Shown: one piece after another, positions 1 through 64,000 of the stretch
Position numbering within the stretch: the first letter of the stretch is position 1
How the letters are laid out: each line of letters starts with the position of its first letter
Assembly: GCA_002270565.1 (NCBI GenBank)
Contig: NQMI01000027.1
Coordinates: 142,988 to 206,987 of the forward strand
Direction: 5' to 3'
Length of the DNA stretch: 64,000 nucleotides
Source of the DNA: Stenocarpella maydis
Lineage: Eukaryota > Ascomycota > Sordariomycetes > Diaporthales > Diaporthaceae
Notes under the pieces: generated by a model
Seen by the model: only the letters and a program-made list of their open reading frames with translations
Told to the model about the DNA's origin: nothing
The model's database searches: none
Made by a program: the position numbers and the translations under genes

Positions 1-942
1 ACGCTGCATATAGGTCCGCCTTGTGCTAGTTGTTGATTGATGCTCCGTACCATACACCTAGGTACTCTTGTGAAAAATCGACGGCCCAGAAACTGACTCA
101 TCCCAATGCTGACAGAGGTCGGTCAAGGAATATCCACGCTTCCTACATTTCGTGTTTCGTTATGGGGCTCATATTTTAACTGCATCTCGTCCAGAGCCTT
201 TCGGCTGAGGATTTATCATGCCATCAGCAGGGGCCCTGGTGTGTTTTTCCGGCGCATAGGACTTCCCATTCTCAGTATTTGCTCATTCTGCTACCCAGAC
301 ATTACACTTAACCTGGGTAGATGCGCCGTTGTCAGTCTCAATTGCATCAGTTGAGAACTGCAACACCTGAATCTGATGCGTCCGAGACTCTGGGTTATAC
401 TTCTGGGTCAGCTTTCCTTCATCACAGTCACTCAGTCAGTCATGTAGCAAAGTGTCATTCCCATAGACGAAATTCAAGAATCTAAGCATCTTCTTTCTAC
501 TACCCCAATCACTGACCAAAGTGTGAGGTGGGATATCCCAAGACTCGGCACACTTGTTGAGGCAGGGTTCCAAGATGCCCACGGGTACCCAGGTAGACAC
601 AGCACAACAGCAACTTCTTCACCAAGACAAGATTGAAATGGACCCTTGCCGTGCCATTTGCTTTCAAAGTAGGTGTACGGTAGAGAATAGGTCGCAAATG
701 GAATGCTTTTTATTGGTCCCTAGGTACTGTGCCACTTCAGATCCAAATTGGTTCGTACACATCATGCATCGGTCTAACAGGCCCAGATTGAGCTAGGTAA
801 ATTGGTCCACATGCTCGGCACTCCATCCACCGAGGTCCCTGATATCACCGCCGAGGCCCGCGCATTATATCTCACTGCAACTCACAGTCGCCCTACGCAC
901 ATTTCCCACTGCGCGACCGCGGGAAATATACCGTATCCAAAC
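1..942. other. intergenic, nothing supported
   Basis: Only short open frames without recognisable motifs are seen. Several CCTAGGTA-type motifs (near 57-64 and 718-725) of the kind scattered through this window's intergenic DNA are present. The last part is the likely promoter of the glutathione transferase gene. Confidence 0.5.
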
Positions 943-1772
943 ATGAAGATTACACTCTATGTCGATGTTGTTTCTCCCTTTGCTTATATAGCCTACCACA
1001 TCCTCAGGGTGCGTTGCAGCCGTCCGAGGCAGCGTGCTGCGGAACCCCTCTTATTAGCCACCTCTGTGCTAACACGCGTCACAGCACGATCCCGTCTTCA
1101 AGGGCTGCCAGATAACTTACATACCAATCTTTCTCGGCGGTCTCATGAACAAGACTGGAAACACCCCTCCCATTAAGATCAAAAGTATGACGCTCCTCAC
1201 CCCTGCGCGGCAGAGGTTGCTCAAGCACCTGAAGCGGAGATGCACCCTGCTGACCGCCTCGGTGCCACCCAGACAAGGACAAGTGGATCAACGACGAGCG
1301 CCTCCGATGGGCACGGTACTTCAACGTCCCCATGGTGGCTGACGTCCCCGCCGGCTTCCCGGCCAACACGCTCCACGTGATGCGGGCCATCTGCGCCGTC
1401 GGCCACCTCGGCGGCAGCGGCGGCCAGCAGGCCACGGTTCGGGCCCTCGACGCCTTCTTCGACGCCTACTGGGTCCGGAGCCGCGACATCACCGACAGGG
1501 ACGTCATCGCCGGCGTGCTCAGGGGCGCCGGGTGCGCCGCGGAGGACCTCGCCGCGGTGTCGGAGCTCGCGGCCGGCGGCGCCAGGGGGATGCTCGCCGA
1601 GAACACGGACCGCGCCTTCGCGGACGGGGCGTTCGGGCTGCCCTGGTTCGCCTGCGAGAACGGCCGCGGGGAGAGGCAGGGCTTCTGGGGGGTGGACCAC
1701 CTCGGCGCCATGGTGGACTTCCTGGGGCTGCAGAAGCCGGCTGGCCGGGACGGGTGGAGGGCGATGCTTTGA
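943..1772 (+). CDS. kappa-class glutathione S-transferase / DSBA-like thioredoxin-fold protein
   Basis: Exons 943-1008, 1085-1184 and 1273-1772 join in frame to a protein of about 221 residues, the usual GSTK length. The start MKITLYVDVVSPFAY is the classic beta1 strand plus SP(F/Y) active-site loop of GST kappa and 2-hydroxychromene-2-carboxylate isomerases. Exon 2 gives FKGCQITYIPIFLGGLMNKT and exon 3 begins DKWINDERLRWARYFNVPM, a motif typical of the fungal family. The C-terminal half holds the helical insert and the PWFACENG and FWGVDHL motifs before the end. Known family role: glutathione conjugation or peroxidase-type detoxification in mitochondria or peroxisomes. Introns use GTGCGT...CAG and GTATGA...CAG. 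No obvious SKL-type peroxisomal signal (it ends WRAML). The substrate is not deducible. Confidence 0.85.
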
Positions 1773-3708
1773 TCCGGGGAGTCAGAGGGTCGCACCACAT
1801 GGAGATCTAAATGTGATTTGTGACCGCTTCTCGGACTCAAGATTGATACAACGTTATAGTTGCCCTCTGTTTACCATGGTGTATATCTCTGCCTGCGGGC
1901 ATTCTTAACCAGAGCCCCTTCAGCCTCGGATCGCCTCCGCCGGATTGATTATTGAACCCCCGAATCAATATCCTCGGGTTGTCGCTCTTCGCTTCTGCGC
2001 AGAGTGTTTTGATCAGCATTGATTCTGGATCCTACATCATAGTTCTAGGAGACTTGTTTTCCGAACATTACTCACGGTCCAAAACTCGCTTTGCCTCTTC
2101 CAGTTGTTCCGGCATCTCCACAACGTTATGCATGTGGATCAAGTTCGACTCGAGTGGTCTCCCTCTTAGGCGCCATGGTCTCTTAAATCCAGCGAATGGA
2201 AGGAAAAGGATTCCGCCCCAGGCAGCGAAAAGTACCTCATGCATCAGAAACAGGTGTTCTGAGGTCGCAGTTGAGTGCGCAGCATGCTGTGTAAGTGGCT
2301 GTCCGGCCCTGACAAGAGCAATGTTGTTCATCTCGGTGGCGGAACATGCCTAGCATTTCTTCAATAATGACAGTTAGGGAGAGCTCGGCCATAGAATGCA
2401 CATGGAAGACGCGGAATTGGAAAACAATGAAGATGCTCTGGCCACATACCTCGCTCAAATGCTCAGTGTTGCCTTGGCAGAATCAGTTCATCACGTCCAA
2501 GGAAATATCCTTTGACGAAAATGAAGGTGGATCCAGTCGAATTCATACTGTTTCAGAAAGGAAAGAAGTAGGAAACTCTGTCCAGTGATAGATGCTCTTC
2601 AAGTCACCTGGCGTAGGTGGCCGTCCAGAATCTGTCGATCCGTATGTACAGTATCAAGAGAATGGGTCTGTGGGCGCGGTCACAGGAGCTCTCGCGGGTG
2701 TCTCTGCGGCACAGCAGATTGGAGTCGGATAGTAACTAATGCTCTCAATTCTTGGCCGAGGCCACATGGTTACATTGAGGGCGTAGTTAGTGTTGATTGG
2801 AGACCGTGGTACCTATGACCACACTTGCGAGCACTCTAATAGAGGACACAAGCATCCCCGATTGAAGACGCTCGACACATTTCGCTGTGGAGAAAAGCCC
2901 TTCAGTGAGATACGGCGATGGATATAACCAGTTGAGACGGTTTGTTTTGCCTTCTGCCGCGTCTTCCGAAATAACCAGCATTGACGAGGTATAATATCAT
3001 CGAGAATTTCGAGCAAAGACGACAGAAGTCCATCCTCTTGATAAATCTTATAGCTGGCCATGCAGTAGTCGCTTACAATTGGATGTTTACCAACTATTAT
3101 TGGATCTGTTGGGTGGCGTGTAAAGGCCGGATGATGGAGGACATTACAAGAGTTTGGGTGTGGGTCAGAAGCCCGAGTCCAACGGCTTACACAGAGTGAA
3201 CATCAACTTGATACCTTTGTAAACTGTATTTGGATGTACGTCTCCGTCTCGTGATGAGCCAAAGCTATCAAAAGCCAGGTAGCGGCGGTCGGAACCAGGA
3301 CAGCCACGACCAAGACAGCGCTGTCCAATAGATTGATCCTGAAAAGACACGCGTGTGCCACTGTCCAAAGCAACTATGCGTCACCTTCATCGCCAAGGGC
3401 CCACCCCGCAGTACATTTTGACAGAAGACCTCAACAGAGCCACTTCCAATTTTCCAGAGCAATTCAAAACATCTCTAGACCAAATCACACATCCCATTTC
3501 CTTATCCCTGAGCCGCCAGATGCCACGCCCAAAACGCCATAGAGGATATCTCTCACAACACGCCAGAAGTATTGGAAGGGTGAGAAGGCCGCAGGAAGAT
3601 ATGCATAGTATCATACAATGACCCAGTACAGCCCCGGTTGGAAGGAGAGGAAAGAAAAAGAATAACGCCTGTCGTCTTCCGACTGTGACTTTATCGGAAG
3701 CAACGCTT
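1773..3708. other. intergenic with two very short open frames
   Basis: No gene is recognised. Two ATG-started plus-strand frames look somewhat protein-like: 2402-2515 (37 codons, starting MEDAELENNEDALATYLAQM) and 2592-2732 (46 codons, with PESVDPYVQYQENGSVGAVT). They are too short to name and no splice pair joins them convincingly. They could be exons of a small unannotated gene or a relic. The segment next to 3708 is the 3' flank of NOP58. Confidence 0.3.
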
Positions 3709-5789
3709 CTATGCGTCTGCCTTCTTCTTCTTCTTCTTAGGCTTTTCCTCTCCGCCCGCATCGGCCTTGCGCTTCTTCTTGGTCGATCCGTCGGAATCAG
3801 CCTTCTCCTCGGCCTTCTTGAGCTTCTTGAGCTCCTTCTTGGAGAGCACCTTGGGTGTGCCGTCCTCGGCGAGCTCGACATCGCCGCGCTCATACTTGCG
3901 CTTGAACTTGGACACCGAGATGCCAGCAGCCTCGGCGTACTTCTCGAAGTCTGCTTCCGACAGGGTCTTCGCCTTGACTGGGGCTGCTATAAGAGTCAGC
4001 TGATGATTGCAGGCCGGACAGATCGGCATTGCGACCAATTCTTCTGGATGTCCCCTCGCGTCGCCGTCAAGGATAGGGTAGAGTAAGGGGAGCGGGGTTG
4101 AGTTACGTACCTTCAGCTCCGTTTTGAGCAGGAGCATCTGCCATCTCCTCGTCTGAGACTTCTTGGATCAGAGGCTTCTCCTTCTTTGACTTGTCCTTTT
4201 TATCCTTCTTGTCCTTCTTCTCCTTCTTGCCTGCATCACTCCCAGCAATCCCAACTGATGCAAACTCAGCCTCAAGGCCATCAGCGTCGGCGTTGTACTT
4301 CTTGGCCTCCTTGACATCCCACTTGGATGGTTGAGCGGCAGCCTGTCCGTTGGGACCCACAGAAATACCCTTGGCAACCAGTGGCTTTCCTTCCAGCATC
4401 CGCAGGTTGTTCTCGACCTTCGCTCGGGCGGCAGCGCCAAATGACGCGCGCTCATCCTCATCGATCTCGTTACCCTCCTCATCTACCCATTCGGTGAGAG
4501 CATCCGTGCGGATACCAAGGGCAGTCTTGGCAGCGAGTTGACGGGCAATCTTGCCCTTGTTCTTGCCTGTGGCTTGACCGACCAGGGAGGAGTGGTAGAT
4601 CAGACCGTACTTGGGTGTGGCATGCTTCGTCTTCAGAGCACGGAACAGGGCCTTCTCGGCACCGAGGATCTGGATGGTGGAACCAGGGTTCTTTGCCAGG
4701 CTCATGAGGGAGCCGGCGTGGGCAATGAGACGTGCGCCGACAAGAGTTCCTACAAGCTCCGTCAAGTTGGGAGCAATGGCCTTCATTCTGGACTCGAGGT
4801 AGCTAGACAGCTGTGCGCGAACCTCGGTGTAGCGGACGACATGGTCCGCCAGCATTGTGATGTTTAACAGATCTTCCTCGCTGATCTCGGTACCCATACT
4901 GACTTCCGCAGCAGCCTTGACAGCGGTCTCAATCTCCTCGGGGAGGATGTCGGAGAGGTCAGTGTTGGCTGTGTTGGTACGCATGCCGACTGCGAGGATG
5001 ACTCGGGCATAGGCGAGGTTGTCGTTCAGGATCTTTCCCAGCTCGGGGAAGTGCCATCCGTACCACTCCTTGACCCGCATGGCATATGTGTTGAGCTCCT
5101 TGTCGAGGTCGTCAAGCAGAGAGATGGCCTGGACGATCATGACATCGACCTTGTCTGGCGAAAACCGCAGCTTGTGCCGGGACAGCGAATGTGACAGGCC
5201 AAGGGCGAGACTCCTCAGGTTTTCAGACTCCAGACCGGGGATGAGGTCGGTGAGATGTGCGCGGATGTTACGGTAGAGGTCGTGGGTGGAGGAGTCTGCG
5301 ACGGGGGTGATGTTGAATTGGGGAAGCTTGTTGATGGCGGTTCCCAGCTTGGCATCTGAAACGACGAGCGAGGCCTTCTTCTCGTCCTTGATGGACTCGA
5401 GTAGCTTGGTCAGAAGGGGCGTGACCTTGCCCTCAACGAGGCCAGCCACTTCCTCAAGACCGGTGGCGGCATTGTCCCATTTTACAATCTCCTTGAGCTT
5501 CAGCCTATAGATTTGTTAGGCCATCCGTTCTCGTGGGGCTCATGGCCTGAACAGAGGACGGAAAGAATTGCACGTACTCATTGTTGATCTGTTCGGCAGT
5601 TCGGAGACGGGAGTCGAGCTCGCTGTCGTCCAGCAACTTCTTGTCCTTGGCCTTGAACAAAGCGTAGCTATTTGCGTCCAAGTCAGCAATTCATGGTTCG
5701 ATGGTAGTAATAATCGCATTGCGCCCGTTCGCACGAGATTCCGGTGCAGCTTACCCCACGCTCGTCTCAGAGAGAACGAAAAGAGGCAT
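3709..5789 (-). CDS. NOP58: nucleolar protein NOP58, core C/D-box snoRNP protein
   Basis: Four exons on the minus strand, 5755-5789, 5578-5667, 4111-5504 and 3709-3986, join in frame to about 598 residues, close to the known length of fungal Nop58. The protein starts [20 protein letters not shown] (NOP5NT domain). It continues with the NOSIC/coiled-coil region ([18 protein letters not shown]) and the Nop RNA-binding domain with the diagnostic [12 protein letters not shown] and [16 protein letters not shown] stretches. It ends in a lysine-rich KKD/KKE tail with a final KPKKKKKK cluster typical of nucleolar proteins. Known role: with Nop56, Snu13 and fibrillarin it forms box C/D snoRNPs that guide 2'-O-methylation and pre-rRNA processing. 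The last exon encodes only the charged tail. Confidence 0.96.
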
Positions 5790-6299
5790 TCTGAATAAAT
5801 TTAGAAAAGATAATTTTGCCTTTGCGCTTTCCTAAATATTGGCCTCCAAGGGGGGTTAGTAAGGCGCGCAAAGGCGGGTTGTGTGGTTGTCGAGGAGGAA
5901 GGGGTCGTGATGCCGAGCACAATGGAAAAAAAGTTGTTGCCCGAATTTTTTGCTTGAAGCTTGCTCATAGTGCTCTGGCTCTTCATGTGGGGTCAGCCAG
6001 TGAGGCCGGCTCGAGCAGTGAGCGCTAAGCCCGAAATAGCATGAAATATGTACGTACTCCGGCAAGCGCTTGCCCTCCAATCAGGAGCTACTTGGCGGCT
6101 CCTCAGCAGCAGCAGCAGCAGCATTAGCAGCAAGCCTCCAGGGTGCGCATCAGCCAGCCATCAGCAGCTGTGTACCAATCTTCCCGGGAGAAGTCGTCGT
6201 CACTGACCCGTGATCCTCAGAGGCTCCCTCAACACCCAGCTTTGTTCAACTAATCCCAGCTGCCCCCATCAACGACAACCACTGGCAGAGTCATTCAAA
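5790..6299. other. divergent promoter region between NOP58 and VMA6
   Basis: Head-to-head intergenic region of about 510 bp. It contains a CAG-repeat tract near 6107-6135 in the probable VMA6 5' leader. No TATA box is evident. Confidence 0.5.
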
Positions 6300-7578
6300 A
6301 TGGAGGGCCTATTCTTCAACGTCAACCATGGGTCAGCCAGCTATTCCCATCATTTCCAACGACGGCGACCGCCATGCTAACTGTCGAGATGTAGCTACCT
6401 CGAGGGCATTGTCCGAGGCTATCGGAATGGGCTGCTCACCAATTCCAACTACGGCAACATGACACAGTGTGAGAGCATAGATGGTTGGTCGCCCTCTTCT
6501 GTATCTGGTTCCGAGTTTATCTGCTCACGGTGTCTTCCCCCAGACCTCAAGCTCCAGCTCGGCCCAGCATACGGCGACTTCCTGTCCTCCCTGCCTCCAA
6601 ACCCTTCCACATCCAGTCTTGCCGCAAAGACAACGGACAAGCTTGTTTCAGAGTTTAAATACGTTCGAGCGAACGCAGTGGGGTCACTTGCTCGGTTCAT
6701 GGACTACCTGACGTACGCGTACATGATCGACAACGTAGCGCTTCTGATCACAGGAACACTGCACGAGAGGGACACGCGGGAGCTCCTGGACAGGTGCCAC
6801 CCCCTGGGCTGGTTCGAGACGATGCCGGTGCTCTGCGTTGCCACCAACATCGAGGAGCTCTACAACAGCGTGCTGATCGAGACTCCACTGGCGCCGTACT
6901 TCAAGGGGAGCCTGAGCCACCAGGACCTCGACGAGCTGAACATCGAGATTGTGCGGAATACCCTGTACAAGAACTACCTCGAGGACTTCTACAATTTCGT
7001 CAATACGCACCCTGACATGGCCGGCACGCCCACGGCCGAGGTCATGTCTGAGGTCCTCGAGTTCGAGGCGGACCGGAGAGCCATCAACATCACCCTCAAC
7101 TCGTTCGGCACCGAGCTGACAAAGGCGGACCGTAAGAAACTCTACCCCAGCTTCGGTCGGCTGTACCCCGAGGGCACGCTGATGCTGTCCCGTGCCGATG
7201 ACTTCGAGGGCGTGAGGCTGGCCGTAGAGGGCGTGCACGATTACAAGACCTTCTTTGATGCCGCTGGTCTTGGTGGTGGGCCGGCCGGCCCCGGGAACAT
7301 GGGCGGGGGCTCTGCATCCGACGGCCGGAGCCTGGAGGACATGTTTTACCAAAAGGAGATGGAGATATGCAAGGATGCTTTCACGAGACAATTCAGCTTT
7401 GGTATAGTATACGCGTGGCTGAAGCTGCGGGAGCAGGTGAGCTGCCGAATCGATCTCTGCAGTCTCGTTGTGAGTAGCTACTAATGTTTGATAGGAAATC
7501 CGGAACATCACATGGATTGCCGAATGCATAGCGCAGAACCAGAAGGAGCGCATCGGCAACTACATCAGCGTGTTCTAA
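6300..7578 (+). CDS. VMA6: V-type H+-ATPase subunit d (Vma6)
   Basis: Exons 6300-6331, 6395-6483, 6544-7436 and 7495-7578 join to 365 codons, slightly longer than the yeast protein. The N-terminus MEGLFFNVNHGYLEGIVRGY is the hallmark of V-ATPase subunit d/AC39. Further signatures are LKLQLGPAYGDFLS, FMDYLTYAYMIDNVALLITG, HPLGWFETM and the C-terminal EIRNITWIAECIAQNQKERI followed by NYISVF. Known role: a cytoplasmic subunit of the V0 sector that couples the rotor to V1 in vacuolar and endosomal acidification. A Gly-rich insert (GLGGGPAGPGNMGGGSA) near residue 300 is a typical fungal expansion. It is transcribed away from NOP58. Confidence 0.96.
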
Positions 7579-7802
7579 AGAGCAACGGAGATAGCATCGA
7601 TTCCCACCTCATGTAGAGTATGGAAGAGACATTGATTGAGGTCTGTTGCGGTTGATTTGATTACATAGGCTGGCATACCATGGAAGGCGCAACGAGGTTC
7701 AAAGCAGGGTCGGGTTTGCAACAAGTTGTTGGTCACTCACGACTGTATTGTACAGAATTTACTCTTTTTTTTTATGTTCTTCACTACTGCTCTAGCATGC
7801 GG

Positions 7803-8973
7803 CTACCTGAGCTCAATCTGATTCTTGTAAGTCGCGGGCGACAGGCCCAGCGTCTCGATCATGTGTTCCCACCGGCCGCTTCCCCTCTCCCTCCTCTCCA
7901 TATACTTGAGCAGCTTCTGCCTCCTGTGCAGCAGAAGCCGCAGGTTCTTCTTGTTGTGCTTGTCCTTGTTGCCCTTCTTGCCCGCGTACATGGCGGCCAG
8001 CACGCGGATCTTAGCCGTCAGGATGGCGATCTGCACCTCCGAGGACCCCGTGTCCGGGCCACCGCGGACCTTCTCGACCCGCTCCGCCTGGCCGGCGACC
8101 AGGGGCTTCTGGCGCAGCTTGGCGTCCGTCTCGTGGCGGCCAAACGTCTCGATGATGCGCCGGATGTTGGCATGCCGCCTGTCCTTGCTGCTGGCGTTGT
8201 CGAGCGTCGTGATTCGCTTCAGGGCCTCGACGGCGCGGCGGTGCCTCTCCTCGTGCTGCTGCTTGGTGTCCCTGTCGACGACCTCGCTGTAGTACACCGA
8301 GCTGATGTCGCCGTCGACTGGCGCGGTGAGCTCGTAGGACTCGGCGATGGCCTCGTCGAGCTCCTGCTTTGTGAGCTGGTAGTTGAGGATGTGCTCAGAC
8401 GTGGGCAGGGGGTGCGGCTCCTCCAGCGAGTTCCCGTCGTCGTCCCGCCTGACCTGGGACTGGGGCGACTGGCCGGCGCTGTCAAAGGACTCGACGAAGG
8501 GCGTCACGAGGCCTTTTACTGGGTCGCCCCACGCCTGGTCGCGCGCGACTTTGAGCTGCTCCTGTCGCTTAAGGTTGCGGTTCTTGCGCTGTTGGGCTTG
8601 TTGCCACCGGTAGGGGTCGAGCTTCTCCCTCCGGAGGGCATCCTTCTCTTTTTGAGTGAGGGCGGTCCTCTCCTGGCTGAGGGTGGCCTTCTGGACGAGG
8701 GGCTGGAGGGAGGGTGCGACTTGGCGGGATGCTGTCGCTGGCCGGAGACATACTGCGAGGGGTGTCAGCCAAGGGTACTCTACAACCAGATATCGTATAC
8801 AGGGCAAGGCTGCAGGAAGCCCATGGATCTCTGCTCCAGCGACGTGGTCACCTATTGGCACCCAATGACATCCAATGGGAGTCGGGATCCAGACGATGAT
8901 AAGGGAAATGATTCTGAAATTGCATACACGTCAGGCTCTGGAGCCCCGAGCGGCCTGGTATTCTGGGCGGCAT
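7803..8973 (-). CDS. mitochondrial small-subunit ribosomal protein uS15m
   Basis: Two exons on the minus strand, 8928-8973 and 7803-8752, give 331 residues. The short first exon (MPPRIPGRSGLQSLT) plus the start of exon 2 (LCLRPATASRQV) form an Arg/Ser-rich mitochondrial presequence. The C-terminal third is a clear S15 domain: DTGSSEVQIAILTAKIRVLA, then KDKHNKKNLRLLLHRRQKLL, then YMERRERGSGRWEHMIETLG. Central region: KRQEQLKVARDQAWGDPVKGLVTPFVESFD, shown here as a charged linker typical of fungal homologs of yeast MRPS28. Donor GTATGC and acceptor CGCAG; the alternative donor two bases upstream would put the rest out of frame. It shares a 462-bp divergent promoter with RPS0. Confidence 0.92.
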
Positions 8974-9435
8974 GGTGGGCTGGCCACGATCATGTGGACA
9001 GCTTTTGTGACGGCAGTGCTGGCTCGTCGCCTCGCGGCCGCCGTCAAAATTTCCGGGGACGCGGCTGCTGCTTGAGCTCAACCCGGCTGGGCTTGCTGGG
9101 CTGCCGGGCTGCTGGACTTCTCGCTTATCGCTTGCGGCTAGCGCGATTGAATACACAGTACTAGGTAATGAATGCATCAGCCACCACCGCCACAGATCGG
9201 TACGAGGGTACCTGCCGCCCGCCCGAACTTTTTGCACCCTAGCGGAGCAGCGCGCGGTCCACAACTTTTTTCTTGGTGCGCACCTGCAAAATCGACCTCG
9301 TCGTGGCGCAGCTGCACAAAACATCTCCTGCAGAGCGCCTCAACCTCGCGAAGTTCAACCTCCCACCTCGAGCACCACTGCATTGCATTGCCGAACTTCG
9401 CGACGACAACCTTCTCCGCCTCACCAACCGCAATC
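8974..9435. promoter_or_regulatory. bidirectional promoter of uS15m and RPS0
   Basis: 462 bp between two head-to-head start codons, one for a mitochondrial and one for a cytosolic ribosomal protein. It contains pyrimidine-rich stretches just upstream of RPS0 (CAACCTTCTCCGCCTCACC type), usual for fungal ribosomal protein genes. No specific factor site is claimed. Confidence 0.55.
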
Positions 9436-10581
9436 ATGGCGCCCGCTAACCTGCCCAGTGTTTTCAACGCCACCAGCCAGGACATTGAGATGCTCCTGGC
9501 CGCCCAGGCCCACCTCGGCTCCAAGAACTTGCAGGTTCACATGAACTCGTACCTGTGGAAGACTCGGTATGTTCTCACTCTGCTCTTGCGGTGGTGCCTG
9601 CAGGAGGAACCACTTGTCATGTATGACTTCAATTGCTAACCGCCTCGTGACAGTGCTGATGGTGTCAACGTCATCAACGTCGGCAAGACCTGGTAAGTTT
9701 GACCCGGCAACGACGATGGGCAGCGATCCCCCCAACCAACCAACGCGACGATCGATCTCCACGAGGGGAGGATGAGGAAGATTATCGGAATTGGCGGTTT
9801 TCTAAACAAACCCTCTCACAGGGAGAAGATCGTCCTGGCTGCCCGTATCATTGCCGCCGTCGACAACCCCTCGGACGTCTGTGTCATATCTGCCCGTCCC
9901 TACGGTCAGCGTGCCGTCCTCAAGTTCGCCGCCCACACCGGCGCCCAGGCCATTGCCGGTCGTTTCACCCCCGGTTCCTTCACCAACTACATCACCCGTT
10001 CCTTCAAGGAGCCCCGTCTAATCGTCGTCACCGACCCTCGCACCGACGCCCAGGCCATCAAGGAGGCTTCCTACGTCAACATCCCGGTCATCGCCCTCTG
10101 CGACACCGACTCCCCCACCGAGTTCGTCGACGTTGCCATCCCAACCAACAACAAGGGTCGTCACGCCATCGGCTGCGTCTGGTGGATGCTCGCCCGTGAG
10201 GTCCTCCGCCTGCGTGGCACTATCTACAACCGCGAGACCCCCTGGGACGTCATGGTCGATCTCTACTTCTGTATGTCATGCCCCTCGCGGACTGTTCTGG
10301 ACCCATGGTCTTGCCAGTCATGCTAACGTTTCACAGACCGTGACCCCGAGGCCGAGGCCGAGGAGAAGGTCGAGGAGGACAAGCTCGCCGGCGCCGACGA
10401 GGTTGGCCCTGCCGCCATCGAGGCCGGTGCCTTCTCCGCCGGTGCTGACTGGGAGGCTCCTCCTGCCGGTGCCACTGGCGAGTGGAGCGCTGACCCCGCT
10501 GCCGCCAGCTGGGACGCCGCTGCTCCTGCCACTGCGACCGAGTGGGGTGCCGAGCCTGCTAAGGAGGCCAGCCAGTGGTAG
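9436..10581 (+). CDS. RPS0: 40S ribosomal protein S0 (uS2)
   Basis: Exons 9436-9566, 9654-9692, 9822-10270 and 10337-10581 join to 287 residues. Landmarks are [36 protein letters not shown], the tiny second exon [13 protein letters not shown], then [47 protein letters not shown], the Asp/Thr-rich [20 protein letters not shown], and an acidic C-terminus with repeated (S/E)W motifs ending ASQW. This is the universal uS2 fold with the eukaryotic laminin-receptor-type tail. Known role: assembly and stability of the 40S subunit near the mRNA exit. The four-exon layout and 39-nt second exon match other Pezizomycotina. Codon bias is very strong (C-ending), as expected for high expression. Confidence 0.96.
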
Positions 10582-11520
10582 GAATCTGCACAGGCCGACC
10601 AGGGATCGCACAACACCAACGGATGGTAGACTGGCGCGAGTACTTTCTGGCATGATTGGCATTGCTCGACGGGTTCTGAGCCAGACGACATCCGGGGCTA
10701 GGGTCGACCTGTTCTTGCACCGCTAAGGGAAAGAAGCCTGATTCGGACACCAGAGTGCCCGGAGATGGAGAAAGCCCGGTGTGCTCAGGTCTAAGAAGTG
10801 GACTTAATCGTTATTTCGCTCTCGCCCTCGGGTCCAGTCCTGGTGCTAACACGAGGCCAAGATGAGATTAGACAAAAAGGATAGGAAAAGGCACGAAAGC
10901 CAATGCGATACCTCGAAAACCGTAATACTCATGATCCCTTTCTCATTGTGCTTGATTTGAAAGGTCAGATTCCACAGTGTAATCATGATGCGCTAGTTCC
11001 CCCGGGTTCTTTCAACTATCTCCTGCCCACTGGTTCGCCGCATGAGGTCTCGGGAGCCCACTACCCATTCATCGTTCAGCTGGCCGAGCCGTTTACTCAC
11101 CGCGTAACAAGCACTTTCAGCCGCTTTCGCCTCGAGTCTTTGCGTATGGGCTCACATGGCACGTGTGACTACCCGCTGCCTGATGCTTGGAATAATGTCC
11201 CGTACGACCGAGCCAATGGTGAATTCAGTGCCCGCGATATCGGATCCGTGAAGATGGGGCTATGAGCCAGTGGGTCTTTGATAGCGGCCTCTGCCTTAAA
11301 ACGAGTTTGGTGGTGAGTTGGGGCCAAAAGGCGGGGGGTGTCAAGCTGATCATCTCAATATTAGAGTTATGTCTTGCTTTTTGTGTCATTCAAATGCTGG
11401 GTATATACATCATTACGCACTGCTTCCTTCAGTCCTGCCAGCAACTACTGTCAGGAACTCAGAGCCTATTCGGTCCCTTTGCTGTTATGCCAACCAAGTC
11501 GTCTCCCGAGGTGAATATGT
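10582..11520. other. RPS0 3' flank and intergenic region with one doubtful ORF
   Basis: The first roughly 250 bp should be the RPS0 3' UTR. An ATG-started plus-strand frame at 10903-11265 (120 codons) has no recognisable domain; it includes DYPLPDAWNNVPYDRANGEF. It may be a small unknown gene or chance. Confidence 0.3.
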
Positions 11521-12347
11521 TCACCCAATGATGGGTCTAAGCCAAGTGGCATCCTCGCAAGAGCTGGACTTGTCCTCATCCTTCTGGTATCCCAGTTCGT
11601 ATACCTTGTCCATATCCCAACCAGACACGTGATCTGGTTCCGATACGGGTCGGCCGAGCTGTACAAAATATCCAAACCGGCAGCTCCCCGGAGAATAAGC
11701 ATACTGTAGGCAGCCGGGGTCAGAGGCGCAGGCCGAGCTGCACGCCGAGCTGGACGAGTGTGCGGGCGAGTCCACCGGCTGGAGGGCGTCGGCAAGGTTA
11801 TCCCACGACTCGCGCGCGGGCGTGTCTTGAATTTCAGGCATGATGTAGTCGAGCATCGTGGAGTGGGTGAAGGGGCGCTGTGATAAAACCCCGTCAGTCT
11901 CGGAAAGGGCCCCCCGTGCCAGATATTGACGAGCGCAACAGCCCACGCACCTCATCGTACGGCCTCGTCCGCTCCCAGCCCCACAGCGACCGCATCTGCG
12001 CCGGCGACACCCTGTGGAGCGCGAGCAGGGGCACGCACCACCTCTCACCGTTGACCCTGAGGCCGGCGAGCTCGTCGCCCGCGAAGGTGGGTGGGAAAAT
12101 TCTTGCACAAGTCGACTGGTGGGCCCTTTTGAGAGTTTTTCAGAGGCGGGAGAAAAGATGGCGTCTTCCATGAATAATAGCGTGATTGGTCTTGAGCATA
12201 ATAAGGCGATTCTCGGGATGATGGGAGCAGGTTTAGAGAAATAGTGTCGTTGAAATCGGCTGGTGCGATGAGAAAGACCAGGAAGCACACAAAAGTGATA
12301 TACACTTGAGGTCTTCGAAGCAACCGTAACAATGAGTGTGACAACAT
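11521..12347 (-). pseudogene. GT31-type glycosyltransferase relic with the catalytic centre deleted
   Basis: The minus-strand ATG at 12347 opens a type II membrane protein: MLSHSLLRLLRRPQVYITFV begins the cytoplasmic tail and signal anchor, followed by a Ser/Pro-rich stem and then DLCKNFPTHL. At about 12084 the sequence jumps, with a frame shift, to FAGDELAGLRVNGERWCVPL and LLALHRVSPAQMRSLWGWER, then through an intron (11878-11950) to RPFTHSTMLDYIMPEI, DSWDNL-like text and a Cys-rich end (SACSSACASDPGCLQYAYSP). In intact fungal family 31 galactosyltransferase-like proteins the FPTHL motif opens the catalytic domain and the GERWCV segment closes it, so the DxD-containing core of roughly 300 residues is absent. 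In the first frame translation stops about a dozen codons after the junction. A non-functional deletion allele is the simplest reading; a misassembly is possible. Confidence 0.72.
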
Positions 12348-12835
12348 CTTGGGCCGCACCTTGCCCGCCAGGAGTGAGCAATATGGTCTGTGGGGCAGGC
12401 TCCTTGTGGATGAGCGAGGAATCCCAAGGGGTGAGTCTGGCGAACGTCGGGGAGTTGAAGGGACATCTGGAGCTTTACTCCAGAAACGGTCGTTATTTTT
12501 GCTCTTTTTTCCGGCGTCCACCTTCCTGTCCGAGTCAGTTTGGCCCATATCAACGCCAAGAACTGTTGGTTCATGATGAAACCAACAAAAGAGTGCCTTA
12601 TAGGCCCGCCTCCCATAGCATTGGTAGATCTGAGCTCAGAATTCTACACGCGATGTCCACTTCTGCGAACCAACCGCTCATTGTTTCTTTCGCCTCCGGG
12701 GCCTGGTGGAGTAGCTGATCTCTAGCGAAATACTCTCTCCTGCTGTGCCGCAACAATACATGCAGGACAGGAAGAGATGCCCGGAGTAGCGATAGATATC
12801 CAGCTTTCCCCCTTTGCTTTTGAGCCTGTTTCACT
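12348..12835. other. intergenic
   Basis: Divergent spacer between the GT31 relic and the Cys-rich membrane protein gene. Nothing specific is recognised. Confidence 0.4.
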
Positions 12836-13839
12836 GTGGCCGGTAATTTTTCTTGGGTCTACAGAGGGCTATACATCATGTCCGCAACTTGTTATTTCGC
12901 AGGTGGGCAGGTCGCCGACTCGTCGGGCTCGACATACATCCCGTGTAACACAACTGCGGTGGCAGTGGGTGAGCACAGTGCTTGCTGCGCCCCTGGTGAC
13001 ATGTGCTTCACGAACGGGTTGTGCAAAGCCAACCCTGTCAATCAGTTCAACTGGAACTGGCGCGTTGGCTGTACCGACCCGACCTTTCGTGATCCTGCGT
13101 GCCCGAGGTACTGTCAAGGGATGGGTCAGTACTGTCGCTTTCCCCCAGGAACTGTGGCGGCTGCTGAACTCATTGCTTAACAGAGTCCGATAATGCCGCC
13201 CATCTTGTATTCCAATGTTCCGATAACCAGCACTGGTGCTGTGCCACTGGTAACGTCGACAACTTTGCTCGGAACTACAACTTCACCTGTTGTAATAATG
13301 ACGACTTGAAACTGGATCTCGAGCCGGCTGTCTACTACGGCAAAGCAACAATCAGCATACCTATCAGCACTCTGGAGAGCTCTTCTACGTCTGCCGCCAC
13401 GACCCAGGGGCCGTCCACGACCCGAGCAACGTCAGACGTACAACAGACTGCCGCCTCAACGGTCGATGCCGCCAGCTTCACAACACAGCCTACAGCAGCA
13501 AACTCGAGCCCCACAGATACTCCTAGGGAATCCACATCCTCGAACACCGCTCTGGCGGCTGGGCTCGGAGCAGGCATACCAGTGGGGCTTATACCCGTGG
13601 CAATTTTTGCCTCTCTGTTTTACCGCCTGGGGAAAAGGCAGAACCGCCGTGCTCCTGAGCAGCAAGAAAAGGAGCCCTTGGATCTGACGCCGGATATGCT
13701 GATCCCTATCCAAGTCGAAGAACACTCAGATGGCTCGCAACACAATGGGGCACTTTTGCGCGGGCTGGATCTAGGTGATCGAGTGGAAATCGGGCATCAA
13801 CGGTCTCCAATTGAGCTTGAAGGCAAGCGCATATGGTAA
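12836..13839 (+). CDS. Cys-rich single-pass membrane protein, fungal family of unknown function
   Basis: Exons 12836-13124 and 13184-13839 join to 314 residues. The N-terminal part is ATCYFAGG...STYIPCN...HSACCAPGDMCFTNGLCKAN, then a Trp/Cys segment (CTDPTFRDPACPRYC), WCCATG and FTCCNNDD. This CYF(x)G...PCN...CC..GD.C...GLC pattern is shared by many fungal secreted or plasma-membrane proteins. A Ser/Thr-rich stretch of about 70 residues follows, then one transmembrane helix (ALAAGLGAGIPVGLIPVAIF), a basic stop-transfer (YRLGKRQNRR) and an acidic cytoplasmic tail. This resembles a Mid2/Wsc-like sensor topology. Odd point: no clear signal peptide precedes the ectodomain; a missed 5' exon or loss of the leader is likely. 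The exact start is uncertain. Confidence 0.6.
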
Positions 13840-14874
13840 GCTGATTTCCAGACAACTTGATATTATTTTCGCTGCGTCTGGGTTCGCTTGAAGAAACTTC
13901 TGGTTCCTGATACAAGGCCATCCGCCCTTCTTGACATAGTTAGAGAGGACGTCGGTTTTACCAGTAATAATACCCCGAGTACAGGACGAGGTTCGAGCAG
14001 TGGGATGACTATAATTTCTTAGATGCCTATCTAAGGCTACCTAGGCATGTTTTAATAAGTTTGATACGGGCCACCCCTCAGCCTCAAATCCTCATGACAA
14101 TTTCAGCTTTGAGACTAGGAATACTCCATGTTAGTGTAGAACCTATCATAGTGAGCAAAATTTGAGTGGCTCGCCGGCGCAAGCTTCCAGGGAACTGAAC
14201 GTTCAGACCACTATTCCCAACACTCGTCGGTGCGCATCTATTGATGCAGAGAGGTAGTTCATAAGTACTCTGGCCCGTCGCAAGACCATAATGTTCTTGG
14301 CCACCTGTACAAATTCCACAATTTTGTATCAACACTTACATATTGTCCAAAGTGCTACCCATGGATGCTAACTGTGCGCTTCTGCTGCAATTCTAAAGTT
14401 TGGGTTTGCTGGCACGACGGTTTGAAGGACCTTTTCTTTCTTTCTTTCTTTCTTTTTTTTTGTGGAAGACAACGTGAGAGGCACTGGTGGAGGCTGACGA
14501 TTGGTATTGGTGTGTTCTATATATGCGTATATCATGAGTACCCAAAAGGGGGGGATTTCCGACCTGCCCGTGTGGACCTTTCACCGCCAAGCCAAAGCAG
14601 CCATCCAGAGCCATTCATCTAAGCCACCCATGCTCGGCCTTTATGCTTTGATGGGATGTTGGGGGAGGACTGACAACAGCCTCGCTATCATAACTTATCC
14701 AGCGACCAAAACACCGTACCTGGCGATAATCCGTCGCAAAGTAGAGCAGCAGACGGCCCTTTCCGCTTCTGCATGCGTACATATAAAACACTAGTGCAGT
14801 TAGAGCACATACATATAAATCTCCTCGTCCAGCTGCGGTTGAATAAAACTGAGAGGCGGATCCTGTCCCGAGGC
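13840..14874. other. convergent intergenic region
   Basis: Lies between two convergent genes. It contains a pyrimidine tract of TTTC repeats (about 14431-14461) and a CTAAGGCTACCTAGG motif near 14032. No gene is supported. Confidence 0.5.
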
Positions 14875-16044
14875 CTAGCCAAAGACTTTCAGGAAGCCCC
14901 AGATACCGAGCCCGCTCAGGACGGGGATGGTCAGGTTGTCGTCCCAGCCAAAGATGTCTACCACCTCGCTGGCGGCGGCGGCGAAGCCGGACCAGAGGCT
15001 CATCAGGCCCAGGGCCACGCTGCCGGACACGGTGGCGCTGTCGCCGCCCAGGCCGAGAGCGTCGGCGGCGGGGCCCGGAAGCCTCAGTGTCCCCTTGAAC
15101 ATGAAGCCCTCGTCGCCGGGCATGGGCCCGATGGTGGGGGCGAGCCAGCCCCAGAAGCCCCAGGCGGTGACGACGCCGACGAGGAAGGCGGCGGAGGACC
15201 CGGCGAGGGACTTGCCGCGGCGGATGCGCGGGGTGTAGCGGCCGTAGAGGCGGCCAAAGGTGCTGGCGGCGGTGTCGCACCAGCTGAGGAGCAGGACGGC
15301 CATGACGCCGACGTCCTTGGGGAGGCCGCCGAGGGCGATGAGGGCGCCGAGGAGGTAGAAGACGACGCCGTTCCAGCCCGCGACCTCGGACTCGCGCATG
15401 AAGGCGCCCAGGACGCGCGTGTAGAGGCGGTTGAAGGCCGGGTTGACGTGGCGCACGTAGTCGGCGGTGGCGATGGGGGCGAGCAGCCCCGCCAGCCAGG
15501 GCGTGACGGAGGTGGTCTGGGTGCCCGAGGCGTAGAGCCACAGGACCAGGAAGCCGATGGAGAGGTGCAGGAGCTTGCGGGGCACCTCGTGCTTGTGGAC
15601 AAAGGTCCGCCAGTGGCGGTGGATGGGGATCAGCCCCAGCGGGCTGGGGCTGCGGCTGAGGTCCCGCCAGCTCCAGCCGGGGGCCTGGGCGGAGCTCGGG
15701 GACAGGTGGCCGTTGGGCTCGGCGGCGGCGCCGTTCGCGGGGGGCTCGGGGGGCTTGTCGGTGGTGATGGCGGTCAGGCCGTTCAGCCTGGCGGCGGCGG
15801 CCAAGGGGCTCCTGCTCCTGGTGCGCGCCCTCCGCGGGCCGTCCTTTTGCGCGCCCTCGTCCTCATCCTCGTCTGTGTTCTCGCGCACGGGCGGCTGGGG
15901 CGTGGCCAGCTTCCGCCTCCTCGCGGCGGACCTGGTCGTGGGGCCGAAGTAGGCATCCTGCGATGACTCGCGGTCGGAGGGGGTGGGGCTCGGGGAGATG
16001 ACGCGCGGGGTGGCCGGGATGACGGGCTTGGTGCGGAAGGACAT
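14875..16044 (-). CDS. DGK1: CTP-dependent diacylglycerol kinase DGK1-like (phosphatidate cytidylyltransferase superfamily)
   Basis: Single exon, 389 residues from the ATG at 16044 (MSFRTKPVIPATPRVISPSP). An earlier in-frame region exists only with a non-ATG start. Residues 1-150 are a Ser/Pro/Arg-rich cytosolic segment. The catalytic membrane domain starts at HEVPRKLLHLSIGFLVLWLY and continues through several hydrophobic helices, with VFYLLGALIALGGLPKDVGV, LLLSWCDTAASTFGRLYGRY and GKSLAGSSAAFLVGVVTAWG. These match the CTP-transferase motifs of yeast Dgk1/Hsd1, including the conserved D in the SWCDTAAS segment. Known role: phosphorylates diacylglycerol with CTP at the ER/nuclear envelope, opposing Pah1 lipin. 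GC content of this exon is very high (about 70% by eye). Confidence 0.88.
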   Translation of the reverse strand: MSFRTKPVIPATPRVISPSPTPSDRESSQDAYFGPTTRSAARRRKLATPQPPVRENTDEDEDEGAQKDGPRRARTRSRSPLAAAARLNGLTAITTDKPPEPPANGAAAEPNGHLSPSSAQAPGWSWRDLSRSPSPLGLIPIHRHWRTFVHKHEVPRKLLHLSIGFLVLWLYASGTQTTSVTPWLAGLLAPIATADYVRHVNPAFNRLYTRVLGAFMRESEVAGWNGVVFYLLGALIALGGLPKDVGVMAVLLLSWCDTAASTFGRLYGRYTPRIRRGKSLAGSSAAFLVGVVTAWGFWGWLAPTIGPMPGDEGFMFKGTLRLPGPAADALGLGGDSATVSGSVALGLMSLWSGFAAAASEVVDIFGWDDNLTIPVLSGLGIWGFLKVFG

Positions 16045-17388
16045 GGCAGCGTCGGGGAAGGGTGGCAGGGCGGGCAGGGCGACGGTGCCGGAGAGGAGGC
16101 GGCGGAGGATGTGCAGGCGGCTGAAGGGCCAGAACAAAGGAAAAAGAGGGGGGTCGGAGCGGGAGGGGCGGCCTCGCGCAGGCTCGTGGGCGTCGTCGGA
16201 AACTGCGGTGTGGCGGTGGTGGTGGTGGTGGTGGAGCAGGGCCGCTACGCCTTGCAGAGGATCCAGGGTGAGATGATTGCTTTATGCGGCTGAGCGTCGT
16301 GACTCGGCCGCATGTTTGCTGAGCAGGGAAGAGAGAGGAGACGACGGGGGCGGAGGGCAGGGAGGTGGGTTCCTGATATAGAAGAGCCAACGGGCGGGTT
16401 CAGAGAAAAGACTAAAAGAGAGAAAGAAAAAAAATGTAGTCAGCATGTGCAGCGGTTGTGCCGGAGAGGCGGCCTCGCACAAGGGCCCGGCGTGGTGTAT
16501 TTTGTGCGGGCTCTGCGCGTCGGACAGAAGATGCGGGTCGTCAAAAATGTCCTAATGGAAAAAGACCGACGCCGAGGAGGTCGGGTCCACGATGACTGAT
16601 CAGGAAGGATTTCGGGGAGGCGGAGATGGGAGAGAATGACGCTCCGTCCCCGTCCGCCCTTTCTCTCTTCCTTTCTCTCTTGTTCTGCCTGCTGCGTCTT
16701 GTCCTGGCCTGTGCACGCGACCTTTGCGGAGTACTTAGTACCTGCACTAGGTGGTGTACTGTGTACAGGCATGTGACGGACCACTGCTTCTTTCAACCAC
16801 CGGTGGCAGTGCCACCACCTCCCAGCTCCTCTCCTTTAGATACCTGTTTGGGGGTGGCGGCCAGCTCCGTGGCCCATCTTGCCCCCACTGCGTCACCAAG
16901 CATAAGCCATCAACACAACATCTATTTTAGTCTCCCCGCAATCTTGCAAGGGCACTCGGCTCCAGCATGGATAGCATGTCTTTGTCTTTGCATATCAATT
17001 GGGATGTCAGTGCAACAGACTACACCTGGGCCACATCCAGCACAATGGATCGGGGACCGTTTCGGCTTCGATCAAGGCAGACCGACCACTTAGGCCTGCT
17101 GGCTTGGACCGTGGCCCACATGCTGTGCATATCAGATATATCGATGAGGTCTTGACCACTGCATTAAATGTCATGCATCCCAACCATCACCCATCCATCG
17201 ATCCCGACCGGGAGACGGGCAGACCGGGCCGTCCGACAGCGCGGGTTAGGGTCTCTCGCTCACTGATAAGATTAGATAGCGATAACCTTAATTAATTTCC
17301 TGGGCGCAGGCTGAAGCAAACCTCGTCACGACTTGCGGTACTCTCACGAGCTGGACAGCGGCCAGCCTCCGGCAATCCAGGCGCCACG
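16045..17388. promoter_or_regulatory. divergent promoter region of DGK1-like and SPB4 genes
   Basis: 1.3 kb between head-to-head genes. It contains a GGT-rich tract (about 16212-16232) and alternating purine/pyrimidine-rich tracts. No conserved ORF was seen. Confidence 0.4.
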
Positions 17389-19311
17389 ATGGCTGGAAAG
17401 ACCGCATCCAAGGACAAGCGGGATGCCCGTGCTTGGGAGGGCCTGACGCCGCCCCTCGCCGAGTGCATCCTCGACGCCGTCAGGAGCAACGGCTGGGGCG
17501 CCCGCATGACCCCCGTCCAGGCCGCGACCATCCCGCTCTTCAGGAGGAACACCGACGTCGTCGTCGAGGCCGTCACCGGCAGCGGCAAGACCCTCGCCTT
17601 CCTCATCCCCGTCATCGACAAGATCCTGCGCTCAGACGAGTCCCGAAAACTACACAACGTCACCGCCGTCATCGTCAGCCCCACAAGAGAGCTGGCTTCC
17701 CAGATATACGACGTCCTCACCACCCACATCCTGCCCTTCCACCAGCCCTCCGCCCACCTGCTCCCCATGCTCGAGGACGATGACGCCAAGAGGTCCGCCG
17801 CCACCGAGCCCCTGGTCGTCCCCCAGTTGCTCGTGGCCGGCACCACCAAGCCGCGCGCCGACCTCTCCTACTTCGTCCGGAAATCCCCCAACCTCCTCAT
17901 CGCCACACCCGGCCGTCTTGCCGAGCTCTTGTCCTCTCCGCTTGTCAAGACGTCAAACCTCGAGGTCTTGGTCCTCGACGAGGCGGACCGCCTGTTGGAC
18001 CTTGGTTTCAAGGAGCAACTCAACACTATACTGGGATACCTTCCCAAACAGCGACGCACAGGGCTCTTCAGCGCGTCCATGAGCGAGGCAGTCTCGGAGC
18101 TGATCAGGGCCGGCCTGCGGAATCCCCAGAGGATTGTCGTCACGGTAAAGAACCTGAGGGACGGCGGTGTCATAGAAGAGAGGAAGACACCCGCGTCCTT
18201 ACAGACGACCTACCTTGTCGTCAAGGCATCACACAAATTCCTCGCCCTCGGACAGCTGTTGCAAAAGCTCGACCCTCCTCCCCAGAAGACAATCCTCTTT
18301 CTGAATACCTGCGACTCGGTCAAGTACTTCTTCAGGGTCCTGCCGGCAATAATGCCCCCAGGCTTCAAGCTGCTCCGCCTCCACGGGAAGCTCGACCCGT
18401 CGACCCGGGACAAGAGCTTCAACCAGTTCCTCACCTCGTCATCGCCAACCGTGCTTCTCTGCACAGACGTCGCAGCCCGCGGCCTCGACATCCCCCAGGT
18501 CGACCTGGTGGTCCAGGACCCGCCCCAGGACCCGAAGACCTACATCCACCGCGCCGGCCGCGCCGGCCGCGCGGGCAGGCGCGGCCTCGCCGTCGTCATG
18601 CTCCAGCCCGGCAGGGAGGAGGACTTCGTGCCGTTCCTCGAGATCCGCAAGACGCCGGCGCAGCCGCTGACGCACCCGGAGATCAAGGTCACGGACGGCG
18701 AGGCCGAGGCGGCGTCGGCGCGCATCCGCGCCATGGCGCTCGCGGACCGCGAGGTGCTCGACCTCTCGTTCCGGGCGTTTCCCAGCTTCGTCCGCAGCTA
18801 CGGCGAGCACCGGGCGTCCTCCATCTTCCGCGTGGCGGACCTGGACTGGGCGGACCTGGCGCGGCAGTACGGGCTGGTGGCGCTGCCGCGCATGGCCGAG
18901 CTGCGCGGGGCCGGGGGCCTGGACCGCGGGCTGGGGCTGGGCGTCGACCTCGCCGCCATCGCGTACAAGGACCCGGCCAAGGAGAAGAAGCGGCAGGCCG
19001 GGCTGGCGCAGAGGGCGGCGGCCCTCGAGAGCGGCGAGGCCACGGCCGCGGCCGAGAGGCGCCTCGCGCAGCGGCGCAAGAACGAGCCGTGGAGCGGCAA
19101 GGTGGTCAAGGAGGAGACGAGGGCGCGGCGGCGCGAGAGGAAGGAGAAGAAGAGGGAGGCGGAGCGGCTGGCCAAGCTCACGGACAAGGAGAAAGAGGAG
19201 CAAAGGGCCCTTGAGGAGATGCTTGCCAAGGTCAGGGAGCAGGTCAGGCGGGAGACTGCCGCGGCAGGCGGTACTAAGAAGGGGGATACGTTTGAGGGCT
19301 TTGACGACTGA
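17389..19311 (+). CDS. SPB4: ATP-dependent rRNA helicase SPB4 (DEAD-box)
   Basis: Intronless, 640 residues, the usual Spb4 length. DEAD-box motifs in order: Q-motif region (GARMTPVQAATIPLF, about residue 37-51), motif I AVTGSGKT (61-68), Ia PTRELA (98-103), TPGR (173-176), motif II DEAD (197-200), motif III written SAS (228-230), as usual in this subfamily, motif IV ILFLNTCDS, motif V TDVAARGLD and motif VI HRAGRAGR (387-394). After the helicase core comes the Spb4 C-terminal region (FRAFPSFVRSYGEHRASSIF) and a long charged coiled coil (KREAERLAKLTDKEKEEQRA) ending FEGFDD. Known role: 60S ribosome biogenesis, remodelling 27S pre-rRNA. It pairs functionally with NOP58 12 kb upstream, although the two are not adjacent. 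Confidence 0.95.
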   Translation: MAGKTASKDKRDARAWEGLTPPLAECILDAVRSNGWGARMTPVQAATIPLFRRNTDVVVEAVTGSGKTLAFLIPVIDKILRSDESRKLHNVTAVIVSPTRELASQIYDVLTTHILPFHQPSAHLLPMLEDDDAKRSAATEPLVVPQLLVAGTTKPRADLSYFVRKSPNLLIATPGRLAELLSSPLVKTSNLEVLVLDEADRLLDLGFKEQLNTILGYLPKQRRTGLFSASMSEAVSELIRAGLRNPQRIVVTVKNLRDGGVIEERKTPASLQTTYLVVKASHKFLALGQLLQKLDPPPQKTILFLNTCDSVKYFFRVLPAIMPPGFKLLRLHGKLDPSTRDKSFNQFLTSSSPTVLLCTDVAARGLDIPQVDLVVQDPPQDPKTYIHRAGRAGRAGRRGLAVVMLQPGREEDFVPFLEIRKTPAQPLTHPEIKVTDGEAEAASARIRAMALADREVLDLSFRAFPSFVRSYGEHRASSIFRVADLDWADLARQYGLVALPRMAELRGAGGLDRGLGLGVDLAAIAYKDPAKEKKRQAGLAQRAAALESGEATAAAERRLAQRRKNEPWSGKVVKEETRARRRERKEKKREAERLAKLTDKEKEEQRALEEMLAKVREQVRRETAAAGGTKKGDTFEGFDD

Positions 19312-22300
19312 GACATGATGTACACTTGGGTAAATAACCCAAATCTTAAGCCTGAAAAAGATGGGGGCGGTACGGAAAAGGGCCGCGGTGATAAATAATA
19401 CCTAGAGGGACAATTTACAACATCACCCTGTGGGATCCATGATACACAATGTTGAAGTCAAGCCAAGACGTTCATCCTCCAGCACACCAGTAACTCCTGA
19501 AGCTCATTAAAAATTCCTGTAGATACTGTCAGGTCTATTGGTAATGTTCCTTGCTAATTAAGAAGGAGACATGATGCGTAAAGAACGGGCTTGATAACGC
19601 GGTTTGGTACAGCTAGTTGGGCGGAAAGTTGGAATAGAAAGAGGAGTATATTTTGATCTCTAAAGATAACTCGCATAGTCTTTGCCGGGCCAAATCATTT
19701 TCTGAAGAAAAAAAGAGAAGAAAAGAACAGAAAAGAAAAGAAAAGGGCGCAACGACCAAAGTGAAAGGCTGCACATGATGAAATCCCCCTGTTGTGGTGT
19801 TTATGAAAAAGTGGCCAGTCCACATATCAGGTCATAGGACGAAAGGGGCACGTCAGAAACTCTTCTCACTCGCGCGTATCAGATCGCTCGACCTCCATGT
19901 ACGGCCACCGGGTTCAATACACACACCTTTCTGTGCCCAGAGGGTGTTGGCAGTGCCGACGAGGACGTCCCACCATATTCGACGCCACAACATGGCACTT
20001 CATCGAGAAAAGAATATCCCACTCAGTTGAATGGTACCTGTAAGGAAAGGTACCTAGGTATGATGGTGCGGCAGGCTCCGGCTGGATAACAACGGTCGGG
20101 GAAATTAGAGTAGCAAAGAGATAGTAAATTTCCCATGGCTGGGAGTAAAAAGCCAATTCGGAAGAGATGAATCACCGCGGAAGATGCCCATTTCTTCCAT
20201 AGACATGGCTCACGAGGTAGCGCGTTAATGCCGTGCGAGCAAGCCTGAGACCTGGATTTCCACGTGGCCGGCCCAGCGACGTAACCACACCATGAGTGGA
20301 TGATCGCACGCCACAACGAGAGCAACTTTGCCCCTATCCGTAAGCCCCCACATGCGAGACGTCTAGATGCAAAAGTTTCCCAGGATGCCTTCATGACGAA
20401 TGCCTTTACGATGATATCCCGATGAAAGGATCAGCGAGCTTAGCCCTCGTATGCGAGGCCTGGCCGGTCGTTCGAACAGCATTCCAGCCATCCAGTCCAT
20501 CCCCGTCAAATGACGAGGCGACGAAACACATACTGCCTCACTGGCAGAACATACTCTTTGGACGAAAGTATTGATGAAAAGGGTATTGCCTCCATCGTTG
20601 GTCGGGGACCGAACCGAACAAAGCCTTCGTGACAGCCACTTGCAGACTCGTTCGAAGAGAGCAGGGGATACCGACGAGTTGGGCGACCTAACTCTCTGTG
20701 GAAAGAGGATAAAATCAAGGGGAATCTGGGCTGGTCTCTGGTCGAACGGCCAGGCCATTCCTGCACACATAACACAGCGCGGCAAGGCACGATACGACAC
20801 TACGCACCACCGGCCCCAACCTACCTTGCCTCGCAACATCAAAAAGCCAACGGAATCCCCCTCCAGGGAGACCAAGCATAGAAAGCCGACCCTCAACCCG
20901 ACCGATTCACACCTCGTGCTGTGGCATGTACCACCAAACACGCGCTCACCCTTCCGAAGGGCAGAGCCCGAGGCGAAGGATACTGCAAAAGAGACTCAAG
21001 CGTTTTCGGGTGCGGAGCATTTTTCCAGATCCATTTTGTGAGAGGATCGCACGACGAGCCCCCTTTCTCCCCCTCCATTCCCTTCTAGGCCCGCTTCCCG
21101 CCCCGTTCCCGTGGGCGCATGCCGCTGGGAGACAGCCGAAGGGGGGGAGGGGTAAGGAGTCCCCTAGTCGAGGAGGATATAGACTGACTGGCTGACTGCC
21201 TGCCTTGCTTAGTGCCTGGGTAACTCTGGGGCTGATTTGCCCTTGTACGAGACGAGATTTGATATTGTGAGAGGTGTGGCAGGTGTGGTTGAACAAAAGC
21301 TTTTTCTGATGACGGCTGCCGGGTTAGGTGTGGTAGATTGGTGCCACTGGGGGAAACATTGATATCGATGGAGGGGGTGTGTTGGAGGACCTGTGTATGT
21401 GTGTGGTGTCCCCAAACGCATTCTAGTTGAAGACGACGCTTCCGGTGCTTTGCCTCGTCGAGTGGCGTGGGAGATGCAGGCCAACGAGAAAAGCGGTCCG
21501 TCGTCGTACGTGCGAGCCCTCTTCCTCCCGGGGCTCGTCTCTCTGCCTTACCTCCAACAGGGCTGGGGTGGTGATGCGCGGTTGGAAGAAGGGGTGAGGC
21601 AAGCCCCTGTCGGGTACATAGGTACCTGGCAACACGGCTTCAGGATAGGCACATACGATGAGACCGCGTATGATTTGTAGGGATGCGAGAACGTTTGTTT
21701 CGATCTGTTTGGTGAAAAATGACGTCCCTCATTGTCCCCATTTCCAGGAATGGGTGCGCGGCTCCAGCAGGGAGGCCCTATGTATAGAACCAGAAGAAAA
21801 GCTTCTCGGCCCCGTCACCGAGGTTCCGTGGTTGCGCTCGCATGACGGGCCTTGCGTTTCAATATGAACCCGGCCAATCTCAGAGGTGCCGTAGAGGCGG
21901 TGTGGCAGGATGACGGCGGCCCGGGCTGCCCGGCCGGCCTGTCTGATCGATACGCTACTTTTTCTTTCTCCGTTGTCATGATTCCTTTTTCTCGCCTCGT
22001 CTCCGCTCCCCTGGAAGGCCACGAGGTATGACTCTTTGGCCCTCTCGGTTGATTGGATTCGACAGCCGGGCCGTTGATCGAAAGACAAAACTATACAAGC
22101 GAGTAGGTAACTGCCTACGCGCCCGTGTAGGGTTGCGTCCCGTGGTAGGCATTACCCCATCGATCGGGAGATTCTAGTGACTGTGACCAAGTAACGGTAG
22201 GACGAAAACCAGGGCCAGAGTGTGTTTCGCCAGGTTACATGGCTAATGGGCCCAGAAAGGATAGAGGGAAAAAGGGGGGGGGGGACAAACCCTCTTTTTT

Positions 22301-25300
22301 CCCAAAAGAAAATGAAGGGAGGCGAAGGGCTCTATGATAACCGTTTTCCTTGACTGGCGGCAATGGCCGGCCGTTCGTCCAAAGTCCCTATAGCTCTCCG
22401 CAGCGAACCAGAGCGGGCACGTCACAGCCTCGAACGCTGTGCCTGTAAGCCGTCGTATCTGGTCATCTCAGGACATAACGGCTGCTGCTGCAACCGACTG
22501 GCCGAGCATGCAACCTGTCATGTCGGACGTATCTTGATCATCAGTGGGACAATGTAGGACCATTGTATGGGAAGGAGTTGGAGGGGTAAAGAAGATGCAG
22601 AGAGACCGTATCACGTTTCCTGCGTGCCTTTAACACACATTACGCCTGTCTGCCATCATCCCATCAATTTATTCGCGGTCTCGCCCACGTCGTGTGGCGG
22701 CCCCTCTGCCCCTGGTTACCCCAACATCGCACAGAGGCAGAGAAGGTTGAGCAAGGTTAACAATCTTCCTGGCGGGTGATGCCACAATGACAGGGGCACG
22801 ATCGGGGCCACCAATGGAGCCAGGAAGTGAGGGATGGACTGACTGACCGAAAGACAAGAGATGACATCCCCGTCGAGATCGGAGCGGAGGGTGGGATTGG
22901 GATCGCGCTGGGAGGTGCCCAAACAACCACCGCCACCCCAGATTTTTATCTCCTAGGCGGGCTAGGTGAGGCTCGGAGGGCCCTGTCCTGGGCCAGCCAC
23001 GAGGCGGGCAAAAGCTGGATTGGCCCGCGTGGAGAACGTTGGCTTTTGTTCTGTGCGTCACACACTCGCACATCCGCACACATAGACACACTACTCTTGC
23101 TGATGCTTGCAGTCGCTGCCGAGGCACTCTGGGTCCTCGACTGGAGACGGATATGGTTACGCACAGCCGATGGCAGGCCCGATCTGTTGTTGATCCATGA
23201 TCCCGACAGGCCGGCTCGCCGGGGATGAGGCTTGGGGCGAGACGCGCGCGAGGGAGCTACCTCTGTGGCCTCGCATGCGCGTCAGGTCACAGGTTTGGTT
23301 CTCAGTCTGACTCCGGTCCCCCATTTTTTTCTTCTGTTGTATTATTGTTCTTCTCTTTGGGCCTCCGTGGTGTTGCTGTCGACGTTGATGGCTGTCCGAT
23401 TTACCCCTCCTCACCCTTTGCGCTGTGCTGCCAAGGCCAGTCTGCCTATCTGCCTGCCTCGTCTGGCGGCGATTCTCGGGCGGACTGGCGGGCGGACGCG
23501 CGATAGGAAGAGGGAAGAGGATGTGGAACCGCGGCGGAGGCGGCAATGAGAGCAACGTGGGATTTGCTAGCGATGATATGCGTGCTCACTTGCCGGTCCA
23601 TTGGATGCTTCTCTCGTGCACATGACGAGCCTTCGACGTTGAAGCGCAGAAAAAGTTGGGGTTGGACAGACGCAATTTGCGAGGAGCCGGCCCCCTCGAC
23701 ACTAGCAGACCGCGTTATCTGAGTGGACTGAGGACGGGCTATGGGCCCAGGGTAGTCCTGTAAGAAGCCTCTCTCTCTGTCGGGAGTGGGAGTGGGCGAG
23801 ATTGTGTGTGTGTGAGCGATAGAGCGCGCGGGCCAATGTCGGGTTTCAGTGGCGGCAGAGGTGACAGCTACACCGTATCACGGGATTTCCCTGTCTGGTT
23901 ACGAGATGGACGGCCTGGTTCTGTCCATCTCGGCAGGTCGCCCGTTGCCCGAGAGCAAGCGCAATGGTTAGGGATCGTTTTATGAGACGCCACCATGCGT
24001 GGCTTATTGTCTCAGCAGGACGGCCATGCAGTAGCAGGAGTGTATGGCATGCTGGCCGTTGAGATCGAAGAAAATAGTGAGACAAGAGAAAAAGAATCGA
24101 TGGCCGGTGCTGGTGCTGGTCTTAATATCCGCGGGCCCGTCCTCCTGCGGCGCGCATACATGATTTGATGAGCATCGTGGGATCCTCTCAGACCTGCAGG
24201 TGCAGATGGCTTGCCGGGCCAGAGGGACTAGGTCTGAAGAGGCTGGTGGGCGTGCACGCACTATATCACACAGTTCAGGTAGTAATGTACGGAGCACCGA
24301 GTACACCATGTGGCTGCAGTGATTAGGGAGCCTGGGCCGGAGTGGGTCCTGCCGATCCTCAAGAGGTTCGGGGGAGGCACATTGATCGATTGCATGTGGG
24401 CACGCTTTTGGTGATCCGGAATACTGGCTCAGGTGCTGCGCGATGAGCTCGGGAGGCGTGGGAGGCGTGGGAGAAGCAGGCAGCCTCAGAAGAATAGAGT
24501 TTGCTGCGCACTCGTTGCTGTTGTAATGCGACAATAAGGGACTGGTGAGGTCGTAGCATCACACACTAAACTATCACACTTGGTGGGTGGAGATGCAAGG
24601 TAGTACCTAGGTAGGTATGTGACGATGTCGCGGGCATGGAATGTTGGAGTATCTGCAGGTACTGGATCGTGCCCAAGACTTGGACGAGCCTGGTCAGGCC
24701 AGGGGCGAAGAAGGCCTGGGCCAGAGCCAGGGCAGGACAGATGAGGTGGGAGTCAGCTCAGGCAAAGCCGCCCAAACGAGGAACGAGAGGGAAGAGCGTG
24801 ACCCGGGAATGGGGAAAGGGCGGTAGGTGCAGGTCGTGCAGGTACTAAATACTCTGCCTAGGTAGGCAGGTACTGTATGACGGATGGATGTATCAGGCTT
24901 GTATTCTTGTGGGAGCGAGGGATTATGACACCTGTGGCCTTGGGTCGCCCTGGGTTAGGCTACAAGTAGGCGACGACGCGTAGTGGCGCCATCTGTGTCG
25001 CTACTGTACACACCTATGTATTGAAATTAGACTACCTGGGTACCTATTACAGTGGACTGCATGGTACACTTTCAGGGTATGCAGTTGGATCCCGCAGTTA
25101 GACCTCTCCCTGTCTACGGCTGCCGATATCGTTGGAATAGCAGCACTCATGATGTACGTACCTACCTAGGTATTATGTAAGTGCTCTGTATGGACTTGGG
25201 GAAGGGGAGAAAAACCGTTGGCATGACGAGGCAGCCAGGGCAGTACATAGAGAAAAAGCAAAGACCGGGGGTGAGACCCTGGGGTTTTGAGCCACAGGCC

Positions 25301-25683
25301 ACAGGCAGAAAATGACTAAAAGGCACCCCACGTCGATTGACATTTCTGGGCCAATGGGGTGGCTGCCCTCTGGCCATTTCCCAATTCAAACACAATTCGA
25401 CACGTTTTGGGGCCCAACCCGGACCACTGCCTGCATACGCTACCCGGACTACATGGCACAGAGCGCAGTGCTCCTAGCGCCAACAGGCATTATTACTCGC
25501 TGGAAATGACGGGGCCTCGACACAAATTCTTGCCTTTTCCAGAGCGCAAATGCTGGGGCTGCTGCCCCAAAGCATAAAGCGTGAAGTGTAAAGTGTTGAC
25601 AGCAACCAATGGTAGTTAATCGGGAAATGCCAGAGATGAGGTGGTCGTTCGCGTCGCTTGTTGTGGGATACTGTAACTATATA

Positions 25684-25775
25684 ACTACGTACCTTCGTAA
25701 TTACTTGGCTACGTACCTACGTGGCTACGTACCTACGTGACTACGCATACATACATACATGACTACGTACCTAGC
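25684..25775. repeat. tandem TACGTACC array
   Basis: CTACGTACCTACGTGG-type units repeat about five times, then run into CATA repeats and another TACCTAG motif. The units are self-complementary (TACGTA), so the array can form hairpins. Confidence 0.75.
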
Positions 25776-26960
25776 AGGTAGGCAGGCACCGTGACAACAC
25801 ACACGCCCACACACACGCGCCTTCCTCTCAGCATTTTTTTTATAAAAAAAATCGACCCAATGGCCCAAAAGAAGACCAAAGCATCATCGCTCACTCGCCC
25901 ACGCAAGCAGGCACACACACGCCCACACACACCACACCTGGCGCATTATGCACTTCTGCCTGACCTGGCGTCGCTGACCGCTCTCCCGTTCGTCATAGCC
26001 ATTGTCAATGTCATGTCAGGTCAGTCAATGTCAATGCCACTGCTACTCTGCCACTAGCAATTGCCAATTACCAATTGACCGGCTCGTTTCCTCTTGGCCA
26101 CCTAGGTACGTCCTGTACCAGTGACCTGGACGGTTCAACGGCTGCATGCACAGTGTCAAGAACCCCGGTTGTGGTCCGCGACATTAATGTCTAGCTCATC
26201 GTCATTCTTTTCTTCTTTCTTTCTTTCTTTCCTTTTTCATAAAAAAAAAGACTTTATCTCGCCTTGACGTGCCTGGCTACTTTACTGTACATTGCATCCA
26301 TCCCGTTCCATCTACCCGCCCATCCGCACAGGACCCAAACCAGAGAAATCCACCCGTGCAACTCCATGCAGTTCTGCATGTCATGGAAGAAGATACCCCT
26401 GACCATTTACGAGATATTCTGAGAACCGCAAGCCAAGAAACACCCAGAATACTCACATGTCAGCCGCCAGAAACCACAGAGCCGGGGGCGCTGCCACTTT
26501 ATTACTCACGAGTGCGCATCGCATTGCAACTGCACTCCGCCTCGGGGTTATTGGGCAGCCCCTCGTCCCCTCCTTCCCCTTCCGTTCCGGTCAACCAAGC
26601 CCACCCCCCCCCCCCACACCCACCTATAGGCGGCTGTGCTCTGAGTACCGGTACTTCGGCTCAGTGCTGCTTGCTCTGGCTAAGTAAGCTAAAGCAGCAA
26701 CAACAGCGACAAGGCTCCACGGCTGGCCCATGAAAAGGCGGCGGATGCAACTCTGCGCTTCATTCAGATCGGACTCCTCTGCACTAACGTCTGGTCTGGC
26801 CAAACCCAACCCAGCCCAGCCGATTCGGTTCGGATCCTTGTGGACTGCACGGCGCTGCACTGGGCGTGGCTGGGTTGTCCATGATCGTCTAAATACTGCT
26901 GCTGCTGCCATTGTCATTTAACACCCCTGTCTTCTTATGTATGCCCACTATGCATACAGT

Positions 26961-26984
26961 ACACATACACACACACACACACAA
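26961..26984. repeat. CA microsatellite
   Basis: Nearly perfect CA dinucleotide run of about 12 units. Confidence 0.85.
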
Positions 26985-28774
26985 CACGTGCACACACACA
27001 TACTATCAGACGATTCAAGCGGCAAGGCTTTGTCCGTCCTGGGTCGTCGTCGTCTGGCTGTCCGTCCCTGTACTTTCCTTGTTTCCTCGTTTTCCCTTGC
27101 CTCCTTCCTTGTCAATGGAACCACGGCGCTACTACCGTTTACACCCGCTACCTTGCCCACCTTGCCCGCCTTGCCCGCCGACCTTGACCTACCTCCTCCT
27201 GCTTTGTCCATGTTTTCCGAGCCAAGTCTACCGTGTATGTACTTACCTAGGGTACTACGGTACTACGGTACTACCTGACCCCGGTCTCTCCCCAAAGACT
27301 GCCCTCGCTAGTCGGCTCTCCATTAACCCAACCCTGGCACTTCCACGCATGCCATACCCGTACTGTACTCTTTTCTCTCTGCCTCCATGGCACCGTACCA
27401 ACGCCTTATTACTGTGCGATGCACATCAATCAATGTAATCCAAGCCGGCTCCAGCCAGCCAGGGCCTGCATGCCTGCCTGCCTGCCTGTCACACACTTCC
27501 AAATTACACACAACCACACGCACACTCTCACACTCTGACTACACCACTCGCACTCGCACCTTTTTCCTTCTCTCTGGTTCGTTTGCAACCCTGGTCCGCT
27601 CGGCCATACATGCCTTTTTTTTCCCTTTAAATTCTTATCCTCAAACTCCCGATCCTACCAGTCAAGCCCCCCCCCCGGTCCGACCCAATTTGTATATCGC
27701 ACTGCGCGCTGCCCCTCCGATATGCTCACACCCTCCCTCCCCACGGCGCACCTCATGTCTCCTTCAAACGCTGCACCAGTCTCTTCCGCCCCCGAGAGCT
27801 CCAGCTCCGGGCCTGGCTCCGTATTTTGCCATTTTGCCCCCATGTTACTCCATCACCTTACGTCCTGCTCACCTCACTCGTGGGCCATGGTACGTCGTGC
27901 TAGGGCCAGGTCGATCCTTTCTCCCGTGCGGCCATGCCCTGCCCTGCCCTGTCCCCTCCACCACCGAGGCCCGGCCACATCCCACATCCAACCAATACAA
28001 GGCCCGTGATATTTGCCTCTCGCTCGGCACATGCACGCGGTGCTCCCATATCTCCCCATCCTCGGAGCTATTCCCAACGGCCACCGCCCTGCGGGCCAAT
28101 CCGAGGCCTTGTCCTGTCGTCGGCCTGCTCCAGGGATCACCCCCAACCGCCCTCGGTCCCCTCGTTCCCGTTGGCTCCCAGCCTACGCGTGCGGGCGTGC
28201 GGGTAGGAGGTCATCAAACACCGAGGCAGGGATACCGGCCGTCGTCCGTCTCCATCGTCATGCTCTCCCGTCTGCCCTCGAGCGGGGTGTCCCGTTCATG
28301 TTCGACGAATAGAGTTAACATGTCTTATCCCTCGAGATCACGGGACTCTGGGTCCTCCTGGCTGACAGGGGGATGCCGTCGAAAAGGTATAAAAAGGCCC
28401 TTCTTGTTCGACCAAGAGCTGCTTCATTCCTCTTCTGCTTTCTTCTTCCTTCAGTCTTCTCAAACACCATCGTCAAAGGTCCCAGCGGAGAAATTCTTGC
28501 CCTCCAGCAAAGCCCAAGCACCTCCTCAACCTTCAACGACATCTTATACCAACGCCAACTCCCTTCACCACCAGAAAGACACCTCCCACAGAGGCACACC
28601 TCCCACACAAGCACAACCATCCTCTGCTCTTGGGAGAAAATTTCCCCTGCCATACATCTTACTTCTTTGTCCCCTACCACACCCGGCCGGCCACCTCGCC
28701 TCTCAGCCTGACCACCTGCCCACCCACACCACCACTATCCCACCCAGCACAGACAAGCCACCCGCCCAGCCACC

Positions 28775-29824
28775 ATGTCTTCCTACTCGCCAACACAGTA
28801 CTACTCGGGCACCATGCCCATGCCCGTGCCCTCGAAGGGCGAGTACCAGGGCTACTATCACCACCCAGACAGCACCTACTCGGTCTCACCCCCGGAGGCC
28901 GATCCCTCGGTGAGCTCCGGGTCCGGCGTGCCCTCATACAGCACCCCGGGCTATTCTGCCACCACCAGCTACGCTGGTAGCACACACGGCGAGTACGAAT
29001 CGGAGCGCTCCGCTAGCGGTGTCGACTTCAATGAGTACATGCACGAGCATCTCGCCCAGTCTTTTGATCCGCTCGGCTTGGACAAGGCTATGGCTACTCA
29101 AGCGCAGACGTGGGTTTTCCCCTATTCCTACCGTATTTTCTCCTGTGGCCCTTTGGGTTGCTATCATCTGCGACCAGTCTCGCGAATCCTCGCGGTGGAG
29201 CGGGGAGACGAGAACACGCAAATTCAAGGAGCGAGCTGGGCACGATTTGCCTGGGGAACAGATTGACTCAGCTCTTGGCGAGCAACCCCGGAAAACCCCA
29301 CCTGCTCAGGCTCAGTAGCCCCGGGCGGGATATCTGGATAATTGGGAGAAACCGAGAAAGTAGACGCTAACTTTCCCGCAGTTCCGGTCGCCTCAATGAC
29401 AAGCACCGCCAGCTGCTTGACTTGCAGAAGCAGGCCCAGGCGCGTCTCGCGAGGTCGCGTGCGCGATTCGCTGAGGGCATGGACGACGCGCGTGAAGTCC
29501 GTCAGAACCTGGAGTGGACCCAGAAGAAAGTCTCGTAAGTTCCAGCCTCTCCCGGCGAAGGCATGGTGTGCTGGAAGGAGCATGAGGCAGCTCGCCCCGA
29601 CGCCCGTCCAGCGGGAGTTGGGGACGAGCAGCCGGCTGGGGCGAGCGGCAGACGGCCAGAATTATTTTGGACTACAGTGACCGACTCCATGTGCATCTTC
29701 TACGGGTTTGAGCAGCATATGCTGATTTTGTGTGTTTTCCAGGTCACTCAAGACGAAGGCGTCAAAGAAACACTCCAAGGAGTACAGCAAGGCGCGCGTA
29801 AGGCACCCTTCCCCCGAGTACTAG
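28775..29824 (+). CDS. KxDL-domain protein (KXD1/BLOC-1-related)
   Basis: Exons 28775-29109, 29382-29534 and 29743-29824 join to 189 residues. Residues 1-80 are Tyr/Ser/Pro/Gly-rich and probably disordered (starts MSSYSPTQYYSGTMPMPVPS). Then comes DFNEYMHEHLAQSFDPLGLDKAM and a helical coiled-coil segment over exons 2-3: SGRLNDKHRQLLDLQKQAQA, RLARSRARFAEGMDDAREVR and LEWTQKKVSSLKTKASKKHS. This fits the KxDL family pattern (ARL..R...T..L.EMK.DLD.I..RI..LK..L...HP). Known role of KXD1: subunit of BLOC-1/BORC-type complexes at endosomes and lysosome-related organelles. The introns are unusually long (272 and 208 bp) for this genome. It is the only gene supported between 19.3 and 35.1 kb. Confidence 0.72.
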
Positions 29825-31277
29825 ATCCGCCCGGTCACCACGCTCAATTTCTCGCCTCGGCCTTCAGATCGCATTTCATGCAATCGCAGGCACGGGGCGG
29901 GGCATTCGGGCGAGGGAGCGAAGGGGAGATCGTGCTTCGGTCAAGGGGGGCTAGGTTCATTTCATCTCATTTTCTTTGTGACTGAGCCCCCTAGTGAGGC
30001 TCAAAAAAGGAAAACAAAAAGAAAAACACAAAAGTGGGAAAAAAGAAGAAAACCCACGCTCTATGACGATTGGAGCGATCATCCGTCTTGTTCGTTCACC
30101 CCCCTGCTTGGCAGGGGACCAGGTGGGAAAAGCAAAAAAGGACGTTACCAGGGTGGGTGCGTGGTGTGGAAGGGGCGAGAACGAAAACTCCCCTTACCCA
30201 TGAAGTTTAACACCAAAAGCCACACCGAAACAAGAGCACCCCTGTCGCATCCAGTTTCGCACGTGGGTTTGCAAAACACGACCGAAAGGGTGGTTGATGG
30301 GCAATCTTCCAGCGCACGCACCCAAAAAACACACCCACACACACGACTATCTACACACCCGCAGGAAGGAGAGCGTCATCAGCATCGGCAGCAACAACAA
30401 ATCCCCCACAATTCTAAAAATGCAGGAACGGACGAGATCTAGGTTTTGACCTGCATCACACAGCAGGCGACAGCAACAGCGCAGTGCTGATGGTGGTGGT
30501 GGTGAGCAAGCCCCGTAGGGCTGCATATCACACGCACGCAGCCCAGTCCCCACGCACATCTCTGGGCCCCTACCCGCACGCCCCAGGCTCTCTGCTTGCA
30601 GAAGGATGGCCAGGGGTCTTGTGACTCGGTTGGGAGGGTGTGGAGATGCAGAGCGAAGCAAGCGAGGTGACGTTGGGCGGCAAGGCGCACGTGGGCCCGG
30701 GTTGCGTCTGCGCGACGCGGCATCAGCCCGGCTGTCTGGATCGGGGAATTTCCGCCCGTTGCGTTTTATCGGGTGTGCCACCGTTTTCTATGTACGATGT
30801 TCATGACTTACATTGGGCGGCGTTCGACGGAGTTGGGGACGAGTGGAGTGTTTCTGGTGGTTTCCCTGTCTCATTTTCGCCTGACGTTGCTGTCAAGACA
30901 CGACGGGACGACGTGACGTGGGAAGCGGGAGTGCCCGCCCCGCCCGAACCGGCGCCCTGTTCACCAGGGCCATGGTTGGACGGAAGCGCTGCGGCCAACT
31001 GCCCCATGGGGTATGGGGACGGGGAAAGGGGGCCACAGGTACAGGTACACTGTAGCGGGACAGGGCGGGCCTTAGAATTCATGTCGTGCGCCCATTCTGC
31101 AGGAACGAGAAAAGAAACAGAGCGTGCAGGGGGGGAGGGGTTGGTGGAGGCTGCACGAATCTCCTCGTCGGTCTCTGTCTGGGGGACCCGGCAGCAAATC
31201 AGGCGCAGTGGTTCGCAAGGGAACGAGGGAAAAAGAAGGCACCATCCGTCCCACCACTACGACACCCTCCTCCCTTG

Positions 31278-31320
31278 CACACACACCCACACACCCACAC
31301 ACCCACACACCCACACGCAC
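31278..31320. repeat. ACACACCC tandem repeat
   Basis: Five imperfect 8-bp units of CACACACC/CCACACAC on the plus strand. Confidence 0.8.
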
Positions 31321-34114
31321 ATCCTGGCTCCAAGGCCCGAGCCGAGACAAGGTGGTAGGGTGGCAGGGAGCCGGGGAGCGAGGTGGATTGGGGGAGGGGT
31401 GCGAGTATTTGACGGACAGGGACGGGGCATGACAGGGATTCGCACGCCGAGGTGGGAGGGATGGATCGGATTGTCTTGTAGTAGCCCTTTTGATTCCTGC
31501 GGTCACCTTTTATCACGAGCACACTTGTCTCCTTCGGGGTTGTGGGGATACTGCTACTTTGGGAGAGGGGGAAGAGAGGGGGTTACCAGGTAGCCACTGA
31601 CATCGCCCCTCCCTCCTCTGGCACGGCTGAGGGTTGGCAGGTCACTGTACTCACTGCGGCCCTCGAATGTAACTGGGAACGTAGTGGAGCAGTCAGGGGA
31701 GACGGCAGATTTGGTGGAAACCCCCCTGCCCGTGGAAGACAAGAAGGGGGGGAGGGGAGGAAGTCAAGGGGCATTTGGCTCTTCTAATTGGGTCCAGTAA
31801 TGGTTGTTTTCAAAAAAGACGGCGCTTTGGGCTGGTGGTGGGCTCTTCATTGTTACCGATAGTTCCTTTAGTTACGATCATAGGCAGAAGAACACCCGAA
31901 TAGGAACGATATGACTGTTGCCAGGGAGGGATCAAGAGGGAAGGAAGAGGGGAGCGGGAGATCTTAACAACATCCCCCACCCCCTCCCTCCCTTCACACA
32001 CACTCTTCTCCCTCCCTCACGTTCCCTTCTTGACCGTGAGAGCCCGGCCGCGATGGTGAACCCCGTTGCCTGCAATCCTCCCCGTCCCTCCCTTGGTGTG
32101 CCGGGTGAGCCGCCTCCCCACACACTCTTTCTCTCCCCAGGCCGTGCCCGTTTCCCAAGTGCGGCAGCTGATGTAGCCTCTTTTTTAAAGGCACCGCACA
32201 GTGCCTCAGGCAAAGGGGGTGGTGGCCATCGTGTGAGGCGTCGGTTGAGGTGGGCACACACTGTGTTGTGCTGGGCCATGTGGACTGTTCATCATGCGAT
32301 GATTGGGGGGGGGGGGAGGGGGCGGTCAGAGCCCAGATAAAGTGGAGTGGAGTGTATGGGTCCTTGCTTGAGCCGAGGGCAGCAAACGTCGAAGGATGGT
32401 TGCAGCGGGCCACCAGCGGGGAGCGGTTTGGCAATGCAATTGAGTTAGCAACTCGTGGGTATCTCTCGAAAGACAACGACAGCGGCGGCGACGCCAACAA
32501 CAATTGAGCGAGGACGGCAACAAATCAGCAACAAATAAGAATGCCTGAAAAGTGACCTGTAGAAAAGAAAGAGAAATAAAAAGCCCAAAGTATGCTTGCA
32601 ATCCCAATGGCTGGCTATCGAGTGTTCGTCAGGACCAGTCTAAGTGGATTTCCCGGGTCGGGGGTTGGCCAGGTGATGTCTTGGTGGAGCTTGGGCCAGC
32701 TGGCCCAGCAAGGAACCGGGACTGAGGAGGAGCCCTGGACTTAGCGACCCAGACGAAGACTCAGCGGAGGACCCCTGCCCTTGCCCTGGAGCTGTAGCTG
32801 GGATTCTGGAGATGAGTACGGAGACGTGTAAGCCCTGGATTCCTTCTGGATTATTATTATTATCCTCATGGTGGACCTCTGGGCAACACGAAGAAATGGT
32901 CACTCATAAAGAGAGCAGGATAGAAAAGAAGGTTGGGGGGGGGGTTAAAGTAACAAGCGGGGAGCAACAAGCAGAGAAAAGACGGTCAGACAGACAGAAA
33001 AGCGGCATGTGCAGGCTTTAATACTTGTTGACAGCATCGACGATCACCCAGGAGAGATGCAACCGCTTAACTGACAGCTGCATTCCAGCAAACAAGCGCA
33101 GCAGGTCGTGTGACGGACCGCCTTCTTCCTCTCTGACTCCCGAGTATCGTATGCTCTAGCCGACTAGTCTATGTATGCCATGCCATACTCGGAGGGCCCG
33201 GCAACCGGTTCCCCTTGGCACATTTCTGGCCATTGATGACCGCTCATTAATTAGATGTCAACCTTTAACCCACCTACCCGGACTTGCCTAGACGCCGGGC
33301 AGACAATATGTCGCTAGACAGGGCGGCTGGCAGAGACTGTGTTTGGGAGTAAAACCATGTTCTATTGTGAGTTGCTAGGCCAGGCGGTTCTGGCGGTCTG
33401 GATAGGCGACACGCAGACCAATCAGCACGAGACCAGTACCGCGGAAACGATGGGATGGGCAGGATCTACAGATTCAAACTGTAATGTCAGATCTCAGAAT
33501 GCCATGTCCCACAAATAGAACGAACCAAACCGTATGCACAGAACAGCACGGATAAACATTGTTTTTGTATTGGTAAATCCCATTGTCTCAGGGGGGGTGG
33601 ACTCGAGCAGGCCTCATTGTTTGATATGCGGACCCGATGTTGCCCTGGTTCTGGCCGTAGCCTCGGAGATATTCCATGCATGGATTAGAAAAAGAAGGGA
33701 CTAAATAAGAGGGAAAAGCAGGGGGAGGGCTGGTTGGACTGGGAGAAATCTAACTCGCCCAGGTACGGAGTAGTGATAGTCTATTCAGGTGCGGCAGCAG
33801 GAAACACCAACTTCAACAAGCCAAAATAAAGCGCACAAAGCCAATTGAAGCCTGCCTGTTCAGGACTGGCCTGGTCAAGCTTGGCCTCGCTCCTCTCCGT
33901 TACCGTACTATGTAGGGACGAAGTGACATCACGGGCTATAATACAGCCCCTCTATTTACCTGCCCGAGGTTCCAGCCAGGACTGCCCACAGCAGCGCACG
34001 GCAGCCGGCCAGCCAGGCATTTAATTCTGGCAGGGGATCCCTCTCTTGTCGCACCATTGACGTGTTGCCGCGGAGACGCCTGCTGCCGTGCCTATGTGTG
34101 TGTATATCACCATG

Positions 34115-34165
34115 AGCCGTACCCTACAGCCGTACCCTACAGCCGTACCCTACAGCCGTACCGTA
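34115..34165. repeat. 13-bp tandem repeat AGCCGTACCCTAC
   Basis: Three full copies and a partial fourth of the unit AGCCGTACCCTAC. It resembles no telomere repeat of fungi (TTAGGG). Confidence 0.8.
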
Positions 34166-35105
34166 TGCAGGGAGCATGCACTCGGGGCACTTGTACACCT
34201 CCCAAGGTTACACTTCCTTAGTCAAGCAGTCTGGTTAGTATGTTTCGTACCTGCACCCGCTACCAGCTGCATCTCCCAAGCTTCTGGGGTTGATCTGTGA
34301 CGGCGACCCACTGAGGCTGAAGTTCCAATCCTCCACCCCGGACTGATGGCAAAAGACAAGGGTTGTTTACTGTGTCTCTCAATCTGAATCTTGCCGTGAG
34401 TCGTACAACACGCACCCACCACCAACCACGCCCAAACCCAAACCCATACCCACAAACCATAACCCACAACCCACTCACTCGCTTGCTCGCCCTGCCACAA
34501 CACCCCTCCTCCCCTCCTCTCTGGCAATACACTAGTAGGATCAATTGATATGCCTATCATCTCCATCTGCCACCCTCGTCCTTGATCCAACCGCACCACC
34601 CGCCGTCTGCAATACAAGCGAGCATCGCACAGGCGCAGGGTCGGCCATAGCTCCCCCCCCCCCAAACAATCCGCCTCATCCACACAAGCGCAAACACCAT
34701 CACCGCCCACACCGCAACATGCCGGCCATTGCTGTATCTCTGTTATCCTGCTAAGCCGCCTGCAGCCCACTATCCTATCCAATAGTCTATTTGCCAACAC
34801 GCATTTGGCCTTTGCTCTTCGGGCCCTACACTCGCTTGACAACACATTACACAGTAGCCTACCTACTAGGTACATCAGCGTGCCAACGCAACCATCTTTG
34901 CGCTGCCGACGTGTATTGCATGCACACTCACCACCCAGCACCACCACCACTGCCACCACCACCACCACGACAACCACCACCCAGACCCGGACCCAGATAC
35001 CCAGAACACGCGACCTTGGACCGCCTCCGATCCGCTATCTAAGATGCTGCTGAGTCGGTCGACTGTCTGCCATTAAACAACTCGCACCATTCTCCCACCG
35101 CCGAA

Positions 35106-38100
35106 ATGGTGCCTGGTCCCCCGGGCATCCCTCAGCGGTTTCCTTGCTGGTGCAGGGCCGTCTACTCTTACGGTGGAGAGGTGCGTTGATTGCTGGGCCC
35201 CGCACCGTGTTCACCACCTCTGCTGCTTAGAACTTGGTTCTCAGTGCCCTCCGAGGGCCCTGTACGGGTCGTGCTGACGCGCCATGCCTACAGTCAAAGC
35301 GAGATCTCGGCTTCATAGAGGGCGACCTGATCGAATGCCTCAATGCTGGCGACGGCTCGTGGTGGACGGGCAGGTTGCGCCGTGATAGGAGGATGGTCGG
35401 CCTCTTCCCGTCAAACTTCGTCGAGGTCCTCCCAGATGACTTCAGGCCCGTCAGCAGGTCGACCAGCCCCCTGCCCGCGCCCCAGAGCACTCCCAGCCCC
35501 AAGAACACCCCGCAGAAGACCCGGACCTTTCGAAAACCTTTCGAGGCCTATGCCAAAGCACCCCACTACACCGCCGCCAAGCAGCCCGAGACGTACAGGC
35601 AGATCCCCGCAAGGCCACCACAGGACGTCACCTCAGCACCGACAAGATCGCCATTCAGGCAGCCCAACCGCAGTGTGCAGTCAGACATAGACAGGCTTTC
35701 TTCACCAGCTCGCCCCCGCGGCTACAGCTCCAGGCAGCCCTCGCCAGCCCTCGGGCCCGCATTCGTCCCTGTGCCCTCGCCTGCGCCTGCGCAGTCCTTC
35801 AATGGCCAATATCAACAACCTCAATTTGCTAATCTGTCTGATGGCCAGGACGACGCACCGCCCCCACCACCTCCTCATCGGCACGGTGTGCACCAGCATG
35901 GCTCAAGCCTCTCCTACGATAGTCGCATACAGCCAAGGAACTCCGGAGAAGTTAGCAGGCATGGCTCGTCCCTCTCGTATGACGCCAGGATACCGGCCGA
36001 GCTCAGAAGACACGGCTCCCGCGCCTCGTATGACAGCAGGATACCTTCTGACCACCTGAGGCGGCATGGCTCTCGCGCGTCTTATGATGATCGCGTCCAT
36101 CAAGAAGACTACAGCAGACGTAGCTCGGTTGCTTCGTATGATGACCGGGGCGGATTTGAGCGGCGAGGGTCACAGCTCTCTATGCAGCAGCCAGTCTCGG
36201 CTCAACAGCCAATGTCAGGTTATCATACGCCCCGGGCGGCTTCTCCTTGTCCCCCTTCTCCTGGTGGCTCCGGCGTTAACATGACCCCTTCCCCGCTCAG
36301 AGAGGCCATGGACGGCGTGATGGAGCAGCTGGACGCCCTCGGAACCCACGAGGCCGACTCGCCGGAGCAACCGCCACTCGACCCTTGGTCCCCGGAATCT
36401 TTTGATATGGTCAACCAACAGTCACGAAGGAAGCGAAGGGAGTCAGCGAGGCCGCAGACGTCCATAGGTGTTGCCTTGAATGCCGATTCTGGCTACGGTA
36501 CTGGGAGCGGCGGGTCCTCCCGCGAACAGACCTACTACGACAGCCGTGAGCAAGATGGCCATTTGCCCCACCTGAGCAGCTATGTGCAGCGCATGGAGAC
36601 GCAGCTGCGCAATATGCACTCGCATAACCCGGAGACGGCCGATGAAGCTGATGCAGAGCCTCCGCCCCCACCTCCTAAGAGCCGGTTGGTCGAGAGACCC
36701 AAATCTTCCATGGACACTCGTGCTGACGGCCCGGATCGCAAGCTACGCCACAAGAGATCCGCCAAAGAGGTCGGAAAGATGATCGGCCGGACGTTCACAA
36801 CCAAGACAAACTCATCCTCCAGCACACGCGCGACCGATAGCAGTTCAGCCACACAGAGCACCAACAGGAGTCTAATGAGCGGGGTCTCGGCCGGCGGAAT
36901 CAGTGCAACGAGCGCGGGCAGTCTGGCGCGCAAGACTAGGGCTCGCGCCCAGAGCGCGCTCGGGATACATGACCTCGGACTCGATCGACCAGAGACCCCA
37001 TTCAGCGGTGTGACCTACCACAGCAGCCACGCCTCCGATGCCCAGAGACCAAAGTCCCAGGCGGCCTTCCTAGACGACCCGATGGGCAATGTCGGCGGCC
37101 TCGCCCCTCCGACCCCGAAGAAACGTGGTTTCCTGAAGAAGCTCATGGATTCGGCCAAGACGGGGGTTGCAAGCGGGCGGACCAGCATCATGCCAGGAAA
37201 CACAGGCTCTCTGCAGTCTTCCCCCATGCCTCCGTCGATGACATCGTCATCAGTTGGGATCTCATCGATAGGCTTCTCGAATCCTGTGGTCGCCAAGGAT
37301 GCCTCCCGTGACATGGGGTTAGCTTCTGGTAGGGACTGGGTCCAGGTCCGGCGGGATGTGAACAGATCAAATACTCTGAGCCGCAATGAGAGAAACGAGC
37401 GGAGGGACAGGTGTATGATGCTTGACTATCCGGCTCTTGATCCTGTTGATGAGCTGTATGGAAGTATAGAGGGCGACGAGGACGCGGATGGTCTCCCGGT
37501 CCAGAGACCCACGGACTATTCAAGCATAAACTTCATGAATGTGGACAAGAACTCGCGCTTCGTCAAGAGCCTTCCACCCATGACCAACGCGGTAACACTA
37601 TCTACCACCTATGTCTGCAGGCCATACCGGAGCGATATACAGCGGCTTCGAGCCATATTCACCTGGGTTGCCGAGATAATCACCTGGGAGGAGGACTACG
37701 AGGGGGATGTCGACACGCGACGAGTCATCCAGACAAAGCGTGGCTGTGCAGAAGAGTACGCGGTGCTGGTCATGGAGATGTGCGGTGCTGTTGGCCTGCA
37801 CTGTGAGGTAGTCCACGGCTACCTCAAGACACCCGGCGAGATCCCAGAGACCAACATGCTGCCCCGTCCGAATCACTGGTGGAATACTGTGCTGCTTGAC
37901 GGGCAGTGGCGCATCATGGACTGCTGCCTCGCGAGCCCCTCCAACCCGAAGCGTGCCCTCTTTTCCAGCGTCGGTAGTGGCTCCGCTGACTTCTGGTACT
38001 TCCTGACCAGCCCGTCGGAAATCTGCTGGACCCACATGCCCGAGCATCATGAGCAACAGCATGTCTGTCCTCCCGTGGCCGATGAGGTCCTGCTCAACCT

Positions 38101-39022
38101 GCCCTGTGCCTGCCCGCCTTACTTCATCAATAAGCTGCAGATGGTTGATTACAACACCTCCCTCACCCGTATCGAAGACCTGGAAATGGTGCACATCAAG
38201 TTCAACGTGCCCGCCGATGTCGAAGTGGCCGCGGAGGTCGAGGTCCGCGCACTTAGTCGGGACGATGACGGTGACTTCTTCGAGAGCGGCGACGTGGTCA
38301 AGAAGCGCGCCCTGGCACAATGCGAGTGGTTCAGCGGGACGAAGCGTTACACGGTCAAGGCTCTGCTGCCCGGCGACGAAGGTCACGGCACCCTCAAGAT
38401 CTACGCGGGCAAGCGCGGGCTTATGCACAGCATCAAAGATATCCCGCACCCCATGGCGTTCGCGATCCCCATCATCCACACGGGCGAGAACCCACCGTAC
38501 GAGTTCGTGCTGAGGCATCCCACACCACACGCACAACGGCACGACATCTATGTCGTCCAGCCCCAGTGTCAGCGCCTCGCCCTCAACAATACATTCGTGT
38601 TCGCCATCCGACAGCACCCCAGCTCGGCACCCGACATCGGCGGAGGCGGTATGTTCCCGGCCTCGAACCCGGGTAGCCCCATCCCGTACGTCCGGCCGGG
38701 CTCGGCCATGAGCATCAGTGCGACGTCGAACCCGAGCAGCTACAGCGGCAGCGGGCCCGGCGGTAGCAAGCCGGCCAAGCTCGCGATCCAGACGCCCGGC
38801 GGCAAGATCCTGCGGCTTATGAGGAAGGAGGAACGCCGCCACGGCGGCACTGGCCTCGGTGGGTCGTCTACCCGCGGCCTCACCGTCGAGGAGGAGGCCG
38901 GCGATGGGGGCACGTGGGAAACCATCATCAAGTGCTCTGAGCGCGGGGTCTGGAGGGGCCTCGTCCTCGCGGACCGGATCGCGAAATGGTGTGTCTTTGC
39001 GGAGTGGCATTGTGTTGGATAA
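35106..39022 (+). CDS. CYK3: CYK3-like cytokinesis protein: SH3 domain plus degenerate transglutaminase-like domain
   Basis: Exon 1 35106-35180 and exon 2 35294-39022 give about 1267 residues. The SH3 domain spans the intron: FPCWCRAVYSYGGE joins SKRDLGFIEGDLIECL, followed by GSWWTGRLRRDRRMVGLFPS and NFVEVLPDD. The centre (about residue 85-800) is Ser/Pro/Arg-rich and disordered, with a tandem RHGSSLSYDxRI repeat. The transglutaminase-like fold lies at about 770-930: RRVIQTKRGCAEEYAVLVME, HCEVVHGYLKTPGE, PNHWWNTVLLDGQWRIMDCC. His and Asp positions are kept; the catalytic Cys position is Ala (see finding). The C-terminus has WETIIKCSERGVWRGLVLAD, typical of fungal Cyk3. Known role: actomyosin ring constriction and septum formation at the division site with Hof1/Inn1. 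Confidence 0.9.
35890..36180 (+). repeat. coding tandem repeat RHGSSLSYDxRI in the CYK3-like gene
   Basis: Six imperfect repeats of (R)(R)HGSxxSYDxR(I/V) spaced by 14-20 residues (RHGSSLSYDARI, RHGSRASYDSRI, RHGSRASYDDRV, RRSSVASYDDRG, RRGSQLS). The repeated R-x-x-S text would suit basophilic kinases; that is inference. Confidence 0.8.
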
Positions 39023-39767
39023 TCTGTCGGTGTTTGACCTGTCGGCAAATCTTTCCCACCCACTGTTGCTTGGTGTTTGAGGGGTTCGGAGTTCAAAAGA
39101 AAACTCATAATATCTGGAATCTGTAGAATCGCTCTCCATTGTTATGTCTCAGGGGACGGAGTCTCTGGCTGGGCACTGCTCCGGATTGCATGTCAAAACG
39201 GCGTTTATTCTTGTCGGCATCATCATCATTATCAGACTTAGATTCTCCCCAGTTGTCATGGCTGTCAAGAGGCGTGTGTACGTTAAAGGAAAGGGAAAGG
39301 AGTCCAAGGTCACATCATTTTGAAATGATCATCAGCCAGCCTGCTATAAGCGAAACTGTTTTGGGGATGTTTTGAAACAATGCCTCGGAAAAGGAAGGCA
39401 GCCTTTCTGAATGCATTCAAAGTATATGAGATAGCGCCTTTCTGTATGAATACGGATAATGGTACAGCATCTGGTAAAAGCATTACGGATACAAAAGGCT
39501 GGGTGGGTGAACCATGACCGATTAGTAGGTGGCGGCTATCCCTAGCCCTAGTGCTAAGGATAGCCGCCACTGGCTTTCGCCTTAAGACCCTGGGGTGCTG
39601 TCATGTTATATGTGAGTTAGTTCATACAAGTGTAGAGGTAGGTCCGACCGGTGCCTAGCTTAGGTACTCCAGGCTATGGAACTAGGTTGGGTGAACTCCT
39701 CCCATAAACTGCATAACATCAGCTAGCCTCAATTTTTTTGGAACAGCGTCTTCCAAGAATCTAAACG
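39023..39767. other. intergenic
   Basis: Transition from GC-rich to AT-rich DNA. It contains a GGATAGCCGCCACT-type inverted repeat (about 39528-39570: GGCGGCTATCC, then GGATAGCCGCC) and a TAGGTA motif. No gene. Confidence 0.45.
39528..39569. repeat. short perfect inverted repeat
   Basis: GTGGCGGCTATCC at about 39530-39542 is followed by a short spacer and then GGATAGCCGCCAC at about 39556-39568. It could form a 13-bp hairpin; it may be a transcription end structure or the remnant of a MITE-like element. Confidence 0.65.
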
Positions 39768-41591
39768 ATGTATCCTATAGGCAAGTATAAAATGGCTGGA
39801 TCCCTCCCTAGCAGATCACCCTGCTCTACTGATGTGTCACAGGATTGTTCTCTCAGTTTTTCAGACGATCCACTCACGCCAAAGCGAGCGAGAAAGTGGT
39901 CCTCAAGCGACGAGACACTAATGTCGAACATCAACTCGGAACAAGACGTCAAGATGGAGGGACCCTACAAACCAGATGACGAAGAGAGGGACGAGTACTA
40001 CTTTGGTCTCGCTGGGAAGCCGAGATTGGTCGCCAGAACCAGCCACAACCGCTGGTCAAGGCCGGTACTAACAGGGGCTTACACTGGGCAAATTCGCAAG
40101 CGATACGCTGCAGTGTTCAACTACGAGCAACCCCAAATTGTGGCTAGGTGGACAAAGGACCTGGTTCTTGCACTCGTTAAAGGATTGGATGGTTGCAGAT
40201 GGAGTTATTTCTTCCCGATCCGTATCGGTCTCGACGGCACTCTTGATTCGGAATATGCTACAGTCCTGCTAGTTGCAGTAGAGAGGGACAGCCTACAGTG
40301 GGAAGAAGGTGTTGCCATCGCCTTGGAATGTCGCAGAATTCTACAAGAATTCAGGATCGTTAATATCAAGGTCGAGATCCGCAAGGGCAAGTACGCACCT
40401 AGTGCAGCATTTGCGGAGTTCGAAAGCCAGATTAACACCGCGGCTTGGACAAGTAATCAATACCGGACAAATGAGCTTACCCTACCAATGCTGTCATCCT
40501 TAGGCTACGGTATTGGGTATGCCGACGACCGAAAGGGTGAGGGATCGCTTAGCCTGCATTTAAGGCTGGGAGGTAAGAACCCAGCTGTATATGGCCTTAC
40601 CTGTCGCCATATGGTTTCCAACGGCCGCCAGCCAAATAAATCATACAAGGTCTCAGAAGGGCACAAACAGCAGAACAAGCAGTATCACGTACAAGCTGGC
40701 AATAACGGATTTTCCAAGTGCTTAAAAAGGCTTGCGGATTATCAAAGGGACATCAACAAAGATATTGAACCATTGCGGGACGTAAAGCAGAGGTGGGAGG
40801 ACTGGTACCAATATAACGAAAGCTTGGAACACAGACGCCCTACGGAGCTTCAGACATCCCGCCTTACCCGCCTTTAAAGCTATGATGCCTACAATAAGCG
40901 GGTTATTGACCTCGTCAGCAAGATGAGCCATAAAAAGGACAGGCAAATTGGGCACTTAGCCTTTTGCCCGAAAATGGAATTATCTTCTAAGCAGCCTAGT
41001 TACCTCAAGGACTGGGCACTCATCGAATTGGACCCTGACAAGTTTTCCAGCGAACCAGACAATAAAGTATTCATCAGCAATAAGTCCATTTAGTCCGAGG
41101 ATGATTTGGATAAAGGCTTCCTACAGCTATACCTACAGGACCGAGACATAACTAAAGAATGCAGCAAATGCACCCGTATTGCGAAACGAGGTTTTCAGAC
41201 TGGTCTGAAGTTAGGTAGAATAAACAGCATTAAAGCAGTCATTCAACGCCAGAAGAATTTCAAGGATCAATTCGCCTAGGAGCTGCTCATCATTCCAGAT
41301 TACAAAAACCGCGTATTCTCAGGCAAGGGAGACTCAGGTTCTAGCATCTTTAATATAAATGGTGCAGTCATTAGGTTGGTCAACGGTAGCACTTTTAACC
41401 CATCTGAGGAATAAAGAGGCATCCCGGAACTAAAGAAATACCCTGGTGGAACTATCCGGCTAGAAGACGCGGAAGAGAGTCCCAATCTAGCCACTTGGCC
41501 TGACGGGACTGATATTACCTTCGCTACTCCGATTAAATGGGTGTTGGATAATATTGCAAGGTTTACTAGCCTTGAGCTAAGACTTGCATAA
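39768..41591 (+). pseudogene. trypsin-fold (PA-clan) protease-like pseudogene with four premature stops
   Basis: One continuous plus-strand frame of about 607 codons from the ATG at 39768, broken by TAA (40875), TAG (41091), TAG (41277) and TAA (41412), and ending at TAA 41589. All four breaks are in the same frame with no indel. The first 370 codons are open. The layout of a chymotrypsin-like triad is visible: His in YGLTCRHMVSNG (about 40601), Asp in LKDWALIELDPDK (about 41008) and Ser in RVFSGKGDSGSSIFN (about 41326). The N-terminal 280 residues match no domain I know (LAGKPRLVARTSHNRWSRPV, FPIRIGLDGTLDSEYATVLL). I would place it in the large group of uncharacterised fungal proteins with a degenerate serine-protease fold. 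Inactivation is consistent with C-to-T mutation of CAA/CAG codons. Function unknown. Confidence 0.7.
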
Positions 41592-42263
41592 GTTTAGTAT
41601 ACCCCAAGGTAATAGCATCAGCAGCTCAGTAGAGACTGTTGCTATATCCTTTATTTAGTCCCTGCTTTTACACGAGGATGTCTCTAGTCGTGCAGATCAG
41701 TTGATACTGTCGTTATATCCGTTGTCTTAATGAGATGGGTAATTAGGGTCAAGAGGTCTTGCTTTTGGTTTGGATTTGCGGCTTGGATTTGCGCAGCTTA
41801 GTTGAGACTGTCATCGTGTCTCACCTCAACGAGGCGGGCACCAGCTGTAGAACCTTAGAATTCCAAATCAAAAAGCATCCGCCTAGCAAAGATAACTATT
41901 TATTGGGTCACCTATTGCAATATGATCGTGCGTTATAGTGGTTATTACTGGTGTGCAGTTGCCCACTGCCCTTGCTACAACAATAGCCAACCACGTTTCC
42001 TCCATCCCCAGTCGCAACATATGCTCGTAAATAGTCTAATTATTCTTTCAATACATTTCTTAATTAACGCTCGCGCTCGTCCCTGGCAGATCCTCCCCCA
42101 AGCATATAACCTGGGTAGCTACCAGAGCGTGACCGTAAGATAATGTACTCATTTGTAATCATCCACCAAGACCATATAAACAAGGTGCGGCTAACAAATT
42201 AATTATAAGAATATTCTCCATCAATAGCAAAAACCCTAAGAACATTTTCTACTTATTATTACC
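41592..42263. other. AT-rich spacer
   Basis: AT-rich, no frames. Probably mutated remnant DNA between the protease-like pseudogene and the microexon gene. Confidence 0.4.
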
Positions 42264-44644
42264 CTATTGCAATGTTAATAAGGCATCCTGACTTGGATCA
42301 GCGGGAAATGTAGACCTCAGTTCCTTATGCCATTGATGCTAGGGATGGAAGTCAGCTATAGGTTGTAATTGATTGCAAATTAAACAGTACTCACCAAACT
42401 TCTCTTCCAATCTGACTGTTATGACTAGTGGGAATCAGTAAGAGGGTATAGAAGGTAGCACGCTGATAATTCAAGGTGCTTACTCATACACTGGTTATCT
42501 TCTACTTCTGCTAGAAAATCAGCACCGCAAGTATAATTCGAAGGCGGATAGTAGACTTACCTTCATGGCGGCTTTCTTCTCGTTCTACCAATATTTTGTA
42601 TTAGATATGCACCAGATGAGTTTCATACGGAGTTAACTCACAACGAGCTTGGCCAGATCATCCTATGCAAGGTTATTAGCCAATACTGGTACTGCTCTAA
42701 ATCATATCGGCTTACTTACCTTGATAGTCTTGGAGGTGCTCTATGGTAGTTATTAGTAAATTATTGGGGACCTGCGAATTTATAGAAAGCTTACCCCCTT
42801 ATCCTCCCACATCTATAACGCAAGGTCAGTACAGGTCGCTTAGATCAACAGCAGATTGAAAAGGGAACGTACATCTACCTTAAGCTGCCAGTCCTATTCA
42901 GTATTCATCTACATCAGTATATATCGGACAGACAGCCTGTAAATAATTACTAACGGCTGCTTTCTCCGCCTCCGCCTATGTAAACAGTTAGTAGCGCTAT
43001 ACTCAAATTCAACATTAGAGCAGTAGCAAATACTCACCGCATATCTGATTTCCGCAGCCTAAAAATAAACTTTAGCTCAAATAAGATACAGGACTGCTTT
43101 ATAATAAAGGCTCACACGCTTGGCCTCATACGCGTCCTATTACAACAGTCAGCTTAGTATCCTATAACCACCAGCTTCTAGCACTATTACTACTCACCGC
43201 CATGCGCTATTTGTGGAACTATAACAAATATATTAGCTAGAAGTCTCTCCGTGCAATAATAACGTTTAAACATAGTGAAGTATTCACATTGAGTTTATAC
43301 AGGGCAAACTATACTACATATTAGCATCTCGGTCCTAGGTCGTGGCCAATACATAAGGGTTTCCTACCTCCTTAGTGCCCGGCTTAGGCTTGGGCTCCTG
43401 ATTTAATTATCAGTACAATGGAACGAATTAGAGACACAAAAGACTAAGGACTTAAGTACCGCAAGCTCAATCATAACCTCATGGGTCTCCTTAATATGTC
43501 AGTACCAATAGTTAGAAACAAGGCGTACAAGGGGAGAGAATACTTCCTAGCGCTAGAACCAAGCTATCAGTACATAAATTGCTTTAATATCAATCAGAGC
43601 TTACAGCGCGCTTAGCCAAGGGCTGCTACTACTAAATATTAGTATATAAACACATAAGCAAAGATAGCATGCCTTAAACCAATGGTAAGTAGCTTACAGA
43701 GGTGGACTGTATATGAATCGTACCAGTATAGATCGGAGGTCTAAAATATTTGCCAGGAATACTTACCGGCTGCTCCCCGTACCAAGAGCTGGGCTGCCAC
43801 AATGCATTAGCAATACTAAGAACCAAGTCTATACCAATCACCGCAAGCTCCAGGTTAGGTGTTATCAATGATAGCTGGGAAGTGCCCTTGCATATCAAAG
43901 AATCACTCCAAGTAATGGTTGAGTAATGCTGGAAGCTCTGCAATTCCGAGTTCCCATTTAGTCTAGAGGCCCCTAGGGTACTCACCATTTAAGGGCGTTA
44001 GAACTGGTACGTTTATTAGCATAATAGCAGGACTCGGGAGTGGCTCATTGAGGTCTATACTTACCACCCCACCACAGCCAAATCCACGCTATTTAAATTA
44101 CAGGTGGTTAGCTGTAATCAAAGATTGGAAGGGATTATCCAGTATCGATCATCAATGTGGATGATTTATCATAGGTGGTGGGCAATATCTATGCCTTAAG
44201 AACCTACACGGTTAAATCCACGCTATAATCCATCAATCAAATTAGTTTCAAGCAACTCAAGCTTAACAAAAACTGCAATTCAAAGAAATTACAAGGGGGC
44301 GGCTCATCATATTTTGGAACCTCATCATGGGACGTCATCATGGGACAACTACGCCGATACATTAACTGTATAGATGGGTATTATATGCGGGATGGGAAAG
44401 GGACCGCTGATAAATAGGGGAGGTAGCTTAAGGTAATCAGGAATCAGCCACGGAGTTTTATTAGAGCTCTAAACTTACCAGAGTACTCTAACCCCGGCCC
44501 TAATCAAATGTCAGCAAGCTTCATAGCGGACATCAGACGACATCCAATATGGCGGAGCCTTCCAGCCCATGTCTAGGAAACACGCCTCTGTTGACCTCAG
44601 GAGGCAGTACTTACGGCGTTTGAGCCTTGAGGCGTCTGGAACTA

Positions 44645-44690
44645 ACGTGGGTGGCCCACATTTAGGCCCCCCCCCTGATCTGGGCCACCC
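44645..44690 (+). repeat. left terminal inverted repeat
   Basis: 46 bp, starts ACGTGGGTGGCCCACATTT, contains C9 then CTGATCTGGGCCACCC. It pairs with 49298-49342, differing at three positions plus one C in the run. Confidence 0.9.
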
Positions 44691-44812
44691 CACATCCGCG
44701 TGACACAATATATGCATCGGGGGACCCCCTATAGAAAAACTTGAATATCTCAATGAGGGATTTTTTTCTAATTACCAAATTTCTTCTCTATATTAATTAG
44801 ACCATTATAAAG

Positions 44813-45215
44813 CAATACTCAGAAGCCAACATATATGATGCCCTTATAGCAATAGCGGATAGGATACCAATTCAGCTGCCCTCCTAGCTATAATATATCT
44901 TATAGAGCAACCCTTTAATACCACCTCAATAGTCTGCAAAGCTATTACGCTGCAGCTGACCCTTAGAGGTACCTTTCTAACTAGTAAGAGGACCAATTGG
45001 TACTATTCGTTATCAATTAATCTAGCCTAGGCCTTGGATTAACCTAGTATAAAACCCGGGCTCTTACAGCCCGCCTGGCCTTCCCTGATGAGAATTGCCC
45101 TCTCCTAGGGAGGAAGTGGCTAAGGGCATTTCTCTCCTAGCACCCTAAACTTTAAAGCTGAAAGAATCAACTAATTAAGGCTTATTAGCTAAGGGCAATA
45201 ATAAAGGTAAATATT
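44813..45215 (+). pseudogene. transposase N-terminal part (pogo/CENP-B-like HTH)
   Basis: Plus-strand frame fragments read QYSEANIYDALIAIADRIPI, then after a frame change YNISYRATL, and then LAFPDENCPLLGRKWLRAFL with SRHP after another interruption. These match the Psq-type HTH (YSEANxxxALxAI) and CENP-B/Tc5-type DNA-binding domain (LGxxWxxxFLxRHP) of Fot1/pogo transposases. Several stops and frame changes show it is dead. Confidence 0.75.
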
Positions 45216-45876
45216 AAGGCTTGGTTTAACCTCCTCTAATTGCCTATAGTTAAATTAGTTCTTCTTTATAACTGCTGATGTAACGGGTGCATATAAGCCA
45301 ACGCTGTATATTGGCTGTAGCTAAGCTAGGTTTAATAAGGAAAGAAAAAGTAGAAGGAAAATCCTGCAAGTCCGGAATCCGCGCTCTTATATGCGGAATC
45401 CCAAGTGGGTTTGGAGGGAGCCGGACCGCGCCAACACCTAGGGTTCCACCCTGTAACATTAAATAGAGATAAGCTCTTTATATTAAACTTCTAGAAGTTA
45501 CTAATAAAGCAACTTAAAGTAAAATATAAACTCTTAATAATAGTATATCTATAAATAAATAAATAAATAAAATGAATTAACTATATTATATAATAATACC
45601 TTTAATACTATATTAACTAGTTATAAGATAACTAGATTAAATTACTACTACTAACATAATTTGCCTATAACAGTATAACCTCTAGCATAACTAAATAGTC
45701 ACCTTTCTTTATACTCTATAGATATAAGGCTTAGGCATACTATAAGTTACTACTAGATACTATATTAGTAGAATTAGTAGAATAAAAAGTAATATAATAT
45801 TTAAAAAGAACTTTCTTTTATATAAAAGTAAATAATAAAATATATAAACTAGAAAAGAATTAAGGGATTAATTCTT

Positions 45877-46275
45877 AAGAAGGGAGATAAAGTCTACCTT
45901 ATATACTAAAATGTTAAAGCTAAGTAACCTAGTAATAAACTTGACTATAAAAAGATTAGTCCCTTTAGGATTTTAGAGAAATTCTTAGATATTAATTACA
46001 AACTTTTACTACCTTAAGAAATAAAATAATACTTAGTTTTTTACATCTTACCATTAGAACTAGCATTTTGGAATATGAAATTTAAAATATAAATTAAACC
46101 TATTAATAAGTATAATAAGAAATATAAAGTAAAGATAATTATAGATTTAAGATAATATTAAGGAATAATAGAGTATCTTACTAAATAGACAGGCTACAAT
46201 TTAAGTAAAAATATATAAGAACTAGAGGAAAACCTAATGCATTATGAAAATAAACTCAGGCAATTCTATATCTAA
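45877..46275 (+). pseudogene. chromodomain Ty3/gypsy (chromovirus) integrase C-terminus and chromodomain relic
   Basis: AT-rich plus-strand sequence still reads KKGDKVYLIY, NVKAK-PSNKLDYKKISPFRI, LEKFLDINYKLLLP and YLVFYILPLELA, the conserved integrase C-terminal (GPY/F-like) text of fungal gypsy elements. It is followed by KYKVKIIIDLR, IIEYLTK-TGYNLSKN and ELEENLMHYENKLRQF, the chromodomain. At least seven in-frame stops occur, all TAA or TAG. Known role of such chromodomains: targeting integration to heterochromatin. Confidence 0.82.
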
Positions 46276-47830
46276 TCCGCTATAAACTAACCCTAAGGGA
46301 CTATATAAGCTAACCAACCTTGCTTAGCTAATTATGAAAATCCACTAGACCTACTAGATAACCTAAAGAACTCAACTAGTTAAAACTTTAAGTACTAAAT
46401 AAGCTACCTATAGGTATATTTTCCTTAAAACCTAATACTTAGCACCTTTGACTAATTAATACTCTTATCTACTATTATACTCTAATTAAAAACCCCTACC
46501 TTACCCTTAGAATATAACCATGCCTCCTATACTACTATCCTACTAGCCTCCTCTATAGAGCTCTTTCATATAGCTTTAATAAATCACCCAACAATCTACA
46601 TATGCTTAGCTTTAGCCTTCTTCTTTTCTATATGATCTAATTTATCTAAGTTTAATAGGCTATAATAGATAGCCTGTAATATCTTCTTATGCTATATATA
46701 CTTCTACTTATATAGATAAAGAAGTTTCTCCTTTAACTCCTTAATCTTATCTTTTAGCTTTTAGTACTAAGCTAAGATATAAAGAAGGTCCCTTGAATTA
46801 TTAAGCTCTAGGATATTATACTTTAATTACTACTATTAGATACATTTAGTATAATAGTTTAAGACCTTCTTTAAAACTTTATAAGACTTAATACCCTATA
46901 CTTTATAAGAAGAATAAGATTGCGTTATAATGGTACCTTATAGGATAGTAAATAATAAAGAATTACATTACTTAACCTTCTTAAAATAATAAGATAACTT
47001 AAAAATATAGGAATCATTAACTCTAGACAATATAATAGATTAGGAAGATATAAACGAGAATATAATAAATAAAGATAGCTTACAAGATTACTTTTAAGAA
47101 TAAAAGAAGCAAAAAGGGAGATAATATTATAAACCAACTTAATAATACCCTAGGGACTCATTTAATAACCCAGGCAATTAAAACTAACTACTATAATACA
47201 ACCCTATAAGCACTTAACAGCAGAATCAATATCATGCGCCTAGGCTAGGGTTAGGGTCCAGCTTATAACACTCAGTTACAAGCCATATAAGCTAGCTTAA
47301 TAAAGGATCCTTTAAGCCTCATACTACGGCTTAAAGGCTCATCTTATAAGCTAGCAAGTTACTAAAGAGTCAGAATATATATATAGATATAGTTATCACT
47401 ATAGTAAATAGCTTTTATAAAATAAACTCTTTAGTTATTAATTTAAATATCTAGTCCTACTAATTAAATAGTCTTATAGCATCTAATTATACACTCTTTA
47501 TAAATAGTATCTTTATATACCATCAATTAATTAAGTATTACCTTTATGCCGCTCTATTAATATAAACCCTATAAGTTACTTATTAAACCCTATAAAGGTT
47601 TAATATAATCATTATAAAGTAGCGATTATTAATTATAAATAGGCACTATAGCTATATAACGGTTAATTTCATTTAGAAGTACTTCTTAAATTATATATAT
47701 ATACTTTTCTTGCTAGCATATACCTCCCATATGCTTTAGCCTCTTAATATTAAGGTCTTTATACCGCTTAAAGCGTCCTTTAGGAAGCACTTATATACTC
47801 TAGGGCAATTCAAGTCTTTAATTATAATAA
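46276..47830. other. extremely AT-rich degenerate repeat DNA
   Basis: No open frame over about 70 codons; composition by eye well over 70% A+T. A coiled-coil-like Lys/Leu text is visible on the minus strand at about 46640-46770 but is too eroded to name. Consistent with RIP-mutated retroelement sequence. Confidence 0.6.
47360..47490 (-). repeat. LTR-like inverted repeat, more mutated copy
   Basis: The reverse complement matches 48755-48870 over about 115-125 bp (shared ATAAAAGCTAT and TATTCTGACTCTT blocks). This copy carries T or A where the other has C or G. Confidence 0.65.
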
Positions 47831-47880
47831 TAAGGTAATTGTTAAACGGAACCGCTCAGCAGGGCGTTGGTACTCCGTGC

Positions 47881-47953
47881 AAGGAGTTATCCTAGACTTC
47901 GTTGTAAGGAGTTACCCTAGACTTTCTAGCAAGGAGTTACCCTAGACTTGCGA
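47881..47953 (+). repeat. three tandem 25-bp AAGGAGTTACCCTAGACTT repeats
   Basis: Three copies of a unit of about 25 bp with core AAGGAGTTAYCCTAGACTT, at 47881, about 47907 and 47932. Two of them recur after the N at 48213. Confidence 0.85.
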
Positions 47954-48212
47954 GTCAGGCGATTTTCGCTAAGTACGCCCAGTGCGTGCGCGACGCAAGA
48001 TGAGTTTGGTGGCCGTGAGTCGATTATTTTGGCCTGCATTTGCACCTTAATTCAGACCTCTGCATTACCCTTATTTCTTACCCAAAAAGTATATAACTTG
48101 ATGCATTAGATAGCTTGATTTCTGAAGTTTGTATGTACTTAATTTGGGCATTGCCAGGGCTATGGTTGGCTGGTGGCTTGGAACCAAAGATGGTGTGTTG
48201 GAAGGGCGAATT
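47891..48212 (+). repeat. 322-bp direct repeat, copy 1
   Basis: Starts CCTAGACTTCGTTGTAAGG and ends GGAAGGGCGAATT. It is nearly identical to 48214-48535, with about four transition differences around the TATATAACTT segment. Confidence 0.92.
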
Positions 48213-48213
48213 N
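48213..48213. other. single ambiguous base N at the junction of two direct repeats
   Basis: The only N in the window. It falls exactly between two 322-bp near-identical copies, suggesting an assembly join or collapsed/expanded repeat. Confidence 0.95.
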
Positions 48214-48535
48214 CCTAGACTTCGTTGTAAGGAGTTACCCTAGACTTTCTAGCAAGGAGTTACCCTAGACTTGCGAGTCAGGCGATTTTCGCTAAGTACG
48301 CCCAGTGCGTGCGCGACGCAAGATGAGTTTGGTGGCCGTGAGTCGATTATTTTGGCCTGCATTTGCACCTTAATTCAGACCTCTGCATTACCCTTATTTC
48401 TTACCCAAAAGGTATATAACTTAGTGCATTAGATAGCCTGATTTCTGAAGTTTGTATGTACTTAATTTGGGCATTGCCAGGGCTATGGTTGGCTGGTGGC
48501 TTGGAACCAAAGATGGTGTGTTGGAAGGGCGAATT
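48214..48535 (+). repeat. 322-bp direct repeat, copy 2
   Basis: Second copy of 47891-48212. It is followed directly by a promoter-like segment. Confidence 0.92.
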
Positions 48536-48722
48536 TTCCGGCATTTGCAAATTTGCACCAGAGCCTACCGCAGCGTGCCCAGGGGTGAGACGACGTCGGA
48601 GGGTATATAAGGAGGGCTTACAGAAGCCCAACTTGATTCAATACAAAGTTGTCCAGACCATTGTCAATCGTCCGAATTCGCCTCAGAGCACCACACTGCA
48701 ACCCTGCCGAAACACACGCTGA
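48536..48722 (+). promoter_or_regulatory. LTR-like promoter segment with TATA box
   Basis: Normal-GC DNA inside the AT-rich island. GGGTATATAAGGAGGG at about 48600 is a strong TATA box, followed about 55-60 bp on by pyrimidine- and A/C-rich DNA typical of fungal LTR U3/R. It suggests a young retroelement LTR that has escaped RIP. Confidence 0.5.
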
Positions 48723-48754
48723 ACTGAATGCTATTCTATAGCACAAATTCATCA

Positions 48755-48870
48755 GACTAGCTATAAGGCTATCTAATACTAAGGTTGAATACTTAGATTA
48801 ATGACTAAAAAGTCTATCCTATAAAAGCTATCTATTATAGTAATAACCATATCCTTATATATTCTGACTC
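48755..48870 (+). repeat. LTR-like inverted repeat, less mutated copy
   Basis: Inverted partner of 47360-47490. It keeps C in several TC/TT differences. Confidence 0.65.
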
Positions 48871-49140
48871 TTCATCCATCCTTGGTGATAGACCGCATGG
48901 ACCGTCCATCAACTCATACGGTCCAGCCTTACAGTCGCCTAGACCGCCCATCGGTCCCATCAGTCCACCCTAGTTAGTGGGTCCTTAACCCTAACTCTAA
49001 TAAGGTGGCATCACTAATTGGATCAGGCGGGACGCCCTTTTTGGGAGCCGTTTCCCGACCTGCGGGGTTGTCTTCTGCGGTAGTCAGCCGCCAACACCGA
49101 GTGGTTCATAACAGTTATAATTAACTCAAATGTAGCTTTC

Positions 49141-49266
49141 GCTAATATTGAGGCTATTTATAGGGTAAAAATTGAAGCTAGTAAGGTATCCCCTAATAGC
49201 AATGATTCTGATGATTCCTTAATACTAACGGAAGAGGTATTGGGAATTATTGTAGCGGCTAATTGA
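49141..49266 (+). pseudogene. transposase C-terminal fragment
   Basis: Open plus-strand frame ending in TGA at 49264: ANIEAIYRVKIEASKVSPNS, then NDSDDSLILTEEVLGIIVAA. It lies 30 bp inside the right TIR, where Fot1-like transposases end. Assignment rests on position and tail-like composition. Confidence 0.5.
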
Positions 49267-49297
49267 GGGTGGGAATAGCTTTAATAGTTAACGAGGA

Positions 49298-49342
49298 GGG
49301 TGGCACAGATCAGGGGGGGGCCCAAATGTGGGCCACCCACGT
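49298..49342 (-). repeat. right terminal inverted repeat
   Basis: Complement of the left TIR; ends CCACCCACGT followed by the TA duplication. Confidence 0.9.
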
Positions 49343-49994
49343 TACCTGAGTAAAGTTGTCCAGGAGTCCATCAATACCAGAGAGGCCGCGAACTTACGAT
49401 GTTGTTGTCGTTGTTGCTGAACTATGGCACTATGTTAATAAAGCTCAAGGTACTAGCCATAAGGCAATATAATGGTGAAGAGAACCGCAACAAAATTGAG
49501 AACTTACAGGCATTGTTTGTGTCTGTCTATAGAAAATGGCTAAACTCTGACAACAGAAATCATCTAGTTACCAAGGGATCACTTACGAGAATTTTTTTTG
49601 GAGGTGTCTGCAATCAAAGTTAGCTACCTAATATGCACATGTCTTCGCGCAAGATATAGCTTACGGGCAGTATTCAATCAATCGACGAAGACTATCAATA
49701 ACCAGGTCAGCATATCTTAAATAATATATAATGCACTTGGGAGTATTCCTACAACAGTGGGGTTTGATGAGAGCGAATGTTGCTACCAAGAGGAAGAGAA
49801 GCAAAGAGCCGGCACTGCACAGCACTGAAGTCATGCTGCAGATCCCCTATCTTCTGGTCGAGCCTTCCAACGAAACACTCCTTTCTGTCGACTACATACG
49901 TAATTAGCGCAAAAACATCGCAAACCTGACACTCTTCTCCAAAAGCAACGTAGCGATTGAATGAACGGATCCCAAAATCGAGCCCGAATTGCAC

Positions 49995-50817
49995 CTTAAG
50001 TTAGTTTGCGGTTCCACGATGGTATAGGTACCTAGGTAGAGTGACTCGCATACTAGAGCTGTGAACTTCCTCTCCACCCACCCAGGTGCCACTGCCCAGA
50101 CAATCCTGAATGTAATGAGCAAAGGAAGGTTCGTCCATATACGAGTTCGCGCAAAGTTGGCCGAATTCGAGGAAGGAGGAAGCGACGTTGGGTGTGAATA
50201 GGCGGTTGGCTCGCAGGAGGGCGGGCGGGCGTGGTGATGTAAACCCTCAGGCTGAAGCTCCCGGAGCGTAGACCATGAGCCAGGACTCTGTTAAGGTCGC
50301 ACCCAAGGGGCCCGGTTCATAGCACCATTCTGCACATTCGAAAACCAGAAGCCTGTTGCCCGGCTGCGAAAATAGGTATCCTCAATGCTGGCCTGACTTC
50401 CAAGGTTGCTTTTTGCTGCTCCATGTGTGGTCAAGTGGTCCACTCACTTGCTAGTACTTCCGATGGCTTCCTAGAGCCTGCGTCTACTCTTCCTGGCGAC
50501 CTAGGTATTGCAAGCACCGATATACTATTCTGCGCAATTTCCGTGACGAAGTGGTTCATGGGCTCGCCCCCAATTCCGAGCAGGGCCACATTTGCCTTTG
50601 TATAGAGAAATCGACTTTTGGCGATTATTTTGCAAATTGTTTTCCCCAACTGCACATCCAGCAAAAAACTCAATACATAGGCCACGAGGGCTACAACCGC
50701 TGCAATCACCGCGGCGTCTATAGCGTCGTCGACAGTGCCCAGGACAGCAGTGTCGGTGGCAATGGTTCGGGGGTTCCCGGCCGTGGCAGCAGTCTCTTCG
50801 GTTTTTTGAGCCACCAT
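49995..50817 (-). pseudogene. probable 5' exons of the microexon gene, frame-damaged
   Basis: On the minus strand an open stretch at 50448-50817 encodes MVAQKTEETAATAGNPRTIA and a predicted membrane helix (AAVIAAVVALVAYVLSFLL), ending at a GTGAGT donor. After an 84-bp intron-like gap with acceptor TTTTCGCAG (exon from 50363 downward) comes GNRLLVFECAEWCYEPGPLG, ATLTESWLMVYAPGASA, one TGA, then NRLFTPNVASSFLEFGQLCA and NSYMDEPSFAHYIQDCLGSG. Frames do not join perfectly at two points, so the exact model is uncertain. The text looks like real protein and leads into the exon at 49753-49994. A family of fungal membrane-associated proteins with an AAVxAxVALxAxxxxF helix near the N-terminus is known to me only as uncharacterised. 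Confidence 0.45.
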
Positions 50818-50944
50818 TGCCCTGGCAACATTGATGTGGGCTGTTTTCGACCATCTTGCTGGGTTCTGGGCTTGTTCTTCTCAGCTCGTCTGGTTGGGAT
50901 AATGTTGCAGCTGCACCCAAGACATGCTTGGAGGTATTCAGCAC

Positions 50945-51369
50945 ACTAGTGACTACAGTCCGTACCAGTTGGGCGCGAGAGATTTACATAGTAGGCAGCA
51001 GGTGACTGTCTGGCAGTTGAAAAGTTACCACAGGCCCTGCTAGCCAGGTATTATTGTGGACCTACGAGGCTGCCAGTGAGGCACGGCAGACAGAACTAAG
51101 CACGAAAGCGGAAGCTTGAGCCACATCACAGGCGCTATTTGCGCCCCGGCACCCCGACCGCTTTCCAGCAAGGACTGCGGCAAAGATATCAAAGAAATTA
51201 AGGTATAACAAGCACTTTATATAATTATAAACACTTAAAGACTAGTTAAGCATTTAGCAACAAAAATAAGAGTGACATTAATAAATTTTAGAATATAATA
51301 ACAATTAGGAAAATAATAATATCCAGTTCTGCATAATAAGAAGGCTATCAAGAGCAAAACAATCATTCC
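50945..51369. other. intergenic, AT-rich towards the tRNA
   Basis: 51190-51350 is strongly AT-rich, a possible mutated retroelement remnant next to the tRNA. No gene. Confidence 0.4.
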
Positions 51370-51440
51370 TCGGATACGGGGAATCGAACCCCGGGCTGGT
51401 GAGTGAGAGTCACCGATGTTAGCCACTACACCATATCCGA
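51370..51440 (-). tRNA. tRNA-Glu (CTC)
   Basis: 71-nt cloverleaf on the minus strand. The acceptor stem is TCGGATA/TATCCGA (7 bp), the anticodon stem GGTGA/TCACC, and the loop CTCTCAC with anticodon CTC. The T-arm has the B-box GGTTCGATTCC and the D-arm region TGGTGTAGTGGCTAA matches box A. No intron. It sits at the right edge of the AT-rich island, a common landing place for retroelements. Confidence 0.93.
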
Positions 51441-52318
51441 CCATGAGGTGTGAAATTCTTAAGAGAGGCCCGGTGCGGGACCAAGGATTATCTCTAGATA
51501 TAACAAAAGAGAAGTCTACCTTAAGAGTTTGTCTATGGGTTATAGTACTGCGGCGATCTTTAGCCTCTCAGTTGCCTTCAGCTTTTTCTATCTCTTTAGA
51601 GTTTTTCAATCTAGCCCTTCAGAACGCAACAGCTCTTAATGTTTGTGGCCAGTCTCGCAATGTTTGGCACGTTTATATTGATATCATTCCTTCTCAAAGA
51701 TGGAAAAAGGGTAAATAGTGGACTATGATTATATATTTCCATACCCATGGTTCGTCATATCTTTAATCGGAATCTGCTATCGCCAATATCGGGAGAACGA
51801 GCCCAGAAGACGGTATTGTTCAGCTCTCAGTATTATTTGAGCGGAGAAGATTGTATACAGCTTGACACCAACGGGCCGCAAAGAGCAGGCAAGGATGACC
51901 CTAACCCTTGGTTTATACCTGACGCTATAGCGGGTTTTCCATGATACTGTCGTCGATCTTCACACCTTCACCAAAGTTCCTGCATGTTTGAGCACGGCTT
52001 CATTGTAGACCGGATTCGTCCAGGTCGATCCCATCGGTGAGTGCAAATAATTTTCAGTCTGTCCAGGCAACGGTACCATATGTCTTGGCATTCTCGCTCA
52101 GCCTTGATGAACTTTCACCTCATCATAGACTGACTCATTGCTAGTTCATACAGTCTCGGCCTCGCAAGAACATACCGCGTGGGCTGAACATCATCCTCCG
52201 TTCACGAGATCTGGATTCCGAAGGTTCTCGATATCGCCACGCAGCACCACCAGAAGGGAACCCAGTCAACTTAACACCACCATTTGGCCCGACGCCCACA
52301 AGCCAGAGCTCGCAAGAC
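51441..52318. other. intergenic
   Basis: AT-balanced DNA without a recognisable gene; an open frame running over the tRNA to 51718 has no domain. The last 150 bp form the CAF16 promoter. Confidence 0.4.
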
Positions 52319-53155
52319 ATGGCCAAATCACCGTCCATCGAGGTGAACAAGCTCACCTACTCGTTCGCCGACTCCTCCCTCGGCGTGCACGACGTCACCC
52401 TCTCACTCCCCCCGCGCTCGCGCACGCTTCTCATCGGCGCCAACGGCGCAGGCAAGACGACGCTCCTGCGCCTCCTGGCGGGCAAGCGGCTCGCGCCGTC
52501 GGGCGCCATCAGCATCTCGGGCGTGGACCCATTCAAGGACGGGCTCGAGGGCGTGACGTACCTGGGGCTGGAGTGGGTGCTGAACCCGATCGTGCGGACC
52601 GATATCGGGGTGGTCGAGCTGCTCCGGTCCGTCGGCGGCGACGCGTACCCTGCGCGGCGCGACGAGCTCGTCCGCGTCCTGGACATTGACGAGTCGTGGC
52701 GCATGAGCGCCGTCAGCGACGGCGAGAGGCGCCGCGTGCAGCTGGCCATGGGCCTGGTGCGGCCCTGGACGGTGCTCCTGCTCGACGAGATCACGGTGGA
52801 CCTGGACGTGCTGTCGCGGGCAGAGTTCCTGGCGTGGCTCAAGGCCGAGACCGAGGCCCGCGAGTGCACCATCGTCTATGCGACGCACATCCTCGACAAC
52901 CTCGCGGGCTGGCCGACGCATCTCGTGCACATGCACCTCGGCCAAGTGAGGGAGTGGGACACCACCGACAAGTTCCTCAGCAGGCTGGGAGGGGACACGG
53001 GCAACTCGCGCCTCGGCGAGCTGGTGCTGGGCTGGCTGAGAGAAGACCTCAGGGATAGGGGGCCGCGGACCCACAACCGCCGCGGCCCGGAGGGCAGGAC
53101 GTATGGGATGGGCGGTGCCCAGCTGGGCGGGTACGGGTTGGAGGCCAAGAAGTAG
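52319..53155 (+). CDS. CAF16: CAF16-like soluble ABC ATPase (CCR4-NOT associated)
   Basis: Intronless, 278 residues. Single ABC nucleotide-binding domain without membrane segments: Walker A GANGAGKT (residues 40-47), signature VSDGERRRVQ (132-141, SDGE in place of SGGQ as in Caf16 homologs), Walker B VLLLDE (152-157), D-loop TVDLDVLSR and H-loop YATHILD. The motif LGLEWVLNPIVRTDIGVVEL and the Arg/Gly-rich C-terminus match the fungal Caf16 family. Known role: yeast Caf16 is a non-transport ABC protein associated with CCR4-NOT and mediator components. The start ATG at 52319 is the first in frame with the domain. Confidence 0.9.
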   Translation: MAKSPSIEVNKLTYSFADSSLGVHDVTLSLPPRSRTLLIGANGAGKTTLLRLLAGKRLAPSGAISISGVDPFKDGLEGVTYLGLEWVLNPIVRTDIGVVELLRSVGGDAYPARRDELVRVLDIDESWRMSAVSDGERRRVQLAMGLVRPWTVLLLDEITVDLDVLSRAEFLAWLKAETEARECTIVYATHILDNLAGWPTHLVHMHLGQVREWDTTDKFLSRLGGDTGNSRLGELVLGWLREDLRDRGPRTHNRRGPEGRTYGMGGAQLGGYGLEAKK

Positions 53156-53681
53156 AGATATGAGAAGGTTGGGAAGACGGAGTATCTGTTCTAGAGCGGT
53201 GAGGGCGGTCCCAGGTCGGGACGGCTGTTGATCCAAGCAGACCATGTTACGCGGAGTTCAACGATTTGAACGGCATTTTGGCACAGTTTTTTTGGTTTTT
53301 TTTTTGTTCTTCCTTTCTTTTTTCCACGAGGGGCATCATCACGAAGCGCATTTAACATGGCGTTCGTAGAAATGATATTGGGATGCCTTTCAACATAAAA
53401 GTGCAAACAAGGGGAAGAAGGGGTAGGTTTCAACAATGGATGGTCTTCTGTCGAGGCCATACAGGTGAAATAGGCGTTGCGGTTGTATGTCCAGACGGTA
53501 TATACCCCTCATCGGGTGAGAAGAAATGTGGTGTACTTTTAACATGTACACGTGGTATTTGCATTTCAGATCGGTTCAGATATATGTGACAATGGACTGA
53601 CTCATCCGACACGGTGATTTCGGTTCGTCGCCTTCACTCATAAACCCCTCATGCCCGCTAGTCGATGGGCTGGGCGCCACA
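53156..53681. other. convergent intergenic region
   Basis: 3' flanks of two convergent genes. T-rich tract at 53287-53323. Nothing else. Confidence 0.5.
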
Positions 53682-55955
53682 TCAAGCCTTGGCCTTCGCC
53701 TCCAAGAGGTTCCGCATCGTACTGTACATCAGCTCGGGAATACCCCCAAACCCGTCCTCCTCCAGGTATCTCAGAACGCCCAGCCGGTAGTCCTGCCACG
53801 CCAGCTCGAGCCCGCCCTTGCGCGCGAGCTGGCCCAGGCTCCTGGACGTCACCGGCCCGGCGTGGCGGGCGTGCAGCTCGACATCCTCGTCCTCCTTCTC
53901 CTCGAGCCGGCGCAGGTGTGACGCGGCCTGCAGGCACAGCAGCGGGCTGTAGCTCATGGTGAAGAGCGAAGCGAGGGTCATGTCGCCGGCGCCCGAGAGC
54001 CCGGCCACATACGTGGATAGGGCGGCGGCAGGCGCTGGGGACACAGCGCAGCCCTTGGCATGGGCATCCCGTGTTGCAAACGCCTTACCCCGCCAGATGC
54101 AGTTGCAGATGTCCATCAGGAACCCGTTGAACGTGTTGACCTGGGCCTTGTCGTATTGAGGGCCTAGCGCCTTGGCTGCGTTGGCTATGTATGTCGCGAA
54201 CGCCTGCTTGTAGGTGGCCAGCAAGGCGCAGAGCCTCGACGCTGCGGCAAGCGACGTGGTGAATTGCAGCGTGTATACGAGCGACACCGGCGGGATGATG
54301 ATCCGAAGGGACCGGAGGAGCGTCTCGTTGGAGTAGAGATGCGCGGCACGCTCGTAAAAGTCGAGGACCTTGAGCGCCGTGTACTCCGTGGGCGAGGTCT
54401 GCAGGACCGTCAGGCAGAGCTGGTTGACGTGTGAGATGAGCCGGTCTACGGACTCTGCCGCGTGCTCTGGGATGCCTGTCTCGTTGGCTAGGAGGATGAC
54501 GTTCCAGCGGCGGAGCAGGTTGGTGTATAGTTCTAGGAGGTCCAGTTGTGACGAAGCGGACCCGTCCAGTGCTGCCGTCTGTAGCGTGGATGCCATGGCG
54601 GAGAAGTCTGTGATTTTTTTCAGTACACGTTTTGCTCCAGTCGCAAATGGTCGTGTGGCGGTTACCGTCAGGTTTCATCAGTGGGGCGCAGGCGAGAATA
54701 TCGTGGATCCGAGTACTAGCTTTCAAATGTAGACGCAATTCTACTAGCTTGATAAGGCCAGTGAAGAAGGGCGAGATATCCTACAGCAATATTAGTTTCA
54801 GCTGACCAGGGTCACGGAAATGTTGCTGACCCTTGTAGTCCGAGAATACTCAAGAATGACCCTAAGCGTCTCTTCCATGGTCCGATCGTCTGCCTCGCCA
54901 CTCAGGATCTCTGCGAGTTGTACATCCATCCAAGCTGACGCTCTCTTGAGATCCAGGTCGGGCCTGAGCATCATGAACTTCTGGAGGAGCGGATCAACCA
55001 GAACTGCGACGAGGTGGTCTGGCAGCTCGACCTTCTCCAGGCTCGCAGCCAAGCTTTCTGCACTGTCAATCTCCTCGAGCGTGATTGACTTCTCATGCGC
55101 ATTAGACGTCTGTACAGGCGGAACTCCACCTTGTCCGGCCGTCTTTGAGCCGGAGAAGAGTTGTTGGTTTGTCTTGAAGCCGTCCCTGGGACCTTGGAGA
55201 CTGCTCTGCTGTTGGTCACGGTGCATCTTCTGTACAACGGAAAGCCTCTCCCGCCACTCTGGGTCGGGCAGTTTGAAAGCGCTGCCATTCGCCATGTTGC
55301 CGACGATGATCTCAGGGTAGTAATTTCTATAGACCCGGAGCAGGCCATGCAAGTGCCGGTCTTTAGCAGCCTGCCTGGACAGGTTCAGCAGAGCCTGTAT
55401 TCGGTAGTGCTGAACATGTTTGCGCCTCGTGATGATGGCCAGGATATGGAATATCTGAGGCCTAGTGGCAGAGACATCCAAGAGATTGAACAAAACACTG
55501 TATGCCCTGGATAGCACGGTCTGGGCCTTGGGTTCGAGGACATGATATATCTGGATGACCCAGCTCAGGAGGGCGCTTTGGAGAGTCAGGGACGGCCTTA
55601 TCTCGCCGAGACCGAGGGAGCCGATGACTTTAAGGATGACGTCTTCGGATACCTTGCGGACGGGATAGAGGTTCCTGATGATGGAATTGAGGCTGGCCTG
55701 GTCAAGGTGAGTGGGCGACACAATCAGGTTGATGAGGTCGAGTAACTCGTCCGGAAGGACGCCTTGGGTGTAGACGACAGAAGCCAACTCTGCCACCTTG
55801 GGCTTGACATCGATGACGCGCCTCTTCGCAGGCACCTTGGAAGCTGTGAAATATTGTCAGTACCGTCCGTGTTGCCTCATATCACGGTCGAGGCACGTAC
55901 CTTCAACGACCTCATCGACCAGTGTACGGGTCCTGGACTTGTATTCTGCATCCAT
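53682..55955 (-). CDS. inner kinetochore protein CENP-I / Mis6
   Basis: Four minus-strand exons, 55901-55955, 54831-55843, 54666-54780 and 53682-54607, join in frame to 702 residues, close to fission yeast Mis6. The protein starts MDAEYKSRTRTLVDEVVEAS. Family landmarks are YTQGVLPDELLDLINLIVSP, SSLNSIIRNLYPVRK-like text, the YHVLEPKAQTVLSRAYSVLF-NLL segment, ITRRKHVQHYRIQALLNLSR and YRNYYPEIIVG. The third exon gives ISPFFTGLIKLVEFRLHLKA. Known role: constitutive centromere-associated network subunit required for CENP-A loading and chromosome segregation. The C-terminal half (LDLLELYTNLLRRWNVILLA, PPVSLVYTLQFTTSLAAASR) would look like a separate gene if the introns were missed. Confidence 0.9.
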
Positions 55956-58473
55956 GCTGATGGATTTGTCCGACCTCAGACGTGCAAATGGCACTGGCGG
56001 CACACTCTTTTTGGATTAAATTGTTCATGGCGATTGCCTCGCAGCCGGGAGACGCGTCGAGACGAGACGAGACGTGGCGTCAAGGTTTACGCGTTCCGGG
56101 CCGGCAGCGGGCGGGAGCTAGGCGGTACGGAGTACATGGTCCTGCCACACGAGGTAACTGGCAGGCTACAACGTGCTCCGTACACTACAAGTATAGTAAG
56201 TACACTACCTACCTAAGTACCTACTTACTTAAGTAGGTAGGTAAGTGGGCGGGCCTAATACGAAGGGTTAGGCTTAGCATCAAACATGGTCAACCCTCTT
56301 CTCTCCAGCTCATAACCATCCGAAGCCATCGACACATTCAACCACTCGAGTCAAGCAGCACGCTGTATTCTGCGTAATCTCGGCATCATGGAACAGACCG
56401 TTGTCGATAGGTTGCCATTCTGTCATCGTCGAAAGCATGACGGTTGAAAGAAAGAACCCGATCGAGACACAGCGAAGGCGATCCCTCGGCCAGCTCTCTG
56501 AGTATTGCTCGTCCAGGCGTCCAGGCGTGCTGCCGTGTAACCCTCACAACTGGATCAGGGAGGCAGGGAGGTTGCCGTCGAGGAACTGTGCGCCCCCTCC
56601 CTTGGCTTGACTGCCTGCACTTGCGGTGACGACAGGCTGCTCGCATCTTTACGTCGACTCGGAATAGGGCTCGCGGAACTCTGACAAGTCGCATGCGTCT
56701 CCCGAAATGCGAGCCAACGCCTGCGCTTGATCCATGCCCAGTCACTGGCCACTTCCACGCCTTGGATATACAACTCTTCTCCTCCAGGCTGCCATCTTGA
56801 CTCCCTGGGTGGTGACAGAGCTCTTGCTCCGACCAGATAGCAAAACAACTCGCTTATGCCGGCTTACCGTCCCACGGCGTCTCATGCCCACCTGTCGATG
56901 CCCCTTCGCGACCCAACTCGCTCTGATGGACGCCCTGCTGGGGGCCAGTGTGACACGCTGTGCCTCACTCACCCGTGTGCTTGGCCCGTCGCTGCGCGAC
57001 TCCTGCGCGAGCGGGGGCCAATGTCCTTCCTGCCTCTTGGGCAAGCAACGCTCAAGACAGACCACTCGTCTCCCCATGTGCAACCAGACCTCGCGGATTG
57101 AGTCACGTCGCTCGATGCGTGCGTCGGCTCCTCTCCGAATGCGCCCCATGCCAGGCAATGTTATGAATAGAGGGACCCCCCTTGGTCAGCGGCCTGCCGC
57201 CTTGGCCACAGTTCGACACCCGTTACACAGATTGGTTTCTGTGCCACCACCTGCACCAGTGGTCTACTCGAGTCGAGCGGCCACAATGCACTCAGCCCTC
57301 GGGTTTATCTATTATCTATGTACACAGCCGCCCCATGTCCCTACGGTTGGCACGCACTCGCCAGGCTGTGCAGCGCCCATGCAGTCAATCTGCCATTACT
57401 TTGGCAAACAACGGCGCCGCTATTTCCGGTGAACGGGTCACGCAGGGTGCGGCATCTGCACTGACATATCATTGAATCCTTCAGTGTAACTTGAGATGCC
57501 CTCAATAGGCCTTACTCACTGAACCGAGCGGGTTCGCGCCAATGGGCTGTTCACGCAGATGTGACCTTCCTGCAGCCTCGCTGAGTACAGTCAGAAAGGG
57601 AAGGCCACCCCTGAGAGCCCAGACTCTCATTCCACAACTCCAGGCCTTCCACGAGGGAGGGTGGCCCTTCCGCTGCAGGTCAGCCTACACAGATGCCATA
57701 CGAGAGCGTCAGTATTGTCTGGGCTTAAGTCGTCTCCCCCTACATTGGACCGCGTCGCCCATTTTACAAGAATCTCCTCGCCCTTGCAGAGTCTCGTTCT
57801 CATTCACAGAAAGTCATTGTCCGTCCGCGGTTACTGCACGGTGCAGGAGGTTCAGACCATGTGCGTGCTGCGGCGTCAAGTCTACGGTCAAGTAATCAGC
57901 AGGGCGGAGCGCTGGGTAGCACAACACTGTCCCAAACAGGATCTTGACACCTGCAGTTCTTCCAGGGTTGCAGTACTGACGCAGCCACCGAACCTGTTGG
58001 CCCGGGAGCTTCGACAGGCTTCCCTCGGCGCGGCACATTCAACCGCACGAGAGCGGTTTTTATACACCCCGTCAGCAGCCCCGATGGCGTGACAAGCAGC
58101 AGAGCGGTGCAGCATACTTTCATTTTGATCCCCACAACCGAGACGAAGGACCCGCGGTCTGCACCGAGGGCGATCGCTTGAGCGTACCGCGGATTCGAAC
58201 CCTGAACATTTCTAGAATTTGACCGTCGGCGGATCTGCGGCGATAAGTCTCGCACGGAGCTTTTTTACGTGAGAGCGTGTGTGCATTAATTTCAAGCTCT
58301 AACAAAACGGTACAACTACTGGAAGTGTGTCGCTGACATCGTGGTAACTAAGCTCATGGTGAGTTCCCACATCCCGGGCTCCCCAGCGAGCACTGCCGAC
58401 TAACACGCCCGCTAGCATATATAATTCAAGCTTCCGCCTGCAGCCCGCAGAACAATGACTACAGGTCTTGGAG
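55956..58473. other. 2.5-kb intergenic region with a palindromic TACCTAAGTA cluster and a lone B-box
   Basis: 56205-56243 holds an imperfect inverted repeat of CTACCTACCTAAGTA with TACTTAAGTAGGTAGGT. On the minus strand near 58183-58210 a perfect polymerase III B-box (GGTTCGAATCC) occurs without a foldable tRNA. No gene is recognised; upstream of 58474 the expected N-terminal part of the next gene is missing. Confidence 0.5.
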
Positions 58474-60175
58474 ATGATAACAGGACATGTCGCAGGCACG
58501 CTTCCAGGCACGGATCACGCCAACAAGCCTGGAGCGATGCTCATACAGGATGCTCGGTCTCACATTCCTTTTTCAAATATTCTTGAGCACGGAGACATTG
58601 TCCTCCTGCTGACACCAGTCGTCCGCCCCCTCGAACAAGACTCAACCCGGGATCCATTTGAGCCCCTCGGGAGAGGGCTTGCAAGGTATCACCCATGGAT
58701 CCGGCACGTTCCGTATACAGTGGCAGCCGGCATCACCAGCACTCACGTCGCCTTCATCAAGAGGGCAAAGATCGTGGTGTTTGTCATGTCAGGGCCGCCC
58801 ATCCAGGGGCAACCTTCTCAGGTAGCCCTCTCTAGCGTCGCGCAGGCGGCCGGGGATCATCGCCCACACGTTGTTGTCGCCTGTTGCGATGTTCAGGAAC
58901 TCGAATCCGCCACGTCAATTTTCCCAACCATCGTACAACTCCCTGGCTACTCGCTACACGACCTAGAGGCCGGGGCAGATCTTCTTTACCATGGACAACC
59001 GAGGCACACCGCGCCGCCCGCAGAGATCCAGAGTGCGCCGCCCAAGGACTTCACGCACAGGTGGGTCGTCAAGGGGTTCAACGTGGCGACCGACATGCAA
59101 GCGGTGTACGATCTCTGGTGTCAGGGCATGCCGAAACAGTTCAGCCTCGATCGGTACCGTCTCATGAGCCTATTGCAGCGAGACGGTTATGCGAAGCACT
59201 TGGTAGCCCGCAGCTCTGAGACAGGGCCTATCGTGGGGTTCTGTGCCACTTACATTACCTATCAGGATAGTAAGGGCGAGGTTCTTGTGGGCTCGATCGC
59301 CGCAGTCGTCGTTGAGGCTGCGCACAGGGGCCGGGGTATCGGTCAGCTATTACACAACGCAGGCCTCAAGGAGTTCTCGAAGACACGAGGCGTCAGCCGC
59401 CTACAGCTGGGTAGCACCTTTCCTAGGTTGCTGTACGGCCTGCCCATTGACGACCCCTCCGAGGGGTGGTTCAGAAGACGTGGCTGGAACATGGACTGCA
59501 CTACGGCCGGCACGGGCCAGGAAGTGGCAGACTGGGTGCTTGCGTTCAATGAGTGGCCGGCTGGTGGGCTCCCGCCCATCGGCGTCACCTTCCGACCCTG
59601 TGGAGACATGGAATTTGACAGAGTTTTGGATATCGTGGAGCAGGAATCGGAGCGGAACGGCAACATGGCTTGGTACGATCAATACGCAAAGCTGGCGGAT
59701 TCGATGTCTATGAATGACATCATAATAGGCTGTCATGGCGATGCCATTGTTGCGACGGCTATCTCGTATGTCATGCGTTCCGAGAATCCCTCTGCCGACG
59801 ACATACCCTGGGCTGCGGCGATTTCAGAGGACACGGGAGGCGTTACGTGCATTTGTATTACTGGTGCGTTTCAAAACATCAACAGGATGTGCGAGGTGGC
59901 TAACTTGACTTCTGTTTATCAAGATAATGACCCTTCGACAAGAGACGCGCTCATGGTCAGGCTTCTGGACGCATGTGTTCAAGGACTACGCCAGAGGGGC
60001 ATGGCGAGGATGTATATTGATGCGGTAAAAGGGGGCGATGCCGGATTTCAGTCCATAGGTACGCGGCTGGCGAGTTTCCCACATTCGTGCTCACTCTCGT
60101 TCACACGTAGCCACTGACAGTTTCGCAGGCTTCCAGAAGTGGGCCAGATACAAAGAGGTGTGGCGGAATGTATGA
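58474..60175 (+). CDS. GNAT acetyltransferase with only the C-terminal part of a GH3 glycosidase (truncated GH3-GNAT fusion)
   Basis: Exons 58474-60058 and 60129-60175 give 543 residues. Residues 1-185 (GTLPGTDHANKPGAMLIQDA, HGDIVLLLTPVVRPLEQDST, VPYTVAAGITSTHVAFIKRA, HVVVACCDVQELESATSIFP) correspond to the C-terminal alpha/beta sandwich of fungal GH3 beta-N-acetylglucosaminidase-type proteins. From about residue 195 on there is a tandem GNAT region, with motif A VVVEAAHRGRGIGQLLHNAG at about 277-296 and a second half ending WARYKEVWRNV. In full-length fungal relatives a GH3 TIM barrel of over 300 residues with the catalytic Asp precedes this. Here the 150 bp upstream shows no such coding text, so the barrel is absent. 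Either a truncated but still open gene or a decaying relic. The downstream ORF is intact and codon use is normal. Confidence 0.72.
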
Positions 60176-61827
60176 TTTGCTTTCATTTTTCGCTCCGCTA
60201 CATTGGGAGCCCGGCGGGGAGTTAGGCGGCATCTAAGACGACATCATACCAGCCAGTCATGACAAACTAAAGAGATTCATTGTTTACACGAAGACCAGCG
60301 GCGAACCCACGGCGTCTATCGAGACCTTTGACGGCAGCCTAACGCTGAATCCATCCAAAGAGAGCATGAGCCCAAAGGAGAATGCACCACCACCACGCCG
60401 CATCCTGCAGTCTCCGGCCGGTGCCTGGACATCTGCGTACACCGCAGTTCTATTCTTCTGCCTAGACGAGGGCGACGCCGACGGTGGTGAGCGAGATCAT
60501 ATCCACATCAGGGACAACTCACGCACACATGCAGCCTGACCAAGAATGAGTCGCACAAGTGATACCCGTCGTGGAGCTTTGTGCGATGGCAGCCCGAGCC
60601 TCCAGGGGTTCGGCGGACGAGTTCAAGCTGCATGAGCACAAGACCCATAGTAAGGATTCCAAACTGCGGGTGTTGGTTCCTGCCCCAATACCCACCGCCA
60701 AAGCATGTTGAATCCTTCAGCACTATCACTCCTTCCCTCTCCTTTTAGTGTGTGTGTGCGTGTGTGCGTGTGTGCGTCCCACTTGCATATCCGGCTCGTG
60801 CTTGCAAACCCGCAGGCTGCTTTGCGATGCCTGCTCACCTGCCTGCCAGCAAGCAAGCAGCAGAACAAACACCCAATCGCGCCCCCGGTCGGCCGGCTTG
60901 AAGGAATCGTCGTGCGTCGGGGCCGAGCGGCTGGGAGGGGGAGGGGGCTTGGTTTTGTACCATCCTGCTGGTAACTGGGTAACAATGACGGTGTGCAAAG
61001 GGACCCGCCCCCATTGGCTTGACGCGTGGGTTCTCTCCTCCTTCTCCGCCTTTTCTATCAACCATCTGCTGCCTGTCATCGGGAAGTCCCGCGTGAGGCA
61101 TGATCACGCATCATTGCAGCGCGATTGCCTGCGTGCGTGGAGCCTTTGCTCCCACGCGTCGCTGAGCTGGCGAGGCTGGCGACTCATCTATAGAGGCACG
61201 CCACTCGCAGAAGAAGACACACAAGTACATACTTACATACGACAGCCTCTTGATCCCCATTCGTAGCCGGCACTGTACACTCCCGCTCGGGACTGAGCTT
61301 TTCTTTCACGCGCCTTGCCTACCTGAGATGCAGCTCCTTCTGAGTAACCGCCTCCACATGCACACACACACACACGCATACACATTTCCGCTCCCTTTCC
61401 GCCGCCAGCTGCGAGGATACCGCCCAGCTTGCGGCTGCATGCCTTGCCCCCAAACACCTGCCTCGTTCCGGCGGCCGGCGCTCCCATCGCTGCATGAGCG
61501 AGCGCAGCCTAAAGTCACACGAGGGATGACATAGTGCAATGACGAGCGTGGGGAGTAGGATAAGGCAGGCCAAGGAAGAAAATCAGAAGGGTTCCAAGAC
61601 AGACAGCCACTCCCACCCCCCACGGGGGTCATGACTGGTCCTAGGAACGTGTCACGCAAAACAACACACATACACCAGATATTTTTCACCACTTGCCAAG
61701 GGGATGACCGTCGCTCCGTCCTTCTTCTCACTTCAATTACCCAAACGTGTGGGGGCCCCCCCTCTCCCTGTATCGCCCGCGCCTGCCGCGGTAATATGCT
61801 TTCTTGACTGGCCGGCGTATTGGAACA

Positions 61828-61864
<37 letters not shown>

Positions 61865-63064
61865 GGATATCGAGAATCCTGGATATAAAATGGAAGAGGA
61901 GGCTCGGCTAGGTCGGCAGCCCCACGAAAACTGAGTAGCAACTCGGGCAGGCAGGCCGGCAGGCAGACCCCAAGCAGCAGGAGGATCCATCCCGCACGGC
62001 GAAGCAATGGCGGTATGCAGACGGGGGCAGCAACATGTCTCTGGGCGGGAACCGACAAGTGCGAGGGAGGAGAGAGAGCGGCGTCAATGAGTAATCATCA
62101 CCGGTAAGCAGCAACAAGATACAATGTACAGATAGATACTGCCACCTCGCCAAGATACTATCGTCTCTATAGCGAGACCTTCCGGGGGCGTGCGACTGCT
62201 CATAATCCTCCGCACCCGCGAGGTAGTTGTGGGTAACAACAGGAAGGGGGGGGGCCGCTCCCTTTTGTGTAACACCTTTCAGGATCGGCGCTCCGTGTGA
62301 CGTGACGGATCAAAATACGGTGGTGGATGGATTATTCACTTTCAGAATCGGGGTGGAAAAGTCAATGTGCCCACGCTGGGCAGTGGGTTCCGTCCGCACC
62401 ACCACCACCGGCGGTCATCACCACCAGTTACCAGTGCAGGATCTTCTGCATTCTACACGTGTTGGTAGTATGATACAAGGTTGCATGAGCACACCCACAC
62501 ATAAAAGTCGTAGGTCAGGTGCATGTCACACGGGCGCGTAAGTACGCAAAGAAAAGGAGAGAAAAAAGAAGGGAAAAAAGAAGGAAAAGAAAAGGCCATT
62601 GAGAGCGAGGCTATTCGCATTGGCCGTCTGTCCTAAGATAGGTTCACGACTGCACCTGCTGGCCGGTGTCGCCCACTCCGGGTCGCGCTCGACCATGCAG
62701 ACCCTCACCGGCGCACACTCTCTGCTAAAGGCCATACACAAAATATATAGAAGGGGTATGGTGACCTTGGGGTGGTGGAAAGGTTACTCGAGGAGAGAAA
62801 GAGAAGAGCAGTAACTTTTGTGGTATACTTATCAAAAGCAAATCCCTCACAATTCCCGATACTCCTGCCTTGCAATTCCTTCTGGCGCGGCCGTCCATCA
62901 TGCCCACAAAAAAAAAAAGGTCCTCTGTTGCATGCTCATCAAGCTTCATCCTCATTATTCAATACCGTCAAGACGCACCAGGTTTTTCTTTTCTCCCCAT
63001 TGCAGGGCCCGCCCTTCTGTTCAAGAGTGCTCCAGGAGAATGCGCGAAGACGAGAAGAAATTCT
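60176..63064. other. intergenic, with an orphan coding-like frame and microsatellites
   Basis: A stop-to-stop plus-strand frame at 60237-60539 (100 codons: HDKLKRFIVYTKTSGEPTAS, IETFDGSLTLNPSKESMSPK) looks protein-like, with first ATG at about 60366; it might be an exon or relic of an unknown gene. The rest has no gene: CA repeat (61827-61863), GT repeats (about 60749-60775) and A-rich runs (62906-62919). The last 500 bp is the 3' flank of the tuberin-like gene. Confidence 0.4.
61827..61863. repeat. CA microsatellite, about 18 units
   Basis: Perfect CA dinucleotide run. Confidence 0.9.
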
Positions 63065-64000
63065 TCAAGCCCACTTGGAGAAGTCCAGGCTGTCGACCAG
63101 TGAATCCAGATTGATGCCCTGCATCATAATCTCCGTGTCTGCCGTTGAGTTCGTGATGACAGAGCTGCGATGCGACTGCGAGTTCTGCTCGCTGGTGGTC
63201 GTCAGGAACGTCGCGACGCTGGCCCGGCGAAGGTCACGCATGCTCAGCCCAGACATGCTGTCCCGTGCGACGCCGCTCGAGGGCCGGCTGTCGCTTGGTG
63301 TTTGTCCCGCCTGCTGCTGCTGTTGCGCCGAGGCAAGGGCGCTACTAAGTGACATTGGTGCTGGCGTGCTAGATGCCGAGGCGTGGGGGCTCGTAATGGT
63401 CGAGGGCGATGTTGCCAACGACGATGCGAATTTCGGCCCGTAACGCTCACGTAGGCGGCTAATCTCCCTGAGACGGCTGCGCCACGAGGATGGGTAATCA
63501 CCCTGCTCGCGGTGCGCCCAGACCAGAGAAAATACGGATGCGTTCAGGGCGAGAAGGCGGACAAAATCCGGCAGTGCTTTCAGACTGATCATCTTGGTTG
63601 CGGCACAGGGCGAGATCTCGGGAAAACCTTCCTTGCTCATGACTTGGACCTTGAAGAAAGGTGCGTAGGCACCCTTGTTGGGAGCCTCGCCATTCTTCCC
63701 TTCCTCTTGATGCTGTACACCATGCTCCCGAGTCGCAACAAACGACGCCCTTGACTCCGGGGTGATGACGATGTTGACGTAGTTGAAGTCGGATGGGAAC
63801 GTGTCGAACTTGAAGGGCAGGCCCGAGTCATTGAATATGATGTTCACAAAATCGTTGCCTATGTGTCTCTTCTTGCCGATGCACTGAACGTCATTGTCCA
63901 GATTCGTAGGCATCTGCGTTGTGACGTGGAAGACGATCTCCGTCACTCTGTCGCGCCAGCAGAACGTGTACTGCCCGTCTGTGTCGTAATCCCGGTCCAG
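63065..64000 (-). CDS. tuberin/TSC2-like Rap/Ran-GAP protein, C-terminal part (runs off the window)
   Basis: Minus strand, open from the right edge to a stop at 63065; at least 311 codons, N-terminus outside. The edge begins LDRDYDTDGQYTFCWRDRVT and EIVFHVTTQMPTN, followed by the RapGAP signature KKRHIGNDFVNIIFNDSG with its catalytic Asn (HIGND), then FDTFPSDFNYVNIVITPES and FFKVQVMSKEGFPEISPCAA. The tail is Ser-rich with a Q5 run and RDSMSGLSMRDLRRASVATF. Known role: GTPase-activating protein for Rheb, restraining TORC1 in response to nutrients. The HIGNDFVNI text is characteristic of tuberin rather than other RapGAPs. Confidence 0.88.
   Translation of the reverse strand: MDRDYDTDGQYTFCWRDRVTEIVFHVTTQMPTNLDNDVQCIGKKRHIGNDFVNIIFNDSGLPFKFDTFPSDFNYVNIVITPESRASFVATREHGVQHQEEGKNGEAPNKGAYAPFFKVQVMSKEGFPEISPCAATKMISLKALPDFVRLLALNASVFSLVWAHREQGDYPSSWRSRLREISRLRERYGPKFASSLATSPSTITSPHASASSTPAPMSLSSALASAQQQQQAGQTPSDSRPSSGVARDSMSGLSMRDLRRASVATFLTTTSEQNSQSHRSSVITNSTADTEIMMQGINLDSLVDSLDFSKWA

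Follow-up and report, generated by a model that had tools for sequence, protein, structure and literature searches.

Filamentous ascomycetes are usually thought to have few, fairly large exons. Several described systems come close to the gene reported here. In schistosomes, micro-exon genes (MEGs) carry symmetric exons of 6-36 bp that make up about 80% of the coding region, and their products, secreted or membrane-anchored, occur as protein variants through alternative splicing (PMC5825161). Aphid bicycle genes have about 17 exons on average, many of them small, and the internal ones are almost all in phase 2 (PMC9168663). The nank (NACHT-ankyrin) genes of Tuber melanosporum contain tens of alternatively spliced 3-bp micro-exons (Iotti et al. 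2012, via PMC4986451, PMC3689799 and PMC10197012), and Xlr2 of Trichoderma virens, a zinc-cluster transcription factor, has one regulated micro-exon (PMC11121469).

In a 64,000-nucleotide stretch of Stenocarpella maydis DNA (the window), we placed 28 exons on the minus strand between 42264 and 49834, with a stop codon at 42264 (table), leaving 49835-49994 unassigned. All 26 internal exons are 9-30 nt long, with lengths divisible by three, and 13 are exactly 21 nt; the list was built from a mechanical splice chain and the proteins of relatives, and was partly selected for phase 0. A first-pass annotation had proposed a gene of about 28 microexons, most of exactly 21 nt. Splice statistics and matches to Diaporthe proteins uphold such a gene and its many 21-nt exons, although "most" is slightly too strong for 13 of 28. 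That annotation had overlooked the frame-0 stops, and also the inserted element that occupies one intron of what it described as a regular series. Twenty-one of the 27 introns measure 52-74 nt, five 86-256 nt and one 4762 nt, the last because the element was inserted there. The element's inverted repeat is 97% complementary, and the genome has 10 copies of a 20-nt piece of this repeat, the element's own among them. Its dinucleotide ratios are RIP-like (TpA/ApT 1.39, (CpA+TpG)/(ApC+GpT) 0.82); the same ratios are 1.17 and 1.12 in the larger part of the gene, and 0.88 and 1.24 in its N-terminal part.

Table. Exons of the micro-exon gene and the element inserted in it (window positions)
Feature	Position	Strand	Remarks
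AT-rich element, 4.7 kb	44643-49344		32-nt terminal inverted repeats; in the intron between E4 and E5
E1, candidate first exon	49665-49834	-	170 nt; ATG 49834, open to donor at 49664
E2	49587-49607	-	21 nt; no match to FJTKL_14744
E3	49508-49522	-	15 nt (19-nt form possible); 4/4 vs FJTKL_14744, another frame
E4	49398-49421	-	24 nt; 4/7 vs FJTKL_14744, another frame
E5	44615-44635	-	Matches FJTKL_14744 in order, frame 1
E6	44479-44499	-	Stop in frame 0; no match to FJTKL_14744
E7	44208-44222	-	Stop in frame 1; matches FJTKL_14744 in order, frame 1
E8	44065-44088	-	Matches FJTKL_14744 in order, frame 1
E9	43986-44003	-	Two stops in frame 0; best FJTKL_14744 match out of order
E10	43767-43793	-	27 nt; 9/9 in LA080_015149
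E11	43698-43706	-	9 nt; 3/3 in LA080_015149
E12	43605-43625	-	21 nt; 6/7 in LA080_015149
E13	43544-43552	-	9 nt; in-frame stop
E14-E26	42490-43489	-	30, 30, 21, 21, 21, 21, 21, 21, 18, 21, 21, 24, 12 nt
E17	43198-43218	-	In-frame stop
E27	42395-42415	-	21 nt; 6/7 in LA080_015149, frame 0
E28, terminal exon	42264-42338	-	Ends in stop codon

By hydropathy, E1 read from ATG 49834 has a hydrophobic, signal-peptide-like start. It is possible that the gene instead begins with an exon further upstream, followed by a 27-nt micro-exon at 49665-49691. A chain with free phase favours this 27-nt exon over E1; read in any frame, the piece matches neither of the two Diaporthe proteins at 55% or more. Given the relatives' proteins, an 18-nt exon of the mechanical chain (43529-43546) was dropped for E13 and E14, and the query of the homologue, Pfam and solved-structure searches still contained it. 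A 20-nt near-repeat is common to the starts of E7 and E8.

The splice architecture is regular, and it is not random. GTRNGY fits 21 of 27 donors, the exceptions following E13, E14, E15, E16, E20 and E26, and the 27 acceptors comprise 18 TAG, 8 CAG and 1 AAG. Within the gene spans, YAG and GTRNGY stand 21 nt apart 11 times, against 0.40 expected (P about 7e-13). The first-pass annotation had called for the series to be compared with shuffled sequence, and 2000 shuffles gave a mean of 0.44 and a maximum of 4 such pairs. The same scan gave no hits at a spacing of 20 nt and one at 22 nt, and a plain acceptor-donor scan for lengths of 9-45 gave 36 hits divisible by three and 13 others. For 42100-44642, the phase-0 splice-chain score is 219.6, whereas 200 shuffles averaged 28.6 and peaked at 63.9; with the phase rule removed it is 267.0, versus a shuffle mean of 121.7 and a peak of 165.7. 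None of 406 control stretches of 2.5 kb scored above 70.1. The N-terminal piece (49345-49990) scores 46.6, the shuffle controls being those of 42100-44642. In 9 of 11 exons picked by acceptor, length and donor alone, CTRAY lies 9-20 nt upstream (background 0.16).

The spliced C-terminal peptide matches FJTKL_14744 of D. vaccinii (E 3.2e-36, 69% identity) and LA080_015149 of D. eres (E 1.2e-33, 64% identity), both annotated as hypothetical proteins. The match of a peptide assembled from exon pieces to proteins of two Diaporthe species makes the unusual architecture look real. E14-E26 abut at FJTKL_14744 residues 104-197 with no residue gained or lost, and 84 of 94 residues are identical. LA080_015149 shares these exon borders across E10-E27, except that E13, E19 and E26 are absent; E27 stands directly after E25, and E10, E11 and E12 come in order in phase 0. 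FJTKL_14744 contains E12; E10 and E11 do not appear in it in order in frame 0, and it reads E27 in another frame (6/6). Both relatives have one more residue in E12, and a three-residue piece between E12 and E14 is present in FJTKL_14744 and missing from LA080_015149. Neither annotated protein contains a counterpart of E28 at 55% or above. Hence, as read from predicted proteins, E12, E14-E18 and E20-E25 are conserved in both relatives, E19 and E26 in FJTKL_14744, and E10, E11 and E27 in LA080_015149 in frame 0. The relatives' introns are deduced from their protein sequences alone, and the exon differences between the two proteins may be gene-prediction errors; the lack of E13, E19 and E26 in LA080_015149 may likewise reflect cassette skipping or an incomplete gene model, either of which would produce it. 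A wider homologue search with alignment yielded no further protein among 7997 scored candidates. As to kinship, a search with the CYK3 protein had D. helianthi at 86% as its nearest named match, with another match at 90%, among the best 120 of 743.

What might the gene encode? Neither Diaporthe protein has a precomputed Pfam domain, and the 136-aa peptide of the window has no Pfam family above cut-off, its HbpS-like match being sub-threshold (E 0.018). "Remorin", the UniRef name of FJTKL_14744, was set aside, as the peptide shows no remorin family at a Pfam E of up to 10; a putative mannosidase, found by sequence among solved structures at E 1.3, was taken as chance. A structure model from two sequences is weak overall (mean pLDDT 54.8, pTM 0.25) and reaches pLDDT 70-86 over residues 111-160; its first long predicted helix, residues 122-169, takes in E16-E21. 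Foldseek found nothing for this model in the PDB. Among seven-residue exon peptides, those of the relatives carry K or R at residue 5 in 7 of 10 cases (permutation fraction 0.0009) and those from the window in 6 of 9 (0.014), in a hand-chosen set with E25 trimmed to seven residues. The hydrophobic register is weak, with permutation fractions of 0.05 (10 relatives' exons), 0.25 (9 from the window) and 0.38 (6 of helix 1).

We propose that this is probably a gene of a Diaporthe-like fungus with about 26 frame-preserving micro-exons, spliced by intron definition, whose skippable seven-residue exons would allow related helical proteins to be made. Each short intron would be recognised as a unit, and the tiny exons would therefore need no recognition of their own. 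Since every internal exon is symmetric, any one can be omitted with no shift of frame. Adding or removing such cassettes could change a helix in seven-residue steps: in the C-terminal half, each skip of a 21-nt exon would alter a helical rod by seven residues, or two turns, and one gene would give a set of related helical proteins. A stricter version seems unlikely to us, though worth stating: the gene would be a splice-built molecular ruler in which each 21-nt phase-0 exon is one heptad of the rod and regulated skipping gives graded proteins, each a whole number of heptads apart, with stop-bearing exons dropped and nonsense mutations tolerated.

An alternative explanation, which we regard as an even call, is that the locus is a decaying pseudogene, the relic of a gene that works in other Diaporthe, damaged beside a RIP-affected element. 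Frame-0 stops lie in four exons (E6, E9 with two, E13 and E17), and this copy may therefore be decaying. FJTKL_14744 has residues where E13 and E17 fall, E2 is by eye two bases longer than that protein implies, and the neighbouring element carries the RIP-like dinucleotides. However, a branch motif is present at 22 of 27 acceptors, in a list partly chosen for it, and frame 0 of E14-E28 has one stop before the terminal one, whereas the other two frames have 11 and 6. Moreover, all stop-bearing exons are symmetric, making omission possible, and a later acceptor could alternatively shorten E17. Against our main reading, the third frame, which is entered from ATG 49834, runs open through E2-E13, with no stops in E5-E9, and splicing in mixed frames can also give a stop-free chain across 22 introns. 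The copy in this genome may be damaged, or the stop-bearing exons may be left out.

The uniform intron lengths (21 of 27 within 52-74 nt) could suggest a burst of introner-like elements into ordinary coding sequence. We consider this improbable: among 24 intron-plus-exon units the best pair scores 35 and the shuffle maximum is 41 (60 rounds), and mean similarity is only slightly raised (19.1 versus 17.9 in shuffles, SD 0.28), perhaps through shared splice motifs; an old burst that has since diverged is conceivable. General exon duplication was likewise rejected, the units not being alike in general despite the E7/E8 near-repeat. Much less probable still is a spliced non-coding RNA with exons that are multiples of three by accident; the frame-0 stops of the N-terminal half and the peptide's lack of a Pfam family would suit it, but FJTKL_14744 conserves the protein across E14-E26, and 41000-51000 contains no Rfam family at gathering score. 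Short splice consensus sequences are common and shuffles yield chains of up to 19 introns, but their scores are low, the scores and 21-nt counts of this gene exceed every shuffle and control stretch, and the protein matches abut exactly, so that a chance arrangement of such sites in AT-rich sequence is extremely improbable; across the C-terminal half, the Diaporthe matches have refuted it.

Searches of the 53.5-Mb genome with DNA and protein returned just this gene or its terminal exon, and a scan of 193 kb of its contig, or roughly 0.4% of the genome, turned up no second exon chain. A six-frame protein search hardly sees seven-residue exons, one such search missing the gene itself, and split paralogues are therefore possible. 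Among 5.8 billion predicted proteins, searches for relatives sharing five-residue words gave two relatives among the matches listed; for this reason, micro-exon genes of this sort may be largely missed by annotation. The earlier statement that no ascomycete family with this architecture is described stands uncontradicted in the open-licence literature, among the matches listed, where no second case of a filamentous ascomycete gene consisting mostly of micro-exons came up. Micro-exons as such have been reported in these fungi, in Trichoderma (PMC11121469) and in the Tuber melanosporum nank genes (PMC4986451, PMC3689799, PMC10197012). The microexon-tandem genes of arbuscular mycorrhizal fungi mentioned in the first-pass annotation were not found among top-ranked literature matches from 2024 on. 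If real, the gene would imply that the spliceosome of filamentous ascomycetes can handle many exons of 9-30 nt in a row, and its roughly 26 micro-exons would make it a compact system for studying intron definition, the evolution of micro-exons and alternative splicing.

How does this gene relate to known systems? Like the nank genes, it belongs to a filamentous ascomycete and has micro-exons by the tens, but those are 3-bp exons in genes of known domains, whereas the exons here are 9-30 nt and the 136-aa peptide shows neither NACHT nor ankyrin in Pfam. Xlr2 is also a micro-exon case in a filamentous ascomycete, with a single one. The bicycle genes likewise have numerous small internal exons in a single phase and resist detection by sequence search; their phase is almost always 2, whereas here the well-supported half is in phase 0, as the matches of E14-E26 to FJTKL_14744 and of E10-E12 and E27 to LA080_015149 indicate, and we rejected membership. 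The MEGs, compared by description only and from another kingdom, are alike in architecture: much of the coding sequence is split into symmetric exons that are short in both cases (6-36 bp in MEGs, 9-30 nt in this gene), with potential for isoforms. All 26 internal exons fall within the MEG range, in a list partly chosen so, and micro-exons make up 528 of 773 coding nt (68%, counting the uncertain E1). A hydrophobic start that might suit MEG-like secretion is present if ATG 49834 is used, and FJTKL_14744 has no such start; no MEG was among the matches listed for the spliced peptide. The relatives by sequence are FJTKL_14744 and LA080_015149 of Diaporthe, whose exon borders, as read from the proteins, match those of the gene described here.

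It is clear that the series of splice signals on the minus strand exceeds chance. The pattern YAG-21 nt-GTRNGY occurs 11 times in the two gene spans that flank an AT-rich element (42100–44642 and 49345–49990), against 0.40 predicted from both strands of the rest of the window and a mean of 0.44 (maximum 4) in 2000 dinucleotide shuffles; among hits 9–45 nt long, 36 are divisible by three and 13 are not. Chains were scored by dynamic programming with generic fungal splice-site weights, branch motifs included. The best chain in 42100–44642, with 24 introns, scored 219.6, against at most 63.9 in 200 shuffles and 70.1 in 406 stretches that served as controls, drawn from the window and from 193 kb of its contig; without the phase rule the score was 267.0 and the shuffle maximum 165.7. 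In the shuffled-sequence comparison proposed by the first-pass annotation, observed counts and scores lie above every shuffle. The N-terminal piece (49345–49990) scored 46.6; the shuffle figures for chain scores were obtained on 42100–44642. CTRAY lies 9–20 nt upstream of 22 of the 27 chosen acceptors and 8 of the 59 other YAGs in the region, a count that is not independent because the chain score used branch motifs. When exons are picked solely by their acceptor, donor and length, CTRAY is present in 9 of 11 (background 0.16).

Features of the micro-exon gene and its inserted element
Feature	Position	Strand	Remarks
Micro-exon gene, 28 exons placed (E1–E28; exon model)	Stop codon 42264 to candidate start 49834	minus
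AT-rich element, 4.7 kb, 32-nt terminal inverted repeats	44643–49344		Wholly within E4–E5 intron
E14–E26 starts in D. vaccinii protein	Residues 104, 114, 124, 131, 138, 145, 152, 159, 166, 172, 179, 186, 194

The exon model agrees closely with the gene of about 28 exons, mostly of 21 nt, described in the first-pass annotation. Its 26 internal exons are 9–30 nt long, all multiples of three and 13 of them exactly 21 nt, and hold 528 of its 773 coding nucleotides. Introns measure 52–74 nt in 21 of 27 cases, 86–256 nt in five and 4762 nt in one. Acceptors (42264–49664) are TAG (18/27), CAG (8/27) or, at E14, AAG (1/27), and the six donors after E13, E14, E15, E16, E20 and E26 deviate from GTRNGY. 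The starts of E8 and E7 share a 20-nt near-repeat (44073–44092 and 44207–44226), a possible exon duplication.

A 136-aa peptide was spliced from exons 43793–42264; it still contained an 18-nt exon that was afterwards removed from the model. Of 51 candidate proteins, two matched this peptide with E no higher than 10: Diaporthe vaccinii FJTKL_14744 (E 3.2e-36, 69% identity) and D. eres LA080_015149 (E 1.2e-33, 64%). A profile search found no further relatives among 7997 candidates scored. Along the D. vaccinii protein, each of E14–E26 starts where the preceding exon ends, with 84 of 94 residues identical, and twelve consecutive splices are therefore supported. At the level of predicted proteins, homology bears out how the C-terminal half is spliced. 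The D. eres protein matches E10 (9/9 residues) and then the same borders through to E27, without E13, E19 and E26. Their absence is due either to alternative splicing or to omission by annotation; each reading points to their being separate exons in D. eres as well. E12 is one residue shorter in the window than in both proteins, E27 is read in another frame in D. vaccinii, and nothing in either protein corresponds to E28.

In the N-terminal part, the D. vaccinii protein matches E3, E4, E5, E7 and E8 in order, in a frame differing from that of the C-terminal part; its best match to E9 is out of order, it has no match to E2, E6 or a 27-nt exon at 49665–49691, and none to E10 or E11 in frame 0, the frame of E14–E28. 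The ATG at 49834 begins a stretch that is hydrophobic and signal-peptide-like by hydropathy and that the D. vaccinii protein lacks; the product may or may not be secreted. We consider the chances about even that the gene copy in this genome is damaged. Frame 0 has stops in E6, E9 (two), E13 and E17. Across E14–E28 it has a single stop ahead of the terminal one, whereas the other two frames have 11 and 6. Translation from the ATG enters the third frame, which is open across E2–E13, and a stop-free chain of 22 introns also exists in mixed frames.

A 20-nt piece of the inserted element's repeat has 10 occurrences genome-wide, its own copy included, and the element's dinucleotides are RIP-like (TpA/ApT 1.39; (CpA+TpG)/(ApC+GpT) 0.82). 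Within it, two 300-nt copies (47891–48190 and 48214–48513) are 99% identical and 323 nt apart with N between, possibly an assembly join. Nine flanking ORFs were scanned, and four gave Pfam families, namely CYK3, Mis6/CENP-I, ABC ATPase and GNAT acetyltransferase. Among the best 120 of 743 matches to the CYK3 protein, the nearest named one, from D. helianthi, shares 86% identity and another protein 90%, and the genome is therefore placed in or near Diaporthe.

How might such a gene be spliced? Short introns with clustered signals favour recognition of introns over exons. Here donor, branch point and acceptor lie close together in introns mostly of 52–74 nt, and the introns, rather than the tiny exons, would be recognised as units. 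Any internal exon could be skipped with the frame kept, because all are symmetric. Seven residues make two helical turns, and six consecutive 21-nt exons, E16–E21, fall within one predicted helix (residues 122–169 of the D. vaccinii protein) in a weak structure model (mean pLDDT 54.8; 70–86 over residues 111–160, 69 over 161–170). Lysine or arginine at residue 5 of the seven-residue exon peptides, in 7 of 10 from the relatives (permutation fraction 0.0009) and 6 of 9 in the window (0.014), points to a shared register. The corresponding fractions for the hydrophobic pattern, 0.05 in relatives, 0.25 in the window and 0.38 for helix 1 alone, make that signal a weak one. We favour the tentative reading that helix length would be varied in heptad steps, with exon inclusion or skipping lengthening or shortening the helix.

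No ascomycete gene built mainly of micro-exons was among the matches listed from the open-licence literature, and we found none of the comparable genes named below to match this one in every feature. In schistosome micro-exon genes, symmetric exons of 6–36 bp make up about 80% of the coding region (PMC5825161), and aphid bicycle genes have about 17 exons, almost all in phase 2 (PMC9168663). Among fungi, nank genes of Tuber melanosporum are cited as having micro-exons of codon size (PMC4986451, PMC3689799, PMC10197012). These reports sit oddly with a 2024 statement that functional micro-exons were previously undescribed in filamentous fungi (PMC11121469).
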